From assembly GCA_005772955.1 (NCBI GenBank), contig SXID01000045.1, forward strand, positions 1-32,058: DNA of 32,058 nt, in the 5' to 3' direction. The notes under the pieces are model-generated. The model did no database searches. It was not told where the DNA came from and saw nothing but the letters and a program-made list of their open reading frames with translations. Origin of the DNA: Planctomycetia bacterium. GTDB taxonomy: Bacteria; Planctomycetota; Planctomycetia; Gemmatales; Gemmataceae. Numbering within the stretch: the stretch's first letter is position 1; each line of letters begins with the position of its first letter. A program made the translations under genes and the position numbers. Positions 1 to 32,058 of the stretch are shown here, piece by piece.

Positions 1-95
1 ACGCCGGGGATGCGGCGGAAGTCGCGGAGGTTGCGCGTCACGACGACCGCGCCGTATACGATCGCGGTGGCCGCAATGCGTGACCGCTCGCTCAC
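1..95 (-). pseudogene. C-terminal remnant of a PIN-domain (VapC-like) protein, running off the window
   Basis: Read on the minus strand, these bases encode a stretch with the end-of-PIN-domain pattern: an IAATA helix, a hydrophobic strand, then TRN, RDF and a proline-glycine turn. In PIN ribonucleases the TRN..DF segment carries a late acidic active-site residue. The frame opens at a GTG that overlaps the TGA stop of the TPR gene (GTGA). The N-terminal part of a PIN domain would have to lie inside the TPR gene, where this frame shows nothing PIN-like. It is therefore more likely a truncated relic than a whole toxin gene. The sequence leaves the window before its stop, so this cannot be settled here. 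Confidence 0.5.
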
Positions 96-2341
96 TGCGG
101 GATGCGAAGCAACTTCCGCTTTACCTCTTCCAGACGGCCGTCGCGCTTTCCACGCGACGACTGCCTCGCGTCTACCTCGTACAACTCCTTCGCCTTCTCC
201 CACGCGGTCTTCGCCTTCGGTTTGTCGTTCAACCGGAACAACACGTCGCCATAATGGTCCCACACCGTCGCGTCCGTCACCCCACCGGGGAGTGCCAGCG
301 ACTTCTCCAGTTCTACCTTCGCGTCCGCGAACTTGCCCTGACGGAAGAACACCCAGCCCAGGCTGTCGCGGTACGCGGCGTTTTCGGATTCCACGCTGCC
401 GGACTTGCGTCGCTCGATGCGGTCGAGTGCGATCGCGTGTTTGATCAGGCGTTCGGCTTCGTCCAGGTTGCGACCCTGTTCGGCGAGGTGATAGCCCAGA
501 TCGTTACACGCGCCCGCGTCGTCGGCGTCGTCGTCGAGGATCGCGCGCAACAATGCCTCGGCTTCGAGCGACTTCTTCGCGCCCCAGTACGCGCCGGCCT
601 GCGCGTATCGCAACTTCGGCCGCTCGGTTGGCGTGTCGAATTCCTCCAGCAACTTCTTGCCGTACTCGATGGCGTCATCCCACTTGCCGAGGACTCGCAA
701 CACGAGGTGCCGCCGCAACCGGACCGTGATCCGATCCGTGGCCCCGGCTTGCAGAACGGCCTTGTCCGCGGCGGCGATGGCCTCGTTCGCCCTGCCCTGT
801 TCAGCAAGCGCGAGGGCGAGATGGAAGTTGAAGAACACCGGGGCGATGCGGAGCCGAGGCGTATCGAGTCCTTCGCGGCACACCTTTTCGACCTGGTCCG
901 GCTTGCTCGCGTACCACAGCACGTCGATGAGCGCCGAGTACGCTTCGACTTGCGCCGCTTCCGGTGCGCGATCTGCCGCTTGCTTGAACTGCGCCGCGGC
1001 AAGTGCGAGAAGGTCAAGTGGTGGCCCGCGGTGCCGGGCCGCGAGTCTGCCCAGGAAGTAGTGGGTCGCGTGGTTCCGCTTGGTGCCGGCGCGAAGGTCT
1101 TCGGCCGCCGCGCGCAAGATGGCCGCGACGCCCGCGGGGTCGTCTCGGAGCACGTCCGCGATGGCCCGCGCCTTCTCCGCCGCGAAGGTCTTCGCGCCGG
1201 CTGTGGCCGGCGTATCGGGCTTCTCCTTCTTCTTGTCGTCGAGCAGCGCGAACGAGCGGTCGAGGTCGATGATGATTTCCACCGCGCGGCCCGTGTCGAG
1301 GTGCGACCGGACGACAACCGCCAGCACCTTCGAGTCGGCGGTGACGCCGGCAATGGCGAGGAACAGCTTGTCCGCGTCGGCCCGCGACGCCGGGTCAAGC
1401 GCCATCTCCGCGGCCAACACCGCTGCGAGCGGGCGGTTCCGTTTGTCCTGCTCCGCATACTCCCGCAGCGTGGGAACGACCTTGTTGGCGCGGTCGGCAT
1501 CGCGAAGCAACTTTGCGAGGCGCTGATACGGTTCCGCCGCGCGCGGTTGCAACTTGAGGAAGTCTTCGAGGTGCTTGAGCGCTTCGGCCGGTTCGCCCTT
1601 CGCCTGAAGCGCACCGGAGAGGTTCCAGCCGAGGCGTGCGGCGCTGAGCGGGTCGTCGGCTTTTCTGGGGTCGGCGTACAGTTTCGCAGCCGCGGCATAG
1701 GCTTCCGCCGCCGGGGGGAACTTCCCGCGCTTCACGAGAACGTGCCCCAGGCGTTCGAGGCAATCGGCGGCTTCGGTGTCGGCTTCCTTCGGCGTGAACT
1801 CGGCAATCGCGATCACGTCCGCGCGGCCGTCGGTGACAAGCTCAACGGCCTTGCGAAGCGCCGCTTCCGCCGTGGCGAGATCACCGGCTTTCTCGCACAG
1901 CGTCGCGAGGTCGCGGTACACACGAACGGCTTTCTCCGGGCGCTCCAAGAGCGTCTTGCTCTCGGACGCGAGCTTCGCCGCCGCGACCGCTTCTTTCAGT
2001 TCGCCAGCGTCGAAGAGCAACCGCGCGAGCAGCGCCGCGGTGTCGTAATCGGAAGGGTCTTTGTCCAACACTTTGCGCGCGAGGCGGATGGCTTCCGGGT
2101 CGCGTCCCAACTGCGCGTAGAGCCGTGCGAGTTCTTTGAGCGGTGCGGTCGCGTCCGGGTCCGACTTCGCGGCGGCTTCGAACTGCTTCGCGGCTGTGAG
2201 AAGGCGCTCGCGGCGCAGGTTCCAGATGGCCACGCCATAGCGCGCGAGTGCGTCGCGTCGCGCTTCGGTCATCCCCGGTGACGCTGGCGCCGGTTCCGTC
2301 GAGACGCACAGCACAGCACCGATGATTAGCCCGCCGACCAT
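92..2341 (-). CDS. Secreted or membrane-anchored tetratricopeptide repeat protein
   Basis: The protein is 749 residues if started at the ATG at 2341, which puts a short hydrophobic export signal (MVGGLIIGAVLCVS) first. The open frame runs further up to 2464, but that extension is arginine-rich and unlike a signal. After the signal come many 34-residue TPR-type helix pairs with the A..Y...L...P.....A spacing, for example near residues 40-105 and in the last 150 residues. TPRs are protein-interaction scaffolds. No enzymatic domain is visible, so the partner and role are unknown. It stands alone, ending against the PIN remnant and preceded by a 446-base gap. Confidence 0.85.
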   Translation of the reverse strand: MVGGLIIGAVLCVSTEPAPASPGMTEARRDALARYGVAIWNLRRERLLTAAKQFEAAAKSDPDATAPLKELARLYAQLGRDPEAIRLARKVLDKDPSDYDTAALLARLLFDAGELKEAVAAAKLASESKTLLERPEKAVRVYRDLATLCEKAGDLATAEAALRKAVELVTDGRADVIAIAEFTPKEADTEAADCLERLGHVLVKRGKFPPAAEAYAAAAKLYADPRKADDPLSAARLGWNLSGALQAKGEPAEALKHLEDFLKLQPRAAEPYQRLAKLLRDADRANKVVPTLREYAEQDKRNRPLAAVLAAEMALDPASRADADKLFLAIAGVTADSKVLAVVVRSHLDTGRAVEIIIDLDRSFALLDDKKKEKPDTPATAGAKTFAAEKARAIADVLRDDPAGVAAILRAAAEDLRAGTKRNHATHYFLGRLAARHRGPPLDLLALAAAQFKQAADRAPEAAQVEAYSALIDVLWYASKPDQVEKVCREGLDTPRLRIAPVFFNFHLALALAEQGRANEAIAAADKAVLQAGATDRITVRLRRHLVLRVLGKWDDAIEYGKKLLEEFDTPTERPKLRYAQAGAYWGAKKSLEAEALLRAILDDDADDAGACNDLGYHLAEQGRNLDEAERLIKHAIALDRIERRKSGSVESENAAYRDSLGWVFFRQGKFADAKVELEKSLALPGGVTDATVWDHYGDVLFRLNDKPKAKTAWEKAKELYEVDARQSSRGKRDGRLEEVKRKLLRIPQ

Positions 2342-2592
2342 AGCGATTCTCGCGGAAACGAGGTACCCTACAATTCCCGGATGATAGCCGTGATCGGGCC
2401 GCGTGCCAACGCGAAGCCTGCGTACGATTTCCTCGAATCCGCAACGGCGATTGTGTGCGCCCACGCCGCGGGTTAATCTGCGGGTGTTGTTGGTGTGAGT
2501 TTAGCTCGGTGGTTTCCACCAGGCTGATGTTGCGTCAGCCGAGTGCATGGCTCGTCACACGACTTGAGGAAGGCTGTTCCAGCACCGCTATC

Positions 2593-2675
2593 GTCCGGGG
2601 GGGAGGAATTCCCCTTTCGGACTGGAACAACCCCGCGAGTCGTGGTTCCGAAAGGGGAATTCCTCCCCCCCGGAC
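2593..2675. repeat. 29-bp perfect inverted repeat with 25-base loop
   Basis: The left arm at 2593-2621 and the right arm at 2647-2675 are exact reverse complements, each with a run of seven G or C and an internal GGAATTCC. The pairing extends imperfectly outward (GCACCGC at 2582-2588 against GCGGTGC at 2677-2683). It lies in the 446-base gap 2342-2787, where apart from the terminator at 2740-2769 I see no gene. It resembles a small non-coding palindromic element such as a MITE or REP-type repeat. Short open frames across it are repeat artefacts. Confidence 0.8.
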
Positions 2676-2739
2676 GGCGGTGCCGTGAGCCTTCCACAAT
2701 CCAGGTCGCGAAGTAGATCGCACCCACAACACAAACGCG

Positions 2740-2769
2740 AAAGCCCCGAGGGGAGAACCTCGGGGCTTT
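2740..2769 (-). terminator. Intrinsic terminator of the spermidine-synthase-like gene
   Basis: An 11-bp perfect stem, AAAGCCCCGAG at 2740-2750 and its complement at 2759-2769, with an 8-base loop. It starts 18 bases past the stop codon of the minus-strand gene at 2788 and ends in TTT in that direction. Confidence 0.8.
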
Positions 2770-2787
2770 CTGCGTTAAAGGTTCGCG

Positions 2788-5220
2788 TCAGTCCGGTTTG
2801 CTCCGCTTCTTCCACACGCGGAGCAGGTTCGCGAAGTCGTCGCGCCAGATCGGGCCATCCTCCCACGGTACTTCGTTCCACTGGACGAGGGACTTCTTCG
2901 CGGTCGCGTGCTTGCGGTCGATGACCGGACCGAGGTCGGCTTCGGTGCGCGCCAGCAACATCCACTGCGACTCAGTTTTGCCGTCGTCGCGCTCGGAGTC
3001 GAGCGGCATGTCGTGGCAGTAGCGGACGACCAACTTCGGGTCGTGGTTGTCGGCCAACCGGCGGATCAGCGGCGGCAGATCGAGGTGGTTGTTCGACACG
3101 TGCAGTGCGATGATTCCGTTGGGCGCGAGCTTCGAGACGTAGAGCGCGATGGCCTCACGCGTCAGTAGGTGAACCGGGATCGCGTCGGAGCAGAAGCCGT
3201 CGAGGATGATCACGTCGTAGGCGCCATCGGGGGCGCGCGTGAGGTGCCGGCGGGCGTCGCCGAGGACCACGTTGCACGACCCGCGGCTCTCCGACAGGAA
3301 CCGGAAGTACGACGTGTCGCGCGCGATCCGCACCACCGCGGGGTCGATCTCGTAGAAGGTCCACTCCTCGCCCGGCCGTGCGTACGACGCAACCGCGCCA
3401 GTGCCCAGCCCGACCACGCCCACCTTCAGCGTGCGGTCCTTCTTTCTTGGATCCTCCGCGAGCGAAGCGAACAGGTGCCCGACCGGCCCCTTCTGGTGGT
3501 AGTACGTCATCGGCCGCGGCGGTCCGGGTTCGTCGGCCCTCTGTTGGCCGTGCAGCGTGGTGCCGTGGATCAGTTTGATGAACTTCCCGTCGCGGGTCAC
3601 GCGGATCACGCCGAAAAAGTTCCGTTCTTTGTGTAAGGTCTCGCCGAAGTGTCCGGTATCGAAGGCACCGGCCACCAGGATCGCGGCCAGCGCGAGCGCG
3701 TAACGAGCGGGCTTGCGCACCAATGCGAACGCGGCGGCACCCGGGATACCGAACATCAGTCCGCCGCGAAGTAGACGCGTCACGAGTGCGTCGGGCGCGT
3801 CCGGTTCCACCGGCATTTTCACGTAGTGTTGCACTGCGAGGACCAGCCCAACGGACAATCCGAGCAGCACCAGGACGAGCGCGACATCGGCGCCTCGCAG
3901 TTTTGCTTCCTGTTCGTCGCCTCGTGGCCTGACGACCGCGGCCAGCACGAGCGCAAGCGGGTATTCCACCATGCCCACGGACGAGAACACGAGCGGCGCA
4001 ATCAGCGCGTTGAATAACCCGCCGAGAACGCCGCCGAACGACATCCAGAAGTAGAACGCGGTGAGGTGTTCGGGCGGCGGCCGGTCTTTCGCGAGTTCGC
4101 CGTGGCACACAAGACACACACCGAAGAACGCCGACAGATGCAACAGCCCAACCACCGCGAGCGGTTCGGCCGCGTTCGTTAGCAGCGTGAGGACGACGAA
4201 TAGGAGCAGCATCGGCGTGACGCGGCCCACCACGCGGTGAACGCTGTCGGGCCACCGGGCGAACACCAGAATGAAGCTCATCAGGTACAACGCGAGCGGC
4301 ACCACCCACAGCAGCGGTACCGGTGCGAGATCGGTCGAGACGTGCGTGGTAACGCCGAGCAGCAGACTCGACGGCAACCCCGCGAGCATGACCCAGCGGA
4401 CCACGCGCAAGCGATCGGGCTTCGGGCTGAGCGATTCGGCCGGTTTCAGCTCCGCCGCGGGCTTCCGAATGACGGTGAGCGAACACGTGATGACCATCAC
4501 GACGTAGCCGATCACACCGCCCGTGAACACCCACTGTTGTTCCCGGAGCGTGAGTTGCGGCTCGATGAGGAGCGGGTACGCGAGGAGTCCCAACAGGCTG
4601 CCGGCGTTGCTCGCGGCGTAGAGGAAATACGGGTCTTTGGCGGCCGGATGACCGGTCGAGGCGAACCAGCGCTGGAGCAACGGCGACGTGGTGGACAGCA
4701 CGAAGAACGGCACGCCGACGGCAAGGCCGACGGCGAGACCGAGCCTGATGACCATGAGGAAGGATGAATCCTGATCGTCGGGCAGCATGGTCGGCATGAC
4801 CGCGACCGGCGACCCGGTGACGGCAACTGCGACCTTGAACGACACGACGACGGTGGCAAGCGCGAGCAGGTGGAACACGGCCTGTCGTCGGACGCCAAGT
4901 TTACCGGTGCTGCGGTGTGCGTAGAGGTAGCCCGCGAGGAGGACGATCTGAAAGAACACCATGCAGGTGTTCCAGACGCCGGGCGTACCTCCCACGAGCG
5001 GCAAGAGGAGCTTGCCGACAAGCGGTTGGACGAGGAACAGCAGTGCTGCCCCGACGAACAGGGTTGTCGCGTACAGGACAGCGAGCAATCGCGACCTCCG
5101 CTCGGGGGCGGCAGGCCCACGGGGTAGCGGCGGGGAGAGACCCGACCGGCGGGCACCGGTGTTATCAGGATGCGGACACGACCGCGCCGGGGCAAGAGGG
5201 TACTTCGCGTAACGTGACAA
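2788..5220 (-). CDS. Fused polytopic membrane protein / spermidine-synthase-like methyltransferase-fold protein
   Basis: 810 residues. Residues about 45-515 hold roughly a dozen hydrophobic segments of the membrane half of 'fused MFS/spermidine synthase' proteins. The C-terminal part (about 530-800) is a spermidine-synthase-type Rossmann domain: HGTTLHG near 552, the nucleotide loop GVVGLGTG at 601-608, an acidic residue in YEIDP (E624), GDARRHL (D655) and the strand DVIILDG (D674). Such domains bind S-adenosylmethionine-type ligands. Whether this one makes a polyamine is not known, as fused family members are mostly uncharacterised. The first 42 residues are low-complexity and the true start may be downstream. 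It is monocistronic with its own terminator. The call of fold and fusion is firm; the substrate is open. Confidence 0.85.
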   Translation of the reverse strand: MSRYAKYPLAPARSCPHPDNTGARRSGLSPPLPRGPAAPERRSRLLAVLYATTLFVGAALLFLVQPLVGKLLLPLVGGTPGVWNTCMVFFQIVLLAGYLYAHRSTGKLGVRRQAVFHLLALATVVVSFKVAVAVTGSPVAVMPTMLPDDQDSSFLMVIRLGLAVGLAVGVPFFVLSTTSPLLQRWFASTGHPAAKDPYFLYAASNAGSLLGLLAYPLLIEPQLTLREQQWVFTGGVIGYVVMVITCSLTVIRKPAAELKPAESLSPKPDRLRVVRWVMLAGLPSSLLLGVTTHVSTDLAPVPLLWVVPLALYLMSFILVFARWPDSVHRVVGRVTPMLLLFVVLTLLTNAAEPLAVVGLLHLSAFFGVCLVCHGELAKDRPPPEHLTAFYFWMSFGGVLGGLFNALIAPLVFSSVGMVEYPLALVLAAVVRPRGDEQEAKLRGADVALVLVLLGLSVGLVLAVQHYVKMPVEPDAPDALVTRLLRGGLMFGIPGAAAFALVRKPARYALALAAILVAGAFDTGHFGETLHKERNFFGVIRVTRDGKFIKLIHGTTLHGQQRADEPGPPRPMTYYHQKGPVGHLFASLAEDPRKKDRTLKVGVVGLGTGAVASYARPGEEWTFYEIDPAVVRIARDTSYFRFLSESRGSCNVVLGDARRHLTRAPDGAYDVIILDGFCSDAIPVHLLTREAIALYVSKLAPNGIIALHVSNNHLDLPPLIRRLADNHDPKLVVRYCHDMPLDSERDDGKTESQWMLLARTEADLGPVIDRKHATAKKSLVQWNEVPWEDGPIWRDDFANLLRVWKKRSKPD

Positions 5221-5269
5221 GTGCGGCCCGGGCTGCGAAAGTCGACCGGCGCGGAAGCGAATCCCAATC

Positions 5270-5621
5270 TCACCGATTCGCCGCCTTCACCGTTTCAACG
5301 TTCGACTTGCTCACCGCGAACGTACCGTATCCGGCTTGCCACGCGAACCGCGCATTCCGGAAACGTCTCGTGAACCCACGCGGACGAATTCGCTTTCAGG
5401 TCGCGGACGAGATCCGCGAGGCACGCCTGTCGGCCGAGTGACACGAGCAAGCGAACGTGGTTCGCGATCCCTGCGACCGCGATGCGCGGCGAGTCGGCCC
5501 CGCGAGCGACACCGCCGCGGTAGCCGTACAGTCGCGGTGCCAGGTCTGGTGTAATGAACGGCTCGCGTAGTTTGGTGCGGAACACGATGTGAACGTGCAG
5601 ACACTCGAGCGATTGCGGCAT
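5270..5621 (-). pseudogene. Frameshifted IS200/REP-associated-type (Y1) transposase
   Basis: The reading frame from 5621 begins MPQSLECLHVHIVFRTK and is typical of the short IS200-like transposases common in planctomycetes. It continues to about 5365 in frame. The family's next block (FAWQAGYGTFAVSKSN) then appears one base out of frame and runs to a stop at 5270, so a +1 or -2 frameshift lies near 5355-5370. The metal-binding HUH motif, normally HVH in DHVHLL, reads HVR here. The expected YI..Q..HH end carrying conserved catalytic residues is missing. The copy is therefore dead on three counts. The 67 bases upstream (5622-5688) hold GGAGG before the start and a GGGGCG/CACCCC hairpin, probably part of the same mobile unit, reaching the stop of pyrC. 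Confidence 0.82.
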
Positions 5622-5688
5622 GAGCGACCTCCATCAGCTCCCGTGGTTTTCCGTTCTCAGGGCTTTCGCCTTGGGTCGTTGGGGCGTT

Positions 5689-7008
5689 TCACCCCATGCG
5701 GGTCATCTTCACGGCACCGCCGACGATCGTTGCCACCGCGCGCCCAACGACCGGCGTTCCGTGGAACGGCGTGTTGCAGCTCTTCGACTTCGATGTGGTT
5801 TTGTCGATCACCCATTTCGCCTTCGGATCGATCACGGTCACGTCCGCAGGGCGTCCCGGTTGCAGCGTACCGCGATCAATGCCGAGCACGCCCGCCGGGT
5901 TGCAGGTCATCTTCGCGAGCATGCGCGGCCAGGTGAGGTGACCCGGTTCGATCAAGTGCGTCACGCACAGTGGCAGGAACGTCTCCAATCCCAGGATACC
6001 GTTCGGAGCCTGGTCAAGCTCGCGTTCCTTCTTCTCCGGGGCGTGCGGTGCGTGGTCCGTCGCCAGCACCGTGAGCGTGTCGTCCTTCAAGCCTTCGAGG
6101 ATCGCAACGCGATCGGCTTCCGTGCGCAGGGGCGGCGACATCTTGTAGTTGCTGTCGAACGTCTTCAGCGTTTCGTCCGTCAGGATGAAGTGGTGCGGGC
6201 ACGCCTCGCCGCTGATCCAGAACGACGGCTTCCCCGCCGCCTTCAGCGATTCGGCCTTCTTGCGCCCCTGGCGGATCAAGTCCACGCCGCCGGCAGTCGA
6301 GACGTGCAGGATGTGAACCTTCCCGCCGGTCAGTTCCGCGAGCACGATGTCGCGATAGATCATGATGTCTTCGGCCACCCCTGGCATTCCGCGCAACCCG
6401 AGTTGCATACTCACGAACCCCTCGTTCATCACGCCGCCCTGCGTGAGTTCGAGGATCTCCGCGTGAACCAGTACCGCCTTGTTGAACATCTTGCAGTATT
6501 CGAGTGCGCGCCGCATGATCTCCGCGGAGTACACCGGGGCACCGTCGTCGGTGAACGCGACCGCGCCGCCTTCGGCCAACCCGCCGAGTTCCGCGAGTTC
6601 CTTCCCGTCGCGGTTCTTGGTTACCGCGCCGATGGGAAACACGTTACAGAAACCCGCGCGCTCCGCCTGATGCACCACGAACTCGACGGCCATTCGCGTG
6701 TCGAGCGCAGGCTCCGTGTTCGGCATACACGCAACCGACGTGACCCCGCCCGCGACCGCTGCTTCGGTGCCGGTCGCGATGGTTTCGTCCTCTTCGCGTC
6801 CGGGTTCGCGCAAGTGAACGTGCATGTCGATGATGCCCGGCGACACGATGAGGCCGGTGCAGTCGAGCGTCTTCACGTCGCCTGAGATGTTCGCGGGTTT
6901 CGCGCCGGTACCCGCGAGCTTGCCGTCCGCGAGCCACAAATCCGTGACCTGATCGAAGTCTCGCGACGGGTCGATGACGCGGCCGTTGCGGAGCAGGAGA
7001 GCGATCAT
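5689..7008 (-). CDS. pyrC: Dihydroorotase
   Basis: 439 residues from the ATG at 7008. The frame opens further to 7059, but the dihydroorotase N-terminus begins at MIALLLRNGRV. The enzyme cyclises N-carbamoyl-aspartate to dihydroorotate, third step of pyrimidine synthesis, in the cytoplasm. Class I metal ligands are all in place: HVHLREPG (H63, H65), the aspartate in FTDDG (D154), H182 in VHAE, H235 in HILHVS and the catalytic D318 in ATDHAPH. Length and motifs are normal, so it should be active. It is the last gene of a minus-strand cluster with pyrB, separated from it by a small secreted-protein gene. Its stop abuts the mobile-element remnant. Confidence 0.96.
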   Translation of the reverse strand: MIALLLRNGRVIDPSRDFDQVTDLWLADGKLAGTGAKPANISGDVKTLDCTGLIVSPGIIDMHVHLREPGREEDETIATGTEAAVAGGVTSVACMPNTEPALDTRMAVEFVVHQAERAGFCNVFPIGAVTKNRDGKELAELGGLAEGGAVAFTDDGAPVYSAEIMRRALEYCKMFNKAVLVHAEILELTQGGVMNEGFVSMQLGLRGMPGVAEDIMIYRDIVLAELTGGKVHILHVSTAGGVDLIRQGRKKAESLKAAGKPSFWISGEACPHHFILTDETLKTFDSNYKMSPPLRTEADRVAILEGLKDDTLTVLATDHAPHAPEKKERELDQAPNGILGLETFLPLCVTHLIEPGHLTWPRMLAKMTCNPAGVLGIDRGTLQPGRPADVTVIDPKAKWVIDKTTSKSKSCNTPFHGTPVVGRAVATIVGGAVKMTRMG

Positions 7009-7097
7009 GGGGATTCGACCAAATGAGGAGGTGTGCGCGAAGAAACGCCGGGGCCACAACCCTGTGGTCCCGGCGTCCGTGGTTTTCTGCGGAGCGA

Positions 7098-7484
7098 TTA
7101 GCGGTTGAGGAGGCGGCTGAGGAGCCCGCGACGCTGAGCCGGTTCGCTGTAACTGGCCGTCGTGACCTTGCCGTTGTCCGTCCCGCCCGCGGCGATGATC
7201 CCGTTCGGCGTGGTCTTCGTGCTGGGGGTCGTCTTGGTGCCGGGCATCGGCGTCGGTGCCGGCACGACCGGCGCCGGAACGACAACCGTGGCGCCACGGT
7301 TACGGAGCCGGCTGAACAGTCCGCGGCGGTGTGTGGTTGTGGTCGTTGCGGAGATAACTTTGCCGGGTGTTCCCACAACCGCTGGGGTCGCAGTGGCTGG
7401 TGGGGTGGTGGCCGGCTTGTCTTCGGCGGAGCCAACGGACGCGATGAGAGCGACTGCGGCAACCGCGAACAGGAACCGTTTCAC
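7098..7484 (-). CDS. Small exported Pro/Thr-rich protein with a duplicated arginine-rich motif
   Basis: The best start is the GTG at 7484: a strong AGGAGGA lies 6 bases before it, whereas the ATG at 7517 has none and would put extra residues before the signal peptide. The 128-residue product has a clear signal (KRFLFAVAAVALIASVGSAE, cleavage near 20), then low-complexity Thr/Pro/Ala sequence. An 11-residue motif occurs twice: RRGLFSRLRNR at 53-63 and RRGLLSRLLNR as the exact C-terminus at 118-128. Function is unknown. A basic C-terminal tag on small secreted proteins could be a sorting or anchoring signal (inference). It lies between pyrB and pyrC but is unlikely to serve pyrimidine synthesis. 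Confidence 0.7.
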   Translation of the reverse strand: MKRFLFAVAAVALIASVGSAEDKPATTPPATATPAVVGTPGKVISATTTTTHRRGLFSRLRNRGATVVVPAPVVPAPTPMPGTKTTPSTKTTPNGIIAAGGTDNGKVTTASYSEPAQRRGLLSRLLNR

Positions 7485-7490
7485 GATGCT

Positions 7491-7497
7491 TCCTCCT
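7491..7497 (-). promoter_or_regulatory. Strong Shine-Dalgarno deciding a GTG start
   Basis: AGGAGGA on the minus strand, 6 bases upstream of the GTG at 7482-7484. It fixes the start of the small exported protein downstream of the longer open frame. Confidence 0.75.
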
Positions 7498-7584
7498 GAG
7501 AACCCTCTGATTCCCATACCGCCTATCGGCCGGGCGATCAGGTGGGAACAGTGTAGCAGCGAGACCGCTGTGCGGAAACAGTCT

Positions 7585-7611
7585 AATTGTGCCGGTTGTG
7601 CGGATTGTGCG
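7585..7611. repeat. Three tandem 9-bp repeats
   Basis: Three copies of a 9-base unit of the form RRTTGTGCS (AATTGTGCC, GGTTGTGCG, GATTGTGCG) sit just downstream of pyrB, between it and the small exported protein gene. No role is evident. Confidence 0.6.
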
Positions 7612-7626
7612 GGCTCTCATTATCGT

Positions 7627-8541
7627 TCATGCGGCCTTGCTCAGTTCGCTCAGCACGGCCATCCGCACCGCTAAACCGTTCGTCACCTGGTTGAGGATCG
7701 CGGAGTTACGGCCGTCCGCCACGTCCGGCGAAATCTCCACACCGCGGTTAATCGGCCCCGGTGCCAACAACAGCACATCCGCCTTTGCCTTCTTCATGCG
7801 TTCAGCGTCCACGCCGAACAGTAGCCGGTATTCGCGGATCGACGGGAACAGCCCGCTCCGCTGCCGCTCGAACTGCACGCGAAGCAGGTTCAGCACGTCG
7901 CAACGCGGCAGCACGTCGTCGAGTTTGTCCGCGATCTCCACCCCCAACTGCGTCACCTCTTGGGGCACAAGCGTGGTCGGGCCGCACACGATCACCTTCG
8001 CGCCGAGCGTCGTGAGCGCGTGAATGTTGCTCCGCGCGACGCGACTGTGCGCGATGTCGCCAACCAGACCCACCGTGAGGCCCGCGACGCGGCCGAGCTT
8101 CTTGCGGATGGTGAAGATGTCGAGTAGCGCCTGCGTGGGGTGTTCGTGCGCTCCGTCGCCCGCGTTCACCACGCGAACGTGCGGCATCAAGTGCTTCGCG
8201 AGTACGTGCGGTGCGCCCGGCGACGAGTGCCGCACGACGACCATGTCAATGCCCATCGCCTCGATGTTCTTCGCGGTGTCGATGAACGTTTCGCCTTTTG
8301 ATGTGCTCGACCCGCCCGGCGAGAAGTCGAGTACGTCCGCGCCGAGCCGGCGCGCGGCTAAACCGAAGCTCATCCGCGTCCGCGTGGACGGCTCGTAGAA
8401 CAGGTTGACGACAACCTTGCCCTTGAGTTCGTCTCGTTTGGGTACGTCGCCGACGCCGACGCCGACGAACTTCTCCGCCGCGTCGAAGATGCGGTTCAGC
8501 CCCGCCGCCGACATTCCTTCCAGACCCAACAAATGCTTCAT
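7627..8541 (-). CDS. pyrB: Aspartate carbamoyltransferase, catalytic subunit
   Basis: 304 residues, normal for the catalytic chain. It joins carbamoyl phosphate and aspartate to give N-carbamoyl-aspartate, the committed step of pyrimidine synthesis. The carbamoyl-phosphate loop [12 protein letters not shown] is at about 48-59 (S52, T53, R54, T55). The HSSPGAPH and [12 protein letters not shown] blocks of the active site are present. The start [12 protein letters not shown] matches the family N-terminus. It lies 42 bases downstream of the amidohydrolase gene and upstream of pyrC, so these probably share a transcript. No pyrI regulatory subunit or PyrR leader was seen in the window. Confidence 0.95.
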
Positions 8542-8583
8542 GTGTGTCTCCGGGCGAACGGCCGGTGTAAGCCGGCCATTCGC

Positions 8584-10137
8584 CTACATTCGCTTCAACC
8601 CGCGGCCCGGGCGCGCACTCGTGCGCTGGCTCATCAGCAACACCGGCGTGCCGTTCACGAACACGTGTTCCACGCCCACCGCCAGCGCCTTGCCGTCTTC
8701 GTAGGTCGAGCAGTCCGCGATCGTGTTCGCGTCGAACACCACGACATCCGCCGCGAGTCCTTCGCGGATCAGTCCGCGATCCTTCAACCCGAAGCGCCGA
8801 GCGGTGTGGTACGAACACTTCATCACGGCTTCTTCGAGCGACCAGTCGCCGTTGCGGACGTGGTGCCCGAGATAGCGTGCGAAGCACCCGGTGCCTCGCG
8901 GGTGCGGGCGACCGCCAACGTAGATCCCATCGCTCCCCGCCATCATTAGCGGATGCTTCATCAACTTCGGGATGTCGGATTCCTGACGCTCGACGAAGTG
9001 CCGAACCACGCACCCGGCCGCGAGGTCGGTCGCGATGAGCAAGTCGCAAGTGAAGTCAAGTATCGACTGCCCGCTCTGGGCCGCAGCGTCGGGAAGCGTT
9101 TGTCCTTCGAGGTGGCGGTATGTGTCGTGTGGTACGCTCGCGAGTCGCAGCGTGTGAATGGGGAATCGCGGGTTCGCGAACGCAGTTTCCAACTTCTTCC
9201 GCGTCTGAGGGAGTTTCAGTCGTTCGACGGTCGCCTCGATGCCGCCCTCAAGCGTCTCCGGCGGGAGCGTAATCATCGCAACAATCGTGCTGCCGTACAG
9301 GTAGCAGTAGAGATCGAAGGTCACGTCCACACCGTCGGCGCGGGCCGCATCGAGCAGCGGAATGGTTTGGTCCGCGAGGCAGTTGAAGTGCGACACGTGG
9401 ACGCCGCAGCCGGCGCGTTTCCCGATGCTGAACACCTCTTGCAGCGCGGCCGGTGCCTTCTGCCCGTTGTAGCCGCGCATGTGCGTCACGTAGATGCCGC
9501 CGTAAGGCGCGATCTCCTCGCACAGCGCGGTCAGTTCGTCCTCGTCCGCATAGATGCTCGGAATGTAATCGAGGCCGCTGGACACGCCGACCGCGCCTTG
9601 CTCCATGCCCTCACGCACGAGCGCTTTCATCTTCGCGATCTCGCCGGGGTGCGGTTTGCGCGACGTGATGCCCATCACTTCCATCCGCACGTTGCCGTTG
9701 GGAATGAGCGTGCAGGCGTTGATGGAACACTGCCCGTCGAACTGTGAAAGGAACTTGGTGACGGTGTGCCAATTGCGGCCGGGCGTCGGGAAGTTCCCGT
9801 TGAAACCGGCGGTGTAGCGCCGCATGTACGCCATCGTGTCGGGCGACGCGGGCGCGAACGCGACGCCATCTTGCCCGATCACGTGCGTGGTCACGCCCTG
9901 ACGCACGCCCTGTTCGTGAACCGGGTCCGCGAGCAGCGGCAAGTCGCCGTGAACGTGCGCGTCCACGAAGCCGGGACACACAACCCTACCGGCCGCGTCG
10001 AGGGTGTGCTTCGCGCTCGCTTTGCTCAAACGCCCGACGGCGGTGATGCGGTCGCCGGTGATGCCGACGTCGGCCGCGAACCACGGCAGCCCGGAGCCGT
10101 CCACGACGCGACCGTTGCGGATGAGGTAGTCGAACAT
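8584..10137 (-). CDS. N-acyl-D-amino-acid deacylase family amidohydrolase
   Basis: 517 residues of the amidohydrolase superfamily, D-aminoacylase branch. The N-terminal beta domain (MFDYLIRNGRVVDGSG) leads to the metal pair HVHGD near residue 62, then the QGVTTHV block. The C-terminal part holds the SDG, HPRGTG and FGLKDRG..REGLAADVVVFD blocks typical of the family. Where characterised D-aminoacylases have a cysteine in GNCG, this one reads GQDG, so the substrate may differ. Known relatives hydrolyse N-acyl-D-amino acids, and others in the superfamily act on cyclic amides. It is the first gene of the pyrB-pyrC transcript, and its frame is followed after 42 bases by pyrB. A link to pyrimidine metabolism is only suggested by position. 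Confidence 0.85.
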   Translation of the reverse strand: MFDYLIRNGRVVDGSGLPWFAADVGITGDRITAVGRLSKASAKHTLDAAGRVVCPGFVDAHVHGDLPLLADPVHEQGVRQGVTTHVIGQDGVAFAPASPDTMAYMRRYTAGFNGNFPTPGRNWHTVTKFLSQFDGQCSINACTLIPNGNVRMEVMGITSRKPHPGEIAKMKALVREGMEQGAVGVSSGLDYIPSIYADEDELTALCEEIAPYGGIYVTHMRGYNGQKAPAALQEVFSIGKRAGCGVHVSHFNCLADQTIPLLDAARADGVDVTFDLYCYLYGSTIVAMITLPPETLEGGIEATVERLKLPQTRKKLETAFANPRFPIHTLRLASVPHDTYRHLEGQTLPDAAAQSGQSILDFTCDLLIATDLAAGCVVRHFVERQESDIPKLMKHPLMMAGSDGIYVGGRPHPRGTGCFARYLGHHVRNGDWSLEEAVMKCSYHTARRFGLKDRGLIREGLAADVVVFDANTIADCSTYEDGKALAVGVEHVFVNGTPVLLMSQRTSARPGRGLKRM

Positions 10138-10278
10138 GGGTGGCGCGCCGTGAGGAAGTTGTGAAGCACATTACCAAGGCACCGGCGCGCGGGCCAGTGG
10201 TTTACCCGCGACCCCTCCAAGTCCGCACGCTAAACTGTCCCCCACCTTCACGACGTGAACTCTGTTTGAGGAAGATAG

Positions 10279-11595
10279 ATGTCCGCCCCTTCCACGGTCC
10301 CGCACACACGCATCCTGATCGGTCTCGTCGGCGGGGCCGTACTCGGTTGCGCCGTCAACGCGCTCAAAACCGAAGGCGTGATTGATGGCCCGCTCGTCGC
10401 GGCGATCATCAGATACGGCACCAAGCCCGTTGGCGACATCTTCCTGAACTTGCTGTTCATGGCGATCATCCCGCTCGTGTTCGCGTCGCTCGCGGTCGGC
10501 GTGACGCGGCTCGGCGGCGGGCAGAACGTCGGCCGCGTTGGGTTCAAAACCATCACCTATTTCCTAGTCACCACCGCGTGCGCCGCGGCCATCGGGCTGA
10601 CGCTCGTGAACGCGATCCGCCCCGGCGACCAGATTCCGCAGGAAAAGAAGGACGAACTGACCGCGCAATACAAGGAGGAAGCCAACAAGAAACTGGAGAA
10701 GAAGGAAGGCGACGAGGGGTTTGGGATCAACACGTTTGTGAATATCGTGCCGCGCAACCCTCTCGAAGCGTTCCTGAAGAAAGACATGCTCGCGGTCATC
10801 TTCACCGCGATCATCGTCGGCATCACGCTCACGCGAATGCCGCCGGACCGCGCGAAGCTGATGATCGAGTTCCTCGAAGGCATCAACTTCATCGCTGACT
10901 TCATCCTGCGGCTCGCGATGTTTATCGCCCCGTACGCGGTGTTCTGCCTGATCTTCTCGACCACCGCGGCGCTCGGGTACAAGGTGCTGATTGCGCTCGC
11001 CGCGTTCGTGTTCACCGTGCTCGGCGGTCTGGCGATTCACTTGCTAATCGTGTTGCCGTTGTTGGTGAAGTTCCTTGGCGGGATGTCACCGATCGAGTTC
11101 TTCAAGCGCGCCCGCGGGACGATGGTGACCGCGTTCAGTACGAGTTCGTCGAGCGCGACACTACCCACGGCGATGAAGTGCGCGGAGGATGAACTGGGAG
11201 TACCGGCAACCGTGTCGCGGTTCGTTCTTCCCCTTTCTGCGAGCATGAACCACAACGGCACCGCGCTGTTCGAGTCGGTCACGGTGCTGTTCCTCGCGCA
11301 AGCGTTCGGCGTCGATCTGAACTTCGGGCAGCAACTCGTTGTGCTGGTGCTGTGCATCCTCACCGCAACCGGGATGGCCGGTGTGCCGGGCGGTTCGCTG
11401 CCGCTCATCGGGCTGATTTTAGTCCAGGTGGGGGTGCCCGCCGGCGCGATCGCGCTCGTGCTGGGCGTGGACCGCATCCTCGACATGTGCCGCACAACGG
11501 TGAACGTGACCGCGGACCTGACGACGGCCATCTACGTAGCGCGCAGTGAACCGACCGTTGAAACCCCGGCACCGGTCGCGAAACCGACTGAGTAA
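10279..11595 (+). CDS. Dicarboxylate/amino acid:cation symporter (DAACS family)
   Basis: 438 residues with about eight membrane helices and the two re-entrant hairpin signatures of the GltP/DctA family: the serine-rich STSSSSATLPTAMKC (about 286-300) and MNHNGTALFESV (about 322-333, equivalent to the NMDGT block that binds cation and substrate). It takes up dicarboxylates, glutamate or aspartate with protons or sodium; the exact substrate cannot be read from sequence. A charged Glu/Lys insert at about 120-150 interrupts the region before helix 4. The start at 10279 has GAGGAAG upstream at 10268. It is transcribed divergently from the amidohydrolase gene across a 141-base gap that must hold both promoters. 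Confidence 0.93.
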   Translation: MSAPSTVPHTRILIGLVGGAVLGCAVNALKTEGVIDGPLVAAIIRYGTKPVGDIFLNLLFMAIIPLVFASLAVGVTRLGGGQNVGRVGFKTITYFLVTTACAAAIGLTLVNAIRPGDQIPQEKKDELTAQYKEEANKKLEKKEGDEGFGINTFVNIVPRNPLEAFLKKDMLAVIFTAIIVGITLTRMPPDRAKLMIEFLEGINFIADFILRLAMFIAPYAVFCLIFSTTAALGYKVLIALAAFVFTVLGGLAIHLLIVLPLLVKFLGGMSPIEFFKRARGTMVTAFSTSSSSATLPTAMKCAEDELGVPATVSRFVLPLSASMNHNGTALFESVTVLFLAQAFGVDLNFGQQLVVLVLCILTATGMAGVPGGSLPLIGLILVQVGVPAGAIALVLGVDRILDMCRTTVNVTADLTTAIYVARSEPTVETPAPVAKPTE

Positions 11596-11869
11596 CACCG
11601 CCGGAAGAATCTGCGGAACATTCTCGCCCACCGTTGACACATCACGCGGGGCTTCAGGATGGAGTGCGGCAGTGCTTCGCCCAAATGGCTGCCTGCCGCG
11701 ACGGCTCCCCCCGGTTTCTTTCCCCCAACCGTGGACCAACTCAAATTCGCACTCTATCGCCGTTACGGATCGACGGTTGTGGTCGCCTACTTCGTTCACG
11801 ACCCCCGCGCCGTGGTGATCGTGCAGGACATCGAGTTGATGGAAAACGACCCGTTTCAGATACCGACGC
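11596..11869. other. Convergent gap with a possible small ORF or gene fragment
   Basis: A plus-strand frame from the ATG at 11659 reads plausible protein for about 70 codons (residues near 25-70 include LKFALYRRYG and VVIVQDIELMEND) with GC-rich third positions. The frame then runs on to 12102 across the 3' end of the HAD gene as proline/arginine-rich antisense sequence. I think the first part may be a truncated gene without its own stop. No family was recognised. Confidence 0.3.
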
Positions 11870-12472
11870 TCACCCCCGCGTCACCCACGGGCGCACATCG
11901 ACTCCCACCATCCCAGCCCGCCGCGCGGCTTCCAACCCGATATCGGTATCCTCGAACACCACGCACTTCACCGCTTCCACGCCCAGTCGCTTCGCGGCTT
12001 CCAGAAACACGTCCGGCTCCGGTTTGTGACGCGGTGTGTCCTCGGCCGTTACGATCGCGTCGAACCAGTCGCGGACGTTCAGCCGGTCCAGCGTGCGCGT
12101 GATCGTGTCGCGGTAGCCGCCGCTCGCGACCGCGATGGGCAACTTCCCGCGGAATGCAGCCGCGATGTTCAGCACCGGTTCAATGGGTGCGACCGCGTCG
12201 AGAAACGCGAGGAAGGTGTGTTCCTTCTCCAACACCATTGCGTTAACGTCGATCACGGGTACGCCCACTTCAGCGGCGAGTACGCGGATGATGCTCGCGG
12301 TGGGCATACCCCCCATCGCGTAGAACCGCGGTTCCGGGAACGGGATGCCGAATCGGTCGAGCAGCGCGAGCCACGCCTTGTAGTGCGCCGGCATGGTGTC
12401 CGCGAGCGTGCCGTCGCAGTCGAATATCAGTCCGGTCGTGCCCGTCGGCGGGGTCCAGGTGTGTGTACTCAT
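11870..12472 (-). CDS. HAD-superfamily sugar-phosphate phosphatase or beta-phosphoglucomutase-like protein
   Basis: 200 residues, the usual size for subfamily IA HAD enzymes. Motif I is DCDGTLADT (nucleophile D18, acid/base D20), then a helical cap at about 28-95, motif II ASGG, motif III lysine in HKPEPDVF, and motif IV FEDTDIG. It resembles the YqaB/PGMB group, which dephosphorylates fructose-1-phosphate and related sugar phosphates or isomerises beta-glucose-1-phosphate. The choice cannot be made from sequence. It is a single gene on the minus strand, convergent with the symporter, with a palindromic repeat just upstream of its start. Confidence 0.9.
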   Translation of the reverse strand: MSTHTWTPPTGTTGLIFDCDGTLADTMPAHYKAWLALLDRFGIPFPEPRFYAMGGMPTASIIRVLAAEVGVPVIDVNAMVLEKEHTFLAFLDAVAPIEPVLNIAAAFRGKLPIAVASGGYRDTITRTLDRLNVRDWFDAIVTAEDTPRHKPEPDVFLEAAKRLGVEAVKCVVFEDTDIGLEAARRAGMVGVDVRPWVTRG

Positions 12473-12491
12473 GGGGTTTCTCTATGAATCT

Positions 12492-12559
12492 TCGTGGCAC
12501 AGACATTCCTGCCTGTGTGTCGGGAAGGTGCCGCGCAGACGGCAACGTCTGTGCCACGA
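12492..12559. repeat. Dispersed palindromic repeat, TGGCACAGAC family, copy 1
   Basis: 13-bp arms TCGTGGCACAGAC (12492-12504) and its exact complement (12547-12559) flank 42 bases. The same TGGCACAGAC-ATTCCTG core returns at 20828-20859, so this is a repeat family present at both ends of the ABC operon. Confidence 0.75.
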
Positions 12560-12694
12560 GGTGATGCCCGAAGAGTTTACGCGACCGCGCCAACTTGTCG
12601 GGGCGGTCCCGCGTCATATCATTGTGATTCGTCCAACTCGGCGAAGACCGCCCTGTAGTTCTGCACCCAAGTCGCGACACCGAGACGGCCGAAC

Positions 12695-13711
12695 ATGCAG
12701 ACGCCCGCGATCAACGTTCAGAACCTGTCCAAGAACTACGGCCCCGTACAGGCCGTGGACGACGTGTCGTTCCAGGTGCCGCACGGCGAACTCGTGGGGT
12801 TCCTCGGGCCTAACGGTGCCGGCAAATCCACATGTATGCGGATTCTCACGACCTGGCTCCCCGCGTCCAGCGGGTACGCGTGGCTCAACGGCTACGACGT
12901 GATGTACCAGTCGATGGAGGTTCGCAAGCGCATCGGCTACTTACCGGAAAGCGTGCCGGTGTACGGCGAAATGCGAGTTCGCGAGTACCTCGCCTACCGC
13001 GCCAAACTCAAGGGCGTCGAACGCCGCGGCCGCACCGCCCGCATCGATAACTGCATGGCGAAGTGCCGCGTCATGGAGGTGAAGAACCGGCTCCTGAGCA
13101 CGCTGTCGAAGGGCTACCGGCAGCGTGTGGGCCTGGCCGACACGCTCCTCGCGGACCCGCCCATTCTCATTCTCGACGAACCTACCAGCGGTCTCGACCC
13201 GGTGCAGATCGGTGAAACACTCGCGACCATCAAGGAACTCGGCGGCCAGCACACGATCCTGTTCTCGACGCACGTGCTCCCCGAAGTCGAGAAGGTGTAC
13301 GACCGCGTCATCATCATCGACAAGGGTCGCATCAAGTACGACGAGACGAAGAAGGCGATCGATGCCCAGGAGGCGTCGTACCTGTTGGAGGTCCGCGGCC
13401 CGGCGGACGCGGTGACCGCGTTCCTCCGCGATCAGCCGGACGTGGCGTCCGTCGAAGCGAAGTCGATCGAGTCGGATCTCACCGGGTTCGAGCTGCGGTC
13501 GCGAGACCGGAAGGATCACCGCGAGGCACTCGCGTCCCGCATCGCCGCGAAGGGCTGGGGTCTGCGCCGCGTGGAAGTGAAGCGGCCGAGTCTCGAAGCG
13601 ATCTTCAACGAAGTGGTGCGCCGGCGCCAGGATGCCGCGACTCCAGCGCCCGCACCAGTCACGCCGACGGAACCGGCGCCGACCGAACCGGACAAGACAC
13701 CGGCGGCTTGA
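12695..13711 (+). CDS. ABC transporter ATP-binding protein (GldA-like)
   Basis: 338 residues. A complete ABC ATPase domain occupies about 1-240: Walker A GPNGAGKS (38-45), Q-loop region near YLPES, signature LSKGYRQR (138-145), Walker B ILILDEP (158-164), D-loop SGLDP and switch histidine H194 in STHVL. The last ~30 residues are a Pro/Thr/Ala tail. It best matches the GldA/NatA type that drives ABC-2 permeases. The next genes encode an ABC-2 permease, a GldG-like auxiliary protein and a DUF4340 protein, the standard order of this system. In Bacteroidetes GldAFG supports gliding. In planctomycetes the role is unknown and probably concerns the cell envelope (inference). Confidence 0.93.
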   Translation: MQTPAINVQNLSKNYGPVQAVDDVSFQVPHGELVGFLGPNGAGKSTCMRILTTWLPASSGYAWLNGYDVMYQSMEVRKRIGYLPESVPVYGEMRVREYLAYRAKLKGVERRGRTARIDNCMAKCRVMEVKNRLLSTLSKGYRQRVGLADTLLADPPILILDEPTSGLDPVQIGETLATIKELGGQHTILFSTHVLPEVEKVYDRVIIIDKGRIKYDETKKAIDAQEASYLLEVRGPADAVTAFLRDQPDVASVEAKSIESDLTGFELRSRDRKDHREALASRIAAKGWGLRRVEVKRPSLEAIFNEVVRRRQDAATPAPAPVTPTEPAPTEPDKTPAA

Positions 13712-13712
13712 G

Positions 13713-13816
13713 AGTGGGCAGTGGACAGTGGGCAGTTGATCGCCTGGCCTTCTGAACCCTGCTTCGCTGCTTGTCTTGACTGCCCACTGCACACTGCACA
13801 CTGCACACTGACCACT
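13713..13816. repeat. Palindromic repeat, AGTGGGCAGTGGACAGT family
   Basis: The left arm at 13713-13736 (AGTGGGCAGTGGACAGTG and on) is imperfectly complementary to 13779-13816, where a CACACTG unit is repeated in tandem. It fills the 114-base gap between the ATPase and permease genes and ends 9 bases before the permease ATG. Confidence 0.7.
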
Positions 13817-13825
13817 GGCGAAGAT

Positions 13826-15637
13826 ATGAGCAGCACCCCGCCCACGACGACCGATCCGACCTCCGCGGCGACTGCCGTTGGGTTGCTCCGTGCCCCGGCC
13901 GAAACCGCGCCCTCGGCGACGAAGTTCGAGGGGCCGACGTTCGCGCGCCTGGTCGGCTTTATCGGCCTGTTCCTGTTGGTTCTCGGCACAGTGGTGGTGG
14001 TCGCCACGCGAGCCACCGGGGCCGCGCGGATTGTGCCAGAGGGCTGGGGATTTCTGTTCGCTGGCCTGGGCATCGCACTGATGCTCTACCACGCCGTCAC
14101 CGATGGCGAGCAGGAAGTCCGCCGGATGTACGGGATGTTGGCCGCGACCTTCCTCGTGCTGGCCGTGGCCGCTGCGGTCTTGCCGGGTCCGTTCAAGGGG
14201 ACCGAAGCCAAGACCATGGGCTACTACCTGCTCCCGTGGGGGGTGGGAGCAGGGTTCCTCTCGCTCCTGTTCGCGGTCCCGTTCGTGCGCCATGAGACAG
14301 ACGAACTGCTCCAACAGATTGGGGCCTACACGCTGCTGGGTGTTGGCTCACTCCTTTGCGTTGGCGTTCTGGTGAAGGGGGTGTGGGAACCCGCGTGGCT
14401 CGCAGGGACCGGGCTGGCGCTGGCGGTTTTGGGGCTGGGATTCCTGTGCGCCTACTTCGGACAGGCCAACACCGATGACGGCCCCGGATACACGGTCGCG
14501 TTTACGCTCGGCGTGGTCGGTGCCGGGGCGCTCTTTTACGCGTTCGCGCGCACGGTGTTCCCGACGGTGCTGTACGAAGGACCGGCGGTTCTGCGGAATG
14601 CTTACCAGGCGACCGACTACTGGAAAGCCGCCGGTCGCGGGTTCGTGATCCTCGCGTTCCTGGGACTGGTCGCGATTGGTGCGAAGGGCAAGTTCCCATT
14701 GTGGCTGCGTGCAACGCTCGCGGGCGTGGGCCTCGTGTGCGCTGGCGTGTTCGTGCTCGCGAGCACGAAGGTAGTGGTCACAACCGCGCCGTCGGCATTC
14801 CTGGTGCCCGGCGGTTTGATCACCGGCGGCATTGGCCTCGCGTACCTCGTCGTCTCGCTCGGCGTGTGCTCCGACAGCCAGATTGTTACGCTCGTGCGGC
14901 GCGAACTATCCGCGTACTTCCTCTCGCCGATCGGATATCTGGTGCTGGGCGGCATGGCGGCCGCGCAGTGGTACGGGTTCCTCCAGTTCGTTGATCGCCT
15001 CGAACGGATGTCGGGCGGCGGGCGCGGGCTGGTGCCCGAACCGATCGTCCGGTTCTATATCGTCGCCCTGTTCCCGATCCTCGCGCTCAAACTCCAGGTG
15101 GCCGCGCTCACCATGCGCCTGTTCGCCGAAGAGAAAAAGAGCGGGACTCTGGAGGTGCTGTTCACGGCACCGGTGACCGAGTGGGTCGCGGTTATCAGCA
15201 AGTTCGTGGCGACGTGGGCCTTCTTCATGATCTGCTGGCTCCCCGCCGGGCTGTTTCTGATTGTTCTGCGGATGGAAGGCGGCGCCTCGTTCGACTACCG
15301 CCCGCTGCTCGGGTTCTACGTCGCGCTTGGGGCGACCGGGGCCGCGTTCGTCGGGATGGGGATGTTCCTGTCGGCGCTGACGAACAACCAGATCGTTGCT
15401 GCGGTTCTCACGTTCCTCGGGATGCTCGGCTTCTTGTTCGTGTATGTCGGCGTCGATGCGAAACTCGGCCTCGGTCCGACGTTCGTCATGTTCCTCACCA
15501 AGCTCTCGTACATCGAACTGTGGTCGATGTCGCTCAGCGGCCAGTTACCGATCCGCGACGTGATCGTGTGGCTGTCCCTGGCCGTGTTCTTCGTGTTCCT
15601 CACGATCAAGAGGCTGGAAATGCGGCGCTGGAGTTAA
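13826..15637 (+). CDS. ABC-2 type permease with extended N-terminal membrane domain (GldF-like)
   Basis: 603 residues from the ATG at 13826. The frame extends back to 13721, but that part is translated repeat. After about 40 polar residues, roughly eight membrane helices fill residues 45-350. The C-terminal ~245 residues form the ABC-2 permease domain: RRELSAYFLSPIGYL, a periplasmic segment, LTMRLFAEEKKSGTLEVL (the cytoplasmic coupling signature of GldF/CcmB-type permeases), then four more helices. The long N-terminal membrane part exceeds classic GldF (about 240 residues). It should pair with the upstream ATPase and the downstream GldG-like protein. Confidence 0.88.
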   Translation: MSSTPPTTTDPTSAATAVGLLRAPAETAPSATKFEGPTFARLVGFIGLFLLVLGTVVVVATRATGAARIVPEGWGFLFAGLGIALMLYHAVTDGEQEVRRMYGMLAATFLVLAVAAAVLPGPFKGTEAKTMGYYLLPWGVGAGFLSLLFAVPFVRHETDELLQQIGAYTLLGVGSLLCVGVLVKGVWEPAWLAGTGLALAVLGLGFLCAYFGQANTDDGPGYTVAFTLGVVGAGALFYAFARTVFPTVLYEGPAVLRNAYQATDYWKAAGRGFVILAFLGLVAIGAKGKFPLWLRATLAGVGLVCAGVFVLASTKVVVTTAPSAFLVPGGLITGGIGLAYLVVSLGVCSDSQIVTLVRRELSAYFLSPIGYLVLGGMAAAQWYGFLQFVDRLERMSGGGRGLVPEPIVRFYIVALFPILALKLQVAALTMRLFAEEKKSGTLEVLFTAPVTEWVAVISKFVATWAFFMICWLPAGLFLIVLRMEGGASFDYRPLLGFYVALGATGAAFVGMGMFLSALTNNQIVAAVLTFLGMLGFLFVYVGVDAKLGLGPTFVMFLTKLSYIELWSMSLSGQLPIRDVIVWLSLAVFFVFLTIKRLEMRRWS

Positions 15638-15657
15638 GCGCCTTTGGGTCACTCTTT

Positions 15658-15713
15658 GTAGGGTGGGCAGTGCCCACCATGCTGGGCGAAGAGGTGGGCA
15701 GTGCCCACCCTAC
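15658..15713. repeat. Palindromic repeat, GTAGGGTGGGCAGTGCCCACC family
   Basis: Two arms at 15658-15678 and 15693-15713 are complementary except at their central base, and each holds its own 17-base palindrome (GGTGGGCA-G-TGCCCACC). It lies between the permease and the GldG-like gene, 31 bases before the latter's ATG. Confidence 0.8.
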
Positions 15714-15744
15714 GAAAACATCCACCACGAAACGCAAGTTCGCC

Positions 15745-18096
15745 ATGCAACCGACCACTCCGACTCCACCGCCGACTCCCGCTCCACCGGTTCTCGAACC
15801 GGTGATCGAGTTGATCCGCACGCAGCAGCAAAACGTCGGCTACACGCTGCTCGGTGCGGCCGTCGTGTTCCTGGCGCTCACCGGGTGGCTGGCCCTCAAG
15901 ACAAGCCGGATCGCCGCGTCCACGACCCCGGATGCGACCAAGGGCGCGAAAGACAAGGACAGCGACCCGTTCAAGTCTGTCAAACTCGACGGCACGGAGA
16001 TCGCGCAACCGGACCGGGTCGAATACATCGTCGGTGCCGTCAATACGTTCGCTGTGTTTGTGGCGTTCGCTGCCGTGGGTGGGTTCCTGCTGGCCGCGCC
16101 CGCGAAACCCAAGATCGAGGATCAGCGCACGCAGGCGCGATTGGCCGTGCTGGTTCTCGGGTCGGCCGTCGGCGCGGCCCTGATCGCCGCCGGCGCGTTC
16201 TACTTCTACCAGTGGAACGGGAGCCTCGTGAAGTGGCTCGATCAGGGCGAACTGAGCGAGGCCAAGTGGATCGGTGGCCCGCTGATGGTGGTGGTACTTG
16301 GTGGCGCGCTGATGTTCGTCTCCGCTCAGCCGGCGCGGGCCGAGGAACGGAACAACGCGGGCGTCCGCCAGTTCATCTACGGCTCGAACTTCGGGCTTAC
16401 CGTCCTGATGCTGTTTGTGGTGCTGATCATCGCCAACGTCGTCGTCGCCTTGCGGGTGCCGAACAAGTTGGACACCACCAGCACCGGGTTCTACACACTC
16501 AACCCGCAGACGAAACTATTGGTCGAAGGACTGGACCAGCCGCTCCACGCTTACGCGATCTTTCAGGACAGCGGCGACGCGGTTACCGAGGACACGAAGC
16601 AGTTGCTCTCCAAGTGCCAGGACGCGAACCCCGGCAAATTCCGCGCCACCTTCCTCAGCCCGGGCCTCAACAAGGACGCGATCATCAAGTTGCGGAGTGA
16701 CTACCCGCTCGCGGAGTTGAGCGGCGAGGGCATTCTGCTGGTGGCCGGTGATGAAACCGGCTCGGAACGGAAACGGCACTCGTTTATTCGCGACGACGAG
16801 TTGCGGGAACGCAAGGAAGATTCAGAAGGGCGCGCGATCCCGGCGTTCAACGGCGAACCGCGACTGCTTCGCGAGTTGATGTTCCTGGCCGAGAACAAGC
16901 AGAAGCCGAAGGTGTATTTCACTCAGGCGTCGGGCGAACTGTCGCTGACCGGCGGCGGGCGCGGCCCGGCGGGTCGCGCCGACCCGCGCCGCGGTGCGAC
17001 TGGTCTGAAGGCCTACCTGGAGAAGAACTACTTCGACGTGCAACCGCTCGTGTTCGACTCCGCGGCCCCCGCGAAGGTGCCCGACGACGCGGCCGTCGTC
17101 GTGGTCGCCGACCCGACCGCCCCGATCCCGCCCAACGGGATCAAGGCGCTCGAAGAGTTCATGAACAAGCCGCGGGCCGACGGTAAGACGAAGGGCAAGC
17201 TGATCGTCCTCGCCGGTGCGCAGGCCGGCACCGACAACAAGGCGCTCCAGACTGGGCTGGAGCCGATCCTCCAGACGTTCGGCGTGCGCCTGTCCGACCG
17301 GTTCCTGTACGCCAGCCCATCACCCGCGCTCGATCAGGTGGACCGCGCCCGCGGCATTCGCACGGTACAGGTCGGCATTGCCATCGAAGCGGTCAAGGCC
17401 CGCAACCCTGTCGCGCTCGGGTTTAACAAGTTGGACCGGGTCGAAATGGTAGACTGCCGCGAACTGACCTCCAGCCCGATCGGCGGATTCGAGTCCACGA
17501 CCGTGCTGCTGAGTCTGCCCGACCGCCTCACGTGGCAGACGCGGAAACAAATGCACCCAGCCGACGCCTGGAAGGAACTGGCCGAGCGGATTGAGACGAT
17601 CCGCAACTCTTCCGCCCCGCGTGAGGAGCGGATGAAGATGCAACAGACGCTCTCGACCGAACTGGACATGTCCGACCAGTCGCGAGAGTTGTCGGCGTTC
17701 GTGTCCGAGGGGAAGACCGCGCGGGTCGCGGTGTTCGGGTGCGGGTGGTTCGTCAGCGACGACGCCGGCGCGCAGGCCACCGGCCGGTTCGGGGACCGCG
17801 GCGCGACCGTCTGGCTCGACCTGATGGGTTCGACGCTCGACTGGGTACGCGACAAGCCGACGGTGACCGGGGTCACCGAGAAGCCATACACGACGTACCA
17901 GCTCAAGCCCGGCTACGACACGCTCCGCATGGTCTGGGTACCGCTCGCGCTGGCGGTGTTGATCATCGCGGGCTTCGGAGCCGGCGTGTGGGTGATTCGC
18001 CGGAAGGGAGAACGCTGTGCAGGCGAGCGGGTGCTGGTTCTTGCCCTCTCCCCTTGCGGGAGAAGGGGGCGAGTCTTCGAGACGGGTGAGGGGTGA
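15745..18096 (+). CDS. GldG-like ABC transporter auxiliary protein
   Basis: 783 residues from the ATG at 15745; the frame upstream is overlapped permease and repeat. N-terminal membrane helices lie at about 30-50, 95-120, 133-155, 176-195 and 215-240. Then comes the extracytoplasmic region characteristic of GldG/ABC_transp_aux proteins, starting near LDTTSTGFYTLNPQTK and containing the AIFQDSGD, SGEGILLVAGDE and KVYFTQASGEL blocks. A last helix at about 730-752 precedes a short basic tail. The final ~25 residues, from about CAGERVL on, are encoded by a palindromic repeat that begins at 18041, so the natural C-terminus has been replaced or extended. It acts with the adjacent ATPase and permease; the substrate is unknown. 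Confidence 0.88.
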   Translation: MQPTTPTPPPTPAPPVLEPVIELIRTQQQNVGYTLLGAAVVFLALTGWLALKTSRIAASTTPDATKGAKDKDSDPFKSVKLDGTEIAQPDRVEYIVGAVNTFAVFVAFAAVGGFLLAAPAKPKIEDQRTQARLAVLVLGSAVGAALIAAGAFYFYQWNGSLVKWLDQGELSEAKWIGGPLMVVVLGGALMFVSAQPARAEERNNAGVRQFIYGSNFGLTVLMLFVVLIIANVVVALRVPNKLDTTSTGFYTLNPQTKLLVEGLDQPLHAYAIFQDSGDAVTEDTKQLLSKCQDANPGKFRATFLSPGLNKDAIIKLRSDYPLAELSGEGILLVAGDETGSERKRHSFIRDDELRERKEDSEGRAIPAFNGEPRLLRELMFLAENKQKPKVYFTQASGELSLTGGGRGPAGRADPRRGATGLKAYLEKNYFDVQPLVFDSAAPAKVPDDAAVVVVADPTAPIPPNGIKALEEFMNKPRADGKTKGKLIVLAGAQAGTDNKALQTGLEPILQTFGVRLSDRFLYASPSPALDQVDRARGIRTVQVGIAIEAVKARNPVALGFNKLDRVEMVDCRELTSSPIGGFESTTVLLSLPDRLTWQTRKQMHPADAWKELAERIETIRNSSAPREERMKMQQTLSTELDMSDQSRELSAFVSEGKTARVAVFGCGWFVSDDAGAQATGRFGDRGATVWLDLMGSTLDWVRDKPTVTGVTEKPYTTYQLKPGYDTLRMVWVPLALAVLIIAGFGAGVWVIRRKGERCAGERVLVLALSPCGRRGRVFETGEG

Positions 18097-18175
18097 GACG
18101 CAAGCCTCACCAAAGACGCCACCCCTCACCCGTCGGCGAAGCGCCGACACCCTCTCCCGCACGGGGAGAGGGCAA
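18041..18175. repeat. Palindromic repeat, CCCTCTCCC family, invading the GldG-like gene end
   Basis: The left arm 18041-18095 (TTGCCCTCTCCCC to GGTGAGGGGTG) and the right arm 18119-18175 (CACCCCTCACCC to GGGGAGAGGGCAA) are largely complementary, each with an inner hairpin. The element supplies the last codons and stop (18094-18096) of the GldG-like gene. Confidence 0.8.
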
Positions 18176-18288
18176 GATAAGACAAGACCGGCACTTCCGC
18201 GCAACGGGCCGAAGCCAGGCAACCAACACAAGAACAGGCGAAGCGGGACTCACACCCGGCGCCACGACCGCCACAGGGGCAACCGCCG

Positions 18289-20784
18289 ATGAACTTCCGA
18301 CTGACCGCCGCGCTCTTCGGGATCGTGTTCGTGCTCGGGGCAATCCTCCTTGTCCTCTCGTGGGGCGAGAAGAAGCAGCCGCCGGCCAACTCGCTCCTGT
18401 CGGAACTGGCCCTCGCCGGCACGAAGACCGAAGATGTGGAGTCCATCGAGTTCGAGCGGCCCGGCGACCCGCCGCTCCTCATCGTCCGCACCGACAAGGA
18501 GCGGAACACCTGGCAGATCCAGAAGCCCCTCACTGCGGGCGCGGACGCGCCGAAGGTGGTCCCCATCATCATTGCGCTGCTGAAAGCGAAGCCGACCCCG
18601 TACCCCGACATCAGCAGCAACCCCGCCGCCCACGGCCTCGACCCGGCCAGCCTGAAGATTACGCTCCGCGCTGGCGACAAGTCTTCCACCGTCAGTCTTG
18701 GCGACGTGACGCTGGGCGATAAGGGCGTGGTGTTCGTCACCACGTCGAGCCAGCCGAAGCGCCCGATGGCGGTGCGCCGCTCCGACCTGGACGTACTGTT
18801 CCGCGAGCCGAAAGACGGCACTGCGGGCGCGCTGACCAAGTGGACCGCGGACTACCGCACGTCGGGTATCTTCCCATCGGACTCGCGCGCCGCGGGCGAG
18901 GATGTCGCTTCGGTGCGTCTGGAAATGCCCAACAAGAAGAAGGAACTGGCCCTGACTCATGCGCTCGGCGGTGCGTGGAGGTTCGACAGCCCCGCCGGGT
19001 GGGGCGATGCCGACATCGAGGGCGACGCGACCGGGTCGCCGGGCACCTTCACCGGCGTTCGGCGGTTGCTTGGCGCGCTCACGAGCGTGTCCGCCGCAGA
19101 CCCCCGCGACTTCATCGACCAACCGAAAGACCTGAAGGAATACGGCCTGGATGATGGCAACCCGGACCTCGTGAAGGTCAAACTGACGACTCGCGACGGC
19201 CAGTCCGCGACAGTGTACTTTGGCAAGCGTGAAGGCACGGCCCCGCCCGCGATGCCGCCGGGGATGCCGCAGCATGCGCCCGGCGTGAAGGTGTACGTGC
19301 GCGTCGAGGGCCAACCAGGAGTGATCCGCGCCACGTCGGGCGATTTGTCCGGGCTGAACGGAGTCGTACTCGACCCCAGCTCGCTCCGCGACCGCACGCT
19401 CATGAACGCGGATCGCGCGAAAGCCGACGGCATCGACATCTTGCTCGCCGGTCAACCAACCGACAAGCCAACGAAACTCCGCCGTAGTGGCCCCCTGCCG
19501 CAGTGGCGGCTGTACGGTGGGCCGAACGACCCGCAACTCGCGTTCGGCGTGCCAGTCGAGAAGTTGCTCGACGTGGTGTTCGCGAGCCGGTCCATCAAGG
19601 ACTTCCCCCAGTCGAACCCGGCCAACTTCGCTGCGGTCTCGGCCACGGTCTTCGTGTGGGTGGATGGGTTCAACCCGCCCGCGAGCGAGAAGGCGGAACC
19701 GGTGAAGAAGGCCGAGCCAATCAAGATCGAGTTCGGCCGCAAAGACGGCGAGACGATCTACGTGCGCCGCACGTTCCCGGGGCAGATGAAGCCCGACGAG
19801 TTCACGATCGCGGCGCAACTGAAGGTCGGGGTCGCAACCGAGACGGCCGACGTCGTGACGACGGTGGGCCTCTCGCGGTTGGACCTGCTCGACCGGTCGC
19901 TGCCGTCGTTCTCCGACGCTGCTCGCATCGCCGTGACCGGCACGCCCACGTACACGCTGGCACGCGACTTGAAACCGGACCCACTCACGCGGGAACTGCT
20001 GTGGCGATTCGACACGGCAGACGCGCGGAAGGGTCAGGTGGCCGACGGTGGTACCGTGCGGAACGACATCATCTACAAGTTGGCGACCGCGAACTCGTCG
20101 TTCGGGCGGTTCGTGGACGAGGATCCGAAGCCGGAGAAACTCGCGGAGTACGGTTTGGCGACGCCGCGCCTTAAGGTGGTCGTGGACATGCCGCCGGATG
20201 TGGAGCCGAAGCAGTTCGCGATCGAGTTCGGCAAGGATGCGACCGACCCGGACAAGGTGTACGCGCGAGTCCCCGACCGCCCCGCGGTGTTCACGGTACA
20301 GCGTCGCGTGTTCGATGTGTGCGCCAACCCCGACCTGCGCGATCGCGTCGTGTTCCGCGGCATCCCGGCCGCGACGGTCAACAAGATCGAACTAAAGGGT
20401 TGGGGCAATGCCGGGCCCACGACCGAACTGGGCTTTGAGAAGAACAAGGAGGGCGTGTGGGGCGCGACGAAAGCGCCTGCGGGTTTCGTCGTCGATCCGG
20501 TGAAAGTGAATGCGTTCACGGAGCGGTTGAGCCTTCTCCAGGCGAAGACGTTCGAGAAGGGCACGCCGCAGACCGTGCACGGGTTCGGCGATCCGAAGCA
20601 CTCGCTCCAGGTCACGCTGCACTGGCCGGGCGGCGCGGTGGCACTTAACCTCGGCGCGACTCCCGACGCTGGCAACACCTATTACGGTTGGTCCGGGTGG
20701 CTCCCGCAGACAGAGCCGGTGTTCACCTTCGAGGGTGCGATGTTCAAGCCGTTCAAGGACAAGCCCACCGGGTTCGCGAAGTAG
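18289..20784 (+). CDS. Large DUF4340 protein with internally repeated domains
   Basis: 831 residues, much longer than usual one-domain DUF4340 proteins. A single N-terminal membrane helix (about 5-25) anchors an extracytoplasmic body. DUF4340-type features are W..QKP..A.A (about 63-75), a GLDPASLKITL block (about 117-127), and a structurally similar stretch later: YGLDDGNPDLVKVKL (near 285), YGLATPRLKVVV (near 622) and FGDPKHSLQVTL (near 765). These mark about four repeats of the same beta-rich unit. DUF4340 genes usually follow GldG-like genes, as here. The molecular role is unknown. The ATG at 18289 lies 113 bases after the CCCTCTCCC repeat. Confidence 0.85.
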   Translation: MNFRLTAALFGIVFVLGAILLVLSWGEKKQPPANSLLSELALAGTKTEDVESIEFERPGDPPLLIVRTDKERNTWQIQKPLTAGADAPKVVPIIIALLKAKPTPYPDISSNPAAHGLDPASLKITLRAGDKSSTVSLGDVTLGDKGVVFVTTSSQPKRPMAVRRSDLDVLFREPKDGTAGALTKWTADYRTSGIFPSDSRAAGEDVASVRLEMPNKKKELALTHALGGAWRFDSPAGWGDADIEGDATGSPGTFTGVRRLLGALTSVSAADPRDFIDQPKDLKEYGLDDGNPDLVKVKLTTRDGQSATVYFGKREGTAPPAMPPGMPQHAPGVKVYVRVEGQPGVIRATSGDLSGLNGVVLDPSSLRDRTLMNADRAKADGIDILLAGQPTDKPTKLRRSGPLPQWRLYGGPNDPQLAFGVPVEKLLDVVFASRSIKDFPQSNPANFAAVSATVFVWVDGFNPPASEKAEPVKKAEPIKIEFGRKDGETIYVRRTFPGQMKPDEFTIAAQLKVGVATETADVVTTVGLSRLDLLDRSLPSFSDAARIAVTGTPTYTLARDLKPDPLTRELLWRFDTADARKGQVADGGTVRNDIIYKLATANSSFGRFVDEDPKPEKLAEYGLATPRLKVVVDMPPDVEPKQFAIEFGKDATDPDKVYARVPDRPAVFTVQRRVFDVCANPDLRDRVVFRGIPAATVNKIELKGWGNAGPTTELGFEKNKEGVWGATKAPAGFVVDPVKVNAFTERLSLLQAKTFEKGTPQTVHGFGDPKHSLQVTLHWPGGAVALNLGATPDAGNTYYGWSGWLPQTEPVFTFEGAMFKPFKDKPTGFAK

Positions 20785-20827
20785 TACGTGGGGTGGGTCA
20801 AGTCTTTGCACAGGCTCGCCTCTTCTC

Positions 20828-20859
20828 TTGTGGCACAGACATTCCTGTCTGTGCCACAA
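20828..20859. repeat. Dispersed palindromic repeat, TGGCACAGAC family, copy 2
   Basis: A 13-bp perfect stem (TTGTGGCACAGAC, 20828-20840, with 20847-20859) around a 6-base loop ATTCCT. It sits 43 bases after the DUF4340 stop and before the convergent ribD gene, so it may also act as a terminator. It is related to the copy at 12492. Confidence 0.8.
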
Positions 20860-20985
20860 AGCCAAAAGCAGAAACTCAGCGTCATGCATGATCCTGGGGC
20901 GAAGGCATGCGTGGCGACAGTTTCAGCCGGTACGAAAACCGCGTGCAAGTCCTACGCCGCGAAGGGCGTAGATCTTTCCTTCCGG

Positions 20986-22092
20986 TCAGTCGCTCGCGGC
21001 TTCGCGGGAACTCGCGGGCGCGAACCCGTGGACGTACACGTCTCCGCCGGACGGCTCGAAGGTGACACGATCCAGCGCCAACGCATCGGCCATCTGCGGG
21101 ATACCCGCCCCGCCGAGAGGTGTCAACGCACCTGCACCGCCGATCACTTTTGGCGCGACGAACACGTGAAACTCGTCCACAGCTCTCGCGTCGCACGCTG
21201 AGCCGAGTAACCCGGCCCCGCCTTCGATGAGTACGTTCGTGAACCGCCGACGTCCGAGGTCCGCGAGGACCGCATCGAGTGACATCGCAGTGTCACTGAG
21301 AGCGACGACTTCCGCGCCGTCGTCGGCCCAGCCTTCCAGCTTCTGCGCGTTCGCGGTGTAAACGATCACCGGAATGTCGCGTGCGGTCGCACGAAGCTGA
21401 CACTGCACGGGAAGATCACCGGACGCGGTCACCACAACACGAACCGGCGTGCGCGCGCCGGCCGGGCGCGCCGTGAGTAGCGGGTCGTCGGCGACCACCG
21501 TTCCCCGTCCCACCAGGATCGCGTCCATGCGCCCCCGGAGAGCGTGAACGCGAACGCGCGACTCTTCTCCACTGATCCACTTCGATTCGCCGGTACACGT
21601 TGCGATCTTGCCGTCGAGCGTCATGGCCCACTTCGCGTGAACCCACGGCCGCCCAGTGCGGAGCAACTTCAGATATGGCGCGTTGAGGCTGATTGATTCC
21701 GCTTCGCACAAGCCAACTTCCACATTCACACCCGCAGAGCGGAGAATCGCGATCCCGCCACCGGCGACTTTCGGGAACGGGTCGGCCATCGCGACCACGA
21801 CGCGAGCGATACCGGCCGTCAGCACCGCGTCGGTGCAGGGCGGCGTCTTGCCGTGGTGGCAGCACGGTTCGAGCGTAACGATGAGCGTTCCGCCCCGAGC
21901 GCGCTCTCGCGCGGTTTGAAGCGCGAACACTTCGGCGTGCGGCCCGCCGAACTTCTGGTGCCAGCCTTCGCCCGCGAGCAGCCCGTTCGCATCGAGTACC
22001 ACGGCCCCGACCATGGGGTTTGGCTCCACGAATCCGCGACCTTTTGCGGCGAGCGCAAGTGCGTGTCTTATCCAGCGTTCCAGATCGTTCAC
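20986..22092 (-). CDS. ribD: Bifunctional riboflavin biosynthesis protein RibD (deaminase/reductase)
   Basis: 368 residues with both family domains. The N-terminal cytidine-deaminase-type domain (1-145) has the zinc site HAE (H52, E54) and PCCHHGKTPPC (C77, C86). The C-terminal reductase domain (about 150-360) starts PWVHAKWAMTLDGKIA and has the GRGTVVADDPLLTAR and NVLIEGGAGL blocks that bind NADPH and substrate. It deaminates and then reduces the pyrimidine intermediate in riboflavin synthesis. All key residues are present. It is a lone gene on the minus strand, with no FMN riboswitch recognised in the 147 bases upstream. Confidence 0.95.
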   Translation of the reverse strand: MNDLERWIRHALALAAKGRGFVEPNPMVGAVVLDANGLLAGEGWHQKFGGPHAEVFALQTARERARGGTLIVTLEPCCHHGKTPPCTDAVLTAGIARVVVAMADPFPKVAGGGIAILRSAGVNVEVGLCEAESISLNAPYLKLLRTGRPWVHAKWAMTLDGKIATCTGESKWISGEESRVRVHALRGRMDAILVGRGTVVADDPLLTARPAGARTPVRVVVTASGDLPVQCQLRATARDIPVIVYTANAQKLEGWADDGAEVVALSDTAMSLDAVLADLGRRRFTNVLIEGGAGLLGSACDARAVDEFHVFVAPKVIGGAGALTPLGGAGIPQMADALALDRVTFEPSGGDVYVHGFAPASSREAASD

Positions 22093-22239
22093 GGAGAGAA
22101 TCTCAACGAAGGCGAAACTTTTTCGGATTCTGAGCGAACCTTACTATGAGTCTCGCGTCTATGTAGCGTACACCGCGAGTTGGAATCAACAACTGCGGAC
22201 CATCACGAACACGATACACAACGTACACCCAATACAACC

Positions 22240-22422
22240 ATGAACCTCTGGCACACGAGTACGGAACTTCACACGACGGCCACCGCCGCCGTTGCGAAGA
22301 CGCTGTATCTCGCGGCCGCCCATATGAGTGGGCTTGAGAGCGGTCATGCGTTAGGTTTGGAACTTGATACCCTGGCGCGAGTTGAAGCGAATCTGAGCGG
22401 TAAGAGCGATACGAGTGGGTAA
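22240..22422 (+). CDS. Small ORF upstream of the tRNA array
   Basis: A 60-residue product from the ATG at 22240 (an in-frame ATG at 22180 gives 80, with a Thr/His/Asn-rich extension). The sequence is Ala/Leu/Thr-rich and looks helical, with TATAAVAKTLYLAAAHMSGL in the middle. No family was recognised and no strong ribosome binding site is seen. It ends 30 bases before an intrinsic terminator that in turn lies 28 bases before the first tRNA. It could be a leader peptide or an independent small gene; coding status is uncertain. Confidence 0.45.
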   Translation: MNLWHTSTELHTTATAAVAKTLYLAAAHMSGLESGHALGLELDTLARVEANLSGKSDTSG

Positions 22423-22452
22423 CCCCTGGCGAGCCAAGTAATGGCAACCGCG

Positions 22453-22494
22453 CCGGCCGGGGGTAACAGAAACCCCCGGCCGGTTCTTTTTTTT
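22453..22494 (+). terminator. Strong intrinsic terminator immediately upstream of the tRNA array
   Basis: A 12-bp perfect stem, CCGGCCGGGGGT (22453-22464) with 22472-22483, has a 7-base loop AACAGAA followed by TTC and eight T (22487-22494). The first tRNA base is at 22523, leaving only 28 bases for a promoter, so the hairpin either insulates a compact promoter or acts as an attenuator. Confidence 0.92.
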
Positions 22495-22522
22495 GGAGTA
22501 CGCGTTGGTGACGGATAGCTAC

Positions 22523-22595
22523 GCCCCGTTCGACTTCCGGTGAGGTCGGTGGTCTTTCAAGCCGCTTAGGTCGGGTTCGACTCCCGCACGGGGTA
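22523..22595 (+). tRNA. tRNA-Glu(TTC)
   Basis: A 73-base cloverleaf. The acceptor GCCCCGT pairs with ACGGGGT, discriminator A. The D-stem is GACT/GGTC. The anticodon stem is GTGGT/GCCGC with loop CTTTCAA, anticodon at 22556-22558. The T-loop is TTCGACT, with one T-stem mismatch (49-65). No CCA is encoded; CT follows the discriminator. First gene of the array. Confidence 0.85.
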
Positions 22596-22605
22596 CTGAA
22601 TTTAC

Positions 22606-22686
22606 AGGTGGTGATCGCGTCTGGGAACGCACTCGGTCTCCAAAACCGACGGCTCGTCCTGCGGGGTTCGATTCCTCCGCCACCTG
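22606..22686 (+). tRNA. tRNA-Trp(CCA), irregular, enlarged variable region
   Basis: 81 bases. The acceptor AGGTGGT pairs with GCCACCT, discriminator G (as in bacterial Trp). The anticodon stem TCGGT/ACCGA is perfect with loop CTCCAAA, anticodon at 22640-22642. The D-stem is best read as GCGT/ACGC, set off by 4 bases. About 12 bases separate the anticodon arm from the T-arm instead of 4-5. T-loop TTCGATT. No CCA; CT follows. Confidence 0.75.
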
Positions 22687-22699
22687 CTGGTTTGCGAAC

Positions 22700-22772
22700 G
22701 GTCCAGAAGCTCATTCGGTAGAGCGACCGCCTGTCGAGCGGAAGGTTGCGGGTTCGACTCCCGTGTGGGCCG
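22700..22772 (+). tRNA. tRNA-Asp(GTC), copy 1
   Basis: A 73-base cloverleaf. The acceptor GGTCCAG pairs with GTGGGCC except G7-G66. Discriminator G, the Asp identity base. D-stem GCTC/GAGC; anticodon loop CTGTCGA (anticodon 22733-22735); T-arm GCGGG-TTCGACT-CCCGT. No CCA; CT follows. Confidence 0.87.
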
Positions 22773-22782
22773 CTGGTTTGCT

Positions 22783-22856
22783 GGAAGTGTGTCCGACGTT
22801 GGCTAGGGGCCTGCCTCTTAAGCAGGTTTACGTGGGTTCGATTCCCACCGCTTCCA
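22783..22856 (+). tRNA. tRNA-Lys(CTT)
   Basis: 74 bases. The acceptor GGAAGTG pairs with CGCTTCC, discriminator A. The anticodon stem CCTGC/GCAGG is perfect with loop CTCTTAA (anticodon 22817-22819). The T-arm GTGGG-TTCGATT-CCCAC is the form shared by six genes of the array. No CCA; CT follows. Confidence 0.87.
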
Positions 22857-22867
22857 CTGGTTCGTGT

Positions 22868-22938
22868 GCGTCCGTGGTGTAGCAGCAACACGCCACTCTT
22901 CCAAAGTGGTTTCGCGGGTGCAATTCCCGCCGGATGTA
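22868..22938 (+). tRNA. tRNA-Gly(TCC), non-canonical T-loop
   Basis: 71 bases. The acceptor GCGTCCG pairs with CGGATGT, discriminator A. D-stem GTGT/ACAC with a 7-base loop AGCAGCA lacking the usual GG. Anticodon stem CCACT/AGTGG, loop CTTCCAA (anticodon 22900-22902). The T-stem GCGGG/CCCGC is perfect, but the loop is TGCAATT rather than TTCAANN. No CCA; CT follows. Confidence 0.8.
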
Positions 22939-22965
22939 CTGTCGGCGGCCGGTTGATATACGAAC

Positions 22966-23036
22966 GCGCCCATGATGTAGCGGTAGCCTACTGCCTTGCC
23001 ATGGCGGACGTGTGGGTTCGACTCCCACTGGGCGCT
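22966..23036 (+). tRNA. tRNA-Gly(GCC)
   Basis: 71 bases. The acceptor GCGCCCA pairs perfectly with TGGGCGC, discriminator T. Anticodon stem CTGCC/GGCGG, loop TTGCCAT (anticodon 22998-23000). T-arm GTGGG-TTCGACT-CCCAC. The D-stem has one mismatch. It is clearly paralogous to the next gene, Thr(GGT). No CCA; CT follows. Confidence 0.87.
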
Positions 23037-23072
23037 CTGTTGATGATGACAGGTAACAGCGAAATATAGATC

Positions 23073-23143
23073 GCCCTTGTGATGTAGTGGTAGCTTGCCG
23101 TCTTGGTATGACGGACGTGTGGGTTCGATTCCCGCCGAGGGCT
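23073..23143 (+). tRNA. tRNA-Thr(GGT), Gly-like body
   Basis: 71 bases. The acceptor GCCCTTG pairs with CGAGGGC, discriminator T. Anticodon stem CCGTC/GACGG, loop TTGGTAT (anticodon 23105-23107). D-arm, variable loop (ACGT) and T-arm are nearly identical to the preceding Gly(GCC), which implies duplication followed by an anticodon change. No CCA; followed by TT. Confidence 0.82.
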
Positions 23144-23162
23144 TTGGATATGTGATAGAAGC

Positions 23163-23237
23163 GGCACGGTACGCCAACTGGAAGAAGCGGCCAAGCTCAA
23201 ACCTTGGTGTGTGTGGGTTCAAATCCCTCCCGTGCTA
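23163..23237 (+). tRNA. tRNA-Leu(CAA), class I body with short variable loop
   Basis: 75 bases. The acceptor GGCACGG pairs with CCGTGCT (G1-T72 wobble), discriminator A. Anticodon stem CCAAG/CTTGG is perfect, loop CTCAAAC (anticodon 23198-23200). The variable loop is only TGTGT, whereas bacterial tRNA-Leu normally has a long variable arm. T-loop TTCAAAT; one T-stem mismatch. No CCA; CT follows. Confidence 0.82.
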
Positions 23238-23246
23238 CTGGAAACT

Positions 23247-23331
23247 GCCTTCGGACGTGTGGTGGGCCACCCGACTACCTGTAAAGCAGCCGCCTTCACG
23301 GGCAATGTGGGTTCGATTCCCACCCGAGGCA
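23247..23331 (+). tRNA. tRNA-Tyr(GTA), class II
   Basis: 85 bases. The acceptor, allowing one bulged T, pairs GCC-T-CGG with CCGAGGC; discriminator A. Loop CTGTAAA (anticodon 23281-23283) on a weak stem with two mismatches. A long variable arm with a GCC/GGC stem, as expected for bacterial Tyr. T-arm GTGGG-TTCGATT-CCCAC. No CCA; CT follows. Confidence 0.8.
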
Positions 23332-23341
23332 CTCGAAGAAC

Positions 23342-23414
23342 GGCTCGTTGGTCCAACGGTTTACGACATCAGGTTGTCAACCTGAAAACACGGGTTCAAC
23401 TCCCGTACGAGCCG
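23342..23414 (+). tRNA. tRNA-Asp(GTC), copy 2
   Basis: 73 bases. The acceptor GGCTCGT pairs perfectly with ACGAGCC, discriminator G. Anticodon stem TCAGG/CCTGA, loop TTGTCAA (anticodon 23376-23378). T-arm ACGGG-TTCAACT-CCCGT. The body resembles the following Glu(CTC) more than the first Asp gene. No CCA; CC follows. Confidence 0.88.
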
Positions 23415-23443
23415 CCTGTTGATGTTCGTTATGTGAGCTATAC

Positions 23444-23516
23444 GGCCCGTTCGTCCAGCGGCACAGGACACCAGGTTCTCAACCTGATAACGGGGGTTCG
23501 ATTCCCCCACGGGTCA
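23444..23516 (+). tRNA. tRNA-Glu(CTC)
   Basis: 73 bases and among the best folded of the array. Acceptor GGCCCGT/ACGGGTC, discriminator A. D-stem GTCC/GGAC perfect. Anticodon loop TTCTCAA (anticodon 23478-23480). T-arm GGGGG-TTCGATT-CCCCC. No CCA; CT follows. Confidence 0.9.
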
Positions 23517-23520
23517 CTTT

Positions 23521-23606
23521 GGAAGGATGAAGGTTGAAGGTTGAAGGATGAACAAGTCGGAATCTCTGCTTTGGTTCATCCTTCAACTCTCATCCCTCAT
23601 CCCTCC
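23521..23606. repeat. GGATGAAGG / CCTTCATCC inverted repeat inside the tRNA array
   Basis: The left arm 23521-23553 contains tandem GGTTGAA units. It is largely complementary to 23574-23606, with a 13-bp perfect core (23541-23553 with 23574-23586). It separates Glu(CTC) from Leu(CAG). Confidence 0.75.
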
Positions 23607-23611
23607 GAAAT

Positions 23612-23685
23612 GGTGATGTAGACCAATGGAAGGAGTCGCCACGCTCAGAACGTGGACAGTGTGGGTTCGAATCCCACCATCACTA
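23612..23685 (+). tRNA. tRNA-Leu(CAG), class I body with short variable loop
   Basis: 74 bases. Acceptor GGTGATG/CATCACT, discriminator A. Anticodon stem CCACG/CGTGG perfect, loop CTCAGAA (anticodon 23646-23648). Variable loop ACAGT, far too short for normal tRNA-Leu. T-arm GTGGG-TTCGAAT-CCCAC. No CCA; CT follows. Confidence 0.83.
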
Positions 23686-23699
23686 CTCGGTTATGTGTT

Positions 23700-23767
23700 T
23701 GCGGACGGGCCGGCGCCCGACCGGGTCTCATAAGCCTGGATGCTGGGTTCAACTCCCAGGTCCGCAA
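23700..23767 (+). tRNA. tRNA-Met(CAT), reduced D-arm, copy 1
   Basis: Only 68 bases. The acceptor TGCGGAC pairs perfectly with GTCCGCA, discriminator A. The D region is 15 bases, folding as GGGC-CGGC-GCCC plus GAC, with no 8-9 linker. Anticodon stem CGGGT/GCCTG, loop CTCATAA (anticodon 23729-23731). T-arm CTGGG-TTCAACT-CCCAG. It lacks the initiator marks (mismatched 1-72 pair, three consecutive G-C pairs), so it is an elongator or an Ile tRNA if modified to lysidine. CT follows. Confidence 0.78.
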
Positions 23768-23776
23768 CTCCTTCTT

Positions 23777-23846
23777 CGCGGGCGGGCGGGTGCTCAGCCG
23801 GGTCTCATAAGCCTGGCCCTCTGGGTTCGAGTCCCAGGCTACGCGA
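23777..23846 (+). tRNA. tRNA-Met(CAT), reduced D-arm, copy 2
   Basis: 70 bases. The anticodon arm is identical to the previous gene (anticodon 23806-23808) and the D region is again 15 bases, GGGC-GGGT-GCTC plus AGC. The acceptor is weaker: CGCG pairs with CGCG at the end, but the inner pairs are mismatched. T-arm CTGGG-TTCGAGT-CCCAG. It may be degenerating. CT follows. Confidence 0.68.
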
Positions 23847-23902
23847 CTTCGCCCACGTAGCCCGCTGCGCCCCGCACAGTGGGCGCGGCGCGGGTGACGA
23901 AT

Positions 23903-23976
23903 GACCGAGTAGGCCAACTGGTAGAGCCGACAGGTCGAGAGCCTGTCAAGTGTGGGTTCGACTCCCACCTCGGTCA
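23903..23976 (+). tRNA. tRNA-Leu(GAG), class I body, C at position 33
   Basis: 74 bases. The acceptor GACCGAG pairs perfectly with CTCGGTC, discriminator A. Anticodon stem ACAGG/CCTGT, loop TCGAGAG (anticodon 23937-23939). Position 33, almost always T, is C. If the loop were read one base earlier the anticodon would be CGA (Ser). Variable loop AAGT only. T-arm GTGGG-TTCGACT-CCCAC. CT follows. Confidence 0.75.
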
Positions 23977-24030
23977 CTGTTTGGTGTTGAGGCGAGCCGG
24001 GAGCGTCAGCGACCGGAGTATTCGCAAAAC

Positions 24031-24098
24031 GGGATCGCTCGCGGGCGAGAGTTGTGCCTTGCAAGCACGACGACGGGGTTCAACTCCCCGCGGTTCCA
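24031..24098 (+). tRNA. tRNA-Ala(TGC), reduced D-arm, G3:U70 kept
   Basis: 68 bases. The acceptor GGGATCG pairs with CGGTTCC and includes the G3-T70 wobble that defines Ala tRNAs; discriminator A. The D region is 15 bases, CTCG-CGGG-CGAG plus AGT. Anticodon stem TGTGC/GCACG, loop CTTGCAA (anticodon 24060-24062). T-arm CGGGG-TTCAACT-CCCCG. CT follows. Confidence 0.82.
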
Positions 24099-24111
24099 CT
24101 CGATCACTTAC

Positions 24112-24198
24112 GGACGGGATCCGGATACGGCTGGCCGGGACGCTTTGCTAAAGCGTTCGCCCCTCGTGGGCATGTGGGTTCGAATCCCACCCCCTCCG
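24112..24198 (+). tRNA. tRNA-Ser(GCT), class II
   Basis: 87 bases. Acceptor GGACGGG/CCCCTCC with one C-C mismatch, discriminator G as in Ser. D-stem CCGG/CCGG. Anticodon stem ACGCT/AGCGT, loop TTGCTAA (anticodon 24147-24149). Normal long variable arm with GCCC/GGGC stem. T-arm GTGGG-TTCGAAT-CCCAC. CT follows. Confidence 0.88.
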
Positions 24199-24205
24199 CT
24201 GAACT

Positions 24206-24278
24206 GCCCTGGTGGTGAAACGGACTATCATTCCGCGCTTCGAACGCGGCGTTCCGGGTTCAAATCCTGGCCGGGGTA
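24206..24278 (+). tRNA. tRNA-Arg(TCG)
   Basis: 73 bases. Acceptor GCCCTGG/CCGGGGT, discriminator A. D-stem GTGA/TCAT. Anticodon stem CCGCG/CGCGG, loop CTTCGAA (anticodon 24240-24242). T-arm CCGGG-TTCAAAT-CCTGG. No CCA; CT follows. Confidence 0.9.
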
Positions 24279-24284
24279 CTGAAC

Positions 24285-24358
24285 GGTCTTGTGGCCTAGC
24301 GGTTCAAGGCGCCTCCCTGACACGGAGGAGATCGGTGGTTCGATTCCACCCAGGACCA
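24285..24358 (+). tRNA. tRNA-Val(GAC)
   Basis: 74 bases. Acceptor GGTCTTG/CAGGACC, discriminator A. D-stem GCCT/AGGC perfect. Anticodon stem CCTCC/GGAGG, loop CTGACAC (anticodon 24319-24321). T-arm GGTGG-TTCGATT-CCACC. No CCA; CT follows. Confidence 0.9.
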
Positions 24359-24380
24359 CTCCGGGGCAACCCGGCTCGAT

Positions 24381-24453
24381 GCGGCATGTGGTGTAGCGGT
24401 AGCACGCGGCCCTGTGAAGGCTGAGGTGAGGGGTTCAACTCCCCCCGCGCCGC
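24381..24453 (+). tRNA. tRNA-His(GTG), with G-1:C73
   Basis: 73 bases including the extra G-1 that pairs with discriminator C, the His hallmark. Acceptor CGGCATG/CGCGCCG has an A5-C68 mismatch. D-stem GTGT/GCAC. Anticodon stem CGGCC/GGCTG, loop CTGTGAA (anticodon 24414-24416). The T-stem has one mismatch. No CCA; CC follows. Confidence 0.87.
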
Positions 24454-24462
24454 CCTCTGTTC

Positions 24463-24543
24463 GAGTTGCGAGTGACGAGTTGAAGACACTGAATCGAGCC
24501 ACTTGTCTTTAACTCGCCGCTCGCAACTCGTCACTCGCAACTC
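24463..24543. repeat. 19-bp perfect inverted repeat (GAGTGACGAGT type) inside the tRNA array
   Basis: GAGTTGCGAGTGACGAGTT at 24463-24481 has its exact complement at 24525-24543. It separates His(GTG) from Thr(CGT). The same GAGTGACGAGT unit appears near 27774. Confidence 0.8.
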
Positions 24544-24546
24544 TCT

Positions 24547-24620
24547 GCCGGTGTGGCGCGACCCAGAAAGGCACCGAGCTCGTACCTCGAATCATGCGGG
24601 TGCGAAACCCGCCGCCGGCT
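24547..24620 (+). tRNA. tRNA-Thr(CGT), non-canonical T-loop
   Basis: 74 bases. The acceptor GCCGGTG pairs with CGCCGGC, discriminator T. Anticodon stem CGAG/CTCG plus one mismatch, loop CTCGTAC (anticodon 24581-24583). The T-stem GCGGG/CCCGC is perfect, but the loop is TGCGAAA instead of TTCGAAA. The D-arm is poorly paired. Last gene of the array. CT follows. Confidence 0.75.
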
Positions 24621-24640
24621 CTCGATCTTACTTGGTTACG

Positions 24641-24682
24641 GACCCGTCGCCGGGTGCACGTTGTGCACCCCGGCGACGGGTC
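24641..24682 (+). terminator. Hairpin terminator closing the tRNA array
   Basis: A 19-bp stem (24641-24659 with 24663-24682, one bulged C) around a GTT loop, 20 bases after the last tRNA. Only a weak T stretch follows, so it may end transcription or protect the 3' end. Confidence 0.7.
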
Positions 24683-24803
24683 GTTTCGTTCACATTCCCG
24701 TTCGAACAGTGGCACGATGGCGTTTCAGTCCGTAAGATTCCATCTCCTCTCCACAATTGCCCGCCCTAATCGCCGTACAGCGCGATATTCACTGGTGCAG
24801 ATA

Positions 24804-25178
24804 ATGACCGAGTTTGTCGCCGCTCGCAAAGTAGCAGCGTTGCTTGCAGCCGTGGCCGAACCAACACGTTTGCGTGTCCTGTGGCAGTTGGCCGAAGGCC
24901 CCAAAAACGTGGGTAACCTGGCGGATCTCGTGGGAATCAAGATGGTGAACATGTCACATCACCTTGGGGTAATGCGACAGGCCGGGGTGCTCGAAGACGA
25001 GCAGGACGGTCGCCGCGTGATTTACAAGTTGCATGCCGACGTGTTCACGCCTGGCACCGCCCCGGATGTGCTCGGCGTGCTGACGCTCGGGCAGTTCCGC
25101 ATCGTGATGCACACCAAGCCGGAATCGCCGCCGGTCCCGCCGGGAACGAAGACTCGCCGCAAAGCCGCGAAGAAGTAA
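24804..25178 (+). CDS. ArsR-family winged-helix transcriptional regulator
   Basis: 124 residues from the ATG at 24804. The frame stays open back to 24594 but crosses the last tRNA and its terminator there. The ArsR winged helix spans about 8-85: AVAEPTRLRVLWQLAEGP, then the recognition helix around MVNMSHHLGVMRQAG and the wing DGRRVIYKL. It has no cysteine at all, so the classic thiolate metal site (ELCVCDL) is absent; the signal is unknown. It ends in a basic Lys/Arg tail. A MATE transporter gene follows 15 bases later on the same strand, a common regulator-exporter arrangement. Confidence 0.88.
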   Translation: MTEFVAARKVAALLAAVAEPTRLRVLWQLAEGPKNVGNLADLVGIKMVNMSHHLGVMRQAGVLEDEQDGRRVIYKLHADVFTPGTAPDVLGVLTLGQFRIVMHTKPESPPVPPGTKTRRKAAKK

Positions 25179-25193
25179 CCGCCTCCCTATCAT

Positions 25194-26624
25194 GTGGAGA
25201 TGGACCCTCCCCCAACACTGCCCGACGCACTGTCCCGGCCGCTGTGGCGGCAGGTGCTCGCGCTCGCCCTCCCCGCGCTCGCGCAGCAGTACCTGCACCT
25301 TGTTGTTCAGCTCTCGGACCAGTTCCTCGCGGGGCGGTTCGAGTTGCCCGACCCCAAACAGCGCGTTGGCTACCTCTCCGCGCTGAACACCGCCGGCTAC
25401 CTCTACTGGTTCGTGTCGAGCTACACCGTGCTGGTTAGCGTGGGTAGCACCGCGCTCGTTGCGCGGTTCGTCGGTGCCAAGGACGGGGCGATGGCGAAGC
25501 ACGCGACCGGCCAGGCGGTGCTGCTCGCGGGCGTGTTCGGTGTGGTCGGTTCCGTCGCCGCGGTTCTGGGGCTGCCGAGCCTCATTGACGCACTCAATCT
25601 GAAGGGTGATGCCGGTCACGTGTGCGTCGAGTTCCTGATGCCGCTGGCAGCACTACTCGCGTTCCAAATCACGGAATCGGCATGTGCCGCGTGCCTCGCG
25701 GGCGCTGGGGATACGCGCACCGGCTTGAAGGTTCTGGGGCTGGTCGCGGTGCTGAACATTCCGCTCGCGTGGGGGTTGTGTTTCGGTGTCGGTCCGTTAC
25801 CGGGGCTGGGCTTCGTCGGGATCGCGCTCGGCACCGGTCTCAGTCACGTCATCGGGTGCATCACGCTGCTGGTGATTCTTTCGCGCGGCAAGTCCGGGTT
25901 GAAATTGCACCTCGCGAACCTTGTTCCTGACTTCCCGCTGATTCGCCGCTTGCTGTGGGTGAGCGTGCCGGCCGCGATCGACAGCCTGTCGGCCGCGTTC
26001 TGTCAGTTGTGGTTCCTCAGTCTGGTGAACAAACTCGGCGACACGGCGGCATCCGCGCACGGCATCGCACTGCGGTGGGAAGCGCTGGGGTTCCTGTCCG
26101 GCGCGGCGTTTGGTACGGCCGCGATGACGCTCGTGGGCCAGAACCTCGGCGCGCGAACACCGGGCCGCGCCGCGCGCAGCGGTTGGGCCGCATTTGCCAT
26201 CGGCGGCGGCGTTATGTCGTTCATGGGACTTCTATTCGTGCTGTTGGCGGAACCGATGTTTCGCCTGTTCTGTCCAGACCCGCACTTGCAAAGGATCATC
26301 GACGCGGGCGTGCCGGCGTTGCGGCTGATCGCGTGTGCGATGCCGGCGCTGGCGTCGCTGATCATCTTCACCGCGGCGCTGCGCGGTGCGGGCGACGCGC
26401 GTGTGCCGGTGCTGTTCAGTTGGTTCGGGTTTCTGGGTGTGCGCATCCCGCTCGCCTACCTGCTGACCGCGTCGCAGGTGAATCTGGGACCGCTCGGTGT
26501 GGTGCCCGGTTACGACATGGGCTTACTGGGCGCGTGGGTGGCGATGTGCTCCGACATCTGGGTTCGCGGCGTGTTCTTCGCACTGCGCTTCGCCAGCGGG
26601 AAGTGGAAGAAGATCGAGGTGTGA
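25194..26624 (+). CDS. MATE-family multidrug/cation antiporter
   Basis: 476 residues with 12 predicted membrane helices in two similar halves, the MATE layout. It opens LWRQVLALALPALAQQYLHLVVQLSDQFLAG, the helix 1-2 signature, and the second half repeats it (RLLWVSVPAAIDSLSAAFCQLWF near 255-275). MATE proteins export organic cations and drugs with sodium or protons. The start may be the GTG at 25194 or the ATG at 25200. It probably shares a transcript with the ArsR-type regulator upstream, which may control it (inference). A 10-bp inverted repeat (26641-26650 with 26677-26686) lies just after the gene. Confidence 0.92.
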   Translation: MEMDPPPTLPDALSRPLWRQVLALALPALAQQYLHLVVQLSDQFLAGRFELPDPKQRVGYLSALNTAGYLYWFVSSYTVLVSVGSTALVARFVGAKDGAMAKHATGQAVLLAGVFGVVGSVAAVLGLPSLIDALNLKGDAGHVCVEFLMPLAALLAFQITESACAACLAGAGDTRTGLKVLGLVAVLNIPLAWGLCFGVGPLPGLGFVGIALGTGLSHVIGCITLLVILSRGKSGLKLHLANLVPDFPLIRRLLWVSVPAAIDSLSAAFCQLWFLSLVNKLGDTAASAHGIALRWEALGFLSGAAFGTAAMTLVGQNLGARTPGRAARSGWAAFAIGGGVMSFMGLLFVLLAEPMFRLFCPDPHLQRIIDAGVPALRLIACAMPALASLIIFTAALRGAGDARVPVLFSWFGFLGVRIPLAYLLTASQVNLGPLGVVPGYDMGLLGAWVAMCSDIWVRGVFFALRFASGKWKKIEV

Positions 26625-26835
26625 GGGTTTCAGAGTGGTTCGCCGCTTGCGGCTTCGCGAGCACAACTGCGAGGTGGCAAGCGGCGGAAAAGGCATTCAC
26701 CTCGCGTCACGTGCGGAAGACCCGTTACGACGCGATGTGTTGTCACGCGAATCCGCGTGCAATGTGCCGCTTTTCGTCCCGAGCTCTGGCGTGCTTGCAC
26801 GACGCGAGCTATCCTTTTCCGATGGGGGGAGGGGT

Positions 26836-27771
26836 ATGCGGGTACTGAAAACGGCACCGGGCGAAGTGCTGGACCTGGCGTTCAGCCCGGACAGCCGCGC
26901 CGTCGCCGCCGTCGAACTCCAGTCGCCCCGGCGCGAAGGGCATGACGTCTTTCTGTGGAACCTCCATTCCCCGAATATCGCGCCGGTGAGATTGGAGATC
27001 GGTGGCCGTTATCGGGCCGGCGGTCTCAGTTTCTCTGCCGACGGGGGGCAGTTGACGTGGCAACTCTCTGACGGGCAGCGCACCTACGACCGCGACACAC
27101 GCGAGGCGGCCAGCGAGTATCCGGCGCTCCTCGCGACCGCGACCGCCTGGAAACTCGGCGCCGGCGGCACGTTCCTCGTTTCGAGTCACGGGTTGCCGGA
27201 CCACGTTCTCGCCGGGTGGCGGTTGAAGGAAGAGGAGTGGGTCCGGCAGTGGCAGATATCCACGCGTGACCTGATGGTCGGGAGCGTCACGGTCGCGCCG
27301 GCCGGCGACCGGTTCGCGATCTTCACCCGCGTCACGGAAGCGGGCCGGTGGTGGGACCAGCCGATGCGCCTGGAAGTGCGGGACGCGTGTAAGTCCGCAG
27401 TGCTCGCACTTGGCACCTGTGCTTACAGTTACGCCGGGAAACTTGCGTTCCACCCGAGCGGCGAGCAGATCGCCGGTATCAACGACATGACGCTTCTGGC
27501 GTGGGAACTGCCAACCGGCGGCGACCCGCGTCTGGTGCGGAACGACAACCGGAAGCACTTCACCGCGTTCGCGTACCACCCAAACGGCCAGCGTCTTTTC
27601 GTCACGAGCAACGACGAAACGGTTCACGTCTTCGACACGCATTCCCTTGAACGCGTTAAACGCTACACGTGGCAACTCGACAAACTGAGCGCAGTCGCGG
27701 TCAGCCCGGACGGAACGCTCGCCGCGGCTGGCTCCGCCACCGGGGGCGTGGTGGTGTGGGATTTGGACTAG
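26836..27771 (+). CDS. WD40-repeat beta-propeller protein
   Basis: 311 residues from the ATG at 26836, preceded by GGAGGGG. The frame extends back to 26497 but overlaps the MATE gene there. WD-type blades are visible as LDLAFSPDSRAVAAVE...VFLWNL (residues 13-40), LSFSADGG (near 60), KLAFHPSGEQIAGIND...AWEL (near 197-222), TAFAYHPNGQRLFVTSNDETVHVFD (near 240-265) and a last blade ending VVVWDLD at the C-terminus. This is about 5-7 blades. Without a signal peptide it is probably cytoplasmic and serves as an interaction platform. Partner unknown; it is monocistronic. Confidence 0.85.
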   Translation: MRVLKTAPGEVLDLAFSPDSRAVAAVELQSPRREGHDVFLWNLHSPNIAPVRLEIGGRYRAGGLSFSADGGQLTWQLSDGQRTYDRDTREAASEYPALLATATAWKLGAGGTFLVSSHGLPDHVLAGWRLKEEEWVRQWQISTRDLMVGSVTVAPAGDRFAIFTRVTEAGRWWDQPMRLEVRDACKSAVLALGTCAYSYAGKLAFHPSGEQIAGINDMTLLAWELPTGGDPRLVRNDNRKHFTAFAYHPNGQRLFVTSNDETVHVFDTHSLERVKRYTWQLDKLSAVAVSPDGTLAAAGSATGGVVVWDLD

Positions 27772-27773
27772 TG

Positions 27774-27845
27774 AGTGACGAGTGACGAGTGACGAGTGGC
27801 GAGCAAAGACCGGAGGCTTGTTTTCACTCGCTACTCGCCACTTGC
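27774..27845. repeat. GAGTGACGAGT tandem and inverted repeat
   Basis: AGTGACG units run in tandem from 27774 to about 27800, with an imperfect complement (CACTCGCTACTCGCCACTTGC) at 27825-27845. It lies between the convergent WD40 and RNase HII-like genes. Confidence 0.65.
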
Positions 27846-27851
27846 GAAGCA

Positions 27852-28793
27852 CTACTTCTTCCGCCATACCTGATCCGGTTGCAATCCAAGCCGAGCCATC
27901 GCGGGCCGAATCTCGTCGTAGAAGCGTTTCGCGTCCGGGGGATAGCCGGCGGTAGGCACAATGCCTGGAACGTGCGTCGCCCAGAAGCGGTTGAACTGCC
28001 TCATACACACTTCGCGCAGGTACTTGCACAACATCGACGCCAACGCGACAGCGACGCTATCGCCGTCGGCGCGCGGGCGGAACGTGATCGTGATTTCGCG
28101 CGGCAGGCATTCGACGCGATAGCGGCTTTCCTCCGCACCTTCGCGTTCGGCGACCACCCACCCGTCGGGGAACGCTTCCTGAAGGATGCTCGCGTAGAAG
28201 TTCCGCCCGCCCTGCTTGTCGCACGCGAACGCGATCGGCCCGCCCTCGGCCGGTATTGCGGCCGTCAGTGACACGAGTAGTTCGATCAATCCGCGGCCGA
28301 GTACAGTCCCCTTCGACCCGTATTCGTCCACCATGCGGTTGAATCGCGGCGTGGGCACGGCGCGATAGTCGCCGTACCACCGGTCGTTGATGGCCGCCCG
28401 CACGGGTGCGGACGTTTCCCATTCCGCGCCGGGGTCGATGTGGAGCGGAATCGAGGCGCCGCCATCGAACCACGCTTCCGCACAGAGCTCTTCGCCCCAC
28501 GGCGGAACTTCGCCGCCGCTCCAGAGGAAGTCGTGAATCGTATGCGGGTCGGAAGCGGCGATCGACCACACCCCGCGTTCGAGCGCCTCGAGGCCGCCGC
28601 GTGTGTAAACCTTCTTCGAGTCGTCGATGAGCAACCGGCCGTCGGGCCGCTCGTGTGCGCGTCGAACGACCGACTTGAGCGCGTTCCAACCGGTGGGGTC
28701 GCCATCGGGCAGGTACAGCGCCACCGCCGCTTGCACCAGCGGCCCGAGGTTCGGCCCGTAGCCCGCTTCGTCGATTCCCACTACCCAGGGCAT
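27852..28793 (-). CDS. Divergent RNase HII-like protein
   Basis: 313 residues, against about 200-230 for RNase HII. The N-terminus VVGIDEAGYGPNLGPLV matches the RNase HII opening (IGIDEAGRGPLAGP) with D8 and E9 in place but Tyr for the usual Arg. DDSKKVYTR at 57-65 matches the DSKKL block. Further acidic candidates are D192 in CDKQGG and D245 in GDSVAVALASMLCKYLRE, which aligns with the family's AAASIVAKVTRD helix, and TAGYP matches the late GY block. Residues about 80-180 appear to be an insertion. RNase HII cuts RNA in RNA-DNA hybrids. Whether this relative does so is uncertain, given the altered loop and extra domain. It is transcribed divergently from the HIT gene. Confidence 0.72.
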   Translation of the reverse strand: MPWVVGIDEAGYGPNLGPLVQAAVALYLPDGDPTGWNALKSVVRRAHERPDGRLLIDDSKKVYTRGGLEALERGVWSIAASDPHTIHDFLWSGGEVPPWGEELCAEAWFDGGASIPLHIDPGAEWETSAPVRAAINDRWYGDYRAVPTPRFNRMVDEYGSKGTVLGRGLIELLVSLTAAIPAEGGPIAFACDKQGGRNFYASILQEAFPDGWVVAEREGAEESRYRVECLPREITITFRPRADGDSVAVALASMLCKYLREVCMRQFNRFWATHVPGIVPTAGYPPDAKRFYDEIRPAMARLGLQPDQVWRKK

Positions 28794-28819
28794 GTGTTCG
28801 CTCCACGCTCGCGCCGTGC

Positions 28820-28879
28820 GAAGCCGCGAGCGGCTTCAAACTCCCCCTTCCCTTCAGGCAGGGGGTTGGGGGGGTAGGT
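28820..28879. repeat. GAAGCCGC-GA-GCGGCTTC hairpin and CCCCCTTCCC/GGGGGTTGGG repeat
   Basis: An 8-bp perfect hairpin at 28820-28837 is followed by a C-rich then G-rich element at 28841-28879. Both lie in the divergent gap between the RNase HII-like and HIT genes, next to where promoters should be. Confidence 0.65.
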
Positions 28880-28925
28880 CTTGGCGCGTATCGTAACGAT
28901 ACCCGCTCTCATTTGGGAGGCCGAC

Positions 28926-29270
28926 ATGTTCGCCGACAACCTCTTCCTGAAGATCATCGACAAGACCATCCCCGCGAAGATCGCGTACGAAGACGACCTG
29001 TGCCTCGCGTTCCACGACCTCCGCCCGCAGGCGCCGGTTCACGTACTCATCATCCCCAAGAAGGTAATCCGCACGCACGCCGACGCGGCACCCGAAGATC
29101 AGACGCTGCTCGGTCACCTGCACCTCGTCGCGGTCAAGCTCGCGAAGGAATTGGGCCTGTCGAACGGCTACCGGCTCGTGATCAACTGCAACGAGCACGG
29201 CGGGCAGACGGTGCCGCACCTGCACATGCACCTGCTCGGCGGGCGCGACATGACCTGGCCCCCCGGCTGA
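28926..29270 (+). CDS. HIT-family (HINT-like) nucleotide-binding hydrolase
   Basis: 114 residues from the ATG at 28926, preceded by GGGAGG; a longer reading from 28881 is unlikely. The catalytic histidine triad is HLHMHLL (H98, H100, H102) near the C-terminus, and N87 with the preceding strand fits the HINT branch. These enzymes hydrolyse purine nucleoside phosphoramidates and aminoacyl-adenylates in the cytoplasm. Length is normal. Only two bases separate its stop from the next ATG, so it is translationally linked to the YggS-type gene. Confidence 0.93.
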   Translation: MFADNLFLKIIDKTIPAKIAYEDDLCLAFHDLRPQAPVHVLIIPKKVIRTHADAAPEDQTLLGHLHLVAVKLAKELGLSNGYRLVINCNEHGGQTVPHLHMHLLGGRDMTWPPG

Positions 29271-29272
29271 AC

Positions 29273-29977
29273 ATGGACGATTCCGAACTGCGCTCCGTGT
29301 TGGCCGAACGCATCGCGGGCGTTCGCGCGCGCATCGCGGACGCGTGCCGGCGCGCCGAGCGCGTCCCCGCGAGTGTCACGCTGGTCGCAGTCACGAAGAC
29401 CGTGTCGCCGAACGTCGCGGCTGTCGTCGCGGAGTTGGGGCTGCGCGATCTCGGCGAGAGCCGTCCGCAAGAACTGTGGAAGAAAGCGGAGGCGGTGCCG
29501 GGCGCGAACTGGCACCTCATAGGGCACCTTCAGCGGAACAAGATCGACCGCACGATTCCCCGCGTCGAACTCGTTCACTCAGTTGATAGCGATCGCGTAC
29601 TCGAATCGCTCGACGCCTTCGGCCGCAAGCGGGGCGCGCCGGTGCCGGTGCTGCTCGAAGTGAACTGTAGCGGCGAGGAAAGCAAGGGCGGGTTCGCACC
29701 GGACGCCGTCCCCGCAGTGGGCGACAAGGCAGTGTCCTTCGCGGGCGTATATGTGCGTGGTCTGATGACAATGGCTGCGTACGCGGACGACCCGCAGACC
29801 GCGCGGCCCGCGTTCGTGGCGCTTCGCGAGTTGCGCGATTCGCTCCGGGCACGCACGGGACTGGCGCTCGCGGAACTGTCGATGGGCATGAGCAACGATT
29901 TCGAGGTCGCGGTGGAAGAGGGCGCGACGTTCGTCCGCATCGGAACGACACTGTTCGAGGGGCTGGAAAACGCGTGA
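29273..29977 (+). CDS. YggS/PLPBP-family pyridoxal-phosphate homeostasis protein
   Basis: 234 residues, a single alanine-racemase-type barrel as in YggS/PROSC. The PLP lysine is K42 in [10 protein letters not shown], and the family blocks [38 protein letters not shown] and [26 protein letters not shown] follow in order. The family keeps free PLP and amino/keto acid pools in balance rather than catalysing a known reaction. It starts 2 bases after the HIT gene and overlaps a strong palindrome at its stop. Confidence 0.94.
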
Positions 29978-30004
29978 GGCGCGGCGTGTCACGCCGCGCC
30001 TCAC
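29974..30004. terminator. Palindromic hairpin between convergent genes
   Basis: A 15-bp perfect stem (GTGAGGCGCGGCGTG and complement) with a 1-base centre, including the stop codon of the YggS-type gene. It lies 23 bases before the end of the convergent membrane-protein gene, so it may serve both. No T-tract follows, and it may instead be a repeat element. Confidence 0.6.
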
Positions 30005-30027
30005 GACTTTACTTCAGGACAAACAAC

Positions 30028-31806
30028 TTACCCCAGCGGCGGGTCGTCGGGATTCTTCGGCTCCTCTGGTTGCGGTGGCGGAGGCGGCGGGCTGACCGCG
30101 ACCGGCGGAGGCGGACTCACGACCACCGGCGGCGCCGGTGGGCTGAACGGGAGCGTCGCCGGCGGCGGGGGCGGTGACACCGCGGGCTTGTTCAGCAAGC
30201 CGCTGCCGAGCGGAACCGTGCCGTCCGCAGGCGCCGGCGCCGGGGCGGGCGCCAGCTTCGGCGGAGCCAGCGGCGCTTCCGGTTCGTCGTCCTCGAACAC
30301 CTCGTCCAGTTCGGCCTCGTCCACTTTCTTGCGCATCAGGAAGTAGATCATCGTCGCGGACGACCAGAAGAAACTGTAACTGAACCCGAGCATCATCAGG
30401 AACGCGATCGTGAGCCAGAAGTACACGATCACGGCGCCCCAACTGCGATACCAGTAGTCGTTCCGGTTCACCGTGTAAGCGTCCGGGTTCACCGGTTCGT
30501 ACTGGTACACCTGTCGAATCGCCTTCGCCGAGTCGGTCGTGGGCTCACCAGTGCGGTCGAGTTTCACCCACCCGCCCTTCACCTCGTACGGGCTGTCCTT
30601 GGTCAGCAACTCCTTCCACCCGAACGACTCTGGAGCGTAGATGAACAGGTACTCGGGCTTCCGCTCGGGCCACACCGCGCTCGCCGTGAGGCCGACAGCC
30701 CACTTGCCCACGTACACAGCCACCGACGCGAAGAACAGCACGAACAGCGTCACCGCCGCGCCGTACATGATCGCGACGAACCAGTTCCAGAGGTAGTGCC
30801 ACGGCGCCTGGTAGACGTAGTTCACCGATCGCGAGAGAGCGTCGAACGTGTCGCTCTGGTCGCCCTCCACGGAGAGCGTGCAGTACATCATCGGGTATCC
30901 GACAAGGCCGACGAGGAACACCGTCATGATGGCCCCGCCAACGATGACCGCCGGCAGCCCAATACCGAGCAACACGATGTCACCAACGAACGGGATCAGC
31001 GCGACCAGCCCGTAGAGGATTAACCCGGCTACCACCAGGCCGATGATGCCCAGCGGCACCAGCGGCGCGCCCAGGTAACTGAGGTAGCGATGGGCGACGA
31101 ACTTGGTCGCCTGTTTGAGCGTGATCGGCCCCTTGTTCGCGAGCTGAACCGCCGCGAGCCTCGTGATGATGCCACCACAAAAGGCCCACACCGCCACGTT
31201 CGAGAACAGAATCAGGAACAGGTACAACCGCGTCAGCGGGCTGACGCCGGGCGAAACGATCTTCGCGACGGGCAACAGCAACTTCACGAGCGGTTCGACG
31301 AGTACCGGCACGGACCCGGTGAAGAACCCGCGAACGGCGTTCTCGCGGTCCGCGGCCGAACCGCCCAGCGCGTCGGTGAAGAACAGGAACGGGTTCGGTC
31401 CGCGGTACTCGTCCCACGGCAGCGTGCGGAGCCGCCCACCGGGACCGGCGAGCGCGTCGAGTTGCTGCCACTGGGCGTAGTCGCGGGCGAACCGCCGCTT
31501 CGCCTCGATCGCGGTCGCAGCTGTCAACTCGTCATTCGTGTACGGCTTACCGGTCGCCGGGTTGTCCTTGCCATCGAAGTCGTTCTTAACGACGCCCTCG
31601 CTGTAATTCTGGTCGTTCTCAAGCGGCGCGGCCTTGTAGAAGATGTTCGACAGCAGCCACCAGGAGAACGACATCAAAAAGACGCCGAGGGCGGCGACGA
31701 ACAACTTGCGCGGGTCCAGAGCGATCTGGAAGCACCGAAAGATGTTCGTCCACGGCAGCGCCGTGCGGTAACTGAACCCGCCGGAATGGTCGCGCCCGTC
31801 GGCCAT
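30028..31806 (-). CDS. Large polytopic membrane protein of unknown function with proline-rich C-terminus
   Basis: 592 residues from the ATG at 31806, preceded by AGGAG; the frame runs on to 31998 but lacks a start signal there. Helices are visible at about 30-52, 190-215, 245-265, 270-295, 300-325, 360-390 and 495-525. The blocks CTLSVEGDQSDTFDALSRSVNYVYQAPW and on look like a conserved module of planctomycete membrane proteins, but no function is known to me. After an acidic stretch (ELDEVFEDDEPE) the last ~70 residues are Pro/Ala-rich, probably cytoplasmic and disordered. It is monocistronic. Confidence 0.8.
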   Translation of the reverse strand: MADGRDHSGGFSYRTALPWTNIFRCFQIALDPRKLFVAALGVFLMSFSWWLLSNIFYKAAPLENDQNYSEGVVKNDFDGKDNPATGKPYTNDELTAATAIEAKRRFARDYAQWQQLDALAGPGGRLRTLPWDEYRGPNPFLFFTDALGGSAADRENAVRGFFTGSVPVLVEPLVKLLLPVAKIVSPGVSPLTRLYLFLILFSNVAVWAFCGGIITRLAAVQLANKGPITLKQATKFVAHRYLSYLGAPLVPLGIIGLVVAGLILYGLVALIPFVGDIVLLGIGLPAVIVGGAIMTVFLVGLVGYPMMYCTLSVEGDQSDTFDALSRSVNYVYQAPWHYLWNWFVAIMYGAAVTLFVLFFASVAVYVGKWAVGLTASAVWPERKPEYLFIYAPESFGWKELLTKDSPYEVKGGWVKLDRTGEPTTDSAKAIRQVYQYEPVNPDAYTVNRNDYWYRSWGAVIVYFWLTIAFLMMLGFSYSFFWSSATMIYFLMRKKVDEAELDEVFEDDEPEAPLAPPKLAPAPAPAPADGTVPLGSGLLNKPAVSPPPPPATLPFSPPAPPVVVSPPPPVAVSPPPPPPQPEEPKNPDDPPLG

Positions 31807-32058
31807 GCTAACTCCTAAATGGCTGGAACTTGTGTCGCACCGCACCGGAAACCGTCCACGGGACAGGGGGGGATTATACCCGGCGCAGCGGGCGCGGCAA
31901 TCGGAGCCAAGAATCAGAGAGGTTCTTGCGCGTTCGGCGTGCGCCAGGATTTTCAGGCGTCGGTGGCGGTGGTCAAATCGCGTTACCCCAGTCCTCATTG
32001 GTGTTCAAGCGGTTTATCTTGTCTGGTCGATGACATTTCGTGATTTTTACCCCAGTCC
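31807..32058. other. Upstream region of the membrane-protein gene, no gene seen
   Basis: 252 bases with no convincing ORF. A 10-base direct repeat ACCCCAGTCC occurs at 31984-31993 and at the very end of the window (32049-32058), 65 bases apart. It presumably holds the promoter of the membrane-protein gene and perhaps that of a neighbour outside. Confidence 0.4.

Follow-up and report, generated by a model that had tools for sequence, protein, structure and literature searches.

A dense tRNA array in Gemmata preceded by a codon-matched leader and a predicted transcription attenuator

The window analysed here is a stretch of 32,058 nt (contig SXID01000045.1, assembly GCA_005772955.1) from a genome of the genus Gemmata. 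It contains a dense array of tRNA genes, preceded by a promoter motif, a small ORF and a hairpin (Table 1). The count given in the initial annotation, 21 tRNA-like genes on one strand for 14 amino acids, was recovered exactly by ARAGORN at 95% thresholds. With ARAGORN default settings 16 tRNA genes were detected in the window, and 14 lay above the Rfam gathering score, all of them inside the array; at that score, no RNA family besides tRNA was found in the window. Units of this type are defined as dense runs of some 20 tRNA genes or more, often but not necessarily carried on phages, plasmids or integrative elements. With 21 genes in 2.1 kb, the array qualifies by gene number and density. The strong hairpin 3' of the last tRNA is the probable operon end; it lacks a clear T-run and is not called by the terminator scan of the window.

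Table 1. Features of the tRNA array and its upstream region (positions in the window)
Feature	Position	Strand	Evidence
ECF-type promoter GCGAACC-N14-GCGTCTAT	22134..22162	+	motif conserved across Gemmataceae
Leader ORF, 60 codons, MNLWHTSTELHTTATAAVAKTLYLAAAHMSGLESGHALGLELDTLARVEANLSGKSDTSG, stop TAA	22240..22422	+	codon match to array
Antiterminator segment ACCCCTGGC, overlapping leader stop codon	22422..22430	+	pairs with terminator 5' arm
Intrinsic terminator hairpin, 13 bp, 5' of first tRNA	22452..22484	+	position and conservation; terminator scan
T-run of terminator	22487-22494	+	
tRNA array, 21 genes	22523..24621	+	ARAGORN, Rfam
tRNA-Glu (TTC)	22523..22596	+	ARAGORN
tRNA-Trp (CCA)	22606..22687	+	ARAGORN
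tRNA-Asp (GTC)	22700..22773	+	ARAGORN; Rfam
tRNA-Lys (CTT)	22783..22857	+	ARAGORN
tRNA-Gly (TCC)	22868..22939	+	ARAGORN
tRNA-Gly (GCC)	22966..23037	+	ARAGORN
tRNA-Thr (GGT)	23073..23143	+	ARAGORN
tRNA-Leu (CAA)	23163..23238	+	ARAGORN
tRNA-Tyr (GTA)	23249..23330	+	ARAGORN
tRNA-Asp (GTC)	23342..23416	+	ARAGORN
tRNA-Glu (CTC)	23444..23517	+	ARAGORN
tRNA-Leu (CAG)	23612..23686	+	ARAGORN
tRNA-Met (CAT)	23700..23768	+	ARAGORN
tRNA-Met (CAT)	23777..23844	+	ARAGORN
tRNA-Leu (GAG)	23903..23977	+	ARAGORN
tRNA-Ala (TGC)	24031..24099	+	ARAGORN
tRNA-Ser (GCT)	24112..24199	+	ARAGORN
tRNA-Arg (TCG)	24206..24279	+	ARAGORN
tRNA-Val (GAC)	24285..24359	+	ARAGORN
tRNA-His (GTG)	24382..24455	+	ARAGORN
tRNA-Thr (CGT)	24547..24621	+	ARAGORN; Rfam
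Strong hairpin 3' of last tRNA	24638..24690	+	fold -40.7 kcal/mol

The array had been described as standing alone, which is wrong: the same genome carries a second array of 11 tRNAs (G000:C110, L031), largely complementary to the first, and two further tRNA pairs, at C268 and C258. The proposal of a second tRNA set was supported, 17 of the 19 distinct array anticodons being present also in a dispersed gene elsewhere in the genome. The two without a full dispersed copy are Lys-CTT, whose codon is also readable by Lys-TTT, and Ala-TGC, for which nothing but an incomplete gene at the end of a contig was seen outside the array. An array holding the only copies of its isoacceptors had been named beforehand as the mark of an ordinary main cluster. 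This is not what was found, given these dispersed copies and the complete genome G043 of the same genus, in which at least 50 tRNAs on at least 38 stretches outside its two arrays cover all 20 amino acids.

The initial remark that the array has no visible vehicle is supported by synteny. The three identified neighbours, ribD upstream on the opposite strand and, downstream, an ArsR-type HTH gene and a MatE transporter, are ordinary genes and likewise speak against a mobile carrier, and synteny with ribD extends across genera: at least eight tRNAs lie beside it in 7 of the best 80 named ribD neighbourhoods (of 570), all seven matched to genomes of family f1. Chromosomal clusters of this kind are not unreported, however. 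Passages of PMC4807772 describe degenerate tRNA gene clusters in many Planctomycetes, partly degraded and possibly dispensable imports; compared by description, they are of the same phylum and kind and possibly of the same array class, and those passages mention no promoter, leader or control. Following that proposal, the arrays could be decaying, horizontally acquired and functionless. The tRNA bodies are indeed often irregular, several being missed at default detection, the arrays in G016 and G056 look decayed by eye, and one array sits on a contig of a viral collection. Yet in the two arrays of the genome of the window, U33 is present in 31 of 32 tRNAs, at least four anticodon-stem pairs in 31 of 32, and the exact GGTTCRANTCC T-arm in 29 of 32, versus 34 of 42 dispersed tRNAs. 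These retained elements, the ribD synteny and the amino-acid-matched leaders found in 33 genomes of 11 genera (see below) make decay a very improbable explanation.

The initial annotation had made no mention of promoter, leader, antiterminator or terminator. Inspection of the region upstream of the first tRNA revealed, in the window, a 9-bp match (G-U included) between ACCCCTGGC and the part of the terminator 5' arm next to the loop, GCCGGGGGT. The terminator scan also calls this terminator, but because it gave 2 sites in total, versus 2.6 in shuffles, the assignment is based on position and conservation. The leader ORF has no Pfam match. Array tRNAs can read 86% of its codons, whereas codon windows from eleven real genes of the same contig gave a mean of 62% and a maximum of 83%, none of 4981 reaching 86%. 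Met aside, each of the 13 amino acids that the array carries is found in the leader, which also has Asn codons and one TTA that its own array does not read.

The main arrays share a common layout, consisting of an ECF-type promoter, a small ORF, a stop codon overlapping an antiterminator, an intrinsic terminator and the tRNAs. The set of leaders comprised 52 members from 33 Gemmataceae genomes and 11 genera. The promoter motif was found 44 times, in 29 of the 95 Gemmataceae genomes, versus none for the backward control; tRNA genes lay downstream of 39 of the 44 sites, with at least four tRNAs at 37 of those 39. Some tRNA groups (L096, L110, L113, L116 and two G000 pairs) have the promoter but no attenuator, as judged by eye. 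The layout was found again in another planctomycete family, in 10 arrays and one viral-collection contig; there, only one of the 11 leaders exceeded random gene pieces in amino-acid variety at the 5% level.

The match between leader and array was scored for the 48 leaders with at least four detected tRNAs, Met being left out of the amino-acid counts. Own leaders contained 437 of 447 array amino acids, versus a mean of 316 and a maximum of 368 in 20000 permutations of the leader-array pairs, and a mean of 353 and a maximum of 377 in 2000 sets of equal-length random gene pieces from the contig of the window. The same leader DNA read in the +1 and +2 frames gave 314 and 330. Every array amino acid was covered by 40 of 48 leaders in frame, and by 2 and 2 out of frame. 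The match is one-way, with 143 leader amino-acid entries for which no tRNA was detected in the array.

Codon decodability by the own array was 0.673, versus 0.410 when permuted (0/20000), and the difference held within class 1 (31 leaders, 0.677 versus 0.593, 0/20000) and class 2 (15 leaders, 0.667 versus 0.623, 0/20000). Permutation results are inflated by near-identical leaders, and the better guide is a set of 16 representatives picked by hand, in most cases a single array for each class and genus, with 0.622 versus 0.379 (0/50000). For amino acids carried by the array, decodable synonymous codons numbered 1246 of 1500, versus 1164 expected (0/2000) from the codon usage of the window's contig, applied to all genomes. 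Synonymous choice is thus modestly shifted toward the own array, more weakly than the amino-acid match. Class 2 leaders use AAA 17 times and AAG 3 times, and Lys-TTT is present in 14 of 15 class 2 arrays; class 1 leaders use AAG 27 times and AAA 4 times, with Lys-CTT in 23 of 31 arrays. In class 2 a TTA codon accompanies Leu-TAA (3/3 versus 0/12, p=0.002), a link that fails outside this class (all 48 leaders: both, 4; TTA alone, 16; Leu-TAA alone, 1). Such a partial isoacceptor link, and the likeness of leaders within a genus, speak for a resemblance of leader and array through shared ancestry and base composition rather than sensing. The frame controls and the permutations within classes and among representatives argue against this reading, which we regard as the most improbable of all.

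A hairpin of 9-26 bp begins 18-34 nt past the leader stop in all 52 leaders. It scores above all 100 shuffles in 49 of them (exceptions L091, L098 and L108), and at least five T follow within 12 nt in 46. Pairing between the stop-flanking segment and the terminator 5' arm scored 18.8 for own pairs and 14.6 for permuted ones (0/20000). The score dropped to 11.3-13.2 when the segment was slid 15-60 nt upstream and was hardly lower (18.0) when it was slid 8 nt downstream; against a shuffled stop segment, p<=0.05 was reached in only 27 of 52 leaders. Covarying versions of antiterminator and 5' arm include ACCCCC x GGGGGT, GACGCC x GGCGTC, GATGCC x GGCATC, TTGTGACACC x GGTGTCGCAA and GGATGAC x GTCATCT. 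Class 1 antiterminators are nearly uniform, mostly CCCC x GGGG, and those of L097 and L114 are weak. Hence the elements of an attenuator are present: a leader ORF with cognate codons, a terminator before the first tRNA, and a mutually exclusive antiterminator placed for a decision by the ribosome.

We propose that the window holds, with good probability, an inducible replacement-tRNA operon under ribosome-mediated transcription attenuation. When all tRNAs needed for the leader are available, the ribosome would reach the stop codon and cover the antiterminator, so that the terminator forms and transcription ends before the array. If one of them has been lost, cleaved or left uncharged, the ribosome would stall upstream of the stop, the antiterminator would take the 5' arm of the terminator, and the polymerase would continue into the array. 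The leader would thus act as an OR gate whose inputs are the tRNAs replaceable from the array, and the two largely complementary arrays of this genome, with their different leaders, would share the job. The mechanism assumes tight coupling of transcription and translation in Gemmata. The most likely trigger would be the loss of particular tRNAs, for instance by anticodon nucleases. An initially suggested role in stress or against tRNA-cleaving toxins agrees with this control logic and is still conjectural, whereas nothing supports the different translation mode that was also suggested.

The opposite sign of control may be considered, in which full translation of the leader is required for read-through and the arrays are housekeeping supplements for fast growth. 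The ribosome footprint extends about 15 nt downstream, and a hairpin beginning 18-34 nt after the stop is mostly out of reach for a ribosome standing there; moreover, the antiterminator overlaps the stop codon or lies directly beside it. Although translation can prevent terminator folding elsewhere (PMC5021804), these positions render the opposite sign very unlikely.

A less remote alternative, still on the unlikely side, is a real attenuator serving as a general sensor of amino-acid starvation or ribosome-targeting antibiotics, the tRNAs being extra tRNA, decoys or fidelity factors. In his and trp leaders the regulatory codons come in runs, whereas here they are scattered; a leader listing the amino acids of its array would be needless for a general inhibitor, and starvation is not cured by extra tRNA. 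For the general sensor speak the classical attenuators, which react to scarce amino acids (parts of PMC1183508), and the 26-tRNA trn operon of Anabaena, which is induced by translation-targeting antibiotics (parts of PMC10272220).

Returning to the replacement-tRNA operon, it resembles the trp, his and ilv attenuators as described in PMC1183508 (parts) in its leader ORF with regulatory codons, its antiterminator/terminator switch and products tied to the codons. It differs from them in that control is exerted on the tRNA genes themselves, many amino acids are sampled, mostly once or a few times, and the antiterminator sits on or next to the stop codon. The trn operon of Anabaena PCC 7120 is likewise a silent second tRNA set induced in translational stress; according to passages of PMC10272220 it is, in contrast, megaplasmid-borne and repressed at the promoter by an RHH protein, TrcR. 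Dense arrays of irregular tRNAs also make up the array units known from mycobacterial genomes, phages and plasmids, for which an anti-defence role was proposed (PMC5966550, PMC12803027, PMC10264068, parts, compared by description); a word check of the PMC12803027 text gave no instance of 'promoter', 'leader' or 'terminator'. Our literature search found no paper on such leader control of tRNA arrays. What is new would therefore be the upstream control (promoter, codon-matched leader, antiterminator and terminator), degenerate tRNA clusters of planctomycetes being already in print (PMC4807772, parts).

A candidate for transcribing the arrays was found in a sigma factor gene. Fifteen of 16 genomes contained a single full match to it (below 1e-25), and the sixteenth two partial ones. 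The L371 protein matches Pfam Sigma70_r2 (E 5e-15) and Sigma70_ECF, with Sigma70 regions 2 and 4, and three candidate proteins lie above the NCBIfam sigma70-ECF cut-off, so that Pfam and NCBIfam both place the candidate among the ECF sigma factors. GAACC...CGTC is the style of ECF promoters. GCGAACC lies 199-291 nt upstream of the leader of the sigma gene in 14 loci out of 15, this stretch not being covered in the other; by eye, GCGAACC together with a GTC-containing box was seen in 14 of the 15 Gemmataceae sigma loci. The exact array promoter motif lies 0.7-1.0 kb upstream of sigma in four loci of two other families. In front of the gene lies a long leader ORF of its own, varied in its codons, with a conserved element spanning the leader stop. 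It is thus like other ECF sigma factors in Sigma70 regions 2 and 4 and promoter style, and unlike them in this leader and in the link to tRNA arrays. On these sequence features, the single-copy ECF sigma factor, with its apparently related promoter and its leader ORF, may drive the arrays.

More tentatively, and with somewhat less confidence than doubt, we suggest a two-tier 'decoding census'. The sigma gene would be gated by a leader visiting most codons of the genetic code, failure of any tRNA would release sigma for transcription of all replacement arrays, and the matched attenuator of each array would confine expression to the one that can supply the missing tRNA. If true, the cell would be checking its whole translation apparatus and repairing it where needed, a device that may have arisen in response to tRNA-cleaving toxins or phage defence.

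The extra tRNA sets of bacteria, plasmids and phages have long been without a settled role, and the regulation described here suggests a purpose: the operon would read out which tRNAs are failing and then make those. Attenuation would thereby reach beyond amino-acid synthesis and include the tRNA pool. A leader whose amino acids agree with those of the tRNA array behind it provides a computational signature that can be searched for elsewhere, and the question of what tRNA arrays are for becomes directly testable with a reporter.

The source genome (G000, genus Gemmata; 5.9 Mb in 278 contigs) gave 69 tRNA matches with Rfam. The 21 tRNA genes for 14 amino acids on a single strand, as described in the initial annotation, were recovered exactly. 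The isolated position also claimed there was refuted: G000 holds a second array, array 2 (L031), as well as two tRNA pairs (Ser-GGA + Arg-TCT; Arg-GCG + Cys) lying 3' of a GCGAACC motif, which rules out the window array as a unique site. A dispersed tRNA set is present outside the arrays, and the possibility that the window array is an ordinary main tRNA cluster is ruled out by the other copies elsewhere. In a complete genome of the same genus (G043), all 20 amino acids are covered by 50 tRNAs located in stretches outside arrays. Array 2 and the window array have no anticodon in common. In the draft G000, array 2 is the only place where an Asn-GTT tRNA was seen, and a search with an Asn-tRNA sequence pattern found no match; such a gene is present outside the arrays in G043, and its absence there in G000 is probably due to an assembly gap. 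A short stretch near a contig start (L117), which shares 93% identity with a portion of array 2, is either a partial array copy or a strain variant.

The decoding parts of the tRNAs in the G000 arrays are mostly intact; acceptor-stem counts were unreliable and were left out of the results. In 15 of the 26 comparable G000 array tRNAs, the anticodon loop is unlike that of the dispersed tRNA with the same anticodon. The differing loops resemble the pattern proposed for nuclease-insensitive phage tRNAs (PMC10264068). Two array spacers of the window contain self-complementary repeats, the first of which also matches sites elsewhere in G000 and in other genomes; these are perhaps small mobile repeats.

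Positions of the arrays and of associated features
Feature	Location	Remark
Window array	22523-24621 (+), window	21 tRNA genes
First spacer repeat	23515-23612, window	self-complementary
Second spacer repeat	24462-24530, window	self-complementary
Array 2 (L031)	G000:C110	Asn, Gln-CTG, Gln-TTG, Lys-TTT, Phe, Gly-CCC, Pro-CGG, Pro-TGG, Arg-CCG, Asn, Arg-ACG
Fragment L117	G000:C150:303-544
ECF sigma gene (L389)	G000:C237:23631-24155	profile match
Promoter by RNase P RNA gene (L265)	G070:C266:8972	Rfam RF00010
Promoter by RtcA gene (L278)	G079:C261:3664	Pfam RTC
Distant leader and array (L369)	G341:C1:6051500-6056000

Both G000 arrays are preceded by the same order of elements: GCGAACC-N14-GCGTC[T/A]AT, a small ORF (the leader), its stop, 25–29 nt, a GC-rich hairpin followed by a T-rich tail, and the first tRNA. 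Across Gemmataceae, array DNA was searched against 61 genomes and the ECF-type promoter pattern, GCGAACC-N14-GCGTCTAT, against 95. The pattern occurs at 44 places in 29 of the 95 genomes (backward control, 0), and tRNA genes lie downstream at 39 of them, with at least four tRNAs at 37 and one at two; the remaining five have none.

We compiled 52 leaders from 33 genomes and 11 genera; another genome of the family, presumably that of Limnoglobus roseus PX52, has a split array with a leader (L085/L146). Loci with an unclear or incomplete leader (L087, L093, L094, L095, L096, L101, L102, L110, L113, L115, L116, L122, the G000 pairs and the fragment L117) were not compiled, and four of the 52 leaders, with fewer than four detected tRNAs (L107, L114, L261, L266), were left out of codon statistics. 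The two G000 leaders differ in their codon sets. AAG, AGY and CGA in the window leader correspond to Lys-CTT, Ser-GCT and Arg-TCG of its array, and AAA, CAA/CAG, CCG, GGG and TTC/TTT in the other leader correspond to tRNAs of array 2. Overall, with Met excluded, the array's own leader contains 437 of the 447 array amino acids, versus 316 for permuted pairs and 353 for random gene pieces; reading the leaders out of frame gives 314 and 330. The representative leaders, tested separately, were picked by hand. The ten missing entries are spread over eight leaders. The converse does not hold: for 143 leader amino-acid entries no tRNA was detected in the array, so the rule is that nearly all replaceable amino acids are tested, but others as well. 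The signal is weaker for codons than for amino acids, with 1246 of 1500 synonymous codons decodable versus 1164 expected.

Individual loci illustrate both the match and its exceptions. In class 2, as defined by array content, Leu-TAA (arrays of three genera) is accompanied by a TTA codon in the leader; outside this class, TTA occurs without Leu-TAA in 16 leaders and Leu-TAA without TTA in one array. Of the related loci L280 and L281, one combines a His tRNA in the array with His in the leader, and the other does so for Tyr; Trp is present in both arrays, yet in one leader only. In G049 Pro-CGG in the array goes with Pro codons in the leader; Pro codons are also found in some class 1 leaders, despite arrays lacking Pro.

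The best hairpin begins 18–34 nt past the stop in all 52 leaders, scores above all of 100 shuffles in 49 and has a T-rich tail in 46. The segment flanking the stop, the putative antiterminator, shows complementarity to the terminator 5' arm in its loop-proximal part, and the two sequences covary; complementarity is weak in L097 and L114. Since this segment overlaps the stop codon or lies next to it, a ribosome arriving at the stop would release the terminator, and a stall anywhere 5' of it would have a single common outcome, whatever its position. Leaders of 14 to 60 codons could thereby act as multi-input sensors.

Two single-genome occurrences of the exact promoter pattern precede other RNA-related genes. 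One lies directly 5' of the RNase P RNA gene (L265), the other directly before a gene for RNA 3'-terminal phosphate cyclase, RtcA (L278); the latter is a possible link to RNA repair. RtcB, whose gene is present in G000, was rejected as a regulon member since no array-type promoter was found in the surrounding 4.3 kb.

Class-wide, 61 pattern places were found in 397 genomes versus 2 for the backward control. Seventeen of them fall outside Gemmataceae, and ten of these lead to arrays of 15–33 detected tRNAs, all from a single second family and each with leader, terminator and stop-overlapping segment (GTGACAC in seven, GTAACAC in three). At one place (L369), the array begins only 2.2 kb downstream; the roughly 2 kb between leader and terminator and the first detected array tRNA may be an insertion. 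Promoter, leader, terminator and an array of at least 19 tRNA genes are also found in a sequence filed as viral (L309, IMGVR_UViG_2887592959_000001), one of 39 pattern matches in a viral collection; it shares an identical promoter stretch with G331. The leaders of this second type, 11 in all, include 148 of their arrays' 165 amino acids. Only one of the 11 is richer in amino-acid variety than random gene pieces (5% level), so that they back the layout more than the matching.

At four of the 17 outside places an ECF sigma gene lies 0.7–1.0 kb downstream, and three have neither sigma gene nor array. The four sigma proteins align (40–79% identity to the first), and of 16 Gemmataceae genomes searched with a profile, 15 have a single full match below 1e-25 and the other, G030, has two partial ones. 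An ORF of 133–188 codons with a Shine-Dalgarno-like motif precedes sigma in all 15 loci (L380–L394). GCGAACC is found 199–291 nt upstream of this ORF in 14 of them, the stretch of L394 not being covered, and the nine aligned loci all have AAAGTGAGGTG around the stop of the ORF. The similarity of the motifs suggests that this sigma would read the array promoters. The sigma leaders, taken as the ORF richest in distinct codons that follows a Shine-Dalgarno-like motif, a choice biased to high counts, use on average 52.5 of 61 codons, versus about 42 for gene windows and 32.6 for sigma genes. At the four other-family sigma loci, codon variety is elevated in three and not in L374. It is plausible that the sigma leader serves as a codon census, in which a failing tRNA would release the sigma; with 48.3 and 49.7 distinct codons in the leaders' own other frames, this idea is moderately supported, not established.

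Degenerate tRNA clusters of planctomycetes are already in print (PMC4807772), and Anabaena is known to have an inducible tRNA operon (PMC10272220). Among the titles and abstract openings of the matches listed, with few subscription journals, none described control of tRNA arrays or operons through a leader peptide or attenuation; titles and abstract openings likewise described no control combining a planctomycete ECF sigma, tRNA genes and a leader peptide. In the literature searched, no earlier description of the arrays' control scheme was found. The window array resembles an ordinary relic at first sight only. Because its leader matches its content, it is most probably a regulated replacement tRNA set, as predicted from sequence.
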